From the NCBI RefSeq assembly GCF_015637705.1, contig NZ_JADOBE010000008.1, positions 1 to 64,000 of the forward strand: a stretch of 64,000 bases of DNA. The letters run 5' to 3'. Below the pieces are notes generated by a model, which did not search any database, was not told where the DNA came from, and worked only from the letters and a program-made list of their open reading frames with translations. This DNA is from Pseudomonas sp. N040. Its GTDB lineage: Bacteria; Pseudomonadota; Gammaproteobacteria; Pseudomonadales; Pseudomonadaceae. The position numbers and the translations under genes were made by a program. Of the stretch, positions 1-64,000 are shown piece by piece (position 1 is the first letter of the stretch; every line of letters begins with the position of its first letter).

Positions 1-1193
1 TGGCTAAAGAAAAATTTGAACGTAACAAACCGCACGTCAACGTAGGTACCATCGGTCACGTTGACCATGGTAAGACCACTCTGACTGCGGCTCTGACCCG
101 TGTTTGCTCCGAGGTTTTCGGTTCGGCTCGCGTTGACTTCGATAAGATCGACAGCGCTCCAGAAGAGAAGGCTCGTGGTATCACCATCAACACCGCTCAC
201 GTTGAATACGATTCGGCCGTGCGCCACTACGCACACGTTGATTGCCCGGGTCACGCTGACTACGTAAAAAACATGATCACCGGTGCTGCTCAGATGGACG
301 GCGCGATCCTGGTTTGCTCGGCCGCTGATGGTCCGATGCCGCAAACCCGTGAGCACATCCTGCTGTCCCGCCAGGTAGGCGTTCCTTACATCGTCGTCTT
401 CATGAACAAGGCGGACATGGTGGACGACGCTGAGCTGCTGGAGCTGGTCGAAATGGAGATTCGTGATCTTCTGTCGACTTATGACTTCCCGGGCGATGAC
501 ACCCCGATCATTATCGGTTCCGCGCTGATGGCTCTGAACGGTCAGGATGACAACGAGATGGGCACCACGGCCGTCAAGAAGCTCGTCGAGACCCTGGACA
601 GCTACATCCCTGAGCCTGTTCGCGCCATCGACAAGCCTTTCCTGATGCCGATCGAAGACGTTTTCTCGATCTCCGGCCGCGGTACTGTTGTGACTGGTCG
701 TGTTGAGCGCGGTATCGTCAAGATCCAGGAAGAGATCGAGATCGTTGGTCTGCGTCCTACTACCAAGACCACCTGCACTGGCGTTGAGATGTTCCGCAAG
801 CTGCTGGACGAAGGTCGTGCTGGCGAGAACTGTGGCGTGCTGCTACGCGGCACCAAGCGTGATGACGTCGAGCGCGGCCAGGTGCTGGCCAAGCCGGGCA
901 CCATCAAGCCGCACACCAAGTTTGAGTCCGAAGTGTATGTGCTGTCGAAGGAGGAGGGTGGTCGTCACACGCCATTCTTCAAGGGCTACCGTCCGCAGTT
1001 CTACTTCCGTACCACTGACGTTACTGGGAGCTGCGAGCTGCCAGAGGGCGTTGAGATGGTAATGCCGGGCGACAACGTCAAGATGGTTGTTACCCTCATC
1101 AAGCCAATCGCCATGGAAGATGGCCTGCGTTTCGCGATTCGCGAAGGCGGTCGTACGGTTGGTGCGGGCGTGGTTGCCAAGATCATCGAGTAA
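1..1193 (+). CDS. tuf: Elongation factor Tu (5' partial by one base)
   Basis: GTPase that delivers aminoacyl-tRNA to the ribosomal A site in the cytoplasm. The window starts at the second base of the ATG, so only one base is missing; the protein is 397 residues, the usual length. The P-loop GHVDHGKT is at residues 19-26, the switch-II DCPGH at 81-85 and the NKAD guanine-binding motif at about 136. Domains II and III follow ([13 protein letters not shown], then [10 protein letters not shown]). It lies just upstream of rpsJ, the str-operon position, but is cut off from rpsJ by a strong terminator and a new promoter. Codon use is typical of very highly expressed genes (GCT, CGT, GGT). Confidence 0.98.
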
Positions 1194-1208
1194 TCGGATC
1201 TTCTTGGA

Positions 1209-1236
1209 TGGAAGGGCCCCTTCGGGGCCCTTTCTA
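1209..1236 (+). terminator. Rho-independent terminator after tuf
   Basis: A perfect 9-bp stem (AAGGGCCCC at 1212-1220 with GGGGCCCTT at 1224-1232) encloses a UUC/UUCG-type loop and runs into a short T stretch. It lies 18 bases after the tuf stop and directly before the S10 promoter, so it should separate the two transcription units. Confidence 0.9.
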
Positions 1237-1244
1237 TTTGCTGA

Positions 1245-1655
<411 letters not shown>

Positions 1656-1738
1656 GACCTTGCGGTCTTAGTCGTGTAACGCTCTGAAATGGGCGGCCAT
1701 AGCGGGTGAAAGCCCCGTACACTCAAGAGGTTTACAAC

Positions 1739-2374
1739 ATGACTATTGGTGTAGTCGGTCGTAAATGCGGCATGACCCGCATTTTTACCGAAGAAGGTGT
1801 CTCCATTCCGGTTACGGTCATTGAGGTCGAGCCGAATCGAGTCACCCAGTTTAAGTCCGAAGAAACTGATGGCTATCGTGCAATTCAGGTAACTGTGGGC
1901 GAGCGTCGTGCTTCCCGTGTTACCAAGGCGCAGGCTGGTCACTTTGCAAAAGCAAAAGTGGCTGCCGGTCGCAATGTTCTGGAGTTCCGTCTTGAGGATG
2001 GCGACTATCAGGCGGGCGATGAAGTCAAAGTTGAGCTGTTCCAGGCTGGACAACTGGTGGATGTCACCGGCCAGTCCAAGGGTAAAGGCTTTGCCGGTAC
2101 CATCAAGCGCTGGAACTTCCGTGGTCAAGACAACACCCACGGTAACTCCCTTTCCCACCGCGTTCCGGGTTCGATTGGCCAGTGCCAGACCCCAGGTCGG
2201 GTCTTCAAGGGCAAGAAAATGTCCGGCCACATGGGCGATAGGCGTGTGACGGTTCAGTCCCTGGAAGTTGTGCGCGTCGATGCAGAACGCAATCTGTTGC
2301 TGGTTAAGGGTGCCGTTCCTGGCGCAACCGGTAGCGATGTGGTTGTGCGTCCGGCAGCCAAGGCTCGCGGTTAA
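1739..2374 (+). CDS. rplC: 50S ribosomal protein L3
   Basis: Early-assembly 23S rRNA-binding protein near the peptidyl-transferase centre. The ATG at 1739 ([12 protein letters not shown]) was chosen over an in-frame ATG at 1706 because AGAGG lies just before it and the product is then the usual 211 residues. It contains the conserved loop around [21 protein letters not shown], which carries the glutamine that PrmB methylates in E. coli. Second gene of the S10 operon, 83 bases after rpsJ. Confidence 0.98.
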
Positions 2375-2388
2375 GAGAGGAAGCTGAG

Positions 2389-2991
2389 ATGCAACTTAAT
2401 GTAAATGGCGCTCCGGCTATTGAAGTCTGCGAGCGTACTTTTGGCGGCGAGTTCAATGAGACGCTGGTTCACCAGGCGGTAGTCGCCTATATGGCCGGCG
2501 GTCGTCAGGGCAGCAAGCAGCAAAAGAATCGTTCCGATGTGCGTGGTGGTGGCAAGAAGCCATGGCGTCAAAAGGGTACTGGTCGCGCTCGTGCAGGCAC
2601 CATCCGTAGCCCCATCTGGCGCGGTGGTGGTGCAACGTTCGCTGCTCGCCCGCAAGATCACGAGCAAAAGCTGAACAAGAAGATGTATCGCGCTGCGATG
2701 CGTTCCATTCTTGCCGAACTGGCGCGTACTGGTCGTCTGGTTGTTGTGCAGGACTTCGCCGTTGAGTCGCCAAAGACTAAGGCGCTTCTGGGCAAGCTTG
2801 ATGGTATGGGTCTGACTGATGTGCTGATTGTTTCTGATGCCATCGATCAAAATCTTTACTTGGCTGCGCGCAATCTGCCGCACGTAGATGTTCGTGATGT
2901 GCAGGGTTCGGATCCAGTCAGCCTGATCGCCTACGACAAGGTGCTGGTCACCGTGTCCGCCGTGAAGAAATTTGAGGAGCTGCTGGCATGA
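2389..2991 (+). CDS. rplD: 50S ribosomal protein L4
   Basis: Primary 23S rRNA-binding protein whose long loop lines the exit tunnel. The gene encodes 200 residues, the usual length. The basic tunnel loop is seen as [18 protein letters not shown] (about residues 60-77). In E. coli L4 also represses the S10 operon through a long leader; the leader here is short, so the same mechanism cannot be assumed. The stop overlaps the rplW start by 4 bases. Confidence 0.98.
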
Positions 2992-3287
2992 ACCAGGAAC
3001 GCGTATTCAAAGTGCTGCTTGGTCCGCACGTTTCCGAGAAGGCTACCGTGCTGGCTGACGGCAAGAGCCAATTCGTTTTCAAGGTTGCTACTGATGCAAC
3101 CAAGCTGGAAATCAAGAAGGCCGTAGAAAGCCTGTTCAGCGTGAAAGTCGCTGGTGTTTGCACCTTGAATGTCAAGGGCAAGACCAAGCGCACTGCTCGC
3201 GGCCTGGGCAAGCGTAACGATTGGAAGAAGGCGTACATCGCTCTCCAGCCGGGTCAAGATCTCGATTTCGCCAGCAGCGCTGAGTAA
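2988..3287 (+). CDS. rplW: 50S ribosomal protein L23
   Basis: Large-subunit protein at the tunnel exit that docks trigger factor and SRP. The product is 99 residues and begins [20 protein letters not shown], with the C-terminal basic segment [21 protein letters not shown]. The start ATG overlaps the rplD stop in an ATGA arrangement, implying translational coupling. Confidence 0.98.
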
Positions 3288-3298
3288 AGGGGTGCATC

Positions 3299-4123
3299 AT
3301 GGCAATCGTTAAATGCAAACCGACTTCCGCTGGCCGCCGTTTTGTGGTCAAGGTGGTCACCAAGGACCTGCACAAGGGCGCACCTTACGCCCCGCTGCTC
3401 GAGAAAAAGTCGAAGACTGGCGGTCGTAACAACAATGGCCGTATTACTACGCGGCATATTGGTGGTGGTCACAAGCAGCATTATCGGCTGGTCGATTTCC
3501 GCCGCAACGACAAAGATGGCATTCCCGCCACTGTCGAGCGTATTGAATATGACCCGAACCGTACCGCACACATTGCATTGCTAATGTATGCAGACGGTGA
3601 GCGCCGCTACATCATTGCTCCTAAAGGTGTAAGCGCTGGCGATCAGCTGATCGCTGGTACAGCTGCCCCGATCAAGGCTGGTAACAGCATGTCGTTGCGC
3701 AGTATCCCGGTTGGTTCGACCGTTCACGGTATCGAGCTGAAGCCTGGCAAAGGTGCTCAGATTGCTCGTTCGGCTGGTGCTTCGGCTCAGCTGGTCGCTC
3801 GCGAGGGTGCGTATGTGACCCTGCGTCTGCGTTCTGGGGAAATGCGTAAAGTTCTAGCTGAATGCCGTGCGACCTTGGGCGAAGTCTCGAACTCCGAGCA
3901 CAGCCTGCGTTCGCTGGGTAAAGCTGGTGCCAAGCGCTGGCGTGGTGTTCGGCCAACCGTTCGCGGTGTGGCAATGAACCCGGTCGATCACCCGCATGGT
4001 GGTGGTGAAGGCCGTACCTCTGGTGGACGTCATCCGGTATCGCCATGGGGCTTCCCAACCAAGGGTGCGAAGACCCGTGCTAACAAGCGTACCGATAACA
4101 TGATCGTTCGTCGCCGCAAGTAA
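3299..4123 (+). CDS. rplB: 50S ribosomal protein L2
   Basis: Conserved 23S-binding protein needed for subunit joining and peptidyl transfer. It has 274 residues, the normal length, with the signature [16 protein letters not shown] near residue 220; the histidine of HPHGG is the functionally important one. It lies 11 bases downstream of rplW in the S10 operon. Confidence 0.98.
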
Positions 4124-4139
4124 ATAGAGGGATACGACA

Positions 4140-4415
4140 GTGCCGCGTTCTCTGAAAAAAGGTCCGTTTATTGATCTTCACCTAATGAAGAAGGTCGAAA
4201 TTGCGGTGGAAAAGAATGATCGCAAGCCGGTTAAAACCTGGTCGCGTCGTTCCATGATTCTGCCGCAGATGGTCGGTCTGACCATCGCCGTGCATAACGG
4301 TCGTCAACATGTCCCGGTTCTGGTGAACGAAGACATGGTCGGCCACAAACTCGGCGAGTTCGCTGCTACCCGCACTTATCGTGGGCACGCTGCGGACAAG
4401 AAAGCCAAGCGTTAA
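4140..4415 (+). CDS. rpsS: 30S ribosomal protein S19 (GTG start)
   Basis: 30S head protein that forms a complex with S13 at the intersubunit bridge. The start is GTG at 4140, preceded by AGAGG; the product is 91 residues with the standard N-terminus [14 protein letters not shown]. No in-frame ATG would give a full-length protein. S10 operon. Confidence 0.97.
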
Positions 4416-4426
4416 GGGGTTAGGAA

Positions 4427-4759
4427 ATGGAAGTAGCCGCTAAGTTGTCGGGCGCTCGCATATCTGCCCAGAAAGCCCGCTTGGTCGCAGACCAGATCCG
4501 CGGGAAGAGGGTGGGCGAAGCGCTCAATCTCCTGGCTTTCAGCAGTAAGAAAGCCGCCGAGATTATCAAGAAAGTGCTGGAGTCGGCTGTGGCCAACGCT
4601 GAGCACAACGAAGGCGCAGATGTGGATGATCTCAAGGTCTCCACAGTCTTCGTAAACGAGGGGCGTTCGCTGAAGCGAATCATGCCGCGTGCCAAAGGCC
4701 GCGCTGATCGCATCGTCAAGCGGTCTTGCCATATTACTGTCAAGGTTGCGGACAAGTAA
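4427..4759 (+). CDS. rplV: 50S ribosomal protein L22
   Basis: Large-subunit protein whose beta-hairpin reaches into the exit tunnel. It has 110 residues. The N-terminus ([20 protein letters not shown]) and the hairpin region ([20 protein letters not shown]) are typical. S10 operon, 11 bases after rpsS. Confidence 0.98.
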
Positions 4760-4772
4760 CGGAGTCGAACAG

Positions 4773-5459
4773 ATGGGTCAGAAAGTAAATCCCACTGGCA
4801 TACGCCTGGGAATCGTCAAGGATCACACCTCCGTCTGGTATGCCAGCGGTCGGACTTATGCGGACTATTTGTACGCAGATCTGATGGTGCGAGAGTATCT
4901 CCAAGACAAATTAAAAAGCGCGTCCATAAGCCGTATCGACATTGCTCGCCCGGCTCAAACCGCACGGATCACCATCCACACTGCTCGCCCAGGTATCGTG
5001 ATTGGGAAGAAAGGTGAGGATGTTGAGAAGCTGCGTCAGGACCTGACCAAGCAAATGGGTGTGCCTGTGCACATCAACATCGAAGAGATCCGCAAGCCGG
5101 AACTCGACGGTCTGCTGGTTGCACAGAGCGTAGCTCAGCAGCTGGAACGCCGTGTAATGTTTCGTCGCGCCATGAAGCGTGCCGTGCAGAACGCGATGCG
5201 TATTGGTGCCAAGGGCATCAAGATCCAGGTAAGCGGTCGTCTTGGCGGTGCTGAAATTGCCCGTACTGAGTGGTATCGCGAAGGTCGTGTACCTTTGCAC
5301 ACTCTGCGTGCAGACATTGACTATGCAACTTACGAAGCTCACACCACTTATGGTGTGATCGGTGTGAAGGTTTGGATCTTCAAGGGCGAGGTCATTGGTG
5401 GCCTGCGTGAAGAGCTGAAGCCTCAGGCACCTGCGCCTCGTAAGAAAGCTGCCAAGTAA
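4773..5459 (+). CDS. rpsC: 30S ribosomal protein S3
   Basis: 30S head protein at the mRNA entry channel with helicase-assisting basic residues. The ATG at 4773 ([13 protein letters not shown]), 12 bases after the rplV stop, was chosen over an upstream in-frame ATG inside rplV; this gives 228 residues. The KH domain GxxG is seen in [16 protein letters not shown] at about residues 74-89. S10 operon. Confidence 0.98.
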
Positions 5460-5471
5460 GGAGTACGCAAA

Positions 5472-5885
5472 ATGTTGCAACCTAAGCGTACAAAATTCCG
5501 CAAGCAGATGACAGGCCACAACCGTGGCTTGGCTCAGCGCGGTAGCAAAGTCAGCTTCGGCGAGTTCGCCTTGAAAGCTGTTGCTCGTGGTCGCCTGACT
5601 GCGCGGCAGATTGAGTCGGCGCGTCGTGCGCTGACGCGTCACGTAAAGCGTGGCGGCAAGATCTGGATTCGCGTATTCCCGGACAAGCCTGTTACCAAGA
5701 AGCCGCTCGAAGTTCGTATGGGTAAAGGTAAGGGTAGCGTTGAGTACTGGGTAGCCCAGATTCAGCCGGGCAAGGTCCTCTACGAGATCGAGGGTGTTTC
5801 CGAAGAGCTGGCGCGTGAAGCATTTGCTCTGGCTGCTGCGAAGCTGCCTCTCGCCACCTCCTTTGTTAAGCGGACGGTGATGTGA
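5472..5885 (+). CDS. rplP: 50S ribosomal protein L16
   Basis: Late-assembly protein that contacts the A- and P-site tRNAs. It has 137 residues and begins [19 protein letters not shown]. The conserved basic segment [21 protein letters not shown] lies around residue 58. Its TGA stop shares a base with the ATG of rpmC. Confidence 0.98.
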
Positions 5886-6076
5886 TGAAAGCGAATGAAC
5901 TTCGTGGTAAATCAGCGCAGCAATTGAACGAGCAGTTGCTCGGTCTTCTGCGCGACCAGTTCAATCTGCGTATGCAGAAGGCAACTGGCCAGTTGGGGCA
6001 GTCTCACCTGCTCTTGCAAGTTAAGCGCGACATTGCTCGCGTGAAGACTGTGCTCAACCAGCAGGCAGGTAAGTGA
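5885..6076 (+). CDS. rpmC: 50S ribosomal protein L29
   Basis: Small alpha-helical protein at the tunnel exit next to L23. The ATG at 5885 overlaps the last base of the rplP stop and gives the normal 63 residues ([18 protein letters not shown]). A GTG one codon upstream is also in frame but would add only one residue. Confidence 0.96.
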
Positions 6077-6078
6077 TT

Positions 6079-6345
6079 ATGGGTGAAGCTCAGATAACCG
6101 TCCGGACGCTGACAGGCCGTGTGGTCAGCGACAAAATGGACAAAACCATCACCGTAATGATCGAGCGTCGCGTTAAGCACCCGATCTACGGTAAGTACGT
6201 CAAGCGTTCGACCAAGTTGCACGCACACGACGAAAGCAACCAGTGCCGCATTGGTGACCTTGTCACCATTCGCGAGACCCGTCCGCTGGCTAAGACTAAG
6301 GCTTGGGCCTTGGTTGAAGTCGTCGAGCGCGCTGTTGAAGTTTGA
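6079..6345 (+). CDS. rpsQ: 30S ribosomal protein S17
   Basis: Primary 16S rRNA-binding protein of the 30S body. The ATG at 6079 ([23 protein letters not shown], shown in part) gives 88 residues, the Pseudomonas length; a GTG at 6073 in frame overlaps the rpmC stop and is less likely. S10 operon end in the E. coli sense, though no terminator separates it from rplN here. Confidence 0.96.
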
Positions 6346-6356
6346 GGTGAGAAACC

Positions 6357-6725
6357 ATGATTCAGACTCAATCCATGCTCGATGTGGCCGATAACAGCGG
6401 TGCACGCCGTGTCATGTGTATCAAAGTCCTGGGTGGTTCCCATCGCCGCTATGCCGGCATTGGTGACATCATCAAGGTAACTGTCAAGGAAGCGATTCCT
6501 CGCGGTAAAGTTAAGAAAGGTCAGGTAATGACCGCAGTTGTGGTCCGTACCAGGCACGGCGTCCGTCGCCCGGACGGCTCGATCATCCGTTTCGACGGTA
6601 ACGCTGCTGTTCTGTTGAACAACAAGCAAGAGCCGATCGGTACCCGCATTTTCGGGCCGGTGACTCGTGAACTTCGCTCTGAGAAGTTCATGAAGATCGT
6701 ATCGCTCGCCCCTGAAGTGCTGTAA
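6357..6725 (+). CDS. rplN: 50S ribosomal protein L14
   Basis: Conserved protein at intersubunit bridge B5 and B8. It has 122 residues, beginning [20 protein letters not shown]. In E. coli this gene opens the spc operon; here only 11 bases separate it from rpsQ and no promoter is visible, so it is probably cotranscribed with the S10 genes. Confidence 0.98.
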
Positions 6726-6737
6726 GGAGAAGCCGTC

Positions 6738-7052
6738 ATGCAAAAGATTCGTCGTGACGACGAGATCATCGTCATCGCCGGCAAGGACAAAGGCAAGCGC
6801 GGTAAGGTGCTGAAGGTGCTCGCTGACGACCGTCTGGTCGTGGGTGGGATTAACATCGTCAAGCGTCATACCAAGCCTAACCCGATGTCTGGCGTACAAG
6901 GCGGTATCGTCGAGAAAGAGGCGCCATTGCACGTCTCTAACGTCGCCATCTTCAATGGTGCAACCAACAAGGCTGATCGTGTTGGTTTCAAAGTAGAAGA
7001 AGGCAAAAAAATTCGTGTCTTCAAGTCGACCCAAAAGCCGGTTGATGCTTGA
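6738..7052 (+). CDS. rplX: 50S ribosomal protein L24
   Basis: Assembly-initiating 23S-binding protein. It has 104 residues with a KOW motif ([20 protein letters not shown]) at residues 4-23. It lies 12 bases after rplN behind a GGAG site. Confidence 0.98.
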
Positions 7053-7072
7053 GCACTGCTAGGTAGAACACC

Positions 7073-7612
7073 ATGGCACGACTAAAAGAGATTTACCGGA
7101 AAGAACTCGCGCCCAAGCTGAAGGAAGAACTCCAGCTGGCAAACGTGATGGAAGTTCCGCGCGTTACCAAAATTACTTTGAACATGGGTATTGGCGAAGC
7201 TATTGGCGATAAGAAAATTATCGAACATGCGGTTGCTGATATCGAAAAGATCACCGGTCAGAAAGCCGTTGTGACCTACGCTCGCAAGTCGATTGCAGGC
7301 TTCAAGGTACGTGAAGGTTGGCCGATTGGCGTAAAGGTTACTCTGCGCCGTGATCGTATGTATGAGTTCCTGGATCGCCTGTTGTCGATCTCCCTGCCGC
7401 GAGTGCGTGACTTCCGCGGGTTGAATGCCAAATCCTTCGATGGTCGTGGCAACTACAGCATGGGCGTGAAAGAGCAGATCATCTTCCCGGAAATCGATTA
7501 CGACAAAATCGATGCATTGCGCGGTCTGGACATTACCCTGACCACCACTGCCCGTAACGATGATGAAGGTCGTGCGCTTCTGCGCGCCTTCAAATTCCCG
7601 TTCCGCAACTGA
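7073..7612 (+). CDS. rplE: 50S ribosomal protein L5
   Basis: 5S rRNA-binding protein of the central protuberance that contacts P-site tRNA. It has 179 residues, the usual length. The signature [12 protein letters not shown] is near residue 37 and [17 protein letters not shown] near 86. Upstream of rpsN by 13 bases. Confidence 0.98.
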
Positions 7613-7625
7613 TTGGAGTAGGCAC

Positions 7626-7931
7626 ATGGCCAAAATGAGCATGAAAAACCGCGAGCTTAAGCGTCAGCTCACGGTAGCCAAGTACGCTAAGAAGCGTGCC
7701 GAGCTGAAAGCTACCATCGCCAATCCGAATTCCACTCCGGAAGCGCGTTGGGAAGCTCAGGTAGCACTGCAGAAGCAGCCGCGTGATGCAAGCAAATCGC
7801 GTCTGCGTAATCGTTGCCGTATTACCGGTCGTCCGCATGGTGTGTATCGCAAGTTCGGCCTCGGCCGGAACAAGCTGCGTGAAGCGGCAATGCGTGGCGA
7901 CGTTCCAGGCTTGGTGAAGGCCAGCTGGTAA
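7626..7931 (+). CDS. rpsN: 30S ribosomal protein S14 (zinc-free long form)
   Basis: 30S head protein. The ATG at 7626 ([16 protein letters not shown]) gives 101 residues; GGAG lies 10 bases upstream. This is the long form without the CxxC-CxxC zinc ribbon, so it does not need zinc. It is the last gene before a hairpin and a new promoter. Confidence 0.97.
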
Positions 7932-7976
7932 CGGCGACGGTCTGGCGGCGGGTTAACCGTCGCTATGGCGCGCATT

Positions 7977-8014
7977 AATGAATCAAGCCCCTTATTGGGG
8001 CTTGATTCATTTTC
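7977..8014 (+). terminator. Perfect 15-bp hairpin between rpsN and rpsH
   Basis: The arms at 7977-7991 and 7997-8011 are exact reverse complements (15 bp) around a 5-base TTATT loop, followed by only a short T run. It lies in the 187-bp gap between rpsN and rpsH inside the spc r-protein array. It could terminate part of the transcription, protect an upstream 3' end, or mark an RNA-processing site. A predicted promoter overlaps its right arm. Confidence 0.7.
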
Positions 8015-8030
8015 AGTTATTGACTAGAAT
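8002..8030 (+). promoter_or_regulatory. Predicted sigma-70 promoter for the rpsH-rpmJ segment
   Basis: TTGATT at 8002-8007, a 17-bp spacer and TAGAAT at 8025-8030, followed by a CGCCGGC discriminator. The -35 box lies within the right arm of the 15-bp hairpin. It would start transcription near 8037, about 80 bases before rpsH. Confidence 0.65.
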
Positions 8031-8118
8031 CGCCGGCTCGCCGGGCTCTGGCTATTTCCGAGCCTGTTAGTTGGCGAATGGGACCGTAAGGTCATTATTT
8101 ATCAGGAGCACCTAGCCC

Positions 8119-8511
8119 ATGAGTATGCAGGACCCGTTAGCGGACATGCTAACTCGTATCCGTAATGCCCAGATGGCTGAAAAGTCCGTCGTAAGCATGC
8201 CGTCTTCCAAGCTGAAGGTGGCTGTAGCCAGCGTTCTGAGGAACGAGGGTTATATTTCGGGATACCAAGTGACCAGCGAAGCCAAGCCGCTGCTGTCCAT
8301 CGAGCTTAAGTATTTTGAAGGCCGTCCGGTCATTGAAGAAATTAAGCGCGTCAGTCGTCCTGGCTTGCGCCAGTACAAATCCGTCGATCAGCTACCGAAA
8401 GTTCGTGGTGGTCTGGGTGTTTCGATTGTCTCCACCAACAAGGGTGTGATGACCGATCGTTCGGCCCGCGCTGCTGGCGTTGGTGGCGAAGTGCTTTGCA
8501 CAGTGTTCTAA
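8119..8511 (+). CDS. rpsH: 30S ribosomal protein S8
   Basis: Primary 16S-binding protein; in E. coli S8 is also the translational repressor of the spc operon. It has 130 residues ([20 protein letters not shown]). The ATG at 8119 was chosen because AGGAG (8104-8108) is at the right distance; ATG 8125 is too far. The C-terminus [22 protein letters not shown] is typical. Confidence 0.98.
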
Positions 8512-8523
8512 GGGGGAGTAAGC

Positions 8524-9057
8524 ATGTCTCGCGTTGCTAAAAACCCCGTCAAGCTGCCCGCTGGTGTTGAAATCAACATTGCTGGCCAGCAGCTTTCGGT
8601 AAAGGGCTCCAAAGGTGCTCTCGAACTGAATGTTCATCCGTCTGTTGAAGTGATCCAGGACTCTGGTGAGCTGCGTTTTGCTGCCCGCAATGGCGATGTG
8701 CAAAACCGTGCAATGGCCGGAACCACCCGAGCACTCGTAAACAACATGGTACTCGGCGTCAGCCAGGGCTTTGAGCGCAAGCTCCAGCTGGTTGGTGTTG
8801 GATACAAGGCGCAAGCCAAGGGTCAGGTGCTGTCACTTGCTCTGGGTTTCTCGCACCCTGTTGATTATGAGTTGCCGCAGGGTGTAACCGCTGAAACGCC
8901 AAGCCAGACCGATATCCTGATCAAGGGCATCGACAAGCAACTGGTTGGTCAAGTGGCTGCCGAGATCCGCGATTTCCGTCCGCCAGAGCCTTATAAAGGC
9001 AAAGGCGTCCGTTACTCGGATGAAGTCGTGCGCCGTAAAGAAGCTAAGAAGAAGTAG
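8524..9057 (+). CDS. rplF: 50S ribosomal protein L6
   Basis: Large-subunit protein near the factor-binding site. It has 177 residues with two related domains and ends in the conserved block [13 protein letters not shown] followed by a basic tail. It is 12 bases downstream of rpsH behind GGGGAG. Confidence 0.98.
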
Positions 9058-9067
9058 GGCATAGCAA

Positions 9068-9418
9068 ATGAGCGTAAAGAAAGAAACTCGTCTGCGTCGT
9101 GCTCGCAAGGCACGCCTGAAAATGCACGAGCTGCAAGCCGTACGCCTCTGTGTGTACCGCTCTTCGCAGCACATGTACGCCCAGGTCATTTCGGCCGACG
9201 GCGGCAAAGTTCTGGCAAGCGCCTCGACTTTGGACAAAGAACTGCGTGATGTTGCCACCGGCAACGTTGAGGCGGCCAAGAAGGTTGGTCAATTGGTGGC
9301 AGAGCGTGCGAAAGCAGTTGGCGTCACTCAAGTGGCGTTCGATCGTTCTGGCTTCAAGTACCACGGCCGCGTAAAAGCGCTGGCTGATGCTGCTCGTGAA
9401 GGCGGGCTGGAGTTCTAA
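9068..9418 (+). CDS. rplR: 50S ribosomal protein L18
   Basis: 5S rRNA-binding protein of the central protuberance. It has 116 residues, with [16 protein letters not shown] near residue 27 and the C-terminal [20 protein letters not shown]. spc operon. Confidence 0.98.
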
Positions 9419-9421
9419 GTT

Positions 9422-9922
9422 ATGGCAAATAACGAGCAGAAGCGCGACGAAGGGTACATCGAGAAGCTGATTCAGGTGAACCGCGTTGCTAAGACCGTTA
9501 AAGGCGGCCGTATCTTCACCTTCACAGCGTTGACTGTTGTTGGTGATGGCAAGGGCCGTGTTGGATTCGGGCGCGGTAAGTCGCGCGAAGTTCCGGCTGC
9601 AATCCAGAAAGCAATGGAAGCAGCGCGTCGCAACATGATTCAAGTTGATCTGGATGGCACTACCTTGCAGTACGCCATCAAGTCTGGTCATGGCGCGTCC
9701 AAGGTGTACATGCAGCCTGCATCCGACGGTACCGGCATCATCGCTGGTGGTGCAATGCGTGCAGTCCTGGAAGTGGCGGGCGTGCAGAACGTACTTGCCA
9801 AGTGTTATGGCTCAACCAATCCGGTGAACGTGGTGTATGCCACTTTCAAGGGCCTCAAGCACATGCAGTCGCCTGAAAGTATTGCGGCCAAGCGTGGCAA
9901 GAGTGTCGAGGAGATTCTCTGA
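9422..9922 (+). CDS. rpsE: 30S ribosomal protein S5
   Basis: 30S protein at the mRNA entry channel that affects decoding accuracy. It has 166 residues. The N-terminal double-stranded-RNA-binding-like fold is seen in [17 protein letters not shown]; the C-terminal domain has [16 protein letters not shown]. The start lies 3 bases after the rplR stop. Confidence 0.98.
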
Positions 9923-9924
9923 TC

Positions 9925-10104
9925 ATGGCTAATACAGTCAAAGTAACGCTCATCAAGAGCGTGAGTGGCCGACTGGCTAATCACAAGGCTTGTGTCAAGG
10001 GTCTCGGCCTTCGGCGCATTGGTCATTCTGTCGAGGTTCAGGACACTCCTGAAAATCGCGGGATGATGAACAAGGCCTACTATCTGCTTCGTGTGGAGGG
10101 TTAA
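9925..10104 (+). CDS. rpmD: 50S ribosomal protein L30
   Basis: Small 23S-binding protein. The ATG at 9925 opens a 59-residue frame, [16 protein letters not shown] then [18 protein letters not shown], which is the L30 signature. It sits in its normal place between rpsE and rplO, with 2- and 3-base gaps. Confidence 0.96.
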
Positions 10105-10107
10105 TCC

Positions 10108-10542
10108 ATGCAACTGAACGATTTGCGTTCTGCGCCAGGTGCCCGTCGTGAAAAGCATCGTCCGGGCCGTGGTATTGGTAGCGGCTTGGGCAAGACCGGT
10201 GGCCGTGGCCACAAGGGTCAAACCTCTCGCTCCGGTGGCACTATTGCTCCGGGCTTCGAGGGCGGTCAGCAGCCTTTGCACCGTCGCCTGCCAAAGTTTG
10301 GTTTTGTCTCCCTGAAGGCAATGGATCGCGCAGAAGTGCGCACGTCCGAGCTGGGCAAGGTGGATGGCGATGTAGTAACTCTGCAGTCGCTCAAGGATGC
10401 CAACGTAATCAACCAACACATTCAGCGTGTAAAAGTGATGCTGTCTGGTGAGGTTGGTCGTGCGGTCACCCTTAAAGGTATCGCTGCCACCAAAGGTGCG
10501 CGTGCGGCTATCGAAGCAGCTGGCGGTAAGTTCGAGGAATAA
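10108..10542 (+). CDS. rplO: 50S ribosomal protein L15
   Basis: Late-assembly 23S-binding protein. It has 144 residues with the glycine- and arginine-rich N-terminal extension (RRGKH-type segment seen as [20 protein letters not shown]). The stop directly abuts the secY ATG. Confidence 0.98.
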
Positions 10543-11871
10543 ATGGCCAAGCAAGGTGCTCTCTCTTCGCTAAGCAATGGTGGGCTGTCCGAGCTTTGGG
10601 CGCGGCTGCGTTTTCTGTTGCTGGCGATAGTTGTCTATCGGATTGGTGCGCATATCCCGGTTCCAGGTATCAACCCGGATCGGCTGGCTGCACTGTTCAA
10701 GCAAAATGAGGGAACCATCCTTAGCCTGTTCAACATGTTTTCCGGTGGCGCGCTCGAGCGCATGTCGATCTTTGCTTTGGGGATCATGCCGTACATTTCG
10801 GCATCGATCATCATGCAGTTAATGACGGCGGTCAGCCCGCAACTGGAGCAGTTGAAAAAGGAAGGGGCGTCAGGTCGCCACAAGATTAGCCAGTACACGC
10901 GTTATGGCACATTGGCCTTGGCGCTGTTGCAGGCTATCGGCATGTCTATCGGACTGGCCGGCCAGGGCGTTGCGTTTGCCAGTGACTTTGGCTTCCATTT
11001 TGTCGCTGTAACGACCTTTGTGTCGGGTGCCATGTTCATGATGTGGCTGGGTGAGCAGATCACCGAGCGCGGCGTTGGAAATGGCATTTCGATGCTGATC
11101 TTTGCCGGGATCGTCGCTGGCTTGCCGCGCGCCATAGGACAATCGTTCGAGTCTGCCCGTCAGGGCGACATCAACATTTTTGCCTTGGTTGCGGTTGGGA
11201 TGCTTGCGGTTGCGATTATCGGGTTTGTCGTGTTCATCGAACGTGGCCAACGGCGAATTGCCGTTCATTACGCCAAGCGCCAGCAGGGCCGCAAGGTATT
11301 TGCTGCGCAGACCAGCCACCTTCCGCTGAAGGTGAATATGGCCGGCGTGATTCCGGCGATTTTCGCCAGCAGCATTCTGCTTTTCCCCGCATCGCTTGGC
11401 TCCTGGTTTGGGCAGTCGGAAGGTCTGGGTTGGCTTCAGGATATTTCTCAGTCGATTGCCCCAGGGCAGCCGCTGAACATCCTGCTGTTTAGTGCCGGCA
11501 TTATCTTTTTCTGCTTCTTCTATACGGCGTTGATGTTCAACCCGAAAGATGTTGCAGAGAACCTGAAGAAATCTGGTGCATTTATTCCGGGTATTCGTCC
11601 GGGTGAGCAATCGGCTCGCTACATTGATGGCGTTCTGACTCGTCTTACCATGTTCGGTGCCCTGTACATGACGGCCGTATGCCTGCTGCCACAGTTCCTC
11701 GTGGTTGCAGCAAACGTACCGTTCTACCTCGGCGGGACCTCGTTGCTGATCGTTGTTGTGGTTGTCATGGACTTCATGTCTCAGGTCCAATCGCACCTCG
11801 TTTCGCACCAATATGATTCCCTGATGAAGAAAGCAAACCTGAAGGGCTACGGCAGCGGAATGCTCCGCTGA
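10543..11871 (+). CDS. secY: Protein translocase channel subunit SecY
   Basis: Core of the SecYEG inner-membrane channel that exports unfolded proteins with SecA and inserts membrane proteins with the ribosome. It has 442 residues and ten hydrophobic segments. Signature blocks: [14 protein letters not shown] near residue 85 and the cytoplasmic loop [15 protein letters not shown] near 240. It begins immediately after rplO with no gap, the usual spc-operon arrangement, so it is probably translationally coupled. Confidence 0.98.
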
Positions 11872-11901
11872 CATGGTTCCGTAAGGTTCTAGGAGTTACT
11901 G

Positions 11902-12018
11902 ATGAAAGTTCGTGCATCGGTCAAGAAGATGTGCCGCAACTGCAAGATTGTTCGCCGCGAAGGTGTTGTTCGCGTGATTTGCAGCGCGGAACCGCGTCAC
12001 AAGCAGCGCCAAGGCTGA
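11902..12018 (+). CDS. rpmJ: 50S ribosomal protein L36 (zinc-binding form)
   Basis: Smallest large-subunit protein, 38 residues: [20 protein letters not shown] and onward. Cysteines 11, 14 and 27 and histidine 32 form the zinc ribbon, so this is the C+ paralogue. AGGAG precedes the ATG at 11902. It closes the spc segment. Confidence 0.97.
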
Positions 12019-12040
12019 GTGTGAGTTAAGCGTTTGAGCT

Positions 12041-12060
12041 CGACAGCTAGTGCGCTGTCG
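12041..12060 (+). terminator. Small hairpin between rpmJ and rpsM
   Basis: A 7-bp perfect stem (CGACAGC at 12041-12047, GCTGTCG at 12054-12060) with a 6-base loop and a weak, interrupted T-rich tail. It lies just upstream of the alpha-operon promoter. It may be a partial terminator, but the tail is poor. Confidence 0.4.
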
Positions 12061-12062
12061 GG

Positions 12063-12091
12063 TTGATTCTTGTTTATTACAGCGTTAATAT
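12063..12091 (+). promoter_or_regulatory. Sigma-70 promoter of the alpha operon
   Basis: TTGATT at 12063-12068, a 17-bp spacer and TAATAT at 12086-12091, with a CGCGCGCCC discriminator. The leader to rpsM would be about 50 nt. It should drive rpsM-rpsK-rpsD-rpoA-rplQ. Confidence 0.75.
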
Positions 12092-12149
12092 CGCGCGCCC
12101 TTTTCTTGGCTTCCTGGGCGTAGATAGCTGTCAATTGGAGTTCCACTGA

Positions 12150-12506
12150 ATGGCCCGTATTGCAGGCGTTAACATTCCGGATAACAAGCATACTGTTATC
12201 TCGCTGACCTACATCTATGGTGTTGGTCGCACTACTGCACAGACTATCTGTGCTGCTACCGGGGTAAACCCGGCAGCGAAAATCAAGGATCTGTCTGACG
12301 AGCAGATCGAACTGCTGCGCGGCGAAGTCACCAAGCTGACAACAGAGGGTGATCTGCGCCGTGAAATCAACATGAACATCAAGCGCTTGATGGACCTTGG
12401 CTGCTACCGCGGCCTGCGTCATCGTCGTGGCTTGCCTGTTCGTGGCCAGCGTACGAAGACTAACGCGCGCACCCGTAAGGGCCCGCGTAAGCCGATCCGC
12501 AAGTAA
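12150..12506 (+). CDS. rpsM: 30S ribosomal protein S13
   Basis: 30S head protein that contacts P-site tRNA and the 50S subunit. It has 118 residues, beginning [20 protein letters not shown] and ending in the basic tail [18 protein letters not shown]. First gene of the alpha operon; TTGGAG precedes the start. Confidence 0.98.
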
Positions 12507-12536
12507 TTGCGCCCGCGAATCGACAGGAATTAAGTC

Positions 12537-12926
12537 ATGGCTAAGCCAGCTGCTCGTCCCCGTAAGAAAATCAAAAAGACAGTGGTTGATGGGATCGCCC
12601 ACATCCACGCTTCTTTTAACAACACCATTGTGACCATCACTGACCGTCAAGGTAATGCGCTGTCTTGGGCTACCTCCGGTGGTTCAGGTTTCCGTGGTTC
12701 CCGCAAAAGTACCCCGTTTGCTGCGCAGATTGCAGCTGAACGTGCCGGTCAGGCTGCGTTGGAATACGGACTCAAGAATCTCGACGTGAACGTCAAAGGC
12801 CCCGGTCCGGGTCGCGAATCCGCTGTGCGTGCTTTGAACGCTTGCGGCTACAAGATCGCTAGCATCACCGATGTGACGCCCATCCCGCATAACGGATGCC
12901 GTCCTTCGAAAAAGCGTCGCGTGTAA
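12537..12926 (+). CDS. rpsK: 30S ribosomal protein S11
   Basis: 30S platform protein lining the mRNA exit. It has 129 residues, with [20 protein letters not shown] near residue 40 and the C-terminal [18 protein letters not shown]. Alpha operon. Confidence 0.98.
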
Positions 12927-12942
12927 TAGGAGACAGTGAAAG

Positions 12943-13563
12943 ATGGCTCGTTACATTGGTCCCAAATGCAAACTGTCCCGTCGTGAAGGCACCGACCTCT
13001 TTCTGAAGAGTGGTGCGCGCGCGCTTGAATCCAAGTGCAATATCGAATCGGCTCCCGGTATCCATGGCGCACGCCGTGGTCGTCTGTCTGATTACGGTCT
13101 GCAGTTGCGTGAAAAGCAGAAAGTTCGCCGTATCTACGGTGTGCTTGAGCGTCAGTTCAGCGGTTACTACAAGGAAGCTGCCCGTAAGAAAGGCGCTACC
13201 GGCGAGAACCTGCTGCAGATCCTCGAATGCCGACTGGACAACGTCGTTTACCGCATGGGCTTTGGCGCTACCCGCGCTGAATCTCGTCAGCTGGTATCCC
13301 ACAAAACCATCAGCGTCAACGGCAGCACCGTCAACGTCCCTTCGTATCAGGTCAAGCCTGGTGACGTAGTTGCCGTTCGCGACAAGTCGAAGAATCAGCT
13401 GCGTATCGCACAGGCGCTTGATCTGTGTGTACAGCGCGGCCGTGTTGAGTGGGTCGAAGTGGATTCCGAGAAGAAGTCTGGTGTGTTCAAGAACGTGCCG
13501 GCTCGTAGTGATTTGTCCGCCGACATCAACGAAAACCTGATTGTCGAGCTCTACTCCAAGTAA
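12943..13563 (+). CDS. rpsD: 30S ribosomal protein S4
   Basis: Primary 16S-binding protein. In E. coli S4 is the translational repressor of the alpha operon, binding an rpsM-leader pseudoknot; I did not establish such a fold here. It has 206 residues, with an S4 RNA-binding domain in the second half ([20 protein letters not shown]). No N-terminal CxxC pairs are seen, so this is the zinc-free form. Confidence 0.98.
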
Positions 13564-13585
13564 GGGCTAGAACATAGGTGTATCC

Positions 13586-14587
13586 ATGCAGAGTTCGGTA
13601 AATGAGTTCCTGACACCCCGTCATATCGACGTTCAGGTGGTCAGTTCGACCCGCGCCAAGATCACCCTCGAGCCTCTCGAGCGTGGTTTTGGTCATACGC
13701 TGGGTAACGCGCTTCGGCGTATTCTGTTGTCTTCGATGCCAGGTGCGGCTGTAGTCGAGGTCGAGATTGATGGCGTGCTGCACGAGTACAGTGCCATTGA
13801 AGGCGTGCAAGAGGATGTCATTGAGATCCTGTTGAACCTGAAAGGTCTCGCCATCAAGCTGCACGGCCGCGATGAGGTGACTCTGAATCTGGTCAAGAAA
13901 GGTTCGGGCGTTGTCACTGCTGCAGACATTCAGCTGGATCATGATGTCGAGATCGTTAACCCCGATCACGTCATCGCCAATCTGGCCAGCAATGGTGCAT
14001 TGAGCATGCGTCTGAAGATCTGCCGCGGTCGTGGTTACGAGCCGGCAGACTCCCGTCAGACAGAAGAAGACGAAACGCGCAGCATTGGTCGTCTTCAGCT
14101 TGATGCAACTTTCAGCCCGGTTCGCCGTATTGCCTATGTTGTCGAGAACGCGCGCGTTGAACAGCGCACGAACCTGGACAAGCTGGTAATCGATCTGGAA
14201 ACCAACGGTACTCTTGATCCTGAAGAGGCTATTCGTCGTGCTGCAACCATCCTGCAACAGCAGTTGGCTGCATTCGTCGACCTCAAGGGTGATATTCAGC
14301 CTGTTGCTTCTGCACCGGAAGACGAGATCGATCCGATCCTGTTGCGCCCTGTGGATGATCTGGAACTGACCGTACGTTCGGCCAACTGCCTCAAGGCAGA
14401 AAACATCTATTACATCGGTGACCTGATTCAGCGTACCGAAGTCGAGTTGTTGAAGACGCCGAATCTGGGCAAGAAGTCTCTGACCGAAATCAAAGACGTC
14501 CTGGCCTCCCGCGGTCTGTCGCTCGGCATGCGCCTGGATAACTGGCCGCCGGCAAGTCTGAAGAAGGATGATAAGGCTATCGCCTGA
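13586..14587 (+). CDS. rpoA: RNA polymerase alpha subunit
   Basis: Assembles the polymerase core and binds UP elements and activators. It has 333 residues, the usual length. The N-terminal dimerisation domain includes [20 protein letters not shown] near residue 33; the C-terminal domain has [20 protein letters not shown] near 265. Alpha operon, between rpsD and rplQ. Confidence 0.98.
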
Positions 14588-14632
14588 TCATCCGTAATCA
14601 CCGAACCTAAAGTTTGGTAAGGAATTTCAATC

Positions 14633-15019
14633 ATGCGTCATCGTAAAAGTGGCCGTCACCTCAGCCGGACCAGTTCACACCGCAAGGCCATGTTTCAGAA
14701 CATGGCGGTGTCGCTGTTCGAGCACGAACTGATTAAAACCACCCTGCCGAAAGCCAAGGAACTGCGCCGCGTTGCCGAGCCGCTGATCACTTTGGCCAAG
14801 GAAGACAGCGTCGCCAATCGTCGTCTGGCGTTTGACCGGACTCGTTCAAAAGAAGCCGTAGGCAAGCTTTTCAACGATCTGGGCAAGCGTTATGCCACCC
14901 GCAATGGCGGCTATCTGCGCATCCTCAAGTGCGGTTTCCGTGCTGGTGACAATGCGCCGATGGCCTACGTTGAGCTAGTCGACCGTCCGGTCACTGGCCA
15001 GGTGGAAGCTGCCGAGTAA
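14633..15019 (+). CDS. rplQ: 50S ribosomal protein L17
   Basis: Large-subunit protein near the tunnel exit. It has 128 residues ([20 protein letters not shown] at the N-terminus). It ends the alpha operon and is followed by a strong terminator. In P. aeruginosa katA and bfrA follow rplQ; neither is present here. Confidence 0.98.
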
Positions 15020-15034
15020 GACTTTCGAGTCGTC

Positions 15035-15062
15035 AAAAAGCCGGGCTTGCCCGGCTTTTTGT
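15035..15062. terminator. Bidirectional terminator between rplQ and uvrA
   Basis: An 11-bp perfect stem (AAAAAGCCGGG at 15035-15045, CCCGGCTTTTT at 15050-15060) closes a CTTG tetraloop. The A tract on one side and T tract on the other mean it can end transcription of rplQ on the plus strand and of uvrA on the minus strand. Confidence 0.93.
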
Positions 15063-15135
15063 TGTCCGCTGTTTGCTAAGGCGTAATCGTCGTGAGTCGG
15101 CCGCGCGGTGCCGTTTGCAACGCTCGCGCGGCGGG

Positions 15136-17970
15136 TTACTGACGATCCTGTTCAAGCAGAGGTTTGAGGAAGTGCCCGGTGTGTGATTGTGGCATCGCGG
15201 CCACTTGTTCGGGTGTACCACAGGCAATGATCTGCCCGCCTTTGGAGCCGCCCTCCGGCCCCAGGTCGACGACCCAGTCGGCGGTCTTGATCACGTCCAG
15301 ATTGTGCTCGATGACCACTACCGTGTTGCCGTGATCGCGCAGGCGATGCAGTACATCGAGCAGTTGCTGGATATCGGCAAAGTGCAGGCCGGTTGTTGGT
15401 TCGTCGAGGATGTAGAGGGTTTTGCCGGTGTCACGCTTGGACAGTTCGCGTGACAACTTGACCCGCTGCGCTTCGCCGCCGGACAGGGTTGTCGCGCTTT
15501 GCCCAAGCTTGATATAGGACAGGCCTACATCCATCAGCGTTTGCAGTTTCCGGGCGAGTGCCGGGACCGCGTCGAAGAAGCTCCTGGCTTCCTCGATGGT
15601 CATGTCCAGAACTTCGGTGATGCTCTTGCCCTTGTACTTCACTTCCAGCGTTTCGCGGTTGTAACGCTTGCTCTTGCAGACATCGCAAGCCACGTAGATG
15701 TCTGGCAGGAAGTGCATCTCGACCTTGATCACGCCATCACCCTGGCAGGCCTCGCAGCGTCCGCCCTTGACGTTGAACGAGAAGCGTCCCGGCCCGTACC
15801 CGCGCGAACGGGCCTCTGGCACGCCGGCAAACAATTCGCGGATCGGGGTGAACAGCCCGGTGTAGGTTGCCGGATTGGAGCGTGGCGTGCGACCGATCGG
15901 GCTCTGGTCGATATCGACGACCTTGTCCAGATGCTGCATGCCTTCGAACGACCGGTAAGGTGCGGCTTCCAGCGTGGTGGCGCCATTCAGTGCGGTCGCC
16001 GTGATCGGGAACAGGGTGTTGTTGATCAGTGTCGACTTGCCCGAGCCTGACACGCCCGTCACGCAAGTCAGCAATCCGGTGGGGATTTCCAGGTCGACGT
16101 CGCGCAGATTGTTCCCCGTGGCACCCTTGAGCCGCAATGTCTTGCTGGCCTCGCGGGGCGTACGCTTGCGTGGTACGGGGATCCGTACACGGCCGGAGAG
16201 GTATTTGCCGGTCAGGGAGTCCGGATGGTTCATGACTTCATCGGGTGTGCCTTCAGCAACAATCCGGCCGCCGTGGACGCCCGCGCCGGGGCCGATATCG
16301 ACCACGTAATCGGCCAGGCGGATGGCGTCCTCGTCATGCTCGACCACGATCACCGTATTGCCGATGTCGCGCAGATGGGTGAGTGTGCCGAGCAGGCGCT
16401 CATTGTCACGCTGATGCAGACCGATGGAAGGCTCGTCGAGGATATACATCACCCCAACCAGGCCTGCACCAATCTGGCTGGCCAGGCGGATTCGCTGCGC
16501 CTCGCCACCGGACAGGGTGTCGGCGCTACGATCCAGCGTCAGGTAGTCGAGTCCGACATTGACCAGGAACTGCAGGCGCTCGCGGATTTCCTTGAGGATC
16601 TTGTCGGCGATTTCACCGCGCCGGCCAGGCAGGGCGAGGCTGCTGAAGTACTCGCAGGCATCGCCGACCGGTAGCGAGGTGACTTGCGGCAGCGTGCGCT
16701 CGCCCACCCAGACATGCCGGGCCTCGCGGCGCAAGCGCGTGCCATCACAGTCCGGACAATGCTGGGTGCTGAGGAATTTCGCCAGCTCTTCGCGCACGGT
16801 CGGCGACTCGGTTTCCCGATAGCGCCGCTCCAGATTGGGCACTATGCCCTCAAAGGGATGCGCGCGTTTGACGATATCGCCGCGATCGTTCAGGTAGCGG
16901 AAGTCGATGTTCTCCTTGCCGGAGCCGTAGAGCACGCACTTCTGTTGTGACACGCTCAGGTCGTCGAAGGCGACCTCCAGGCTGAAACCGTAGTGCTCTG
17001 CCAGCGAGGTGAGCATCTGGAAGTAATACAGGTTGCGCCGGTCCCAGCCGCGGATGGCGCCCTCGGCCAGGGTGAGTTCGCCGTGTACCAGGCGCTTGAT
17101 GTCGAAGAACTGCTTGATGCCCAAGCCGTCGCAGGTAGGGCAGGCCCCGGCCGGATTGTTGAAGGAGAACAGCTTGGGTTCCAGTTCGCTGATTGAATGC
17201 CCGCATTGCGGGCAGGCAAAGCGCGCGGAAAAGATGATTTCCTGGCCTGCTTCGTCGTCCATCGGGGCAATCAGGGCCAGGCCGTCGGCGAGCTTCAGTG
17301 CCGTTTCAAAGGATTCGGCGAGGCGTTGCTGGAGATCGCTACGCACCTTGAAGCGATCCACCACCACGTCGATGGAATGCTTCTTCTGCTTGTCCAGCTT
17401 GGGCAGTTCATCCAGTTCACAGAGCTTGCCGTTGACGCGGGCGCGGACGAAGCCCTGTGCGCGCATCTCTTCGAAGACCGCCAGATGCTCGCCTTTGCGC
17501 TCGCGAATGATCGGCGCCAGCAGCATCAGCTTGCTGCCTTCGGGCAGTGACAGGGCCTGGTCAACCATCTGGCTGACGGTCTGTGCCTCCAGTGGCAGGT
17601 CATGCTCCGGGCAGCGCGGGATGCCAGCGCGGGCATAGAGCAGGCGCAAGTAGTCGTAGATCTCGGTAATGGTGCCGACGGTGGAGCGCGGGTTGTGTGA
17701 CGTGGATTTCTGTTCAATCGAGATGGCCGGAGACAGCCCCTCGATGGTGTCGACGTCGGGCTTTTCCATGATCGACAGGAACTGCCGGGCATAGGCCGAG
17801 AGCGATTCGACGTAGCGCCGCTGGCCTTCTGCATACAGCGTATCGAACGCCAGGGACGATTTACCGGAGCCGGAGAGGCCGGTAATCACGATCAGTTTAT
17901 CGCGTGGCAGTGTGAGGTCGATGTTCTTCAGGTTATGGGTGCGGGCCCCACGAATCAGTATCTTGTCCAC
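15136..17970 (-). CDS. uvrA: Excinuclease ABC subunit A
   Basis: DNA-damage-recognition ATPase of nucleotide excision repair, acting as a dimer with UvrB. The GTG at 17970 was chosen because AGAGG lies upstream and the product is then 944 residues with N-terminus [16 protein letters not shown]; a longer frame to 18075 lacks a ribosome-binding site. Two ABC cassettes are seen, with Walker [10 protein letters not shown] (about residue 31) and [10 protein letters not shown] (about 640), two LSGGEAQR signatures, and zinc fingers CPQC...CPTC and CEAC...CDVC. It is divergent from an MFS gene; no LexA-type box was seen in the shared region. Confidence 0.97.
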
Positions 17971-18002
17971 AGCGTGCCTCTGGCGGCGAGCGTAAACAGG
18001 GA

Positions 18003-18032
18003 AGTATACGGCCGTGGCGAGTTTCGCGGCAA
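18003..18032 (-). promoter_or_regulatory. Predicted uvrA promoter
   Basis: On the minus strand, TTGCCG (18032-18027), an 18-bp spacer and TATACT (18008-18003). It points into uvrA, whose start is 33 bases further on. No CTG-N10-CAG palindrome of the LexA type is visible around it. Confidence 0.55.
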
Positions 18033-18040
18033 AGCGTGCC

Positions 18041-18069
18041 TGTGACAGCGTCTTGCAGGCTGGTAGAAT
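18041..18069 (+). promoter_or_regulatory. Predicted promoter of the MFS-ssb unit
   Basis: TGTGAC at 18041-18046, a 17-bp spacer and TAGAAT at 18064-18069, followed by CGCCAC. It is the only good promoter seen upstream of the MFS gene, and ssb lies just 10 bases after that gene, so it may serve both. Confidence 0.55.
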
Positions 18070-18095
18070 CGCCACTTCATCATCAGGGTGTGGCT

Positions 18096-19490
18096 ATGCA
18101 AGATCTCCACGGCGAGCACATGAGTGCTCGTGAAGCGCGTGCCGTCGGTGGCCTGGCACTGGTCTATGCGTTCCGTATGCTCGGCATGTTCATGGTGCTG
18201 CCGGTGTTGGCCACCTACGGGCAGGAACTTGCCGGGGCTACCCCGTTTCTGATTGGTGTCGCCATTGGCGCATATGGGCTGACCCAGGCAGTCCTGCAGA
18301 TACCTTTTGGCACGCTGTCCGACCGCATCGGACGGATGCCGGTGATTGTCGTCGGCTTGCTGGTGTTTGCCGCGGGCGCCGCGCTGGCAGCCGAGGCTGA
18401 CTCGATCTGGGGCGTTATCGCCGGGCGGGTACTGCAGGGTGCCGGAGCCATTTCGGCGGCGGTCATGGCCCTGCTCTCGGACCTGACCCGCGAACAGCAT
18501 CGCACCAAGGCCATGGCGGTAATTGGCATGAGCATTGGCTTGTCCTTTGCCGTAGCCATGGTCATCGGCCCCTTGCTGACCAGCGCGTTCGGTCTGTCCG
18601 GGTTGTTCTGGGTGACCGCCGGCATGGCCTTGCTGGGCCTGCTGATCGTGCTGCTGATCGTCCCGCGCGCCTCGAAGACGCTGGCGCACCGGGAGTCCAG
18701 CGTGGCCCGCGAGTCGCTGCGAATAACCCTGCGCAATCCCGAACTGTTGCGGTTGAACATTGGTATTGGCGTGCTGCACGCGATTCTGATGGCCAGCTTC
18801 GTTGCCTTGCCGCTGGCCCTGGTCGAGTTTGGCGAGCTGCCCAAGGAGCAGCACTGGTGGGTGTATCTGACCGCCCTGCTGGTCGGCTTTTTCGGCATGG
18901 TGCCATTCATCATCTATGCCGAGAAGCGCCGGCAGATGAAGCGTGTGCTGGCCGGAGCGGTGGGCATGTTGCTGCTCTGCGAGCTGTTTTTCTGGCAGTT
19001 CGGCCACAGCCTGCGTGCGCTGGTGGTAGGCAATGTCCTGTTCTTTACCGCGTTCAACCTGCTGGAGGCGTCCCTGCCGTCGCTGGTGAGCAAGGTCGCG
19101 CCGGCGGGTGGCAAAGGCACGGCCATGGGCATTTATTCGACCAGCCAGTTTCTTGGCGCCGCCGCCGGCGGCATGCTGGGCGGCTGGCTCTATCAACTCG
19201 GCGGTCAGGCTGCGGTTTTCGCCGGTTGCGCAGTGCTCGCGCTTTTCTGGCTGGGCTTTGCTGCTACTATGCGCGAACCGCCGTATGTGACCAGCCTGCG
19301 CCGAGCATTGAGTGCCGGGGCGCTGGCAGATACTGGCTTGAGCGCGCGCCTTCTGGCCATTCCCGGCGTTACCGACGCCATCGTGGTTGCCGAGGAAGCG
19401 GCGTTGTATATCAAGATAGACACCCAGCAACTGGACCGTGCATTGCTTGAGCGGGAGCTCGAAGACGCGCCGGTTACGCAATCAGCCTAG
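18096..19490 (+). CDS. MFS transporter with C-terminal YAM-like domain (YajR-like)
   Basis: Inner-membrane major facilitator carrier, substrate unknown. The ATG at 18096 gives 464 residues ([20 protein letters not shown]). Twelve hydrophobic segments are evident, with motif A seen as [11 protein letters not shown] near residue 70. After the last segment about 65 cytoplasmic residues remain, with [16 protein letters not shown] followed by [17 protein letters not shown]; this length and pattern resemble the ferredoxin-like YAM domain of E. coli YajR. The same gene order (uvrA, MFS, ssb) occurs in P. aeruginosa. The family is known; the substrate and the role of the C-terminal domain are not. 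Confidence 0.85.
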
Positions 19491-19500
19491 GAGAACGCAA

Positions 19501-19986
19501 ATGGCCCGTGGGGTTAACAAAGTCATTCTGATCGGTAATGTCGGCGGTGATCCAGAAACCCGTTACCTGCCCAATGGCAATGCGGTGACCAATATCACCC
19601 TTGCCACGACGGACAGCTGGAAAGACAAGCAGACTGGCCAGCAGCAGGAACGCACGGAATGGCACCGCGTGGTGTTCTTCGGCAAGGTTGCGGAGATCGC
19701 CGGCGAATACCTGCGCAAGGGCTCGCAGTGCTACGTCGAGGGGCGCCTGCAGACCCGCGAGTGGGAAAAGGATGGCGTCAAGCGCTATACCACCGAGATC
19801 GTGGTAGATATGGGTGGCACCATGCAGTTGCTGGGTGGTCGTGGTGATGGCGATCAGGCCCCGCGTGCTGCTCGCCCTGCGGCAACCCCGCGTCCGGCGC
19901 AGAACGATTCGCGTCCTGCGGCCCAGCCCGCAGCCGCGCAACCGGCGGCTGACTACGACAGCTTCGACGACGACATTCCGTTCTAA
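19501..19986 (+). CDS. ssb: Single-stranded DNA-binding protein
   Basis: Coats single-stranded DNA in replication, recombination and repair. The ATG at 19501 follows AGGAG and gives 161 residues. The OB fold is residues 1-110 ([37 protein letters not shown]); a low-complexity Pro/Ala/Gln linker follows, and the C-terminal partner-binding tip is DDDIPF. It lies 10 bases after the MFS gene, so it probably shares that transcript. Confidence 0.97.
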
Positions 19987-20012
19987 ACCCGCCGGCCTCG
20001 GATTGACTGCAC

Positions 20013-20897
20013 ATGCATATGCGTTTGCTGCTGTTGGGAGGAGGGAGTGCCTTGGGGCAATCCCTGATCCGGCAGGGCGCCGAGGAAGGTATCAACTTCC
20101 TGGCGCCGCGCCCGCCCGAGGGTGGCTGGGATGCGGCCAGCCTGACGCAATTGCTGGACGAGACGCGTCCTGACGCGGTGGTCAATCTGGCCTATTACTT
20201 CGACTGGTTCCAGAGCGAAAACATTGATAACGCGCGGTTTGCCGCGCAGCAGCGCGCCGTCGAGCGGCTGGCCGGATTGTGTGATCACTTGGGGGCCATT
20301 TTGCTGCAGCCCTCGAGTTACCGCGTGTTCGACGGGGCGCGGGCAACCGCCTATAGCGAGAAAGATGAGCCGGTTCCGGCAGGTGCGCGGGGCAAGGCCC
20401 TGCTACAGATCGAGCAGGGCGTGCGTGCCATGTGCCCCCGGCATGTGCTGCTGCGCTTTGGCTGGTTGCTCGATGACAGCCCCGGCGGTGCGCTGGATCG
20501 CTTCTTGCGTCGATCAGCCGAAGTTGGCGAGTTGCGCCTGGCGGATGACCGGCGCGGCAACCCGACGCTGGTCGATGATGCTGCGCGGGTGATTCTGGCG
20601 GTGCTCAAACAACTGGATTGCCAGGCCCCCTTGTGGGGCACCTACCACTATGGCGGCCAGGAAACCACCACGCCGCTGGTGCTGGGCGAGAGTATTCTGG
20701 CAGAGGCGCGCACCCTGGGCGCGATCCGGGTTGAGACGGTGCTGGCGCAAGCGCATGCCGAGCGCCCCGATATCGAAGACGAGCCGCAATATGCGGTGCT
20801 GGCCTGCAAGAAGATCCTGCACACCTTTGGCGTCAAGCCGCGGGCCTGGCGCAGCGGCCTGCACAGCCTGATCGAACGGTACTACCGTCATGTCTGA
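20013..20897 (+). CDS. RmlD-like SDR sugar-nucleotide protein, degenerate active site
   Basis: Extended short-chain dehydrogenase/reductase of the RmlD (dTDP-4-dehydrorhamnose reductase-like) type, 294 residues. The N-terminal nucleotide-binding loop is LLLLGGGSALGQSL. The segment that aligns with RmlD's STDYVF is PSSYRVFDG, but where RmlD has YxxxK this protein reads GARGKALLQIE, with no tyrosine at that place. It may therefore bind NAD(P) without the usual catalysis, or use another residue. ATG 20019 is an alternative start. Its 3' end overlaps the next epimerase gene by 8 bases. Exact substrate unknown. Confidence 0.75.
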   Translation: MHMRLLLLGGGSALGQSLIRQGAEEGINFLAPRPPEGGWDAASLTQLLDETRPDAVVNLAYYFDWFQSENIDNARFAAQQRAVERLAGLCDHLGAILLQPSSYRVFDGARATAYSEKDEPVPAGARGKALLQIEQGVRAMCPRHVLLRFGWLLDDSPGGALDRFLRRSAEVGELRLADDRRGNPTLVDDAARVILAVLKQLDCQAPLWGTYHYGGQETTTPLVLGESILAEARTLGAIRVETVLAQAHAERPDIEDEPQYAVLACKKILHTFGVKPRAWRSGLHSLIERYYRHV

Positions 20898-21819
20898 CGC
20901 ACCTGTGCTGATCACCGGGGGCGCCGGCTTCATCGGCTCCCACCTTGCTGATGCGTTGCTGGCGCAAGGGCTGCGGGTGCGCGTGCTGGACAATCTGTCG
21001 ACAGGCAAACGCAGCAATGTGCCACTGCACGATCCGCGGTTTGAGCTGATCGAGGGCGACGTGGCGGATGGCGCGCTGGTCGCCAGGGCCGTGGCCGGTT
21101 GCCGCGCGGTGGCGCACCTGGCGGCGGTGGCTTCGGTACAGGCATCGGTGGATGATCCGGTGGCGACCCACCAGAGCAACTTCATCGGCACCCTGAATGT
21201 CTGCGAAGCCATGCGTCAGCACGGCGTGAAACGGGTGCTGTTCGCCTCCAGCGCTGCGGTCTATGGCAACAATGGCGAAGGCGTGGCGATTGACGAGGCC
21301 ACTCCGCTGGCGCCGCTGACCCCCTATGCCGCCGACAAGCTGGCCAGTGAGCACTACCTGGATTTCTATCGGCGCCAGCATGGCCTGGAGCCTGCAGTGT
21401 TTCGTTTCTTCAACATCTTCGGCCCGCGTCAGGATCCGTCTTCACCCTATTCCGGGGTTATCAGCATTTTCACCGAGCGGGCGCAGGCCGGGTTGCCGAT
21501 CACGCTGTTCGGGGATGGCGAGCAGACCCGGGATTTTGTCTATGTCGCCGACCTGGTGGCGGTGCTGCTGCAGGCACTGCTCAGGCCGCAGGTGGAGGCT
21601 GGCGCAGTCAATGTTGGCCTGAACCGGGCAACCAGCCTGCTGCAATTGCTGGCGGCCATCGAAAGTCTTCTCGGCCGCTTGCCGCCGGTCAGTCATGTGG
21701 CTGCCCGTCCAGGCGACATCCGCCATTCCCGGGCGGATAACCGTCGCCTGTTGCAACGCTTCCAGCTGCCGGAGCCGACCACCCTGACCGCTGGTCTGCA
21801 GCAACTGCTGGCGCACTGA
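20890..21819 (+). CDS. NAD-dependent sugar-nucleotide epimerase/dehydratase
   Basis: Cytoplasmic extended SDR of the GalE/WbpP type, 309 residues. The Rossmann motif GGAGFIGSH is at residues 9-17; the active-site triad is seen as SSAAVYG (about 120) and YAADK, the YxxxK pair (about 145). It is intact, in contrast to its overlapping upstream partner, so the pair may act as a catalytic plus accessory subunit or on successive steps of cell-surface sugar synthesis. PAO1 has, from memory, a similar gene beside oprG, as here. Confidence 0.85.
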   Translation: MSDAPVLITGGAGFIGSHLADALLAQGLRVRVLDNLSTGKRSNVPLHDPRFELIEGDVADGALVARAVAGCRAVAHLAAVASVQASVDDPVATHQSNFIGTLNVCEAMRQHGVKRVLFASSAAVYGNNGEGVAIDEATPLAPLTPYAADKLASEHYLDFYRRQHGLEPAVFRFFNIFGPRQDPSSPYSGVISIFTERAQAGLPITLFGDGEQTRDFVYVADLVAVLLQALLRPQVEAGAVNVGLNRATSLLQLLAAIESLLGRLPPVSHVAARPGDIRHSRADNRRLLQRFQLPEPTTLTAGLQQLLAH

Positions 21820-21843
21820 GCGCACATTTTCCCAGGCCAGAAA

Positions 21844-21872
21844 CGCAACAGGCGCCTTGCGGCGCCTGTGCG
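21844..21872 (-). terminator. Hairpin between the epimerase gene and ompW
   Basis: A 9-bp perfect stem (ACAGGCGCC at 21848-21856, GGCGCCTGT at 21861-21869) with a TTGC loop lies between the convergent genes. The minus-strand side is followed by GCGTTT, the plus side by no T run, so it fits ompW better. Confidence 0.65.
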
Positions 21873-21888
21873 ATGAAGCCTGTGGCGA

Positions 21889-22587
21889 TCAGAACTTGTA
21901 GCCGACACCGACCATGTAGACCCATGGGTCGATGGTGACGTCAACGGAGGTCTTGAGGCCTGGAGCCAAGGCAGAAGGGCCATCCATGGTGGCTGTGGTA
22001 TCGATATCGATGTACCAGACGGCAGCGTTCAGCAGGACATTGTCGGTTATCAGGTAATCCATACCCAGCTGGCCGGCAACTCCCCAAGAGTCATCCAGCT
22101 CCAGATTGCTAAAGCCCAAGGCTTCGTACTGCGAGCTCAGGTCTTCGTCGAAGAAGGTGGTGTAGTTCACGCCAATGCCGGCATAGGGCTGAAACTTGGA
22201 CGCCGGATCCATTGGGTAGTACTGCAATGACAGGGTTGGCGGCAGGTGCGAAACATCCGCGACCTTCCCGTTTAATGGGCCTCCCAGGAAAGTACTATTT
22301 TTTACTTTTACTTCATGGGTGAAGGGTGTGGCGGCCAGCAGTTCAAGACCCAAATGGTCTTGCAGCATGAACGCAAAAGTCAGGCCGAGCTGAGTGTCAC
22401 TTCCGACTGTGACATCACCGCCACCAGGCAGATCAGCGCCGTTTACAGAAATATTCCCACTGCTGTCATTAGGGCTAACAGTCGCCGCACCGGCGCGAAC
22501 AATTACATCGCCTTCCTTGTAGGCATGAGCCAGTGGCGAAACCAGTGCTGCAGCCAGCAGCGAGACGGCGAAAATGGACTTGCGCAT
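21889..22587 (-). CDS. ompW: OmpW/OprG-family outer-membrane protein
   Basis: Eight-stranded outer-membrane beta-barrel that lets small hydrophobic molecules cross. The ATG at 22587 follows GGGAG and gives 232 residues with a clear signal peptide (MRKSIFAVSLLAAALVSPLAHA). It ends in the aromatic outer-membrane signature VGYKF. The family motif around PPTLSLQYYP is present. The P. aeruginosa counterpart OprG is induced without oxygen through ANR, and an ANR-type box lies upstream here (22656-22669). Confidence 0.94.
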   Translation of the reverse strand: MRKSIFAVSLLAAALVSPLAHAYKEGDVIVRAGAATVSPNDSSGNISVNGADLPGGGDVTVGSDTQLGLTFAFMLQDHLGLELLAATPFTHEVKVKNSTFLGGPLNGKVADVSHLPPTLSLQYYPMDPASKFQPYAGIGVNYTTFFDEDLSSQYEALGFSNLELDDSWGVAGQLGMDYLITDNVLLNAAVWYIDIDTTATMDGPSALAPGLKTSVDVTIDPWVYMVGVGYKF

Positions 22588-22625
22588 GAGAAACTCCCGA
22601 TGGGTCATTAATAATGTTGGCAGAC

Positions 22626-22669
22626 ATGATACTAAATGCTTCAGCGGGGTACTTCTTGATCCAGCTCAA
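22626..22669 (-). promoter_or_regulatory. ANR/FNR-type box and -10 region of ompW
   Basis: The plus strand reads TTGAT-CCAG-CTCAA at 22656-22669, 9 of 10 matches to TTGAT-N4-ATCAA. On the minus strand a -10 candidate TAGTAT lies at 22634-22629, with a start site near 22622. The box centre would then be at about -40.5, the class II position where FNR/ANR activates. Confidence 0.65.
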
Positions 22670-22703
22670 TGGAATCTGATCTGCCCTGCCAGGTCCGTTG
22701 AAC

Positions 22704-23225
22704 TTACTCGGCAGCCTGCTGGTAGGGGTATACGTCTTCGGCAGTCATCTGGTAACCGGCTTCGGCCAGTTCGCTGCTCGCCGCCTCGACCTCAAGCGGG
22801 CCCTGAATCCAGAACGGCTCGTAGAGCGCATCCAGTTGCACGCCTTGCGGGTATTTGACCAGCACGATCTGGTTGGATGGCGGTGGTGGTACGTGGATGC
22901 AGGCGCCGAAGAACGGCACCAGCAGGAAGTCGGTCACCTTGCCGTCATCGGTGACTTCCAGCGGGACTACATAGCCGGGCAGCTTGACCCGCTGACCGCC
23001 CAGAGCCTTTACCACCGGGGCGGCCGGGGATTGCTGTGCAACGGCTGGCGCCATCTCCGCCGAAAGGGTATCGCCCAGCTTGGCCAGGTCGTGGATGGGC
23101 GCGCCCTGCATCTCCTGCGGCGCAGCATCGGCAGGAATCATTTCGTTCCAGGTCAGCTCGCGCACCTCAGCTGCCCACAGGGGGCTGGAGGAGAGAAGCA
23201 ACAAGATCAGCAGGCGGCGCAACAT
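22704..23225 (-). CDS. DUF3299 periplasmic protein
   Basis: Small exported protein of unknown biochemical function, 173 residues. The ATG at 23225 was preferred over a GTG at 23237 because GAGG lies 6 bases before it; it opens with a signal peptide (MLRRLLILLLLSSSPLWAA). The DUF3299 core includes KLPGYVVPLEV and FFGACIHVPPPPSNQ, whose Cys and His could bind a metal. It is the last gene of a four-gene operon with an ABC transporter and a His-rich protein, behind a Zur-like box, so a part in zinc acquisition is inferred. Confidence 0.85.
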   Translation of the reverse strand: MLRRLLILLLLSSSPLWAAEVRELTWNEMIPADAAPQEMQGAPIHDLAKLGDTLSAEMAPAVAQQSPAAPVVKALGGQRVKLPGYVVPLEVTDDGKVTDFLLVPFFGACIHVPPPPSNQIVLVKYPQGVQLDALYEPFWIQGPLEVEAASSELAEAGYQMTAEDVYPYQQAAE

Positions 23226-23233
23226 ACAGAACC

Positions 23234-24496
23234 TCACAGGCGAATCGAAAGACCATCGGACAGCGACTGACGGTAGGCGCGCCAGGCAGGCAGGCTACCC
23301 ATCAGCAAGGCGGCCGCAAGGATAGCGCCAAGCAGCGACCACTCATAGCTGCTCGGCAGCCGCAGCGGCAGGTAGAGCCCGTAGTTGGCCTGCACGTAGC
23401 CCTGGCTGGCGCTGATGCCCAGGTACAGCAGCAACAGGCCAAGCAGAATTCCCGCCAGTGCCAGGCTGAAAGCCTCCAGCACCAGCAGGCTGGCGATATG
23501 CCAGGGGCGGGCGCCGACCGAGCGCAGGATGGCCATCTCGCGGCGGCGCTCGTTGAGGCTGGTGAGGATCGCCGTGAGCATGCCGATCAGGCCCGTCAGC
23601 ACCACAAACAGCGAGACCACGAACAGCGCCTTTTCCGCGGTGCCCATCAGGCTCCAGAGTTCCTGCAAGGCAACCCCGGGCAGGATCGCTTGCAGCGGCT
23701 CGCCGCTGAACTCGTTGATCTGCCGTTGCACGGCAAAGGTGGCAACCTTGCTGTTCAGCCCCAGCAGTACTGCGGTGATGGCTGTCGGCTGCAGGCCCAT
23801 GGCGCGCGCCTGTTCGGCACTGACGCGCCCTGCGCCCTGTGCCGGCATGCCGTTCTGCCAGTCGACATGCAGGGCGTGCATGCCGGCCAGGGAAATATGC
23901 AGGGTGCGGTCAACCGGCGTGCCGGTGCGCGCCAGAATGCCGCTGACGCGAAACGGCTTGTCGTCATGCTTGCTCAGGCTGACCTCGCTGACACCATGCG
24001 CCAGCACCAGCTCCTGCCCCAGCTGGTAGTTCAGTGCTGCCGCTACTTCGGCGCCCAGTACCACGTCGAACAGGTCTGCGAAAGGTTTGCCCTGTGCCAG
24101 TTGCAGGGCTTGGCCGCGGCCATATTGGTAGTGTTCGAAATAGCCGGTATCCGTGCCCATGACCCGGTAGCCACGGTGAGAGTCGCCGAGCGAAATCGGG
24201 ATCGCCCATTTCACCTTGGGGTTATCCGCCAGCCATTCAAAACTGCTCCAGCGAATATTGTTGGTGGCATTGCCAATGCGAAAGACCGAATAGAGCAGCA
24301 GATTGACCGAGCCAGAGCGTGCTCCGACGATCAGGTCGGTGCCGCTGATGGTGCTGGCGAAACTGCTGCGGGCTTCGGTTCTGACGCGCTCAACGGCCAG
24401 CAGCAGGCACACGGAGAGGGCGATCGCCAGTGCGGTAAGCAAGGTGGTGAAGCGGCGGTTGTTCAGGCTCGCCAGGGCCAGGCGCAAGAGGAACAT
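23234..24496 (-). CDS. ABC transporter permease, FtsX/MacB type
   Basis: Inner-membrane permease of 420 residues. It has one N-terminal membrane segment (about 17-37), a large periplasmic domain, and three C-terminal segments with the FtsX signature LNERRREMAILRSVGARP at about residue 315. It pairs with the ATPase whose stop lies 1 base upstream. Such permeases often move lipoproteins or act mechanically rather than carry ions; with the flanking DUF2796 and DUF3299 proteins it is inferred to serve metal homeostasis. Confidence 0.9.
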   Translation of the reverse strand: MFLLRLALASLNNRRFTTLLTALAIALSVCLLLAVERVRTEARSSFASTISGTDLIVGARSGSVNLLLYSVFRIGNATNNIRWSSFEWLADNPKVKWAIPISLGDSHRGYRVMGTDTGYFEHYQYGRGQALQLAQGKPFADLFDVVLGAEVAAALNYQLGQELVLAHGVSEVSLSKHDDKPFRVSGILARTGTPVDRTLHISLAGMHALHVDWQNGMPAQGAGRVSAEQARAMGLQPTAITAVLLGLNSKVATFAVQRQINEFSGEPLQAILPGVALQELWSLMGTAEKALFVVSLFVVLTGLIGMLTAILTSLNERRREMAILRSVGARPWHIASLLVLEAFSLALAGILLGLLLLYLGISASQGYVQANYGLYLPLRLPSSYEWSLLGAILAAALLMGSLPAWRAYRQSLSDGLSIRL

Positions 24497-24497
24497 G

Positions 24498-25205
24498 TCA
24501 TTGCTCCGGCGCGCGGCTGGCGCGGTTCAGGTCGCTCAGCGACAGGCTGTGATCGAACAGCGGGGCCAGGCTCTGGTCATGGCTGACGAACAGCAGGCTG
24601 GCACCGGCCTCGCGGCATTCGGCGAACAGCAGCTGGAGGAAGGTCTCGCGGCTGTCAGCGTCGAGTGCCGAGGTTGGTTCATCGGCAATCACCAGTTCCG
24701 GTTGGCCAATCAGCGCACGCGCCGCGGCCACGCGCTGCTGTTGGCCGATGGAGAGTGCGTCGGCACGGCGTTGCAGCAGCTCGTGACGAATCCCCAGGTG
24801 TGCCAGCAGCACAGTGGCAGCCTGCTCGACACTGCCGTGGCGCTGGCTCGCCCGCTGGGCGCGGCTGGCAGAAAAACGGCAGGGCAGCGCGACGTTTTCC
24901 AGTACCGGCAGGAAGGGCAGCAGGTTGAACTGCTGGAAGATGTAGCCGGTGTGGTCAACCCGGAAGCGGTCGCGCGCGCTGGCTGACAGTTTGCCCAGTT
25001 CGGTGCCCAGCAGTTTTACGCTGCCGCGGCTGGGTTGCTGTACACCGCTCAGCAGGCCGAGCAGGGTGGTCTTGCCGCTGCCGCTCGGGCCCTTGAGAAA
25101 CAGGCTGGCGCCGCGCTTCAGGGTGAAGGCGGGGATGTCCAGCAACTCGGGCTGGCCCGGCCAGGTAAAACCCAGGTTGGTAATTTCGATCAGGGCTGGC
25201 GACAT
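24498..25205 (-). CDS. ABC transporter ATP-binding protein, LolD/MacB type
   Basis: Cytoplasmic ATPase of 235 residues. The ATG at 25205 (MSPALIEITNLGFTWPGQPE) was chosen over a longer frame because family members begin here. Walker A GPSGSGKTTLL is near residue 37, the signature LSIGQQQRV near 140 (a variant of LSGGQ), Walker B ELVIADEPTSALD near 160 and the switch histidine in FVSHD. It drives the adjacent permease; gene order DUF2796-ATPase-permease-DUF3299 matches PAO1 PA4063-PA4066 as I recall it. Confidence 0.92.
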   Translation of the reverse strand: MSPALIEITNLGFTWPGQPELLDIPAFTLKRGASLFLKGPSGSGKTTLLGLLSGVQQPSRGSVKLLGTELGKLSASARDRFRVDHTGYIFQQFNLLPFLPVLENVALPCRFSASRAQRASQRHGSVEQAATVLLAHLGIRHELLQRRADALSIGQQQRVAAARALIGQPELVIADEPTSALDADSRETFLQLLFAECREAGASLLFVSHDQSLAPLFDHSLSLSDLNRASRAPEQ

Positions 25206-25316
25206 GGTGATCCAGGGGGCGGGTAGATGCCGACAGCATAGGGAGGATTGCCTGGCTTGTCGGCGGGATTCAGCAGGGCGCTCGAGGCGCACGCGCTTCG
25301 GCAGTGTAGGTTGGTG

Positions 25317-25871
25317 TCAGAAGTCGATGGCCGGCGAGTCTGCGCTCAGTTCGGCACCTTTCTGGCCGCTCGGACCGATCAGCTGCACGACGATGGCCGT
25401 GGTCCCCGGGAATTGCCTGAACAGTGGCGCCAGGCTGATCGAGGTCAGGGCCTCGGGCGCGCTGCAGGTCAGGGCGTAGTCGGCAGCAATATCGTTATGA
25501 GCCAGCCCTTCCACAGTGGCGGGCCCCCCGTCATGTTCCGCATGGCCGAACAGCGGGCTCTCGACCTCGACCTTGTGCACTGTGCAGGCGGCGCCTGGCG
25601 GCAGGCTGAACAGTTGCAGCGGCTGCTCCAGAACAGCGCGTGCCGCCGCAACGCTGGCCAGATCTGCTGGGCTGCTGGGCGCGTGCTCAAAGCCGAGGAT
25701 GTTCATCGCCGGACTTTCCAGCTCAATCTCCAGCGTGTTGCCGTCCAGTGCCAGGTTGAGGCTGGCAACGCCATGCTGGTGTTTGTCCAGGCTGCCGTGC
25801 TGGTGGTCGTCAGCCACTGCCGCCGCCAGGGGCAGCAGGGTTAAAGGCAGGGCGAGGAGAAGGGTGCGCAT
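25317..25871 (-). CDS. DUF2796 periplasmic His-rich protein (putative zinc binder)
   Basis: Exported protein of 184 residues. The ATG at 25871 follows a strong GGAGG site and opens with a signal peptide (MRTLLLALPLTLLPLAAAVA). The mature N-terminus DDHQHGSLDKHQHG has four histidines in two HxH pairs, and another cluster GHAEHDGG comes later, as expected of a periplasmic zinc ligand donor. It is first gene of the operon, 20 bases downstream of a Zur-like palindrome. Zinc binding is inferred from composition and context. Confidence 0.87.
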   Translation of the reverse strand: MRTLLLALPLTLLPLAAAVADDHQHGSLDKHQHGVASLNLALDGNTLEIELESPAMNILGFEHAPSSPADLASVAAARAVLEQPLQLFSLPPGAACTVHKVEVESPLFGHAEHDGGPATVEGLAHNDIAADYALTCSAPEALTSISLAPLFRQFPGTTAIVVQLIGPSGQKGAELSADSPAIDF

Positions 25872-25890
25872 GAGAGCCTCCGCGATTGAT

Positions 25891-25907
25891 TTGTTATGTT
25901 GTAACAA
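25891..25907 (-). promoter_or_regulatory. Putative Zur operator
   Basis: The palindrome TTGTTA-TGTTG-TAACAA has 6-bp perfect half-sites and resembles the gammaproteobacterial Zur consensus (GTTAT...ATAAC). It lies 20-36 bases before the DUF2796 start, where a repressor would block transcription of the zinc operon. Confidence 0.6.
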
Positions 25908-25976
25908 GTTGGCGAAGGGCGGGCAAGCGGACGCTGTCCGTTCCCGCCGGGCCAGTGGCGGAATTCGCTAGCTTCC

Positions 25977-26849
25977 TCAGTAGATGGCCTGGTACAGCTT
26001 GCGCCGGTAGCTGGTCACCAGCGGATGCGCGTTGCCCAGCAGGTCGAATACCTGCAACAGGGTCTTGTGCGGCAGGCCGTCGGCATAGCTGCGGTTGCGC
26101 ACGAACAGGCGCAGCAGGGCGTCCAGCGCCGGCTCGTATTGCTGGCGGGCCAGCTGGTGAATCGCCAGCTGATAGGCGGCCTCGTCATCTTCGCCGTTCT
26201 GCGCCAGGCGCGACTTGAGCAAGGCAGCTTCCGGCAGGCTGTTGACCTGGCGCAGGAAGGTCAGTTGCGCGCGGGCTGCCGCCAGCTCTGGCTTGTGCGC
26301 ATCGCCCTTGACCGCATGCAGCACGGTCTCGGCTTCACCCAGCGCGCCGCGTTCGGCCAGGCAGCGGGCATACAGGATCAGCGCCGCCGCGTTTTCGTTG
26401 TCTTCGCTGAGGCAGTCTTTCAGCACGCGCTCGGCGTCACCGATACGGCCTTCGCCGAACAGTGCCCGGGCGCTTTCCAGCGGGTCGGCGGCCACCGGCG
26501 GTGGCTCGGCCACATGCGGCTGCAGCAGGGCGCGAATCGCCGATTCCGGCTGCGCGCCGGAAAAGCCGTCCACCGGCTGGCCATTCTTGAACAGCACCAC
26601 GGTCGGCAGGCTGCGAATGCCGAAGCGCATGACGATGTCCTGTTCGATGTCACAGTTGACCTTGGCCAACAGCAGCTCGCCGCGATAACCCTCGGTAATC
26701 TGCGCCAGCAGCGGCATCAGCGCCTTGCACGGGGCGCACCAGTCGGCCCAGAAATCCACCAGTACCGGCTTGTGGAAGGAGTTCTCGATGACCAGCTGTT
26801 CGAAGCTGGCGCTACCGGAGATGTCGAAAATGTAAGGGCAGTCGCTCAT
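25977..26849 (-). CDS. Thioredoxin-TPR protein, CnoX (YbbN)-like
   Basis: Cytoplasmic protein of 290 residues joining a thioredoxin fold (1-110) with a TPR region (about 120-290). The active site is WCAPC with Cys38 and Cys41, so it may be redox-active; E. coli CnoX lacks this pair (SXXC), whereas some other bacteria keep CXXC. CnoX holds proteins under bleach stress and passes them to GroEL. The ATG at 26849 (MSDCPYIFDISG) follows GAG-rich DNA. It is transcribed alone or with the methyltransferase gene upstream. Confidence 0.88.
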   Translation of the reverse strand: MSDCPYIFDISGSASFEQLVIENSFHKPVLVDFWADWCAPCKALMPLLAQITEGYRGELLLAKVNCDIEQDIVMRFGIRSLPTVVLFKNGQPVDGFSGAQPESAIRALLQPHVAEPPPVAADPLESARALFGEGRIGDAERVLKDCLSEDNENAAALILYARCLAERGALGEAETVLHAVKGDAHKPELAAARAQLTFLRQVNSLPEAALLKSRLAQNGEDDEAAYQLAIHQLARQQYEPALDALLRLFVRNRSYADGLPHKTLLQVFDLLGNAHPLVTSYRRKLYQAIY

Positions 26850-26892
26850 GTGAGGTCTCGTTGTGCGCAATCGTTGCGACTATAAATGCGGG

Positions 26893-26921
26893 CGCCGCCG
26901 GCTGGATACAAGTCGGCGGCG
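26893..26921 (-). terminator. Possible terminator after the methyltransferase gene
   Basis: An 8-bp GC stem (CGCCGCCG at 26893-26900, CGGCGGCG at 26914-26921) with a 13-base loop begins just past the methyltransferase stop on the minus strand. The tail (GCATTTATAG) is only weakly T-rich. Confidence 0.4.
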
Positions 26922-26924
26922 GTT

Positions 26925-27578
26925 TCAGCGCCGCGCCTGGTACAGGCTGACGTGGCGAAATTCGGCCGGCTCGCCAAGGTCCGGCCAGGTTCTGGCATGC
27001 AGCATCTGCAGCCGGGTGTACAGCGGATGCTGGAAATCGCGGACCCGCGAGTCGGCCACCAGCGCGGCGCGGCCACGGCTGAGAAACTGGTCGAGCAGCG
27101 GCAGGTTGGCGCGGTCATACAGCACGTCGGCGACGATGATCAGATCGAAGCGATCCTCTTCGGCGAAGAAGTCGGCGCTGTAGCCGAGCGTGACCCGGTT
27201 CAGTTCGGCATTCGCCCGGCAGGCCGCCAGCGCCAGCGGATCGAGGTCGCAAGCCACCACTTCCGCTGCGCCGGCCTTGGCCGCGGCAATGGCAACCACC
27301 CCGGAGCCGGCGCCGAAGTCGAGCACGCGCAGGCCGCGGACCTGCTGCGGTTGGTCGGCAATCCAGCGCGCCAGTGCCAGCCCGCTGGCCCAGCAGAAAC
27401 ACCAGTAGGGCGGCGCGGCAAGAATGCGCCGGGTTTCGTCCGGGTCGAAGGCGCGGTCCATGTTGTCGATGTCGATCAGCCAGAGCTGCAGGTCGGTACC
27501 CGGCAGATGCTGTGCGCTCAGGCGCGCGTCACCGAGCAGCTGCCGAAGTGGCAGGCTCAGGCTGGGCGGCGCGGTCAT
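26925..27578 (-). CDS. Class I SAM-dependent methyltransferase (COG3897-like)
   Basis: Cytoplasmic methyltransferase of 217 residues, likely acting on a protein. The SAM-binding motif I is VLDFGAGSGVVAIAAAK (about residue 83) and the post-I acidic loop is VVACDLDPLAL. The downstream DVLYD matches the D-x-x-Y/F motif of the lysine methyltransferase family that includes ETF-beta methyltransferase. The ATG at 27578 overlaps the stop of the upstream lipoprotein gene by 4 bases. Substrate unknown; it is not PrmA, which is longer. Confidence 0.82.
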   Translation of the reverse strand: MTAPPSLSLPLRQLLGDARLSAQHLPGTDLQLWLIDIDNMDRAFDPDETRRILAAPPYWCFCWASGLALARWIADQPQQVRGLRVLDFGAGSGVVAIAAAKAGAAEVVACDLDPLALAACRANAELNRVTLGYSADFFAEEDRFDLIIVADVLYDRANLPLLDQFLSRGRAALVADSRVRDFQHPLYTRLQMLHARTWPDLGEPAEFRHVSLYQARR

Positions 27579-28009
27579 GGCGCCCTGACCAGCTGCAGCG
27601 CGCCCAGATGGCTGCTCTGCAGCGAGGCCAGGGGCTGGCCCGGCAGGCGCTGCACCAGTTGGCCGGACAGGCTGACGCGGGCGCGCAATTGCGGGCGCAG
27701 GTCGGCCGGCAGGGTGTCGTGGGAAAAACCCAGGGTAAACGGCAAGGGCTGCCCGGTGCCGGTCAGCGTGCTGCTGGCCAGCAGTGCCTGCGGCCGGCCT
27801 TTCGCGTCGACCAGCAGCAGCGCCAGTTCGACCACGCTGCCGGCCGGTGGCGTCAGCAGGGAGCCGCTCAGCTGGAAGCGCGTAACAGCGGCAGGTGGGG
27901 CGACCGCTAGCGTGGCGACTGCGGGTGCGGGCATTGGCGCCGCAGGCGCGGGCGCGGACGAACAGCCGGGCAGCAGGCAGCTGAGGAGGATCAGGGGCAC
28001 GAGGCGCAT
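27575..28009 (-). CDS. YbaY/YscW-type lipoprotein
   Basis: Predicted lipoprotein of 144 residues, with lipobox LLPGC at Cys16, then a Pro/Ala-rich linker and a single beta-sandwich domain. The pattern (FQLSGSLLTPPAGSVVELALLLVD; LPFTLGF; LRPQLRARVSLSGQL, each shown in part) resembles E. coli YbaY. Function of that family is not established. The ATG at 28009 lies after AGGA. Its stop overlaps the methyltransferase start, so the two form an operon divergent from nrdR. Confidence 0.78.
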   Translation of the reverse strand: MRLVPLILLSCLLPGCSSAPAPAAPMPAPAVATLAVAPPAAVTRFQLSGSLLTPPAGSVVELALLLVDAKGRPQALLASSTLTGTGQPLPFTLGFSHDTLPADLRPQLRARVSLSGQLVQRLPGQPLASLQSSHLGALQLVRAP

Positions 28010-28126
28010 GGGCAATTCCTGCAGGCAGATGGGCGAAACCCGCGCCTGTATAGCGCAAAGTCGCTGGCTTGTCTTGCCTGCGTGATGCGCTCTACCATGA
28101 GCTCCCGCCCTCAGCAGTAAACCGCC

Positions 28127-28591
28127 ATGCATTGTCCCTTCTGTGGTGCCCATGACACCAAGGTTATCGATTCGCGCCTGGTTGCCGAAGGCGATCAGGT
28201 GCGCCGGCGGCGTGAATGCATGGCCTGCGAGGAGCGCTTCACCACCTTCGAGACCGCCGAACTGGTCATGCCGCGGCTGATCAAGTCCGACGGCAGCCGC
28301 CAGCCGTTCGACGAAGACAAGCTGCGTGCCGGCATGCAGCGGGCGCTGGAGAAGCGCCCGGTGAGCATCGAGCGCTTGGAGGAGGCGATCGCGCATATCA
28401 AGCACCAGCTGCGCGCCACCGGCGAACGCGAGATCAAGTCCCGGGTGCTTGGCGAGCTGGTGATGGTTGAGCTGCAGAAACTCGATGAAGTCGCCTATAT
28501 CCGGTTTGCCTCGGTGTACCGGCGTTTCCAGGATCTCAACGAGTTCCGCGAAGAAATCGACCGCCTGTCCCGCGAGCCGGCCAAGCCATGA
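28127..28591 (+). CDS. nrdR: Transcriptional repressor NrdR
   Basis: ATP-cone regulator of ribonucleotide reductase genes. It has 154 residues. The zinc ribbon uses Cys3, Cys6, Cys31 and Cys34 (HCPFCG and ECMACEERF), and the ATP-cone spans about 46-136 ([19 protein letters not shown]). The stop overlaps ribD by 4 bases, a common Pseudomonas pairing that links dNTP and riboflavin genes by position. Confidence 0.96.
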
Positions 28592-29703
28592 TCCAGGCCG
28601 ACCAGGCCTACATGGCCCGCGCGCTGCAGCTGGCGCGCAAGGGGCTGTACTCCGCGCATCCCAATCCGCGGGTCGGTTGTGTCATCGTGCGTGACGGGCA
28701 GATCGTCGGCGAGGGCTGGCATGCGCGCGCCGGCGAGCCGCATGCCGAGGTCTATGCGTTGCGTCAGGCCGGCCAACTGGCCAGGGGCGCGACGGTTTAC
28801 GTGACGCTGGAACCCTGCAGCCATCACGGGCGCACCCCGCCCTGTGCCGATGCGCTGATCGCCGCGCAGGTTGGCCGGGTGGTGGCGGCCATCCAGGACC
28901 CCAATCCGCAGGTGGCCGGCAGCGGCCTGCTGCGCCTAGCCCAGGCCGGTATCGAGGTGCAGTCCGGCATGCTCGAAGGCGAGGCGCGCAGCCTCAACGC
29001 CGGCTTCATCAAGCGCATGGAGTGCGGCTTGCCCTTCGTGCGGGTCAAGCTGGCGATGAGTCTGGACGGCCGCACGGCCATGGCCAGCGGCGAAAGCCAG
29101 TGGATTACCGGCCCGGCAGCGCGTTCCGCGGTACAGCGCCTGCGCGCCAGCGCCAGTGTGGTGCTCAGTGGCGCCGACAGTGTGCTGAGCGATGGTGCGC
29201 GGCTGACCGTGCGCCCCGAGGAGCTGGGCCTGAATGCCGAGCTCAGCGCCCTGGCCATGACCCGCCCGCCGCTGCGGGTGCTGGTCGACGGGCGCTTGCG
29301 GGTGCCGCTGGAGGCACCCTTCTACCAGGCCGGCAAGGTGCTGGTGGCGACCTGCGCGGCGGCTGCGGCACGCGAGCGGTTTCTCGATGACGGTCATGAG
29401 CTGCTGGCGATCCCAGGCAATAATGGCCACGTTGACCTGCACAAGTTGCTGCTGGAGCTCGCCGCGCGCGGTGCCAATGAAGTGCTGGTCGAAGCCGGAC
29501 CGCGGCTGGCCGGGGCTTTTGCCCGGGCCGGGTTGGTGGATGAGTATCAGCTGTTCGTCGCCGCCAAGTTTCTCGGCTCCAGTGCGCGGCCGCTGCTGGA
29601 CTGGCCGCTGGGACGCATGGCGGAGACGCCACAGCTGAAAATCGTCGAGATGCGCGCCGTCGGCGATGACTGGCGGATTATCGCCGTACCCGTGCCGGCT
29701 TGA
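28588..29703 (+). CDS. ribD: Bifunctional riboflavin deaminase/reductase
   Basis: Does steps 2 and 3 of riboflavin synthesis: deamination of the pyrimidine and reduction of the ribosyl side chain. It has 371 residues. The deaminase zinc site is His52-Ala-Glu54 with Cys77 and Cys86 ([12 protein letters not shown]); the reductase domain begins around 145 ([14 protein letters not shown]). It lies upstream of the FMN riboswitch, so it is coupled to nrdR rather than to the riboswitch-controlled genes. Confidence 0.96.
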
Positions 29704-29740
29704 GCCGCGCGCAGCGAACCTGCGGCAGACTGCCTGGCCC

Positions 29741-29769
29741 TGCACCGGCCTGGCAAATAGGGTTAGAAT
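29741..29769 (+). promoter_or_regulatory. Predicted promoter for the riboflavin operon
   Basis: A -10 box TAGAAT at 29764-29769 followed by a GCCCGCC discriminator; the -35 region at 29741-29746 (TGCACC) is weak. The FMN aptamer begins about 22 bases past the predicted start. Confidence 0.5.
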
Positions 29770-29797
29770 GCCCGCCGCAGCCGGGTGTGGCTGCAAC

Positions 29798-29950
29798 GTT
29801 CTCAGGGCGGGGTGAAATTCCCCACCGGCGGTAATCCTGCGCAATGCGGGTAGCCCGCGAGCGCTTGCCGGCAGTCTTCTGCATGCGGGCAAGGTCAGCA
29901 GAGCCGGTGTGATTCCGGAGCCGACGGTTAGAGTCCGGATAAAGAGAGAG
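29798..29950 (+). ncRNA. FMN riboswitch (RFN element)
   Basis: The conserved 5' segment TTCTCAGGGCGGGGTGAAAT, then the CCCCACCGGCGGTA block, and the 3' blocks GATTCCGGAGCCGACGGTTA and GAGTCCGGAT are all present in the standard order, with a variable hairpin at about 29845-29890. FMN binding normally lowers expression of the riboflavin genes downstream (ribE, ribBX, ribH, perhaps nusB). Confidence 0.95.
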
Positions 29951-29964
29951 CGGGATAGCCTTGT

Positions 29965-30030
29965 CGGGCGCGCTGCGCGCGCCCGTGCGCATCCCTTTCG
30001 ATCCAGCCCTGTTTTTAACCAAAACAGGAG
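29965..30030 (+). promoter_or_regulatory. Expression-platform hairpins after the FMN aptamer
   Basis: The first hairpin has a 9-bp GC stem (29965-29973 with 29977-29985) and a TGC loop, with no T run after it. The second pairs CCTGTTTT (30008-30015) with AAAACAGG (30021-30028) and buries part of the AGGAG ribosome-binding site (30026-30030). Control of translation start or Rho-dependent ending is more likely than an intrinsic terminator. Confidence 0.55.
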
Positions 30031-30037
30031 TTCGACC

Positions 30038-30088
30038 ATGCACATTTACCGAATCCTTGACCGGGAGCAGCCATGTTCACCGGCATAA
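30038..30088 (+). CDS. Candidate 16-residue leader ORF under the FMN riboswitch
   Basis: An ATG at 30038, 7 bases after a perfect AGGAG, opens MHIYRILDREQPCSPA and stops at 30088, after overlapping the first 16 bases of ribE in another frame. It has the stronger ribosome-binding site of the two and the site that the 30008-30028 hairpin would hide. If translated it could couple ribE translation to the riboswitch. It matches no family I know; it could be chance. Confidence 0.4.
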   Translation: MHIYRILDREQPCSPA

Positions 30089-30735
30089 TCGAAGCCATCG
30101 GCAACATCCGCGCACTCAGCCCCAAGGGCGGTGATGTGCGCGTGCACGTGGCTACCGGCAAGCTCGACCTCGGCGATGTGAAGCTCGGCGACAGCATTGC
30201 CGTGAATGGCGTGTGCCTGACTGCGGTAGAACTGCCCGGCGACGGCTTCTGGGCCGACGTCAGCCGCGAGACCCTGGCTTGCAGTGCCTTCAGCGAGCTG
30301 AAGCTCGGCAGCCGGGTCAACCTGGAAAAGGCCCTGACGCCGACCAGCCGCCTCGGTGGTCACCTGGTCAGCGGGCATGTCGATGGCGTCGGCGAGGTCG
30401 TGGTGCGGGAAGAAAATGCCCGCGCCGTGCAGTTCCGCATCCGCGCCCCGCGCGAGCTGGCCCGCTACATCGCGCTGAAGGGCTCGATCACCGTGGACGG
30501 CACCAGCCTGACGGTAAACGGCGTGAACGGCGCCGAGTTCGAGCTGACCATCGTGCCGCACACCCTGGGCGAAACCATCATGGCCGACTACCGGCCGGGA
30601 CGCCTGGTCAACCTCGAGGTCGACCTGCTGGCGCGCTATCTCGAGCGCCTGCTACTCGGCGACAAGGCGGCGGACGGCAAGTCCTCCGGCCTGGATGAAC
30701 GCTTTCTGGCCGAGCACGGCTACCTGAAGAATTGA
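30073..30735 (+). CDS. ribE: Riboflavin synthase (alpha chain)
   Basis: Last step of riboflavin synthesis: dismutation of two 6,7-dimethyl-8-ribityllumazine molecules. It has 220 residues in two homologous halves, starting with the invariant MFTGIIEAIG; the second-half repeat has GSITVDGTSLTVNGV. GGGAG precedes the ATG. The gene is called ribC in E. coli nomenclature. It is the first recognised gene after the FMN riboswitch. Confidence 0.96.
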   Translation: MFTGIIEAIGNIRALSPKGGDVRVHVATGKLDLGDVKLGDSIAVNGVCLTAVELPGDGFWADVSRETLACSAFSELKLGSRVNLEKALTPTSRLGGHLVSGHVDGVGEVVVREENARAVQFRIRAPRELARYIALKGSITVDGTSLTVNGVNGAEFELTIVPHTLGETIMADYRPGRLVNLEVDLLARYLERLLLGDKAADGKSSGLDERFLAEHGYLKN

Positions 30736-30746
30736 GGAATCGCTCC

Positions 30747-31841
30747 ATGGCTCTGAATACCGCAGCAGAACTGATCGCCGATATCCGCGCCGGCAAGATG
30801 GTCATCCTGATGGATGACGAAGACCGCGAAAACGAAGGCGATATCATCATCGCCTCCGAATGCGTGCAGGCCGAACACATCAACTTCATGGCCAAGCACG
30901 CGCGTGGCCTGATCTGCATGCCGATGAGCCGCGAGCGTTGCGAGCTGCTCAAGCTGCCGCTGATGGCGCCGCGCAACGGCTCCGGCTTCGGCACCAAGTT
31001 CACCGTTTCCATCGAGGCCGCCGAGGGCGTGACCACCGGCATTTCCGCCGCCGACCGCGCGCGCACCGTGCAGGCTGCCGTGGCGAAGAATGTGGTGGCC
31101 GACGACATCGTCAGCCCGGGCCATGTGTTCCCGCTGATGGCCCAGCCCGGTGGCGTGCTGGTGCGTGCCGGGCACACCGAGGCGGCCTGCGATCTGGCGC
31201 GGATGGCCGGCTTCGAGCCGTCCGGGGTGATCTGCGAGATCATGAACGATGACGGCAGCATGGCCCGACGCCCGGAACTGGAAGTGTTTGCCGCCGAGCA
31301 CGGGCTGAAGATCGGCACCATCGCCGACCTGATCCACTACCGGCTGATCCACGAACGCACCGTGCAGCGGGTCAGCGAGCAGAGCCTGGACAGCGAGCTG
31401 GGCCAGTTCCAGCTGGTGACCTACCGCGATGCGCTGGACGACAACGTGCACATGGCCCTGACCCTGGGCAGCATCTGCGCGGAACAGCCGATCCTGGTGC
31501 GGGTACACAACATGGATGTGCTGCGCGACTTGTTCATGGTCAACCAGCCGGGGCGCTGGAGTCTGCGCGCGGCCATGGCGGCGGTGGCGAAAGCCGGCAG
31601 TGGCGTGGTGCTGCTGCTGGGCAATCCGATCAACGGGCCGGAGTTGCTGGCGCATCTGGATCGCCAGCTGGGCCAGGACAACAAGCAGGCCACACCGGCG
31701 ACGTACAGCACGGTGGGCGCCGGTTCGCAGATCTTGCGCGACCTCGGCGTGCGCAAGATGCGCCTGATGAGTTCGCCGATGAAGTTCAATGCGATATCCG
31801 GTTTTGATCTGGAGGTAGTAGAATACCTGCCCGCTGAGTAA
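30747..31841 (+). CDS. ribBX: DHBP synthase fused to a degenerate GTP cyclohydrolase II domain (RibBX)
   Basis: The first half makes 3,4-dihydroxy-2-butanone 4-phosphate from ribulose 5-phosphate. It has 364 residues; the RibB domain (1-200) is intact ([35 protein letters not shown]). In the C-terminal GTP cyclohydrolase II-like domain the zinc motif that reads HSECLTGD...RCDC in RibA is HNMDVLRD...GRWSL here (from His254), so all three zinc cysteines are gone. This is the RibBX form described in some proteobacteria, and the cyclohydrolase step must come from ribA (36072-36689). Confidence 0.93.
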
Positions 31842-31927
31842 GGCGGCCCGCCAGGGCCCGGCTCAACATCGATCCACAGGGATGCCAGCAGGTGTCCCGG
31901 CTCTTTACACAGACTGAGACTCGTCAC

Positions 31928-32404
31928 ATGACCCTGAAGACCATCGAAGGTACCTTCATCGCCCCCAAGGGCAAATTCGCCCTCGTGGTAGGCCGTTTCA
32001 ACAGCTTTGTCGTCGAAAGCCTGGTCAGTGGCGCAGTTGACGCCCTGGTTCGCCATGGCGTGAGCGAAAGCGACATCACCCTGATCCGCGCCCCCGGCGC
32101 CTTCGAGATTCCGCTGGTGGCGCAGAAAGTCGCCCAGCGCAGCGAGTTCGCCGCGATCATCGCCCTCGGTGCCGTGATCCGTGGCGGGACCCCGCACTTC
32201 GAATACGTCGCCGGCGAATGCACCAAGGGCCTGGCCCAGGTGTCCATGGAGTTCGGCGTGCCGGTGGCCTTTGGCGTGCTGACCGTCGATTCGATCGAAC
32301 AGGCCATCGAGCGTTCCGGCACCAAGGCCGGCAACAAGGGCGCCGAAGCGGCGCTTTCCGCCCTGGAAATGGTCAGCCTGCTGGCCGCCCTGGAGGCCAA
32401 GTGA
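31928..32404 (+). CDS. ribH: 6,7-dimethyl-8-ribityllumazine synthase
   Basis: Penultimate riboflavin step: joins the pyrimidine and butanone phosphate; assembles as pentamers or icosahedra. The ATG at 31928 ([15 protein letters not shown]) gives 158 residues, the P. aeruginosa length. Signature blocks: [21 protein letters not shown] and [11 protein letters not shown]. The stop overlaps the nusB GTG start. Confidence 0.97.
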
Positions 32405-32892
32405 GCTTTAACAGCGATCTCGACAATCCGCCCGAGCCGGACGCCAAGCCGGCCAAGGGCCGCACTGCAACCCGCCGCAAGGCCCGCAGCCTGGCGATGC
32501 AAGCGCTGTATCAGTGGCACATGGCCGGCCAGTCGATCAACGAAATCGAAGCGCAGTTTCGCGTCGACAATGATTTCGCCACCGTCGATGGTGCCTACTT
32601 CCGCGAACTGCTGCATGGCGTGCCAAGCCTGAAGACCGAGCTGGACGAGCTGCTGGTGCCGTGCCTGGATCGCCCGCTGGACGAGCTGGATCCGGTCGAG
32701 CTGGCGATCCTGCGCCTGTCCGCCTTCGAGCTGCGCAACCGTGTGGATGTACCTTACCGGGTGGTGATCAACGAAGGCATCGAGCTGGCCAAGGTCTACG
32801 GCGCCACCGACGGGCACAAGTTCGTCAACGGCGTGCTGGACAAGCTGGCACCGCGCTTGCGCGAAGCCGAGTTGCGCGGCGCCAAGCGCTGA
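32401..32892 (+). CDS. nusB: Transcription antitermination factor NusB (GTG start)
   Basis: Binds boxA RNA with S10 (NusE) to promote rRNA antitermination. The GTG at 32401 overlaps the ribH stop and gives 163 residues; no ATG near the N-terminus fits. Helical core with [19 protein letters not shown] near residue 25 and [16 protein letters not shown] near 120. The ribH-nusB pairing is common in bacteria. Confidence 0.94.
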
Positions 32893-32919
32893 AGCTGGCT
32901 GGGCGTGTCTCCGCAGGCC

Positions 32920-33005
32920 GTAACCCGCCGACCGGCCCGCAGGGGCGGCCGTGGGGATGTCTGGCGACATCCATGGCGGGTTGCGCCGCAGCATGGCTAA
33001 CCCGC
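32920..33005 (+). repeat. Palindromic intergenic repeat between nusB and thiL
   Basis: GTAACCCGCC at 32920-32929 can pair with GGCGGGTTGC at 32975-32984; that second arm can instead pair with AACCCGC at 32999-33005, and GATGTC-TGGC-GACATC lies between. The GGCGGGTT/AACCCGCC modules resemble dispersed palindromic repeats of Pseudomonas genomes. It fills most of the 130-bp gap and reaches to 18 bases before the thiL start. Confidence 0.5.
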
Positions 33006-33022
33006 TCTACGAAGGCATTTTC

Positions 33023-33991
33023 ATGGGTGAGTTCGAGCTGATCCGCCGTTTCTTTGCCGCTGCCGGCTGCGCACAGGCCGCCCCTGGCGTGGTGCAGGGT
33101 ATCGGCGATGACTGCGCCCTGCTGGCGCTGCCAGCCGGCGAGCAGCTGGCGGTTTCCACCGACACCTTGCTGGCCGGCGTGCACTTTCCAGAAGGTGCGG
33201 ATGCCTTTCTGCTGGCCCAGCGCGGTCTCGCCGCAGCCGCCAGCGACCTGGCGGCGATGGGTGCCACCCCGCTGGGTTTTACCCTCGCCCTGACCCTGCC
33301 ACAGGCTGAACCAGCCTGGCTGCAGGCATTTGCCCGTGGCCTGGACGTGATGGCGCGCGCCTGCGGGCTGGCGCTGGTCGGGGGCGATACCACCCGCGGG
33401 CCGCTGAGCATGACCTTCAGCGTGTTCGGCCGGGTACCGGCCGGGCAGGCGCTGACCCGCAGCGGTGCGCGGGCGGGCGAGTTGCTGTGTGTCGGCGGTG
33501 TGCTGGGCGATGCGGCGGCCGCCCTGCCGCTGGTGCTGGGGCAGCTGAGTGCCGCGCCAGCGCTGGCCGAGCCGCTGCTGGCGCGCTACTGGACGCCGCA
33601 GCCGCAGCTGGCGCTGGGCCAGGCCCTGCGCGGCAAGGCCGGCGCCGCACTGGACATCTCCGACGGCCTGCTGGCCGACTGTGGCCACCTGGCGTCGGCG
33701 TCGGGGGTGGCCGTGCATATCGAGCTGGCACGTCTGCCCTTGTCCGCCCCGGGCCGGGCCTTGCTCGGTGATCAACGCGCGCTGGAGTGTGCGCTGAGCG
33801 GCGGTGACGACTATCGCCTGGTCTTCAGCCTGCCGCCCGGCGAACTGGCCACGGTGCAGGCCGCCTGGCCGGAGGTGAGGGTTATCGGTCGCATTTTGCC
33901 CGGCGCGGGTGTACAGCTGACAGATGCCGCAGGCCAATTGATCAATCCACCGCACAACGGTTACCAGCACTTCGGGAGCATCCATGGTTGA
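33023..33991 (+). CDS. thiL: Thiamine-monophosphate kinase
   Basis: ATP-dependent phosphorylation of thiamine monophosphate to the active cofactor thiamine diphosphate. The ATG at 33023 (MGEFELIRRFFAAAG) follows GAAGG and gives 322 residues; ATGs at 32951 and 32993 in frame lie inside the upstream repeat. PurM-like motifs: QGIGDDCALL and STDTLLAGVHFP near residue 55, GGDTTRGPLS near 125. thiE and thiD are also in this window. Confidence 0.95.
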   Translation: MGEFELIRRFFAAAGCAQAAPGVVQGIGDDCALLALPAGEQLAVSTDTLLAGVHFPEGADAFLLAQRGLAAAASDLAAMGATPLGFTLALTLPQAEPAWLQAFARGLDVMARACGLALVGGDTTRGPLSMTFSVFGRVPAGQALTRSGARAGELLCVGGVLGDAAAALPLVLGQLSAAPALAEPLLARYWTPQPQLALGQALRGKAGAALDISDGLLADCGHLASASGVAVHIELARLPLSAPGRALLGDQRALECALSGGDDYRLVFSLPPGELATVQAAWPEVRVIGRILPGAGVQLTDAAGQLINPPHNGYQHFGSIHG

Positions 33992-34469
33992 TTCGCGCCG
34001 GTCCCCGCCATCGGTATGGCGTGACCCCTGGCATTTTCTGGCATTCGGCTTCGGCTCCGGGACGCTGCCCAAGGCGCCCGGCACCTGGGGGTCGCTGGTG
34101 GCCCTGCCGTTCATCCCGCTGCTGCAACTGCTGCCGGGCTGGGGTTACTGGCTGGTGCTCGGCGTGAGCATGCTGTTCGGCTTCTGGCTGTGCGGCCGGG
34201 TCGCGGAAGACCTTGGTGTGCAGGACCATGAGGGCATCGTCTGGGACGAAATCGTCGGCATGTGGATTACGCTCTGGCTGGTGCCGGCAGGCTGGCAATG
34301 GCTGTTGCTGGGGTTTGTGGTGTTCCGTTTTATGGATATTCTCAAGCCGTGGCCGATCCGCTGGATTGATCGGCATGTGCATGGCGGGCTGGGGATCATG
34401 CTCGACGATGTGCTGGCCGGAGTGTTTGCCTGGCTGGCCATGCATGGGTTGCTCTATTACCTGGGCTGA
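33984..34469 (+). CDS. pgpA: Phosphatidylglycerophosphatase A
   Basis: Inner-membrane lipid phosphatase making phosphatidylglycerol. It has 161 residues with an N-terminal segment GFGSGTLPKAPGTWGSL and the acidic motif WDEIVGMWI (DEIVG) in the active region, plus four membrane segments. Its start overlaps the thiL stop by 8 bases. Confidence 0.94.
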   Translation: MVDSRRSPPSVWRDPWHFLAFGFGSGTLPKAPGTWGSLVALPFIPLLQLLPGWGYWLVLGVSMLFGFWLCGRVAEDLGVQDHEGIVWDEIVGMWITLWLVPAGWQWLLLGFVVFRFMDILKPWPIRWIDRHVHGGLGIMLDDVLAGVFAWLAMHGLLYYLG

Positions 34470-34487
34470 ATGAGGCGGGAGATTCCG

Positions 34488-35249
34488 ATGCGAGTTGGCC
34501 TGGTGATCAGCGTGCTGCTTTGCGGGATATTCGCTGCGCTGCCTGCGCGCGCGGCGGAGGATCCGCTGCCGGCGGAAATCCTGGCGGTCAGCGAGGCCTG
34601 GGAAGGCTATACCAATGCCGATGGCAGCGGCCTGGGCTGGGAACTGCTGCGCAAGATTTTCCAGCCGGCTGGCGTCAGGGTGCGGACCGAAGCCATGCCC
34701 TATACGCGGGCCATCGGCCTGGTTCAGCGGGGCAAGGCGGATGTCTGGCTGGGCTCCTACCAGGATGAGGTGTCCGGGGTGATCTATCCCCGCTGGCATT
34801 ATGATACCGATCAGGTATTTGCCCTGGGGCTGGCCGCCAGCCCGCAACCGGACGCCGCAAGCATTGGCCGGTTCCGCCTGTTCTGGATGCGTGGCTATGA
34901 CTACCAGGACCATTTGGCCAACGTCAGTATCTACAGCGAAATCCAGCGCCGGGAGGTGGTGCTGGAAATGCTGCAGAACCGGCGGGCGGACTTCTATATC
35001 GATGCCGTCGAGGAAATTGACGGTGTCCTGGCCAAAGCGGCTGACCAGTCGGCATTTCGCGTCACCAGGCTAACCAGCCTGCCGCTGTACATGGGCTTTG
35101 CGCCGAATGCCCGTGGGCGTGCGTTCGCCGCCCTGTTCGATCAGCGCATGAGCGAACTGGTCAACAGTGGCCAGCTGCGGGCGATTTTTGCCGGCTGGAA
35201 CAAACCCTATCCGTTCGATGCCGCTGAGGGTCAGCCAGCGCTGCACTGA
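34488..35249 (+). CDS. Periplasmic binding protein, SBP_bac_3-like
   Basis: Exported solute-binding protein of 253 residues without a neighbouring transporter. The ATG at 34488 has a GCGGGAG site and a signal peptide (MRVGLVISVLLCGIFAALPARA). The fold is the bilobal type (EAWEGYTNADGSGLGWELL; PYTRAIGLVQRGKADVWLG in part). The family includes amino-acid receptors, and orphan members occur as sensors. Ligand unknown. Confidence 0.75.
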   Translation: MRVGLVISVLLCGIFAALPARAAEDPLPAEILAVSEAWEGYTNADGSGLGWELLRKIFQPAGVRVRTEAMPYTRAIGLVQRGKADVWLGSYQDEVSGVIYPRWHYDTDQVFALGLAASPQPDAASIGRFRLFWMRGYDYQDHLANVSIYSEIQRREVVLEMLQNRRADFYIDAVEEIDGVLAKAADQSAFRVTRLTSLPLYMGFAPNARGRAFAALFDQRMSELVNSGQLRAIFAGWNKPYPFDAAEGQPALH

Positions 35250-35318
35250 AACCGGGCCACGGCGGCCGGTAATCAGTGCCAGCGGGCGTATCCTTCGACA
35301 AGGAGTTGCGACACTTTC

Positions 35319-35969
35319 ATGGCTCGTTTTCAAATTTTTATGGCCATTTGCCTGCTTGCTCTCCACCCGCAGGGCCAGGCGGCACCGCAGGTACAGGTGG
35401 TCGGGCTATTCCCCGGGGCGGCGGTGATCAGCGTCGACGGCCAGCGCAAACTGCTCAAGGTCGGGCAGAGCGGCCCCGCCGGCGTGCAGCTGATCAGCGC
35501 CGACAGTCGCAGTGCGGTGCTGCGCGTCGAAGGCGTGGAAAGCCGCTATACCCTCAGCCGCGACTACAGCGCCACCAGTGGCCAGGCGGCCGCGCCGGCC
35601 AAGGTCAGCATCGCCAAAGGGCTGGGCGGCCACTACTGGGTGGCCGGCTCGATCAGCGGCACCAGCATGCAGTTCCTGGTGGATACCGGGGCCACCGCGG
35701 TCGCGATGAACGAGGCTGCGGCACGCCGCCTGGGCATCGATTACCGGATCGTCGGCCAGCCGGTGGTGGTCAACACCGCCAGTGGCACGGCGCAGGCCTG
35801 GCGGGTCAAGCTGGGCAGCGTGAAGGTCGGTGCCATAGAGGTTCTCGGTGTCGACGCCGCCGTGCTCGAGGGCGAGGCGCCGACCGAGGTGCTGCTGGGC
35901 ATGAGTTTTCTCAACCGGGTGCGCTGGCGTGAAGAGCAGGGCATGCTGCAGCTCGAGGCCAAGTACTGA
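35319..35969 (+). CDS. Retropepsin-like aspartic protease (TIGR02281 type)
   Basis: Exported or membrane-anchored protein of 216 residues. After an N-terminal hydrophobic segment, a small beta domain (25-85) precedes a retropepsin-like domain with DTGA at 122-125 in the sequence FLVDTGATAVAM, the catalytic motif of these homodimeric proteases. A conserved LLGMSFL lies near the C-terminus. The bacterial role is unknown. ATG 35319 has AGGAG 13 bases upstream, a little far; ATG 35340 is an alternative. Confidence 0.82.
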   Translation: MARFQIFMAICLLALHPQGQAAPQVQVVGLFPGAAVISVDGQRKLLKVGQSGPAGVQLISADSRSAVLRVEGVESRYTLSRDYSATSGQAAAPAKVSIAKGLGGHYWVAGSISGTSMQFLVDTGATAVAMNEAAARRLGIDYRIVGQPVVVNTASGTAQAWRVKLGSVKVGAIEVLGVDAAVLEGEAPTEVLLGMSFLNRVRWREEQGMLQLEAKY

Positions 35970-36010
35970 CCCGGCTGCCGCAGCCGGCGGCTGATGCCCG
36001 GATATTCAGG

Positions 36011-36041
36011 CTGACCGGGCGCGCTGGCCAGCTGTTACAAT
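36011..36041 (+). promoter_or_regulatory. Predicted ribA promoter
   Basis: CTGACC at 36011-36016 and TACAAT at 36036-36041 (19-bp spacer; shifting the -35 by one gives 18), followed by GCGCGCC. ribA therefore seems to have its own start outside the FMN riboswitch unit. Confidence 0.55.
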
Positions 36042-36071
36042 GCGCGCCTTTGCCCGTGCAGGAGTTTTCCG

Positions 36072-36689
36072 GTGTCTGTCGTGTTTGTTGCTGCATCCCA
36101 GCTGCCTACGCCGTTCTGCGTGTTCACCCTGCATGGCTTCCTCGACGAGGCCACGGGCAAGGAACACGTGGCACTGACCCTGGGCGATGTGGCCGATGGC
36201 CAGCCGGTCCTCGGACGCATGCATTCCGAGTGCCTGACCGGCGATGCGCTGTTCAGTCTGCGCTGCGATTGCGGCTTCCAGCTGGAGGCGGCGATGCGTG
36301 CCATCGCCAAGGAGGGTCGCGGGGTCCTGCTTTATCTGCGCCAGGAAGGCCGGGGCATCGGCCTGCTGAACAAGATCCGCGCCTATGAGCTGCAGGATGG
36401 CGGCGCGGACACGGTGGAAGCCAACGAGCGACTGGGTTTCGGCGCCGATCAGCGCGACTATTCGATCTGCCAGCCGATGCTCGCGCATCTGGGCATCGCC
36501 ACAATCAAGCTGATGACCAACAATCCGCGCAAGGTCAAGGCCCTGCAGGGGTTCGGCGTGCAGGTGAGCAAGCGCGTGCCGCTGCAGGTTGGCAGCAATC
36601 CGCACAACAAGCTGTATCTGGCGACCAAGGCCGGCAAGCTCGGCCATCTGCTCGGCTCCCTGCACCAGGGCGAGGTCGAGCAACCGTGA
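36072..36689 (+). CDS. ribA: GTP cyclohydrolase II (GTG start)
   Basis: First step of riboflavin synthesis: GTP to the diaminopyrimidine, formate and pyrophosphate. The GTG at 36072 follows AGGAG; the product is 205 residues. The zinc ligands Cys54, Cys65 and Cys67 ([18 protein letters not shown]) and RQEGRGIGL are intact. This is the only intact copy in the window and complements the degenerate domain in RibBX. The stop overlaps the next gene. Confidence 0.96.
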
Positions 36690-37105
36690 CCCGCGGCAGC
36701 CTGCGCCGTCGCCTGGCGCTGGAGTGGTGGCTGTTGCTGGCCGCCGCACTGGCGCCGCTGAGCCTGCTCGGCCTGTTCTTCGGCGCCGCCACGCCAGGCT
36801 GGCCGGCGCTGCACATGCCGCTGTTCATTGCCGGCCTGCTGTCGATGTTTGTCAGCCTGCGCCCGTTCGGCCACTACAAGCGCCAACTGGTCGCCACCCA
36901 GGCCTCGCTCGACAGCCCCGCCGAGCCCGACGCCTGGCTGAACCTGGCCCGGGTCCGCCGCCGTGGCCTGCTGGCTGCGGCGCTGCCGGCGTGGATCGCG
37001 GCGCTGGCCCTGCTCGGCGGCCTCAATGCCGTGGCGCTGATCCTGCTGGCGCTGGCCAGCGTGGTGATCTGCAGCCTGTACCGCATTCCCCCGCAACTGG
37101 GCTGA
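36686..37105 (+). CDS. Membrane protein of unknown function
   Basis: A 139-residue protein with a GTG start overlapping the ribA stop. It has about four hydrophobic segments ([69 protein letters not shown]) with a basic loop in the middle. I do not recognise a family. The overlap suggests cotranscription with ribA and with the following BtuF-like gene. Confidence 0.7.
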
Positions 37106-37110
37106 CACGC

Positions 37111-37923
37111 ATGCGCCGGCTGCTCAGCGGTCTGCTGCCGGTGGCGTGCTGGTTGCTCTGTCTGCCCCTGGCCGGCGCTGCCGAGCGGGTGGTCTCGCTG
37201 GCCCCCTCGCTCACCGAGATGATGCTCGAACTGGGGGCTGCCGATCAGCTGGTCGGGGTGGTCGACGGAGCTGCGCGCCCGGCAGTCCTGGCGCAGCTGC
37301 CGGCGGTTGGCCGCCATGACCAGCTGGAACTGGAAACCCTGCTCAATCTGCAGCCCGACCTGCTGCTGGCGTGGTCGGACAGCCTGAGCGGGGAGCGCCG
37401 GCGGCAGTTGCAGCGCCTGGGTATTCCGCTGTTCGAGATGGCGCCGCGCAGCCTGGCGGATCTGGGCGCGGCCTTGGTGGCGCTGGGTGAGCGGGTCGGC
37501 CGCGCCGAGCAGGGCCAGCGCCTCGGCGCGCAGTTCGCCCGCCGCGTGCAGGCCCTGCGCCAGCAGTACCGGCGCCAGCCGTCGCTGCGGGTGTTCTATC
37601 AGGTCTGGGAGCGCCCGCTGTATACCCTCGGCGGCCGGCAGATCATCAGCGATGCGCTGCAGGTGTGTGGCGCGCGGAACGTGTTTGCCGGGCTGGACCT
37701 GCCGGCGCCGCAAGTCAGCGTGGAGGCGGTGCTGCAGGCGAACCCGGCGGTGATCCTGCTCAGCACGCCGCAACAGGCGGCCGCCTGGCAGGCCTGGCCG
37801 CAACTCGCTGCGGTGCAGCGCCAGCAGGTGTGGACGATCCCGGATGCGGGGCTGGAGCGGCCGAGCCTGCAGATGCTGGATGCCGTGGAGAAGCTCTGCC
37901 GGCAGCTGCAGCAGGCGCGCTGA
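37111..37923 (+). CDS. BtuF-like cobalamin/metallophore-binding protein
   Basis: Periplasmic class III binding protein of 270 residues with a signal peptide (MRRLLSGLLPVACWLLCLPL; cleavage near AGA-AE). The N-terminal lobe has VVSLAPSLTEMMLELGA, the long connecting helix spans about 145-165, and the C-lobe has GGRQIISDALQVCGARNVF. It resembles BtuF, the vitamin B12 receptor, but no BtuCD transporter is beside it. A role for a related siderophore or haem cannot be excluded. Confidence 0.85.
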   Translation: MRRLLSGLLPVACWLLCLPLAGAAERVVSLAPSLTEMMLELGAADQLVGVVDGAARPAVLAQLPAVGRHDQLELETLLNLQPDLLLAWSDSLSGERRRQLQRLGIPLFEMAPRSLADLGAALVALGERVGRAEQGQRLGAQFARRVQALRQQYRRQPSLRVFYQVWERPLYTLGGRQIISDALQVCGARNVFAGLDLPAPQVSVEAVLQANPAVILLSTPQQAAAWQAWPQLAAVQRQQVWTIPDAGLERPSLQMLDAVEKLCRQLQQAR

Positions 37924-38043
37924 AACAGCTACGCCCCGGACCCCCTGCGCGCTGGATAACCTTCTGCCTGGAGGCGGCAAATGCGCCGGCATGCCGCGCT
38001 TCGCGGAATTCAAGCCAGCCTGTGGGTCGGCAGCTCCGGATGG

Positions 38044-39345
38044 TTATGGTGCGGGTTGCAACTGCTGCAGCAACTTGATGGTCGGGTAGCCGTCGGCCGG
38101 CCAGCCCTGGGCCTGCTGGAAGGCGCGCACTGCCTTGCGGGTGTTGGCGCCGATGATGCCGTCGGCCGGTCCCGGATCGTAGCCCTGCTCGCTGAGTGCT
38201 TGCTGCAGGGCAATGCGCTGGCTGCGCCCGAGCATCGGCTCGTCCAGCGGCCAGGCGGCTTGTAGCGGAGCCTTGCCCAGCAGCCGGTCACCGAGCAAGC
38301 CAACCGCCAGCGCGTAGGCCGTCGAGTTGTTGTACTTGAGGATGGCGCGAAAGTTGTCGAACACCAGGAATGCCGGGCCACGATAACCGGCTGGCAGGAG
38401 CAGTGCGGCCTGGGCATCGCCCGGCAGGCCCGCCACGTCGCTGACCTGCACGCCCAGGTGCTGCCACTCGCGCAGCGGCCGGCGGTTGTCGGGGTCGGCC
38501 AGGGCGTAGTCGAAGTTGTGCTCGAGCCGGACTTCCAGGCCCCAGGGCTGGCCGCTCTGCCAGCCTGAAGCACCCAGGTAGTGGGCCGCGGAAGCCAGTG
38601 CGTCCGCCGACGAGTTCCAGATGTCGCGCCGGCCATCGCCATCGAAATCCACGGCATGGCTGTTGTAGGTAGTGGGGATGAACTGGGTCTGGCCCATGGC
38701 GCCAGCCCAGGAGCCACGCATGCGGGCGGCACTGATGTCGCCCCGTTGCAGGATGTTCAGCGCCGCCAGCAACTGGCTGCGGGCGAATTGCTGGCGACGG
38801 CCGGAATAGGCCAGGGTGGCCAGCGAACGAATCACCGATTGCTCGCCCATGAACTGGCCATAGCTGCTCTCCATGCCCCAGACTGCCACCAGGTAGGCCG
38901 CGTCCACGCCGAACTGGCGGTGAATCGCGGCCAGGCTGGCCTGTTCCTGCGCCAGCTTTGCCTGGCCGTTGCGCACCCGAACTGGCGAGGTAGCGCCAGC
39001 CAGGTATTCCCAGACCGGCCGGGCGAACTCCGGCTGGCTGCTGTCCGCGCGCAGCACCGAGGGATCTGGCGTGATGCCGGCAAAGGCCTGGTCGAAGGTC
39101 TGCGCGCTGATGCCCTGGGCCAGCGCCTCGCTGCGCAACTGGCTGCGCCACTCGGCAAAGCTCAAGGCCGGCTGGGGCTGCGGCGCTGCCGCCGGTTGGC
39201 TGGGGGGTTGGCTGCTGACCGCCATGGCTGGCGGACTGGCTGCGGCCGCGGGATTGGCCGGCTGTTCGGCACAGGCGCTGCACAGCAGGGCCAGGCTGGC
39301 CAGCAGGGTGCGGGCGGAGCGGTTGAAAGTATGGCGTTGCTGCAT
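38044..39345 (-). CDS. Soluble/lipoprotein lytic transglycosylase B with peptidoglycan-binding domain
   Basis: Cleaves the MurNAc-GlcNAc bond of peptidoglycan to a 1,6-anhydro product. It has 433 residues: signal with a possible lipid-acceptor cysteine at 25 (LLCSAC), Pro/Ala/Gln linker, catalytic MltB domain with Glu159 (WGMESSYGQF) and GAMGQTQFIP, and a C-terminal PG_binding_1 repeat (PADGIIGANTRKAVRAFQQ). It matches P. aeruginosa SltB3 (PA3992) as I recall it. It lies 4 bases after holA. Confidence 0.9.
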   Translation of the reverse strand: MQQRHTFNRSARTLLASLALLCSACAEQPANPAAAASPPAMAVSSQPPSQPAAAPQPQPALSFAEWRSQLRSEALAQGISAQTFDQAFAGITPDPSVLRADSSQPEFARPVWEYLAGATSPVRVRNGQAKLAQEQASLAAIHRQFGVDAAYLVAVWGMESSYGQFMGEQSVIRSLATLAYSGRRQQFARSQLLAALNILQRGDISAARMRGSWAGAMGQTQFIPTTYNSHAVDFDGDGRRDIWNSSADALASAAHYLGASGWQSGQPWGLEVRLEHNFDYALADPDNRRPLREWQHLGVQVSDVAGLPGDAQAALLLPAGYRGPAFLVFDNFRAILKYNNSTAYALAVGLLGDRLLGKAPLQAAWPLDEPMLGRSQRIALQQALSEQGYDPGPADGIIGANTRKAVRAFQQAQGWPADGYPTIKLLQQLQPAP

Positions 39346-39349
39346 GGGT

Positions 39350-40384
39350 TCATGCCTCCAGGGGTAGGCGCTGCCCGGCCAGCTTCAGGCACAGTCGCGC
39401 CAGGCTGTTCCACGGATCGCCGGGCGCCTGGCCCTTGATCTGCGCATCGATTTGCTGGGCATCCAGCAGCAGGTGGTTGAGCTGCCGGGCCGTGTGGCGT
39501 TGCAGGGCTTTGCCGAGCAGCGGCTTGCGCTTGTCCCAGACCGGCGGCCGGGCCGCAGCAAAGGCGCGCTCCAGCGCCGTGCCCTGGCTGACTTGCAGGG
39601 CCAGCCCGGCCAGCAGGCGGATCTCGCGGGCCAGCATGGCGCAAATGAACAGCGGCTCCTCGCCTTCCCCGCGCAGGCCTTCGAGCATGCGCAGGGCCTG
39701 GGTGGCGGCACCGTTGAGGGTGGCGTCGAGCAGGCCGAAGACATCGAAACGCGCGCTGTCGGCGACGGCAGCCAGGACCTGGGCAACGTCGATCTGCTGG
39801 CCGTCCGCCACCAGCCTGAGCTTCTCGATCTCCTGGGCGGCAGCCAGCAGGTTGCCCTGGACCCGCTCGGCGATCAGTTCGACGGCCGCCTGGCTGGCAT
39901 TCAGCCCTGCCTGGGCCAGACGCTGGCGAATCCACTGCGGCAGCTGGCTGGTTTCCACAGGCCAGATCTGCACGAACTGGCAATCGCCGCCGTCGATCAG
40001 GGCCTTGGCCCACTTGGTCTTCTGTGCGCTGCCATCCAGTTTCGGCAGGCTGATCAGCAGCAGGGTGTCTGCGGCGGGGCGGGCCAGGTAGTCGAGCAGT
40101 GCGGCGGCCCCCTTGTCCCCCGGCTTGCCGCCGGGGATGCGCAGCTCCAGCAGGCGCTGCTCGGCGAACAGCGACAGGCTGGCGCCAGCCTGGTAGAGCA
40201 GGTTCCAGTCGAAGCTGGCATCGACCTGCAACACCTGGCGTTCGCTGAAGCCTTTGCTGCGCGCACTCTGGCGAATGGCGTCGCAGGCTTCCTGGCAGAG
40301 CAGCGGGTCGTCACCGCTGACCGCATAGACTGCAGCCAGGTTGCCCTGAAGGTGCTTGGTCAGTTGTGCGCTGTTGAGCTTCAT
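39350..40384 (-). CDS. holA: DNA polymerase III delta subunit
   Basis: Clamp-loader subunit that opens the beta sliding clamp. It has 344 residues, the usual length. An AAA+-like fold without a Walker A motif is expected; the N-terminus KLNSAQLTKHLQGNLAAVYAVSGDDP and the segment LAREIRLLAGLALQ (in part) fit HolA. It belongs to the leuS-lptE-holA series. Confidence 0.93.
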   Translation of the reverse strand: MKLNSAQLTKHLQGNLAAVYAVSGDDPLLCQEACDAIRQSARSKGFSERQVLQVDASFDWNLLYQAGASLSLFAEQRLLELRIPGGKPGDKGAAALLDYLARPAADTLLLISLPKLDGSAQKTKWAKALIDGGDCQFVQIWPVETSQLPQWIRQRLAQAGLNASQAAVELIAERVQGNLLAAAQEIEKLRLVADGQQIDVAQVLAAVADSARFDVFGLLDATLNGAATQALRMLEGLRGEGEEPLFICAMLAREIRLLAGLALQVSQGTALERAFAAARPPVWDKRKPLLGKALQRHTARQLNHLLLDAQQIDAQIKGQAPGDPWNSLARLCLKLAGQRLPLEA

Positions 40385-40426
40385 TGGCGGCAGGTCTGCG
40401 GGGCCTCGCGGGCGGCCCCGGGCGGC

Positions 40427-41056
40427 TTATTCGGCCGGAAGTTGCAGGGGAATCTGCGGCAGTTCGATCGGCGATTGCTGCTGTTGCAGGGCTGCATCGG
40501 CCTTGCGCGCGGCTTCCAGCGCGTCCGCCTCGGCCTGGGCGCGGGCGTCCGCCTTGGCTTGCAGCGCATCCAGCTGCGCCGGGGTGAGCATCTGCACGCG
40601 GGTCAGCAACTGCTGCACCATGGCGGCAGTCATCTCATTGTCCAGTTGAATTCGGCTTTCGCTGGCGCCGGCGATGTTGTTCTCGTCGGTTACGTAGGTG
40701 CGCTGGATTTCCAGCTGGTTGCTCAGCAGCGGTTGCCGGTTCTTGCCGAGGATGGCGTACTCCAGCGTCTTGGTCAGCTCGGTTTCGGCGCCCTGCGCTT
40801 TGGAGGTGAAGCTGACCGTGCGCGAGAATTGCTGTTCGCGGGTCAGTGCCAGCGTATAGGGCGCCGTATCGGTAACCTGCACGCCGTTGCTTTCCAGGCC
40901 CTTGCGGGTCAGCTGTACGGTCTGGCCATAGGCATTGCGCGCACTCAGGCCCAGTTCGGTAAGACCGAACTGCATGTCGCCAGTGCCGCGCAGCTGGAAG
41001 CCGCAGGCCGAGATCAGGGCGCTCAGGCCGAGGAGCAGCAGGTTGCGTTTCATCAT
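40427..41056 (-). CDS. lptE: LPS-assembly lipoprotein LptE
   Basis: Outer-membrane lipoprotein plug of the LptD LPS translocon. It has 209 residues with lipobox SAC at Cys18 (MMKRNLLLLGLSALISACGF). The ATG at 41056 is chosen for its spacing from GGGAG; the next codon is also ATG. The C-terminal tail is rich in Ala, Gln and acidic residues. In the leuS-lptE-holA order typical of gammaproteobacteria. Confidence 0.94.
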   Translation of the reverse strand: MMKRNLLLLGLSALISACGFQLRGTGDMQFGLTELGLSARNAYGQTVQLTRKGLESNGVQVTDTAPYTLALTREQQFSRTVSFTSKAQGAETELTKTLEYAILGKNRQPLLSNQLEIQRTYVTDENNIAGASESRIQLDNEMTAAMVQQLLTRVQMLTPAQLDALQAKADARAQAEADALEAARKADAALQQQQSPIELPQIPLQLPAE

Positions 41057-41106
41057 GTGTGTTCTCCCTGGAAAGCTGCGGTGCGCGGGTTAGGCGCCCG
41101 GTTCAA

Positions 41107-43869
<2,763 letters not shown>

Positions 43870-43908
43870 TCAGAAAAGAGTCATGGCGAATGCAACTGGG
43901 GGTGCGGG

Positions 43909-44343
43909 ATGCGGCGATCAAGGCTGGACGCAGCGGAGACAGGGCCTTATGGGCACCTGCTGCAGCGCTTGGCGTTGGCACTGGAAGAGGTGGATACGGC
44001 CAGCCACTTGCACCGCGAGCCCCCGGTCGAGCTGGAACTCAGCGGCCTGAGCCGCGCCGAGCTGGAGTTGATCCGCGCCTACACCGAGCGTGACCTGCCG
44101 TGGTTGCGCGGCTGGCATGCGGCGGCCGAGGAGTTGGCGCAGGCGGAGCCGCGTTCGCTGCGCCCGCCGGCCGAGGGCCGACAGCCGCTCAAGACCAGCG
44201 TGCGCCGGCCGCTACTGGCCAGGAAACGCCAGCCACTGAGCTGTGCCCTGTGCGGCAGCCTGGCCGACTGGAAGTACGGCAAAGGCGCACAAGCCTGCAA
44301 GACCTGCGGCTCGCAGTTGTTCCGGGCAGGCAATCCCCGCTAG
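43909..44343 (+). CDS. Zinc-ribbon DUF1451-type protein
   Basis: A 144-residue protein with a helical N-terminal region and a C-terminal zinc ribbon: Cys pairs CALC and CKTC (SCALCGSLADWKYGKGAQ, then ACKTCGSQLF). The ATG at 43909 follows GGGGG; the gene is divergent from leuS. The family is uncharacterised. Gene order lnt, YdcF-like, zinc ribbon, leuS occurs in Pseudomonas. Confidence 0.78.
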   Translation: MRRSRLDAAETGPYGHLLQRLALALEEVDTASHLHREPPVELELSGLSRAELELIRAYTERDLPWLRGWHAAAEELAQAEPRSLRPPAEGRQPLKTSVRRPLLARKRQPLSCALCGSLADWKYGKGAQACKTCGSQLFRAGNPR

Positions 44344-44372
44344 TCTGGCGGCCTCCTGTGGGGAGGTGGCCA

Positions 44373-45128
44373 ATGCCCCTGCGTTACATCTTCAAGCAAT
44401 TACTCTTGCCGCCTTCCGGCCTGCTGCTCCTGCTGCTGGCCGGCTGGGTGCTGCGCCGGCGCTATCCGGGCCTGGCACGCGGCTGCTTTATCGGCGGTCT
44501 GGCGGGACTCTGGCTGATGAGCCTGCCGGTAGCTGTCGAGTGGACGGCGCGCGCCCTGGAGCAGGAGCCGCCGCTGGTCGCATCGGGCTGGGCGCAGCTG
44601 GCGGAGCGGGCACAGGTCATCGTGGTGCTTGGCGGCGGGCGGGAAATGGCCGATCCGGCCTGGGGCGGCGAGCAGCCCAGCCTGCTGTCGCTGGAACGCC
44701 TGCGCTATGCGGCACGCCTGGCCAGGGCCAGCGACTTGCCGCTGCTGACTTCCGGCGGCCTGCATTTCGGCGCGCCGCCCAGCGAGGCCGCCCTGCTGGC
44801 ACAGGTGCTGCAGCGTGACTACGGCTTGGTGGTGCGCTGGCAGGAAGGGCGGAGCCGCACCACCGCAGAAAATGCCCGGGAAGTGGCGCGGCTGCTGCAG
44901 GCCGAAGGTATCAGCCGCGTGGTGCTGGTGACCCAGGCCTGGCACATGCCGCGGGCGCGCCGGAGTTTCGAGCAGGTCGGACTGCAGGTGCTGCCCGCCC
45001 CCTTCGGTTATCTGGGCGTGCCCAATGGCCGCCCGCTGGGCGGCTGGCTGCCCGAGGCGCGGGCCTTCTGGCAGAGCAGCCTGCTGCTCAACGAGGCGCT
45101 CGGCCAGCTGGCTTATCGGCTGCTCTAG
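44373..45128 (+). CDS. YdcF/ElyC-like DUF218 protein
   Basis: Inner-membrane anchored protein of 251 residues. Two N-terminal hydrophobic segments (about 10-60) precede a DUF218 domain with VIVVLGGGRE near residue 86, SGG near 130 and RTTAENAREVARLL near 170. E. coli ElyC affects envelope and peptidoglycan precursor metabolism, and YdcF binds SAM; the role here is unknown. A GGGGAGG site precedes the ATG. The last 41 bases overlap the 3' end of lnt on the other strand. Confidence 0.87.
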   Translation: MPLRYIFKQLLLPPSGLLLLLLAGWVLRRRYPGLARGCFIGGLAGLWLMSLPVAVEWTARALEQEPPLVASGWAQLAERAQVIVVLGGGREMADPAWGGEQPSLLSLERLRYAARLARASDLPLLTSGGLHFGAPPSEAALLAQVLQRDYGLVVRWQEGRSRTTAENAREVARLLQAEGISRVVLVTQAWHMPRARRSFEQVGLQVLPAPFGYLGVPNGRPLGGWLPEARAFWQSSLLLNEALGQLAYRLL

Positions 45129-46632
45129 AAGCCTTGCGGCCCCGCGCCGCCGTCAGCAGCAGCACGGCGCAGAGCAGCAGTAGCGGCCAGCTGCGCCAGC
45201 GCAGGTAGGGCGTCAGGCCCTGCATCGGCAGGACTTCGCCATACAGCACGCCCTGCTCGAATTGCGCCAGGCGGGTACTGATCTGGCCAAACGGGTCGAT
45301 CAGCGCGGTCACCCCGGTGTTGGTGGCGCGAATCATCCAGCGGCCGGCTTCCAGCGCACGCATCTGCGCCATCTGCAGGTGCTGCAGCGGGCCGATCGAG
45401 CGGCCGAACCAGGCGTCGTTGCTCACCGTCAGCAGCAGTTGGCTGCGGGCGGCCAGGCCGGCGGCAAATTCCGGATAGACCACTTCGTAGCAGATGTAGG
45501 GGGCGATCTGGTATCCGCGGGCCTGCAGCAATGGCTGGTCGGCCGGGCCGCGGGCGAAATCGGACATGGGCAGGTCGAAGAAGGCGATCAATCCGCGCAG
45601 CAGGTCCTGCAGCGGCACGTATTCGCCGAAGGGCACCAGCTTCTGCTTGAGGTAGGTGCCGTCGCCCTGGCCGGCCACGGTGATGGCGTTGTAGTAGCGC
45701 TTGTTGCCGGCGCTATCGACTTCGCGCACCGGTATTCCGGTGAGCAGTGCGCTGTTGCGGCTGCGGGCGAAGCCGGCCATGCCGGCCAGGTAGTCGCTGG
45801 CATAGTCCTTGAGTACCGGGACGGCGGTTTCCGGCCAGACGATCAGGTCGACCCGCCGGGCGCCGATGCTCAGGTCGCGGTACAGCGCCAGTTGCGCATT
45901 GAGCTGTGCCGGGTCCCATTTCATGTTCTGCTCGACATTGCCCTGGATCGCCGCCACCGACAGGGCCGGGCCGGCTGGCGTGGTCCAGCTGTGCTGCTGC
46001 AGGCTCCAGCCGCCGGCCCAGAACAGCAGGAGAACGAGCAGGCTGGCGCTGAAGGCGCGCGGCCGGGTGCGCACGCGCGGCAGATTGACCAGCAGCGCGG
46101 CGCTGCCGGCCAGCACGAAGCCGATCAGCCAGACCCCGCCCAGCGGGGCCAGCCCGGCGAGCGGGCCGTCCAGCTGGCTGTAGCCGGCATACAGCCAGGG
46201 AAAGCCGGTGAGGAACCAGCCGCGAAAAGCCTCCTGTGCCACCCACAGGGCGCCGAAGGCCAGCGCATCGCCCGGCCCGCGGCCGTTGCGCAGCCAGCGG
46301 CTCCACAGCCAGGCCGGCAGGGCGAAGAACAGCGCCACGGCCGCGCTGAACAGCAGCATGAGAAAGCCCGCCAGCAGCGGCGAAGCATTGCCATAGACAT
46401 TGATGCTGACGTAGATCCAGCTGGTACCGGCGCCGAACAGGCCGAAGCCATAGCACCAGCCGCGCCACAGGGCGGCCTTCGGCGCCAGTTCACGCAGGCC
46501 CAGGTAGAACAGGCCGAGCGACAGCAGGGCCAGCGGCCAGTAGTCGAACGGGGCCATGCTCAGCGGGGTGAGCGCGCCGGCAGCCAGCGCCAGCAGGTTG
46601 CCCGGCCAGCCGGGTCTGGTAATCCACTGCAT
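45088..46632 (-). CDS. lnt: Apolipoprotein N-acyltransferase
   Basis: Inner-membrane enzyme that adds the third acyl chain to lipoproteins. It has 514 residues: about seven N-terminal membrane segments, then a nitrilase-like domain with the catalytic Glu268 (WPETAVP), Lys331 (KLVPFGEYVP) and Cys381 (YICYEVVYPE). It follows corC in the miaB-phoH-ybeY-corC-lnt series. Its 3' end overlaps the convergent YdcF-like gene by 41 bases. Confidence 0.96.
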   Translation of the reverse strand: MQWITRPGWPGNLLALAAGALTPLSMAPFDYWPLALLSLGLFYLGLRELAPKAALWRGWCYGFGLFGAGTSWIYVSINVYGNASPLLAGFLMLLFSAAVALFFALPAWLWSRWLRNGRGPGDALAFGALWVAQEAFRGWFLTGFPWLYAGYSQLDGPLAGLAPLGGVWLIGFVLAGSAALLVNLPRVRTRPRAFSASLLVLLLFWAGGWSLQQHSWTTPAGPALSVAAIQGNVEQNMKWDPAQLNAQLALYRDLSIGARRVDLIVWPETAVPVLKDYASDYLAGMAGFARSRNSALLTGIPVREVDSAGNKRYYNAITVAGQGDGTYLKQKLVPFGEYVPLQDLLRGLIAFFDLPMSDFARGPADQPLLQARGYQIAPYICYEVVYPEFAAGLAARSQLLLTVSNDAWFGRSIGPLQHLQMAQMRALEAGRWMIRATNTGVTALIDPFGQISTRLAQFEQGVLYGEVLPMQGLTPYLRWRSWPLLLLCAVLLLTAARGRKASRAADKPAGRAPR

Positions 46633-46716
46633 TGGAAATCCTTGGAGAGGTCGGTTTGGCCGGGCCAGCCCGCTGCCGGCCGCGGAGGCGCTGTCACAGC
46701 GGGGCAGCGCGGCGGC

Positions 46717-47556
46717 TCAGCTGTTCAGCGGGGTTACCCGCAGCAGGTGGATGCGGCGGCTGTCGGCGTTGATGATGCGAAAGCGGAAGGCGCCGATCTC
46801 GGTCACTTCGTTGCGCATCGGCAGGTGGCCGAAGGCGCTCATGACCAGGCCGCCGATGGTGTCGAACTCGTCTTCGGAGTAGTCGCATTCGAAGAAGTCG
46901 TTGAAGCTGTCGATCGGGGTCAGCGCCTTGACGATGAAGTCGCCGCTGGGCAGCGGCTTGATGTAGCTGTCCTCCTCGACGTCGTGCTCGTCCTCGATCT
47001 CGCCGACGATCTGCTCCAGCACGTCCTCGATGGTCACCAGGCCCGCCACGCCGCCGTATTCGTCGATGACGATGGCCATGTGCTGGCGCTTGGCGCGGAA
47101 CTCCTTGAGCAGCACATTCAGGCGCTTGGATTCGGGCACGAAGGTTACCGGGCGCAGCAGCTGGCGGATGTCGAACCGCTGCTCGGAGCCTTGCAGGATC
47201 AGCGGCAGCAGATCCTTCGCCAGGAGGATGCCGAGCACCTCGTCCAGGCTTTCGCCGGTGACCGGATAGCGCGAGTGGGCGGCTTCGACCACCGCGGGGA
47301 GGAATTCGGCCGGGCTCTGCTCGACCTTGATGCTCATCATCTGCGAGCGCGGCACCATGATGTCGCGGACCTGCAGGTCGGCGACCTGGATGGCGCCTTC
47401 GACAATCGCCAGCGCATCGCTGTCGAGCAGCTTGTTGTGATGCGCGTCGCGCAGGATGTCCAGCAGTTCCTTGCGGTTTCTCGGCTCGTGCGCAAAGGCC
47501 TGGCTCAGCTTGCCCAGCCAGGATTTGTGCTCGTTGCTCGATCGGTCTTCGCTCAT
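46717..47556 (-). CDS. corC: CorC/YbeX CBS-domain protein
   Basis: Cytoplasmic protein of 279 residues with two CBS domains (about 68-190; [32 protein letters not shown]) and a C-terminal CorC/HlyC domain (about 205-279). It has been linked to magnesium/cobalt efflux in Salmonella and, as YbeX in E. coli, to ribosome maturation; its neighbours ybeY and phoH fit the latter. Confidence 0.94.
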
Positions 47557-47589
47557 GGTGTTTTACCCGGGTACCTACTGTATTGGTGG

Positions 47590-48045
47590 TTATTCGTCAT
47601 CGTACGGATCAGGGTGGCCCAGTTCAGCCAGCAATTCCCGTTCCAGGGTTTCCATTTCCTCGGCTTCGGCCTCGTCGATATGGTCATAGCCGAGCAGGTG
47701 CAGGCAGCCGTGGATCACCAGGTGGGCCCAGTGCGCGGGCAGCGTCTTGCCCTGTTCGGCAGCCTCGCGGGCCACCACCGGGGCGCAGATCACCAGGTCG
47801 CCGAGCAGCGGAATGTCGAGCAGGCCGTCGGGAATGTCGGCCGGGAAAGACAGCACGTTGGTGGCGTAGTCCTTGTGCCGCCAGGTGTGGTTGAGCTCGC
47901 GGGCTTCGGCTTCGTCGACCAGGCGGATAGTCAGTTCCGAGTCGGCCGTGCGCTGGCGCAGGGCCAGTTCGCACCAGCGGCGAAAGTCGGCAGCGCTCGG
48001 CAGGTCGGGCGCCGTGCTGGCCAGCTGCAGGTCCAGTTCAAGCAT
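47590..48045 (-). CDS. ybeY: Endoribonuclease YbeY
   Basis: Zinc-dependent RNase for 16S rRNA maturation and ribosome quality control. The ATG at 48045 ([15 protein letters not shown]) gives 151 residues and overlaps phoH by 8 bases. The metal site [11 protein letters not shown] (HxxxHxxxxxH) is intact. In operon with phoH and corC. Confidence 0.96.
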
Positions 48046-49057
48046 GCCCGCTGCCTGCTTCCGGGGTGCCCGTCTGTTTGTCGTGCTTGCCGTGCAGGCG
48101 GTTCTCGTGACGCTCGTAGGCTTCGACGATGCGCTGCACCAGCGGATGGCGCACCACATCCTTGGGCTGGAAATGGGTGAAGGCAATGCCGGGCACGTCG
48201 CGCAGCACGTCGATCACGTGGCTCAGCCCGGACTTGGTGCCGCGCGGCAGGTCGACCTGGGTGATGTCGCCGGTGATCACCGCGGTGGAGCCGAAGCCGA
48301 TGCGGGTGAGGAACATCTTCATCTGCTCGACGGTGGTGTTCTGGCTCTCGTCGAGGATGATGAAGCTGTTGTTCAGGGTGCGCCCGCGCATGTAGGCCAG
48401 CGGCGCGACTTCGATGACCTGGCGCTCGATCAGCTTGGCCACGGCCTCGAAGCCGAGCATTTCATAGAGCGCGTCGTACAGCGGGCGCAGGTAGGGGTCG
48501 ATCTTCTGCGACAGGTCGCCGGGCAGGAAGCCGAGCTTTTCGCCCGCCTCGACCGCCGGGCGCACCAGCAGGATGCGGCGGATCTGCTCGCGCTCCAGGG
48601 CGTCCACCGCGCAGGCTACCGCCAGGTAGGTCTTGCCGGTGCCGGCCGGGCCGATGCCGAAATTGATGTCGTGCTCGAGGATCGATTTGACGTAGCGCTG
48701 CTGGTTGGTGCCGCGCGGGCGGATCATGCCCTTGCGCGTCTTCAGGCTGACGCTGGCGTCGTTCTTTTCGCTGCCCAGGTCCTCGACGGCAGACTCCTGC
48801 AGGAACAGGTGCACCAGGTCGGGGCTCAGCTGGCTGGCGCTGGTTTCCCGGTACAGGCGGCGCAGGAGAAACTCGGCGGCCTGGGTGCGGCGCGCATCGC
48901 CGATCAGTTCGAACTGGTTGCCGCGGTTGCGGATCTCGATGGCCAGGCGCTGTTCAATCAGGCGCAGGTGCTCGTCGAGTTGCCCGCACAGGTTGGCGAA
49001 GCGCTGTGCATCGAAGGGTTCTAGGGTGAATCTGTGGAGTTCCAGGGTCGCGTTCAA
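48038..49057 (-). CDS. ybeZ: PhoH-like ATPase YbeZ
   Basis: Cytoplasmic P-loop NTPase that works with YbeY in RNA metabolism. It has 339 residues. The N-terminal RNA-binding-like region is followed by Walker [12 protein letters not shown] near residue 135 and Walker [10 protein letters not shown] near 230. It overlaps ybeY by 8 bases; miaB lies upstream, 111 bases away. Confidence 0.95.
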
Positions 49058-49168
49058 GGTGGTGTGCTGGCCGCCTGCAGGCAGAAAAGGAGTGGCAAGA
49101 ATAAACCTCGGCGGGCCCTGCGGGAAGTCACAGGCGTGCCCGGCCGGGCGGATTGGCGGCGCGTCGCG

Positions 49169-50497
49169 CTATGCGAGCAGCGTGCCGCGCAGGGAATGCG
49201 GCAGGGCATCGTCGATGCGCACGTCGACGAACTGGCCGATCAGCCGTGCATTGCTGCAGGGGAAATTGACGATGCGGTTGTTCTCGGTACGGCCCTGCAG
49301 CTTGCCCGGGTCGCGCTTGGAAAAGTCGGTGACCAGGATGCGCTGGGTGCTGCCGACCATGCGCCGGCTGATCTCGAAGCCCTGCTGGTTGATGCGGTTC
49401 TGCAGGATCTGCAGGCGCTGTTTCTTCAGCTCTTCCGGGGTCTCGTCCGGCAAGTCAGCCGCCGGGGTGCCGGGGCGGGCGCTGTAGACGAAAGAGTAGG
49501 AAAAGTCGAAACCGACATCCTCGATCAGCTGCATGGTCTGCTCGAAGTCCTTCTCGGTCTCGCCGGGGAAGCCGACAATGAAATCGGAGCTGACGCAGAT
49601 ATCCGGCACCGCTGCGCGCAATTTGCGGATCCGCGACTTGTATTCGAGTGCCGTGTGGTTGCGCTTCATCGCCGCCAGGATGCGGTCGGAACCAGCCTGT
49701 ACCGGCAGGTGCACGAACTTTACCAGCTGCGGGATTTCCGCATGCGCCCGGATCAGCGCGTCGGAGAACTCCAGCGGGTGCGAGGTGGTGTAGCGGATGC
49801 GGTCGATGCCGTCGATCGCCGCCACCGCATACAGCAGTTCGGCAAAGTCGGCGATCTGCCCGTCGGGGCGGCTGCCGCGGTAGCCGTTGACGTTCTGCCC
49901 GAGCAGGTTGACTTCGCGCACGCCGTTCTCGGCCAGGTGGGTCACTTCCTGCAGCACATCGGCCAGTGGCCGGCTGACTTCCTCGCCACGGGTATAGGGC
50001 ACCACGCAGAAGGTGCAGTACTTGCTGCAGCCTTCCATCACCGAAACGAAGGCGCTCGGGCCGTCGATGCGCGGCTCGGGCAGGCGGTCGAATTTCTCGA
50101 TCTCGGGAAAGCTGACATCCACCTGCGGCAGGCGCGTGCTGCGCGCGGCAGCGATCATTTCCGGCAGGCGATGCAGCGTTTGCGGGCCGAACACCACGTC
50201 CACATAGGGGGCGCGGTCACGGATCGCCGCGCCTTCCTGGCTGGCCACGCAGCCGCCGACACCGATCACCAGGTCCGGATTTTCCAGCTTGAGCTCACGC
50301 CAGCGCCCCAGTTGCGAGTACACCCGGTCCTGGGCCTTCTCGCGGATGGAGCAGGTGTTGAGCAGGATCAGGTCGGCTTCCGCCGGATCCTGCGTGACTT
50401 CCAGCGCCTGATCCTCGCCCAGCAGGTCGACCATGCGCGAGCTGTCGTACTCGTTCATCTGGCAGCCGTGGGTTTCGATATAGAGCTTCTTGGTCAT
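49169..50497 (-). CDS. miaB: tRNA 2-methylthio-N6-isopentenyladenosine synthase
   Basis: Radical-SAM methylthiotransferase acting on tRNA adenine 37. It has 442 residues: UPF0004 domain ([19 protein letters not shown]) with three cluster cysteines, radical-SAM CxxxCxxC in [17 protein letters not shown] near residue 155, and a C-terminal TRAM domain. First gene of the miaB-phoH-ybeY-corC-lnt series. Confidence 0.97.
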
Positions 50498-50527
50498 GCT
50501 GGTCGTCGGAAGTGTGCAAGGGGCAGC

Positions 50528-50556
50528 GATTATAGGGGCGTCGCCGGCAGCTTCCT
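50528..50556 (-). promoter_or_regulatory. Predicted miaB promoter
   Basis: On the minus strand a perfect -10 TATAAT (50533-50528) followed by CGCTGCCCC; the -35 (TAGGAA at 50556-50551, 17-bp spacer) is weak. It lies about 30 bases upstream of the miaB start. Confidence 0.55.
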
Positions 50557-50619
50557 AGCGTCGTGCGTCGGGAGCCTGTGCTAAGCTGCGCACCCCCTTT
50601 CTTCAGTCCACTGCCATCC

Positions 50620-50943
50620 ATGAGCAAGCCAGAGCCACTCTACAAGGTCATTTTCCTCAACCAGGGCCAGGTGTACGAGATGTACGCCAAGCAAATCTTC
50701 CAGAGCGATCTGTGGGGCTTCCTGGAAATCGAGGAATTTGTCTTCGGCGAACGCACGCAGATGGTCGTCGACCCCAGCGAAGAAAAGCTCAAGGCGCAGT
50801 TCGATGGCGTGGTGCGCAGCTTCGTGCCGATGCATGCCATCGTGCGCATCGATGAAGTGGAACGCCTGGGCACCCCCAAGATCAGCGAGGCCAAGGGTAG
50901 CGGCAATGTCATGCCGTTTCCCATGCCGATGCCTGAGCGCTAG
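50620..50943 (+). CDS. DUF1820 family protein
   Basis: A 107-residue cytoplasmic protein of unknown function, beginning MSKPEPLYKVIFLNQGQVYE with the family core VYEMYAKQIFQSDLWGF and VPMHAIVRIDEVERLG. No clear ribosome-binding site precedes the ATG. It ends 7 bases before the convergent Sel1 gene. Confidence 0.85.
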   Translation: MSKPEPLYKVIFLNQGQVYEMYAKQIFQSDLWGFLEIEEFVFGERTQMVVDPSEEKLKAQFDGVVRSFVPMHAIVRIDEVERLGTPKISEAKGSGNVMPFPMPMPER

Positions 50944-50950
50944 TTGAACG

Positions 50951-51526
50951 CTAGTTGAGCGGCGGCTCGGCGGGGAAGCCCGGCTGGGTGGATTGCTCCA
51001 GGCCCTGCAGTTCGAGCAGGTAGTCGCGAAAAATCTCGCCGAGCACCTGGTTGGCGATCTCGACCTGGCTGCGCGACATCTGCTGATAGACCTGGTCGGC
51101 AGCGTCCAGCGCCTCTTCCGCGCCATTGACCGCGGACATCTTCAGCAGGATGTAGGCCTGGACCGGGTTTTCCGGTACGCCTTCGCCGCGGTAAAACATC
51201 AGCCCCAGATAGTACTGGGCCTGGGCGTGGCCCTTGAGCGAGGCTTGCTCGAACCAGAACAGCGCCTGGGACAGGTCGCGCTGCCGCAGCTCGCCCTTGT
51301 ACTCGCCGTTGTAATGAAAAACCCCGAGTTCGAACTGAGCTTCGATGTCGCCAGCCTGGGCAGCCCGCTGGCAGGCGTTGACGGCTTCGGCCAGTTGCTC
51401 GGGCGGGGTGTTGAGCATGCAGCTGCCCGTGATCGGCACCAGCAACGAGTTATCCGCTGCCTTGACTGGCAGCGAAGCCAGAAGCAGCAGGCAACCCGTG
51501 AGCAGGGTGCGACTGGTGCGGTTCAT
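50951..51526 (-). CDS. Sel1-repeat periplasmic protein
   Basis: Exported protein of 191 residues with a signal peptide (MNRTSRTLLTGCLLLLASLP, cleavage near VKA). Two or more Sel1-like TPR repeats are seen (CQRAAQAGDIEAQFELGVFH; ASLKGHAQAQYYLGLMFYRG). Such repeats bind protein partners; the function is unknown. Confidence 0.8.
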   Translation of the reverse strand: MNRTSRTLLTGCLLLLASLPVKAADNSLLVPITGSCMLNTPPEQLAEAVNACQRAAQAGDIEAQFELGVFHYNGEYKGELRQRDLSQALFWFEQASLKGHAQAQYYLGLMFYRGEGVPENPVQAYILLKMSAVNGAEEALDAADQVYQQMSRSQVEIANQVLGEIFRDYLLELQGLEQSTQPGFPAEPPLN

Positions 51527-51621
51527 GTGATCCTGGTGCCTCGGAAGCGATTGCGGACTGCCTGCCTGCCCGGCCGGCGCGGTGCGCTGTGTTGCGCATT
51601 ATGGATGAAGCGCCGGCCTTC

Positions 51622-52257
51622 TTACAAAGGCTTTGCCGGGCTTTTGCCAGCAGCCAGCCCGCCCAGCAGCCAGGCCAGCAGCGGATAGGCCGGCGTGAGC
51701 AGGGCATGGAACAGGTCGACTCGCCGAAACGGGCCGGCAAATCCCTCGGTACCCACCAGCAATCCGGCGACGATGAACAGGCTGGTCACGCCGAGGGCCA
51801 GCAGCGCGGGGCGGCGCCACGGCCACTGGCTCAGGCCGGCATACAGGATCAGCAGCAGGCTGCCCAGTTGCAGCAGCAGCCGGTACTCGTCACTCCAGCC
51901 GAGCTGGCGGAACAGTTCGAAGCCGGCACACAGGCCCAGCAGCAAGCGGCCCCAGGCCGGCCCCTGCCAGTCCCAGCCACGGCTCAGGCTGAGTGCCGCC
52001 AGGCCCAGCAGCGGCAGGCCGAGGAAGCTGCTGGCGCGGCTAAGCCAGCCATGCAGTTCGCGGGCATCCGCAGTCAGGCCGAAACGCACCGCCCCGACTG
52101 CCGCGGCGGCCGCCGGCAGGGCAAAGCCGAGCTGGATGCAGAATCGTCGCGGGCCTGCGCCCGCCGCGCCGAGCACCTGGCGCAGGCCCGGCTGCAGCAG
52201 GCAGGCCAGGCAGGCGAGGGCGAGGATGGCATCACTCAAGGCAGTGCTGTACTGCAT
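51622..52257 (-). CDS. Multi-pass membrane protein of unknown function
   Basis: A 211-residue protein with about six hydrophobic segments and no recognised domain. The ATG at 52257 lies 2 bases after the hemL stop; a TTG at 52263 is less likely. The proximity suggests cotranscription with hemL. A charged middle segment (QLGWSDEYRLLLQLG) separates two hydrophobic halves. A similar gene follows hemL in P. aeruginosa as I recall. Confidence 0.7.
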   Translation of the reverse strand: MQYSTALSDAILALACLACLLQPGLRQVLGAAGAGPRRFCIQLGFALPAAAAAVGAVRFGLTADARELHGWLSRASSFLGLPLLGLAALSLSRGWDWQGPAWGRLLLGLCAGFELFRQLGWSDEYRLLLQLGSLLLILYAGLSQWPWRRPALLALGVTSLFIVAGLLVGTEGFAGPFRRVDLFHALLTPAYPLLAWLLGGLAAGKSPAKPL

Positions 52258-52259
52258 GC

Positions 52260-53546
52260 TCAATCGCGCAGTGCGGCGAAGGCGCGCTCGGCGGCATCCA
52301 GGGTGATCTGCAACTCCTGCGTGCCGTGGGCGATCGAGGTGAAGCCAGCCTCGAAGGCGCTCGGGGCCAGGTACACGCCGCCGTCCAGCATCAGGTGGAA
52401 GAAGCGCTTGAAGCGTTCGGCATCGCTGCTCATCACGTCGTCGAAGGTGACGATGTCGTCCGCGCCACTGAAGTACAGGCCGAACATGCCGCCGGCCTGG
52501 GTGGTGACGAAGGCGATGCCGGCGGCATCGGCGCGCTCCTGCAGGCCCTGCAGCAGGCGGCTGGTGAACTCGCTCAGCTCGGCGTGGAAGCCCGGCCGGC
52601 TGATCAGCTTCAGCGTGGTCAGGCCGGCGGCCATCGCCAGCGGGTTACCGGACAGCGTGCCTGCCTGATACACCGGGCCGAGCGGGGCGATGCACTGCAT
52701 GATCGCGCGCTTGCCGCCGAAGCAGCCGACCGGCATGCCGCCGCCGATGATCTTGCCGAAGGTCGACAAGTCCGGGGTGACGCCGTAATAGGCCTGCGCA
52801 CCGCCGAGGGCGACGCGGAAACCGGTCATCACCTCGTCGAAGATCAGCACCACGCCATGCTTGTCGCACTGCGCGCGCAGGCCTTCGAGGAAGCCCGGGG
52901 CCGGCGGCACGCAGTTCATGTTGCCGGCGACCGGCTCGACGATGATGCAGGCCACGCTGCTGCCGACTTCGCCGAGCATGGTCTCGACCGCCTGCAGGTC
53001 GTTGAACGGCAGGGTCAGGGTATGTTTGGCGAAGTCCGCAGGTACACCGGCGGAACTGGGCACGCCCTGGGTCAGCAGGCCGGAGCCAGCCTTGACCAGC
53101 AGGCTGTCCGAGTGCCCGTGGTAGCAGCCCTCGAACTTGATGATGTTGTCGCGCCCGGTGAAGCCGCGGGCCAGGCGAATCGCGCTCATGGTCGCCTCGG
53201 TGCCGGAGCTGACCATGCGCACCATCTCCATCGACGGCACCAGGCTGCATACCAGGTCGGCCATCTCGGTTTCCATGGCCGTCGGCGCGCCGTAGGACAG
53301 GCCATGCTGCAGCTGCTGGCGCACGGCCTCGAGCACGTCGGGGTGGCCGTGGCCGAGGATCATCGGGCCCCAGGAGCCAACGTAGTCGACATAGCGCTTG
53401 CCGTCTTCGTCGGTGACATAGGCGCCTTCGGCATGCTTGAAGAACAGCGGCGTGCCGCCGACGCTGCGGAACGCGCGTACCGGCGAGTTGACGCCGCCGG
53501 GAATGTGTTTCTGCGCGTTGTTGAAGAGGATTTCCGAACGGGTCAT
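52260..53546 (-). CDS. hemL: Glutamate-1-semialdehyde 2,1-aminomutase
   Basis: PLP enzyme giving 5-aminolevulinate in haem synthesis (C5 pathway). The ATG at 53546 ([19 protein letters not shown]) gives 428 residues. The PLP lysine is Lys265 in [28 protein letters not shown] is near 87 and the motif [11 protein letters not shown] near 201. It lies 19 bases after thiE on the minus strand. Confidence 0.96.
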
Positions 53547-53565
53547 GGCAGGGTTCTCGTAAACG

Positions 53566-54198
53566 TTAAACGGTATGGAACAGTTCGCTGAAGGCGCGCG
53601 CGCGGCGTTCGACTTCGGTGGCATCGGCGGCGGCAAACAGGGCGTGGATCACGGCCAGCAGGTCGACGCCCTGGGCGATCAGTGCGGGCGCGTGGTCCAG
53701 GCTGATGCCGCCGATGGCGGCAATCGGCAGGCGGATGTCGCGCCGGGCCGCAGCCAGCAATGCGGGGGTGGCGCAGACATCGCCGGGTTTGGTCTGCGAC
53801 TGGAAAAACCGGCCGAAGGCCACGTAGCTGGCGCCTTCGGCCACGGCCTGGGTCGCCAGCTCGAGCCGGGCGTGGCAGGTGGCGCCGATCAGCGCGTGCG
53901 GGCCGAGCAGGGCGCGGGCCGCCGCCAGCGAGCCGTCCTGCTGGCCCAGGTGCACGCCGGCACCAATTCGCGCGGCCAGTTCGGCATCGTCATTGATGAT
54001 CAGCGCGGCGCCGTGGCGGACGCACAGCTCGTGCAACGCCTCGGCTTCGCGCAGGCGCTGCGCGGCATTGCTGGACTTGTCACGGTACTGCAGGAGCGTC
54101 GCGCCGCCTTTCAGCGCGGCTTCGGCATAGGGCAGCAGGCGGCCATCGGCCAGCAGCTGGCTGTCGGTGATGGCGTAAAGCCCGCGCAGTCTGGCCAT
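53566..54198 (-). CDS. thiE: Thiamine-phosphate synthase
   Basis: Joins HMP-pyrophosphate and the thiazole phosphate to make thiamine phosphate. It has 210 residues in a TIM barrel, with [15 protein letters not shown] near residue 35, HLGQQDGSL near 84 and [16 protein letters not shown] near 170. It lies 6 bases after thiD and precedes hemL. ThiL, the next enzyme, is at 33023-33991. Confidence 0.95.
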
Positions 54199-54204
54199 CC
54201 GCGG

Positions 54205-55014
54205 CTAGCTGCAGAAGTCGAGCGGCAGGCGGCGCGGCACATACTGGCCGCGGCCCGGCTGCTCGGCGTCGCGCAGGGTGCGCCAGGTGTAGTCGAGGGC
54301 CGAGCGCACGGCGCTGACCAGTTCCTCGCCGAGGGCCAGGCGCCCGGCCAGGCTGCTGGCCAGGGTGCAGCCGGAGCCGTGGTAACTGCCGGGCAGGCGC
54401 GCGCAGGTAAAGGTATGCGCTTGGCCGCCACGCACATACAGGCGGTTGTGGATGTCCGTTTCGTCGCCATGGCCGCCGGTGATCAGCAGGTACTGGCAGA
54501 ACGGCAGCAGCTTGGCGGCGCACTCGTCGGCGCTGCCGTCCGGCAGTTCGGCGAGGATGCGCGCCTCCGGCAGGTTGGGGGTGGCAATCGCGGCGATCGG
54601 CAACAGGCGCTCGCGCATGGCGTAGCCGACATCATCCTTGCCCAGCGAGCCGCCACCGCCGGCGCGCAGCACCGGGTCGCAGACCAGCGGTACACCGGGC
54701 AGCAACTGCATCAGCTCGACCACCGTATCGACCATCTCCACCGAGCCAAGCATGCCCAGCTTGACGGCGGCCACTGGCAGGTCGGCGATCACCGCGTGGG
54801 CCTGGGCCAGCACCCAGTCACGGTCGAGCACGCGGAAGGCGGAAACATTGACCGTATCCTGCACGGTCAGCGCGGTGACGGTTGGCGCAGCGTGGCAGCC
54901 TTGCGCGAGCAGGGCTTCGATGTCGGCCTGCAGGCCGGCGCCGCCGCTGGGATCGTGGCCGGACAGGCAGAGCACGACCGGTCGGGAAGGGGCGAAGTTC
55001 ATGGGGATATTCAT
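54205..55014 (-). CDS. thiD: Hydroxymethylpyrimidine (phosphate) kinase
   Basis: Phosphorylates HMP twice for thiamine synthesis. It has 269 residues from the ATG at 55014 (MNIPMNFAPSRPVVLCLSG); ATG 55002 is possible, and neither has a strong ribosome-binding site. Ribokinase-fold motifs: SGHDPSGGAGLQADI near 19 and the C-terminal LPGSYHGSGCTLASSLA with the catalytic Cys/Gly region. No TPP riboswitch was seen upstream. Confidence 0.94.
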   Translation of the reverse strand: MNIPMNFAPSRPVVLCLSGHDPSGGAGLQADIEALLAQGCHAAPTVTALTVQDTVNVSAFRVLDRDWVLAQAHAVIADLPVAAVKLGMLGSVEMVDTVVELMQLLPGVPLVCDPVLRAGGGGSLGKDDVGYAMRERLLPIAAIATPNLPEARILAELPDGSADECAAKLLPFCQYLLITGGHGDETDIHNRLYVRGGQAHTFTCARLPGSYHGSGCTLASSLAGRLALGEELVSAVRSALDYTWRTLRDAEQPGRGQYVPRRLPLDFCS

Positions 55015-55125
55015 AGGCCGGCAAGCTTATCACTATTGATTCCGCCCACTAAAGGTGCGCTGCGGGGTGACGATTGTTCAGGCCTGAATGAGCAGGGCGT
55101 GTATCTGTCGCGGAAATGGCTGAAA

Positions 55126-55139
55126 TGCCGCTTCCGGCA
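55126..55139. promoter_or_regulatory. Inverted repeat in the thiD-TetR gap
   Basis: TGCCG-CTTC-CGGCA at 55126-55139 is a perfect 5-bp inverted repeat in the 174-bp divergent region, about 50 bases before the TetR start. It could be the TetR operator, or chance in GC-rich DNA. Confidence 0.3.
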
Positions 55140-55188
55140 AAAGCTGAAGCATGGTTCACTTCTTCAAGGTCTGAACCGGGATTCATTT

Positions 55189-55824
55189 ATGGTCTATCGC
55201 ACCACCAGCCTGCGCCTCGACCGCGACCAGGAGCTGCGCGCCCGGATCCTCGAGTGCGCCCTGGCGCGGGTCAGTGACGGCGGCTTTGCCAGCCTGACCA
55301 TGCAGGCGCTGGCCGGCGATGTCGGCCTGGCCACCGGCAGCTTGTACCGGCATTTCCGCAACAAGGCGCAGCTGGCCTGCGAGGTGTTCGCCAGCGCCAG
55401 CGGCCGCGAGGTCGAGGCGCTGGCCGTGGCCTTCGCCGCGCCGGGCACGCCGGGCGCGCGCCTGGCACAGGGCATCCGCCAGTTTGCCACGCGGGCCTGG
55501 CACAGCCGGCAGCTGGCCTTTGCCCTGATTGCCGAGCCGGTCGAGCCGGAGGTCGACGAGCAGCGCCTGCGCTATCGTGAGGCCTATGCCGAGCTGTTCG
55601 GTCGCCTGCTTGCGGAGGGGGTGGCCAGCGGTGATTTCCAGGTCGAGCAGATCCGCCTGGCGTCGGCCTGCCTGGTCGGGGCGATCGCCGAGGCGCTGGT
55701 CGGGCCGCTGGCGCCGGCGGCGCGGGTAGCGCAGGACTCTGGCCGAACGGCCAGCAACGCGGCCGAGATCAGCCGCCATCTGATTACCTTCTGCCTGCGC
55801 GCGGTCGGCGCCAAGGAGTACTAG
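55189..55824 (+). CDS. TetR-family transcriptional regulator
   Basis: One-component repressor of 211 residues. The N-terminal helix-turn-helix is at about 30-62 (FASLTMQALAGDVGLATGSL, then YRHFRNK); the rest is the ligand-binding dimer domain. The stop lies 2 bases before the AidB gene, so the regulator probably controls its own operon. Ligand unknown. From memory, PAO1 has a regulator and an acyl-CoA dehydrogenase side by side in this position (PA3973/PA3972). Confidence 0.92.
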   Translation: MVYRTTSLRLDRDQELRARILECALARVSDGGFASLTMQALAGDVGLATGSLYRHFRNKAQLACEVFASASGREVEALAVAFAAPGTPGARLAQGIRQFATRAWHSRQLAFALIAEPVEPEVDEQRLRYREAYAELFGRLLAEGVASGDFQVEQIRLASACLVGAIAEALVGPLAPAARVAQDSGRTASNAAEISRHLITFCLRAVGAKEY

Positions 55825-55826
55825 CC

Positions 55827-57494
55827 ATGTCACTGCAGTCATTTGCCGGCAGTCAATTTGCCGAAACCCATGAAGTCCTCAACCAGGTGCCATCACTCGA
55901 CGGCGCCAACCTCTACCGTCTCGACCTGCCGCTGCAGGAGTGGGCCCGGCGCTTCGGAGGCGGCTGGGCCGAGGATCAGCTGAGCGTGTATGGCGGCCTG
56001 GCCGGCGGTACGCTGATGGCGGCCGGGTTCCTCGCCAACGAGAACAAGCCGGTGTTCAAGAGCCACGACCGCTACGGCAACCGCATCGACCTGGTGGAGT
56101 TCCACCCGGCCTATCACCAGCTGATGCACACCGCCATCGAGCACGGCATTCCCTCGTTGCCGTGGACCGACCCGCGCCCCGGCGCGCAGGTCGCCCGCGC
56201 CGCGCTGAACTACCTGCACAACCAGGCGGAGGCCGGCAATGCCTGCCCGCTGACCATGACCTACGCCAGCGTGGCGACCCTGCGCCTGCAGCCGGACCTG
56301 GCCGAGATCTGGCTGCCCAAGGTGCTGTCCGGCATCTACGACCCAAGCAACCTGCCGCTGGAACAGAAGAGCGGGGCCACCATCGGCATGGCGATGACCG
56401 AGAAGCAGGGCGGCACCGACGTGCGCGCCAACACCACCCGCGCCCATGCAGTGGGTAGCGCTGGTCCGGGGCAGCCGTACGAGCTGGTCGGGCACAAGTG
56501 GTTCTGCTCGGCGCCGATGTGCGATGCCTTCCTCACCCTGGCCTACACCGCCAGGGGCCTGTCCTGCTTCCTGCTGCCGCGGCACCGGCCGGACGGCACG
56601 CGCAACCAGTTCTATGTGCAGCGCCTGAAGAACAAGCTGGGCAACTGGGCCAACGCCTCCAGCGAAGTCGAGTACCGCGGCGCGCTGGCCTGGCTGGTCG
56701 GCGAGGAAGGCCGCGGGGTGGCGACCATCATCGAGATGGTCGCGCTGACCCGCTTCGACTGCATGATCGGTTCCAGCAGCCTGATGCGCCAGGCCCTGAC
56801 CCAGGCCAGCCACCACTGCGCGCACCGCCAGGTCGGCGGCCGCGTGCTGGCCGAACAGCCGCTGATGCAGAACGTGCTGGCCGACCTGGCGCTGGAAAGC
56901 GAGGCGGCGCTGGCGTTGACCATGCGCATGGGCCGGGCACTGGACAACCCGCACGATGCGCAGGAGGACAAGTTCGCCCGGCTGGTCACCGCGATCGGCA
57001 AGTACTGGATCTGCAAACGCGCGCCGGCAATGATCGCCGAGGCCTCCGAATGCATGGGTGGCGCCGGCTACGTCGAGGAAACCATCATGCCGCGGCTGTA
57101 CCGCGAGGCGCCGGTCAACTCGATCTGGGAAGGCTCGGGCAATGTGCAGTGCCTGGATGTGCTGCGTGCCCTGTCCAAGGAGCCGGGCGTGCTCGATGCG
57201 CTGTTCGTCGAGCTGGGCGACGGCCATGGCGATGCGCGCCTGAAGGCGCAGATCAACAAGCTCAAGGCCGGCTTCGCCGACACCGCAGACATCCAGTACC
57301 GCGCGCGCCAGCTCACCGAGGACGTGGCCCTGGCGCTGCAGGCCAAGCTGCTGCTGGAAGCCGGCAACAGCACGGTCAGCGACGCCTTCCTCGCCAGCCG
57401 CCTGGGTGGCGAGGGCGGGCGCGTCTACGGCACCCTGCCACGCGGCGTGGATGCCGCGGCGCTGCTGGCGCGCAGCACGCCGCATCTGGCGTGA
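55827..57494 (+). CDS. AidB-family acyl-CoA dehydrogenase-like flavoprotein
   Basis: FAD protein of 555 residues, similar along its length to E. coli AidB (541 residues), which binds DNA and is induced by alkylation. Shared blocks: MTEKQGGTDVRANTTRA near residue 190, VGHKWFCSAPMCDA near 222, LKNKLGNWANASSEVE near 270, LTRFDCMIGSS near 310 and APVNSIWEGSGNVQCLDVLR near 430. The dehydrogenase fold is intact, but AidB proteins have low dehydrogenase activity and a C-terminal DNA-binding domain. It sits in an operon with TetR rather than under Ada control, so the signal may differ. Confidence 0.9.
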   Translation: MSLQSFAGSQFAETHEVLNQVPSLDGANLYRLDLPLQEWARRFGGGWAEDQLSVYGGLAGGTLMAAGFLANENKPVFKSHDRYGNRIDLVEFHPAYHQLMHTAIEHGIPSLPWTDPRPGAQVARAALNYLHNQAEAGNACPLTMTYASVATLRLQPDLAEIWLPKVLSGIYDPSNLPLEQKSGATIGMAMTEKQGGTDVRANTTRAHAVGSAGPGQPYELVGHKWFCSAPMCDAFLTLAYTARGLSCFLLPRHRPDGTRNQFYVQRLKNKLGNWANASSEVEYRGALAWLVGEEGRGVATIIEMVALTRFDCMIGSSSLMRQALTQASHHCAHRQVGGRVLAEQPLMQNVLADLALESEAALALTMRMGRALDNPHDAQEDKFARLVTAIGKYWICKRAPAMIAEASECMGGAGYVEETIMPRLYREAPVNSIWEGSGNVQCLDVLRALSKEPGVLDALFVELGDGHGDARLKAQINKLKAGFADTADIQYRARQLTEDVALALQAKLLLEAGNSTVSDAFLASRLGGEGGRVYGTLPRGVDAAALLARSTPHLA

Positions 57495-57540
57495 GCCGGG
57501 CTGGCGGCGAAGATGATTTTGCCGCGCAGCTTTTGATCTT

Positions 57541-57607
57541 TGTAGGAGCCAGCTTGCTGGCGATGATAGGCACGGGCAAAAGCATCGCGAGCAAGCTCGC
57601 TCCTACA
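57541..57607. repeat. REP doublet (REPIN)
   Basis: Two inverted REP units: 57541-57565 (TGTAGGAGCCAGCTTGCTGG then CGATG) and, on the other strand, 57607-57583, with 17 bases between. The units differ at two bases, and both changes keep the inner hairpin paired (GCCAGC/GCTGGC and GCGAGC/GCTCGC). They belong to the Pseudomonas family starting TGTAGGAGC. The element lies 47 bases after the AidB stop. Confidence 0.95.
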
Positions 57608-57644
57608 GGTTTCGCGCGAGCAGCTGGCTGGGACATAGCCGACG

Positions 57645-57680
57645 AAAAAGCCCCCGGTGGCATGCCAGCGGGGGCTTTTA
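57645..57680. terminator. Bidirectional terminator between aidB and the DUF1254 gene
   Basis: AAAAGCCCCC at 57646-57655 pairs with GGGGGCTTTT at 57670-57679; the inner part contains the palindrome TGGCATGCCA. T tracts are present in both directions. It serves convergent genes. Confidence 0.88.
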
Positions 57681-57700
57681 TAGTGCGCAATCGTCAGGCG

Positions 57701-59110
57701 TCAGATCGTCTTGACGATCTTCGGCGGTACCCAGGTGCCGTCGAGCACCGAGGGCTGGGTTTCCTTCGGCCAGTACATGCGCATCATCGGCACGAAGTCG
57801 CCCTTGGGCGCCGGCAGCCAGTTGGCCTGCTTGTCCTTGCCCGGCGACTCTTGCTGGAAGTACAGGGTCAGCGAGCCATCGGCGTTGTACACCAGCTTGT
57901 CGCGCGGGCTGACGGTGAACTTGTTCAGCACGTTGGGCACGAACCACCAGCCCTGGTCGACCATGTACATGGTGATCGACCAGAAGGCGTTGACTGGCGG
58001 GGTCTGGCCCTTGGCGAAGGTCAGGGTGTAGCGGTTGGCGCCATTAAGTTTTTCGCCGTTGCTGTCGACCTCGGTATAGGGGTAGACCGCATCGTCCTGC
58101 AGGTTGGCCGGCCAACCGAAGGCGGCCACCACCGCGCGCTTCATGTAGTCGGTGCCGTACACGCCGAGGCCCTTGCTGATGATCAAGCCATTGGCCAGCG
58201 AACCCATCTTCGCCTTGTTGATACCGATCTGTTCCAGTGCGCGTTGCGGCAGGTCCTTGAGGGCGGCCTGGGTCTCGGCGCCGAGCTTGCTGCTGTCGAA
58301 CGGCTGGCATGGCTGGATGCCGATCTGCGCCATGCGCGCCAGGATGGGTGCATCTTCAGCGGCCGGCGGCGCGACTTCGCACATCAGCTGGGCCAGCTTG
58401 TTGAAGTAGCCATCGACGCCCATGTCGAGGATCACCTTCTGCGGCTTGTCGGTCATGCTGTAGCCGGGGTTCGGGTCGAAGGGCGCTTCTGCGGGCGGCG
58501 TATAGGGTTGGCCCCAGGCCGACAGCGGGGTGATCTTGTACTGGGCCTGCAGGGCGTTCACGGCCTGGTAATCCGCCTCGCTGCCATCGGCGTAGGTGCG
58601 GCCGAGGATCACCGTGTAGCGGGTCTTCACCGGCACATGGGTCATCCCCGCGGGGACTTCGCCCTTCCAGCCGGGACCGGTGACCAGGAAGTCGGCGGCC
58701 TTCTCGCCGGTGGTGCGGGTGCCCGGGGTGTAGAAGTCGGTCATCCACAGGTCGGTGAACGGGAACAGGTAGTAGCGCTGGCCCATGTCCGGGTGGCTGA
58801 ACACCTGCGGCTCCTTCAGATCGAGCCAGCCCAGCGAGTAGAGGGTGTCGGCGTTCGGCGCGGACACCGCGCGAAATTCGGCGGGCGGGTAGCGCTTGAC
58901 GTTGATGAACTGGCCCAGCGGGGCGCGCAGGCCTTCGGCCTTGGCCACGTTGGTCATCTGCACGCGGGTCACTTCGGTGGTGAGCAGCGAGTAACCGTAG
59001 ACGTAAGCGTCCATGGCGATCTGGCCGGCCTTGTCGGCCGGCAAGGTCGTGTTGCTGTAGACCGTCAGGCTGTAAGCCATGGCGGCAAGTAGTAGGCACG
59101 GTCTGAACAT
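57701..59110 (-). CDS. DUF1254/DUF1214 periplasmic protein
   Basis: Exported protein of 469 residues. The ATG at 59110 follows TTGGAG and opens a signal peptide (MFRPCLLLAAMAYSLTVYS). The N-terminal DUF1254 region has NADTLYSLGWLDLKEP and RYYLFPFTDLWMTDFY near 85-130; the C-terminal DUF1214 has FWSITMYMVDQGWWFVPN near 385. The family's biochemical role is unknown. It is divergent from an RND efflux operon across a 278-bp region with inverted repeats. Confidence 0.88.
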   Translation of the reverse strand: MFRPCLLLAAMAYSLTVYSNTTLPADKAGQIAMDAYVYGYSLLTTEVTRVQMTNVAKAEGLRAPLGQFINVKRYPPAEFRAVSAPNADTLYSLGWLDLKEPQVFSHPDMGQRYYLFPFTDLWMTDFYTPGTRTTGEKAADFLVTGPGWKGEVPAGMTHVPVKTRYTVILGRTYADGSEADYQAVNALQAQYKITPLSAWGQPYTPPAEAPFDPNPGYSMTDKPQKVILDMGVDGYFNKLAQLMCEVAPPAAEDAPILARMAQIGIQPCQPFDSSKLGAETQAALKDLPQRALEQIGINKAKMGSLANGLIISKGLGVYGTDYMKRAVVAAFGWPANLQDDAVYPYTEVDSNGEKLNGANRYTLTFAKGQTPPVNAFWSITMYMVDQGWWFVPNVLNKFTVSPRDKLVYNADGSLTLYFQQESPGKDKQANWLPAPKGDFVPMMRMYWPKETQPSVLDGTWVPPKIVKTI

Positions 59111-59175
59111 GGAAAACTCCAATGTTGAATGGCTGCAAGCGGAACCTGAAGGCGCTTCGGATGCTAGATAAAAAA

Positions 59176-59233
59176 TGGAACTAATTCCAGTTATTGGGTC
59201 GCGGGTTGTTCTGGGAGTAATGGCAACTACTCC
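59176..59233. promoter_or_regulatory. Inverted repeats in the DUF1254-RND divergent region
   Basis: TGGAA-CTAA-TTCCA (59176-59189) is a perfect 5-bp inverted repeat with a 4-base gap; GGAGTA (59214-59219) and TACTCC (59228-59233) form a second with an 8-base gap. Both are candidate operators. For the RND operon a TTGACC (59315-59320) and GATACT (59339-59344) pair with 18-bp spacing is a weak promoter candidate. The 278-bp gap (59111-59388) contains no gene. Confidence 0.35.
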
Positions 59234-59388
59234 GTCGATTCAGGATGCTAGCAATGCCTTCAGCGTCGGCATTTCAGCGGGTGCGGCAGCCATTGCCTGG
59301 CCGAGTCTTATTGTTTGACCGTGTCGTTAGCGGTAATCGATACTGTGACAATCTGTTTCCTCCCTTTTGCAGGCTCAGGAGTATTTCA

Positions 59389-60525
59389 ATGCGCCGGTTA
59401 CCCGCCGCCCTTGTGGCTTTGGTCCTTCTTTCAGCCTGCGGCAAGGATGCCCCGGAGGTGGCCGAGCGGCCAGCGGTGGCCGTGACGGTGCTCAAGGTTC
59501 AGCCCAAGGACACGCAAATTGTTCCTGAGTTCGACGGGCAGACGGTCAGTTCGCGCCAGGTGACCATCATGGCGCGGGTAGACGGTTTTCTCGACAAGCG
59601 GGTGTATACCGAAGGCAGCATGATCAAAGCCGGGCAGGTCATGTTCCTGCAGGACCCCAAGCCGTTCAAGGCGCAGCTGGATGCGGCCAAGGGCGCTCTG
59701 GCCGCCCAGGAAGCGCGCTGGGAAACGGCGAAAAAGAATCTGGCACGGGTCAAGCCGCTGGTGGAGCTGAATGCGCTGAGCCAGAAAGACCTGGATGACG
59801 CCGTTGGCTCGGAGCTGTCGGCTGCCGCCGCCGTGCAGACCGCGCGCGCCGATGTCGAGCAGGCGCAGCTGAATCTGGGCTACACCACCATTACCTCGCC
59901 CCTGGCCGGACGTTCGAGTTACGCCCGGGTGCAGGAAGGCGCTTACGTCAGTTCTTCGAATAACCTGCTGACCTATGTCGATCAGGTTGACCCGATCTAT
60001 GTCAATTTCAGCCTGTCGGAGAATCAGTTGCTGGAAATCAGCGGTCTGGTCCGCAGCGGCGTCCTGCAACAGCCAGAAAATTTGGATTACGAAGTCAGGC
60101 TGGGCTTGGCGGATGGCAAGCAGTACGCGCAGAGCGGGCGCATCACCTTTGCCGATGCCGATTTCAACAAGAGCACCGGTACCTACCTGCTGCGCGCCAC
60201 GGTGCCCAATCCCAATGCGGAGCTGAGGCCGGGGCAGTTTGTGCGGGTATCGCTGTTGGGCTCGATAGCGCCGAACGCCATTGTGGTGCCGCAGCAGGCG
60301 GTGATGCAGGGTGCCAAAGGGCATTTCGTGATCGTGGTGGACAAGGACAGCAAGGCGCAGATCCGCCCGGTGCAGGTGGGCAGTTGGTACAAGGATCAAT
60401 GGTTCATTCGCTCAGGATTGGCTGCCGGTGATGTGGTGGTGGTCGATGGCATGGCCAAGCTGGCTCCGGGCGTGCTGGTAAAAGCGACCGAAGCAACCGC
60501 CAAACCCGCTCCCGCCGTCCAATAG
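59389..60525 (+). CDS. RND efflux periplasmic adaptor lipoprotein
   Basis: Membrane-fusion protein of a tripartite pump, 378 residues. The ATG at 59389 follows CAGGAG; the lipobox is LLSAC with Cys17. Hairpin and lipoyl regions are seen (VTIMARVDGFLDKRVYTEGS near 60; GRSSYARVQEGAYVSS near 170). It links the inner-membrane pump encoded 15 bases downstream to the outer-membrane channel. No regulator gene is adjacent; the TetR at 55189 is 4 kb away and separately placed. Confidence 0.94.
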   Translation: MRRLPAALVALVLLSACGKDAPEVAERPAVAVTVLKVQPKDTQIVPEFDGQTVSSRQVTIMARVDGFLDKRVYTEGSMIKAGQVMFLQDPKPFKAQLDAAKGALAAQEARWETAKKNLARVKPLVELNALSQKDLDDAVGSELSAAAAVQTARADVEQAQLNLGYTTITSPLAGRSSYARVQEGAYVSSSNNLLTYVDQVDPIYVNFSLSENQLLEISGLVRSGVLQQPENLDYEVRLGLADGKQYAQSGRITFADADFNKSTGTYLLRATVPNPNAELRPGQFVRVSLLGSIAPNAIVVPQQAVMQGAKGHFVIVVDKDSKAQIRPVQVGSWYKDQWFIRSGLAAGDVVVVDGMAKLAPGVLVKATEATAKPAPAVQ

Positions 60526-60540
60526 TCAGAGACCTAGCCC

Positions 60541-63500
60541 ATGTTTTCGCACTTCTTTATCGACCGGCCGATTTTCTCGGTGGTGGTTGCGCTGATTATT
60601 TCCATTGCCGGACTGGTGGCGATGGTCTCTTTGCCCGTCGCCCAGTTTCCGCAGATCACCCCGGTACAGATCCAGGTCACCGCCAACTACCCTGGCGCCA
60701 ACGCCACACTGGTCGGGCAGAACGTCGGTGCGCCGCTCGAGCTGCAGGTCAACGGCGCCAACAACATGCTGTACATGTCGTCGACCAGTTCCTCGACCGG
60801 CAACTACACCCTGAATGTGTATTTCGATATTTCCACCGACCCCAACCTGGCCCAGGTGGACGTGCAGAACCGCGTCAGCCAGGCCTTGTCGAAGCTGCCG
60901 CAGGCGGTGCAGGCCCAGGGCGTCAAGGTGCAGCAGAAAACCACGTCCTTCCTCATGGTGCTGGCGATCTATTCGCCGGACGGCCGTTACGACGAGAACT
61001 TCATCGGCAACTACACCAATACCCAGATTCTCGGCGCCGTTAACCGCATCCCGGGAGCCAACCAGGCGGCGATCTTCGGCGTGCCGGATTACGCCATGCG
61101 CATCTGGCTCAAACCCGACCGGATGCAGCAGGTAGGCATCTCCGCCAGCGAGATTTCCGACGCGATCAAGATGCAGAACCAGCAGTTTGCCGTGGGCCGG
61201 ATCGGCGCACCGCCTACTGAGGGTCCCGTGGTGCAAACCTTCCCGGCCACCACCCGCTCGATTACCGAACCGGAAGAGTTCAACAACATGATCCTGCGCG
61301 CGGACAACGCCAGCGCGGCCTTGTTGCGGGTCAAGGATGTCGGTTACGCCGAACTGGGCAAGCAGAACTACGACCTGCGCACCAGCTACCAGGGCAAGCC
61401 GGCCACGCTGATTGCGGTGTATCAGCAGGTAGGCGCGGACTCCAATGCCATCGAGGTGTCGAAGAATGTCCGCGCCACCCTCGATGAGTTGTCCAAGAGC
61501 TTTCCTGAAGGCATGGAATATGAAGTAGCGCTGGACACCACGCTGTTTGTGCAGGACTCGATCAAGGAGGTGATCCATACTTTCTTCGAGGCGGTGGTGC
61601 TGGTGGTGCTGGTGGTATTCGTGTTCCTGCACAGCTTGCGCCTGACCATTATCCCGGCGATTGCGGTACCCATCTCCATTCTCGGCGCCATGGTCGGCAT
61701 GTTGCTGATGGGCTTCTCGGTCAACATGCTCACCTTGTTCGGCATGATCCTGGCCATCGGCTTGGTGGTGGATGATGCCATCGTCGTGGTGGAAAACACC
61801 GAGCGCAACATGATCCAGTTTGGCCTCAGCGCCAGGGCGGCGGCCAAACGGGCGATGGACGAGGTCAGCGGGCCGGTGGTGGCGGTGGTGCTGGTGCTCA
61901 ACGCGGTGTTTATTCCGGTGGCTTTCCTCGGCGGCATTACCGGTGCACTGTACAAGCAGTTCGCCATCACCATCGCCCTGTCCATGCTGTTCTCCGGCAT
62001 CGTCGCGCTGACCCTGTCGCCGGCGCTTGCCGTGCTGTTGATCAAGGCCAAGCACGGCGAGAAGAAAGGCTTCTACAAATGGTTCGATGACAACATGGAC
62101 CGCGTCACCAACCACTATGTGGTCGGGGTGAAGTGGGTCATGCAGCACTGGAAGCTGGCCATGGCCGGTTTTGTGCTGGTGATACTGGCCACCGTGTGGT
62201 TGTTCAAGTTGTTGCCGACCGCCTTCGTCCCGGCCGAGGATCAGGGCTACCTGTTCGTGCCGTACTTCCTGCCGGATTCGGCCAGTCTGGATCGCACCGA
62301 AGCGATTGGGGCGCGGGTGGCCGAACTGGCCCGCCAGCACCCGGCGGTGGAGAACGTTACCCAGGTCGACGGCTACAGCCTGATCGACTCGCAAAACAAG
62401 ACCAACTTTGGTCTGCTGTTCGTTTCCCTCAAGGGCTACGAGGAACGCCAGGGGCCAGGCATGCAGGCCGATGACGTGCTGGCCAAGTTGCGCAAGGAAA
62501 CGGCGGGATTCCAGGATGGCCTGGTGGTGCCGTTGAACCCGCCGTCGATTCCCGGGCTGGGGGTGACTGCCGGCTTCCAGATATGGATCGAGCAGAAGGG
62601 CAGTGGCAGCTTCACCGACCTGGCGGCGGTGGTCGACAAGATCATTGCCAAGGCCAAGACCCGGCCGGAGTTGGCCGGGGTTAACACCACCATCCGCGCC
62701 AATGGCCAGCAGTTGTTGGTCGACGTCGACCGGGACAAGGCCGAGCTGCTTGGCGTGGCCGTGCAGGACGCCTACAACACCCTGCAAACCATGTTCGGCT
62801 CGCTCTACGTCAACCAGTTCCCCAAAGACTCCCGCTTGTATCAGGTGGTGTTGCAGGCCGAGCCGAAATACCGCATGACGCCGGAAGATATCGGGCGTTT
62901 CTATGTGAAGAACCGTGACGGCGACATGGTGCCGCTGTCGGCGTTGGTCACGCCCAAGTTTGTGGTGGGACCGGATCTGTCCACGCGCTTCAACAACTAC
63001 CCGGCGATTGCCATCAATGGCGCGCCTGCGCCAGGGGTCAGCTCGGGTGCGGCGCTGGAAGCGATTCGCCAGGTGGTTGAAGAGGAGATGCCCTCTGGCT
63101 ACGGCTATGACTGGGCCGGTGAGGCGCGTGAACAGGTCAGTTCGGGCTCGACCTCGGCCATCGCCTTTATCTTCGGGCTGATCTTCGTCTTCCTGATTCT
63201 GGCGGCCCAGTACGAAAGCTGGTCGCTGCCGGTGGGGGTGATGATGGCCGTGCCCTTTGCCATTCTCGGCGCGCTGATTGCCATTGCCTTGCGCGGCACG
63301 GCGAATGACCTGTACTTCCAGATCGGCCTGCTGACCCTGGTGGGCCTGGCGGCGAAAAACGCCATCCTGATTGTCGAGTTTGCCGTCGAGCTGAACCGCA
63401 AGGAAGGCATGTCCTTCTTCGATGCGGCGGCAGAAGCCGCGCGTCTGCGTCTGCGGCCGATCGTGATGACCTCGTTTGCCTTCATTCTCGGTCTGGTACC

Positions 63501-63723
63501 GCTGGCGATTGCCAGTGGTGCCTCGGCCAACAGCCGGCATTCGATTGGTACCGGGGTGATTGGCGGCTCACTGGCGGCGACGGTCATCGCGGTGTTCTTT
63601 ATTCCAATGTTCTACTGGTTGCTCTCCAGCGCCAGCGAAAGGGTGTTTGGCAAGGCGAACCCTCCGCAGCAGGAGCCTGTGGCTAACGCCGAGGCGAGCA
63701 CAGGCAAGGGAGAACAGCCATGA
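60541..63723 (+). CDS. RND multidrug efflux pump, HAE1 family
   Basis: Inner-membrane proton-driven exporter of 1060 residues, of the AcrB/MexB class. It begins MFSHFFIDRPIFSVVVALII. The proton-relay residues are present: Asp411 and Asp412 in GLVVDDAIVVVENTER and Lys939 in AAKNAILIVEFA. The two large periplasmic loops and 12 membrane segments are complete. The 3' end overlaps the outer-membrane gene by 4 bases. Substrates cannot be assigned from sequence alone. Confidence 0.96.
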   Translation: MFSHFFIDRPIFSVVVALIISIAGLVAMVSLPVAQFPQITPVQIQVTANYPGANATLVGQNVGAPLELQVNGANNMLYMSSTSSSTGNYTLNVYFDISTDPNLAQVDVQNRVSQALSKLPQAVQAQGVKVQQKTTSFLMVLAIYSPDGRYDENFIGNYTNTQILGAVNRIPGANQAAIFGVPDYAMRIWLKPDRMQQVGISASEISDAIKMQNQQFAVGRIGAPPTEGPVVQTFPATTRSITEPEEFNNMILRADNASAALLRVKDVGYAELGKQNYDLRTSYQGKPATLIAVYQQVGADSNAIEVSKNVRATLDELSKSFPEGMEYEVALDTTLFVQDSIKEVIHTFFEAVVLVVLVVFVFLHSLRLTIIPAIAVPISILGAMVGMLLMGFSVNMLTLFGMILAIGLVVDDAIVVVENTERNMIQFGLSARAAAKRAMDEVSGPVVAVVLVLNAVFIPVAFLGGITGALYKQFAITIALSMLFSGIVALTLSPALAVLLIKAKHGEKKGFYKWFDDNMDRVTNHYVVGVKWVMQHWKLAMAGFVLVILATVWLFKLLPTAFVPAEDQGYLFVPYFLPDSASLDRTEAIGARVAELARQHPAVENVTQVDGYSLIDSQNKTNFGLLFVSLKGYEERQGPGMQADDVLAKLRKETAGFQDGLVVPLNPPSIPGLGVTAGFQIWIEQKGSGSFTDLAAVVDKIIAKAKTRPELAGVNTTIRANGQQLLVDVDRDKAELLGVAVQDAYNTLQTMFGSLYVNQFPKDSRLYQVVLQAEPKYRMTPEDIGRFYVKNRDGDMVPLSALVTPKFVVGPDLSTRFNNYPAIAINGAPAPGVSSGAALEAIRQVVEEEMPSGYGYDWAGEAREQVSSGSTSAIAFIFGLIFVFLILAAQYESWSLPVGVMMAVPFAILGALIAIALRGTANDLYFQIGLLTLVGLAAKNAILIVEFAVELNRKEGMSFFDAAAEAARLRLRPIVMTSFAFILGLVPLAIASGASANSRHSIGTGVIGGSLAATVIAVFFIPMFYWLLSSASERVFGKANPPQQEPVANAEASTGKGEQP

Positions 63724-64000
63724 AGTTGCGCATTCTGGTTTTGGCCATGATGGCCGCTGGCGCCTCCGGTTGCATGGTTGGCCCGGATTATCTGCGGCCG
63801 GGTATCGATACGCCTGAAGCGTATCGTTTCGAGCCCAAGCAGACGGCGCAAACAGCCGACACCGAATGGTGGAAGCAATACAACGATCCGGTACTGGATC
63901 AGCTGATCAGTGATTCGCTGGCCAACAACTGGAACGCGCAGATCGCTGCCGCTAACGTGCAGGCCGCTGCCGGGCTTCTGACCACCACCCGTGCGCCGAT
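63720..64000 (+). CDS. RND outer-membrane channel lipoprotein, NodT/OprM family (3' partial)
   Basis: The first 93 residues of a TolC-like outer-membrane factor. The start overlaps the pump stop in ATGA. It has a lipobox with Cys18 (MMAAGASGCMVGP) and the family opening GPDYLRPGIDTPEAYRF, followed by WWKQYNDPVLDQLI. The window ends inside the gene. Confidence 0.93.
   Translation, partial: MKLRILVLAMMAAGASGCMVGPDYLRPGIDTPEAYRFEPKQTAQTADTEWWKQYNDPVLDQLISDSLANNWNAQIAAANVQAAAGLLTTTRAP

Follow-up and report, generated by a model that had tools for sequence, protein, structure and literature searches.

Positions 22704-25871 of the window (the whole 64,000-nucleotide stretch of Pseudomonas sp. N040 DNA analyzed here) hold a four-gene operon on the minus strand, comprising zrgA and genes for an ATPase, a MacB/FtsX-type permease and a DUF3299 protein, and this locus is a Pseudomonas-type copy of the known PA4063-PA4066/ZrgABC(E) zinc-starvation system. 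The locus as such is one further copy of an operon already known; the comparison of zrg loci presented here touches an open dispute, zinc uptake versus cobalt-pyochelin export. We consider it probable that the Zrg operon mediates Zur-repressed zinc acquisition, in which zinc passes from ZrgA to a transfer site of the permease, and that it is able to work without ZnuABC.

Gene content and the probable Zur operator

The features of the locus are as follows:

25891..25907, minus strand: Zur operator-like 17-bp palindrome (core and upstream conservation)
25317..25871, minus strand: zrgA, periplasmic zinc-binding protein (PF10986, ZrgA, 1.7e-49)
24498..25205, minus strand: zrgC-type ABC ATPase, LolD/MacB-NBD-like (ABC_tran, 1.1e-28)
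23234..24496, minus strand: zrgB-type permease (FtsX, 7.8e-19; MacB_PCD, 1.5e-12)
22704..23225, minus strand: zrgE-type DUF3299 protein, a PA4066 relative (DUF3299, 7.9e-48)
21889..22587, minus strand: OmpW-family porin gene, which often adjoins Pseudomonas zrg loci; a candidate neighbour, not an established operon member

The ZrgABC(E) gene set (zrgA, ATPase, FtsX-type permease and DUF3299) is thus complete at the locus, with gaps of 111, 1 and 8 bases in that order, and the Pfam matches together with the last two gaps bear out the operon of a DUF2796 gene, an ABC pair and a DUF3299 gene, the last three tightly spaced, that the initial annotation had proposed. In every one of 80 loci from Pseudomonas and close relatives, the best 80 of 585 confirmed stretches, the four genes are grouped on a single strand; these loci are mutually related and are therefore not independent events, and in one of them (L171) an over-long DUF3299 ORF alters the listed gene order. 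A promoter scan gave a single, plus-strand site and found no terminator-like site.

ZrgA matches PF10986 at 168.3 bits (gathering score 27.4) and the NCBIfam equivalog NF047873 at 115.8 bits, under the cut-off of 185, and we therefore regard it as a divergent ZrgA. The two HxH pairs noticed earlier in this DUF2796 protein are H23/H25 and H31/H33. Zinc site 1 of ZrgA (HxH, Glu, His) is described in PMC9820375; by our own mapping, its ligands H31, H33, E62 and H125 are present in the window protein, as is the cysteine pair C96 and C136. Each of the four ligands is kept in 20 of the 22 aligned ZrgA rows, an alignment that includes the weak ZrgA-like proteins of L081, L082, L083 and L094, with no ABC pair nearby, and leaves aside the ZrgA of G185 and G060. 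The closest solved chain is PA4063 (7ahw, 1.8e-48). The DUF3299 protein carries a GACIHVPPPPSNQ motif (C109, H111), and its closest solved chain is 4hsp (2.8e-54), named PA4066 in PMC8561739.

The equivalence with PA4063-PA4066 that the initial annotation had pointed out agrees with both the sequence comparison and the literature: the gene kinds are the same, and a Zur box has been published for the P. aeruginosa operon (PMC11481552, PMC8561739). The differences are that the His-rich loop of the window ZrgA is much shorter than that of PA4063 and that the window genome is devoid of pyochelin marker matches. Vibrio ZrgABCDE likewise has homologues of ZrgA, the ATPase, the permease and the DUF3299 protein in a zinc-repressed operon (PMC9820375, PMC9817125), but the gaps between the four window genes are too small for a ZrgD gene, and V. 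cholerae ZrgA, which has a long His-rich loop, aligns more weakly with the window protein (66.6 bits).

The palindrome, TTGTTATGTTGTAACAA, occupies 25891-25907, with 19 bases between its end and the zrgA ATG. This ATG, at 25871, is preceded by GGAGG and is most likely the start of zrgA, rather than the TTG at 25907; the box is therefore upstream of the coding region. The 3.67-Mb genome contains the core of the box, GTTANNNNNTAAC, three times, as against 19 matches of the reversed pattern; the second copy is in the znuA-zur intergenic region, and the third (L002) looks like a chance occurrence. The Zur-like site noticed earlier ahead of the operon is present. The same genome encodes Zur-, ZnuA- and ZnuC-like genes, the Zur-like gene adjoining znuC and scoring 110.2 bits with the Zur model (cut-off 167).

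When the scan was anchored on the HxHG motif, a Zur-like site was found ahead of zrgA in all of the best 80 of 585 loci, with at most two mismatches in 75 of them (2.5% of control windows); the HxHG anchor replaced that of an earlier scan, the start codon lying furthest upstream, with which 59 of these 80 came within three mismatches. Across the class, a site within three mismatches of the Pseudomonas-style box was present at just 6 of 21 ZrgA loci (control, 10.7%). Judged from sequence, the operon is likely under Zur control, and the zinc-starvation role suggested earlier is likely as well, fitting both the sequence and the published work.

The permease and its candidate metal site

The ATPase has the Walker A motif GPSGSGKTT and the signature LSIGQQQR, and its best NCBIfam match is LolD (156.4 bits; cut-off 307.75). 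The permease matches the MacB periplasmic core PF12704 at 48.7 bits (against 27) and the LolCE model weakly (38 bits; cut-off 362.45). Its FtsX and MacB_PCD domains uphold the earlier description as MacB/FtsX-like, and with the LolD-like ATPase they place the pair beside the MacB/LolCDE/FtsEX/YtrEF superfamily. We rejected plain MacB membership despite the PF12704 match: the ATPase and permease are separate genes, unlike the fused MacB exporter, and a single-query search, which could miss a remote adaptor, found no ORF resembling MacA around the cluster at the best 80 of 585 loci. In the 36 class loci, the sole match of the single MacA query was the query protein itself.

A structure model of the permease, built with 41 sequences taken from Pseudomonas-type loci, was of poor quality (mean pLDDT 57.7, pTM 0.44); residue distances were therefore not used, and the fold search on it served for superfamily placement only. 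The predicted fold matched MacB, LolCDE, YtrEF, YbbAP, HrtBA and FtsEX, with MacB among the top matches; none of these is a known importer. The complex may, as the initial annotation proposed, not be a classical importer. The solved relatives in the fold search are considered to act by mechanotransmission. For MacB, this mode of action is described in PMC11481552.

Six residues, D105, H107, H167, H177, D196 and H210, are conserved between predicted membrane helices 1 and 2. All of these except H107 are kept in 26 of 28 aligned permease relatives, an alignment that leaves out the remote relatives L227-L229 and the partial permeases L075 and L098; the two exceptions, the ZnuA-linked L226 and L230, lack D105, H167 and H177. 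Unlike the window permease, all four LolC/E- or MacB-type permeases compared lack H167 and H177. H210 stands opposite a histidine in three of those four and is therefore not diagnostic. Four sister permeases have His-rich inserts in the same region. The pattern of conservation suggests a putative metal-transfer site on the periplasmic domain, for which H167 and H177 are the residues we offer for testing.

Proposed zinc acquisition and competing explanations

In the proposed mechanism, Zur would leave the box at 25891-25907 when zinc is scarce, and the four genes would be expressed. ZrgA would bind periplasmic zinc at its HxH/E/H site and deliver the metal to the permease's own periplasmic domain, where H167, H177, D105 and D196, perhaps with H107 and H210, may form the transfer site. 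The LolD-like subunit, by hydrolyzing ATP, would move this domain, so that the metal is released or pushed on, with the DUF3299 protein as a putative helper; the net outcome would be zinc acquisition able to run without ZnuABC. The gene content, the operator, the zinc-regulon context and, from the literature, the zinc need in Vibrio are supported; what we infer is the transfer site, how the partners contact one another and a possible passage of zinc across the inner membrane through ZrgB itself.

That the mechanism of PA4063-PA4066 is unsettled, as the initial annotation stated, is reflected in the literature, in which zinc uptake in Vibrio (PMC9820375, PMC9817125) stands against cobalt-pyochelin export in P. 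aeruginosa (PMC11481552). Under the latter explanation, which we consider unlikely here, the ABC pair would be a split MacB exporting cobalt-pyochelin or a different metallophore; the operon would shield cells short of zinc against excess cobalt. This explanation is backed by direct genetic evidence and cobalt data from P. aeruginosa PA14: loss of PA4065 led to more cobalt, and in a znuA zrmB background deletion of pchE abolished this rise (PMC11481552). A later paper, of 2025, retains the export reading. Zinc acquisition is also opposed by the zinc affinity of PA4063, which is only micromolar (PMC8561739), and by the finding that deletion of PA2914 or PA4065 added to znuA cntL did not lower cellular zinc further (PMC11761036). 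Expression of PA4063 is zinc-dependent (PMC11481552). The MacB_PCD domain and the MacB fold matches also accord with export, whereas the failure of the single MacA query to find an adaptor, in either set of loci, and the requirement of ZrgA for growth of Vibrio under zinc limitation (PMC9820375, PMC9817125) tell against it.

So does the distribution of pyochelin markers. We take TIGR01761 and TIGR01803 to be pyochelin marker families, and neither passed its cut-off in any of 34 genomes with zrg-type genes, our own included, in a test run without a P. aeruginosa positive control; sub-cut-off matches occurred in 9 (TIGR01761) and 23 (TIGR01803) of these genomes, and among 14 built-in control genomes the models passed in one and none, respectively. 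The window genome had no match to either model at all, again without that positive control. The test set comprised the 24 genomes with ZrgA above cut-off, eight genomes of the best-80 loci, and G017 and G177, which have the permease and DUF3299 but gave no match to ZrgA; it leaves out G087 and the below-cut-off ZrgA genomes G014, G026, G063 and G105.

The class-wide search gave a ZrgA match in 28 of 229 genomes (24 above cut-off). In 12 of 23 genomes a zrg gene has a match to the Zur model NF008646 no more than 2 kb away, at more than 80 bits in nine of these; the other 11, our own among them, have none within that distance, and a match above the model cut-off occurred in only 1 of 27 genomes. 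As further points in favour of zinc acquisition, the L075 cluster adjoins ZigA, which passes its cut-off, and a zinc-type binding protein that falls below the cut-off of the AztC model, and locus L077 contains a dihydroorotase. Both ZnuA and the ABC-3 (ZnuB-type) permease were missing in 6 of 23 genomes, four of them with ZrgA (G044, G185, G139 and G143) and two (G017 and G087) in which a contig edge carries the permease and DUF3299 genes but ZrgA has no match; a ZIP match was also missing in four of the six. ABC-3 is commonly missing anyway (75 of 229 class genomes), and we therefore claim no enrichment for Zrg replacing ZnuABC. ZnuABC, which occurs in the same genome as the window operon, shares with it the presumed regulator and the starvation role, but its ABC-3 permease and ZnuA binding protein belong to other Pfam families.

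A further explanation, to which we give only about one chance in five, holds that zinc is not moved across the membrane; ATP-driven motion would strip envelope ligands or ZrgA and pass the zinc to ZnuA or another importer. The mechanotransmission ascribed to the fold relatives, the conserved histidines between the first two membrane helices and the proximity of zrgA to znu-type genes in G141, G145 and G010 are consistent with this, but the six genomes with neither ZnuA nor ABC-3, and the activity of V. cholerae ZrgA in a znuA deletion background (PMC9820375), argue against it. LolCDE-like mobilization of a metal-binding lipoprotein, an idea raised earlier for which the LolD match of the ATPase might speak, is very improbable; we rejected it on the weak LolCE match and because, on inspection of the window sequences by eye, neither ZrgA nor DUF3299 has a cysteine in its signal peptide. 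On sequence grounds, the zrg comparison leans toward metal acquisition rather than pyochelin export, because of the missing pyochelin markers, the nearby Zur matches and the genomes lacking ZnuA and a ZnuB-type permease.

A possible class of metal-supply permeases

We tentatively suggest, as a possibility with the balance against it, that the Zrg permease is a branch of an FtsX/MacB-type ABC class for metal supply, with a His/Asp periplasmic site in most branches and a modular collector (ZrgA, a His-rich permease insert or a ZnuA-type binding protein), powered by ATP-driven periplasmic motion rather than by a ZnuB-like channel. Such a class goes without a name in the zrg literature examined. 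If the acquisition reading is right, a permease fold considered an exporter or mechanotransmitter would also serve nutrient-metal acquisition.

The zrg operon and its probable Zur box

The window's locus is an ordinary further copy of the Zrg/PA4063-PA4066 operon. Its role is most likely zinc acquisition; of interest is the way in which a machine of MacB/FtsX type would serve that role, and our comparison yields permease residues that are worth testing. Coordinates and Pfam matches confirmed the four-gene cluster where the initial annotation had located it, entirely on the minus strand:

25317-25871, minus strand, zrgA (ORF and Pfam match)
24498-25205, minus strand, ATPase gene (ORF and Pfam match)
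23234-24496, minus strand, permease gene (ORF and Pfam match)
22704-23225, minus strand, DUF3299 gene (ORF and Pfam match)

Counted from zrgA, the intergenic gaps are 111, 1 and 8 bases, and the ATG at 25871 is a better zrgA start than the TTG inside the box. A permease search of the named genomes confirmed at least 585 stretches, and the best 80 of these (nearly all labelled Pseudomonas, with 1 Stutzerimonas and 2 unclassified Gammaproteobacteria) were used; the four zrg genes are grouped on a single strand in 80/80. An OmpW-family porin gene (21889-22587, minus strand) lies downstream of the DUF3299 gene on the same strand, and the window scan found no terminator-like site between the two. 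A same-strand OmpW-like ORF is present at 75 of these best 80 loci, in 69 of them no more than 300 bases from the DUF3299 end, and the porin may be an outer-membrane partner.

The palindrome at 25891-25907, initially noted for its resemblance to a Zur site, is real and rare in its own genome: GTTANNNNNTAAC occurs at 3 places in 3.67 Mb, compared with 19 for the backwards-read pattern. The second place lies between divergent genes matching ZnuA and Zur plus ZnuC models, with scores of 110.2 bits for Zur (cut-off 167), 244.8 for ZnuA (268) and 345.1 for ZnuC (306); the third, at locus L002, looks like chance. The best match to GTTATANTATAAC was also sought in a 320-base stretch that precedes an anchor placed near the start of zrgA, with random windows from the same loci as control. 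Among the best 80 of the at least 585 loci, 75 matched with at most 2 mismatches (control 2.5%) and 80 with at most 3 (control 3.2%). Class-wide ZrgA loci gave 5/21 (control 2.4%) and 6/21 (control 10.7%) at these respective thresholds, which suggests that the box as written is mainly Pseudomonas-style, or that the operator lies elsewhere where gene order differs. The window's operon is very probably under Zur control. In a set of papers (PMC11481552, PMC8561739, PMC9820375, PMC4542158, PMC13083405, PMC9817125, PMC11761036), PA4063-PA4066 expression is linked to zinc and Zur, zinc binding by PA4063 is micromolar, and ZrgA has a role in zinc-dependent growth of two Vibrio species; the word "histidine" is absent from the main text of PMC11481552.

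The ZrgA and DUF3299 proteins

The equivalence to PA4063-PA4066, proposed in the initial annotation, is borne out by solved chains: ZrgA is closest to PA4063 (E 1.8e-48) and then to V. cholerae ZrgA (2.4e-17), and DUF3299 to 4hsp (E 2.8e-54), named PA4066 in PMC8561739. The site-1 zinc ligands of V. cholerae ZrgA, as described in PMC9820375, correspond by our own mapping to H31, H33, E62 and H125 of the window's ZrgA, each present in 20 of 22 alignment rows; the cysteine pair is present in 22/22, and the His-rich loop is almost gone in the window's protein. In the DUF3299 alignment, H111 is kept in 27/27 rows and C109 in 26/27, and these conserved positions are a possible candidate metal site. 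A DUF3299 protein at compared locus L088 (6134-6847) is without the motif cysteine (GAGVH) and carries a short tail with two His at its end. The second DUF3299 gene of the window's own genome (L084, 6148-6681, minus strand) adjoins purK, with no Zrg-type permease alongside.

The permease and its proposed metal site

Zrg and sister permeases match the permease family profile over their full length at approximately 190 bits or more, a few intermediate matches score 75-194 bits, and a long list of other FtsX-type proteins aligns solely through the C-terminal part, at scores below 50 bits. D105, H167, H177, D196 and H210 are kept in 26 of 28 aligned relatives (21 Zrg, 4 sisters and the remote relative at L225), the exceptions being those at L226 and L230, and H107 is found in 20 of the 21 Zrg rows. 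H167 and H177 are missing from 4/4 permeases that we read as LolC/E- or MacB-type; H210 is not specific, since 3 of these 4 have a His there. The structure model of the permease is too poor for judging how close the conserved residues lie. Our inference is that metal handling falls to the periplasmic domain in most permeases of this branch. The sister permeases are as follows:

L095, 3667-5025, His-rich insert just past H210
L096, 6712-8073, His-rich insert just past H210
L097, 3589-5034, His-rich insert just past H210
L224, 5689-6924, His-rich insert just past H210

The neighbours are ZigA and a Zur-like gene at L096 and, by our own reading, two COG0523-type GTPases at L095, and a weakly DUF3299-like protein adjoins the permeases at L095, L096 and L097; the four genomes gave no ZrgA match. 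At L226 (4162-6978), a ZnuA-type protein (PF01297, 2.4e-39) adjoins a remote MacB/FtsX-like permease and LolD-like ATPase, and L230 (5285-8051) has a ZnuA-type neighbour, by sequence resemblance only, of such a pair; a ZnuA-type protein beside a MacB/FtsX-like permease is an unexpected pairing. At L225 (5731-9892), the genes for the remote relative and its ATPase are followed or preceded on the same strand, in one run, by those for an alkaline phosphatase (alkaline phosphatases are a family of zinc enzymes) and for a Cys-containing protein of 150 aa.

Proposed cobalt-pyochelin export and the zinc-regulon context

PA4064/PA4065 have been proposed to form a split MacB that exports cobalt-pyochelin; PMC13083405 retains this proposal and PMC11761036 presents it together with the zinc role. 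We searched 34 genomes that carry zrg-type genes, 26 of them drawn from the class sample and 8 belonging to the named set, for TIGR01761, the thiazolinyl imide reductase model, and TIGR01803. We take these models to represent PchG and a PchB-like protein, respectively. Neither model passed its own cut-off in any of the 34 genomes (0/34), in a run that had no P. aeruginosa positive control. Below cut-off, TIGR01761 matched in 9 and TIGR01803 in 23, the latter at 48-67 bits (cut-off 73 bits) in 4 of the 8 named genomes; among 14 built-in control genomes, TIGR01761 passed in 1 and TIGR01803 in 0. With the weak matches and the missing positive control as caveats, the 0/34 result makes cobalt-pyochelin export unlikely as the general role. 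Zinc acquisition remains the preferred reading; it and the wider view of a metal-handling machine are slightly weakened by the two of 28 relatives without the proposed residues and by the lack of that control.

ZnuABC was surveyed in 27 genomes (23 with zrg and 4 with a sister permease). ZnuA and ABC-3 gave no match in the same 7: G044 and G185 (single-contig genomes of one genus), G139, G143, G017 and G087 (in the last two the cluster is at a contig edge and the ZrgA match absent) and the sister-type G025. A ZIP protein scoring over cut-off is encoded by two of the six that carry zrg, G139 and G017. Because ABC-3 is missing from 75/229 class genomes anyway, these absences show only that Zrg does not depend on the presence of ZnuABC. 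In 12 of 23 genomes a match to the Zur model NF008646 lies no more than 2 kb from a zrg gene, at more than 80 bits in 9 of them; no match within that distance was found in the other 11, the window's own genome included. At any distance, only 1 of 27 genomes has a match over the cut-off of this model. Near zrgA at compared locus L075 lie ZigA (over cut-off), a further CobW-related GTPase and an AztC-like binding protein (both below cut-off), and L077 holds a dihydroorotase and, by our own reading, a COG0523-type GTPase.
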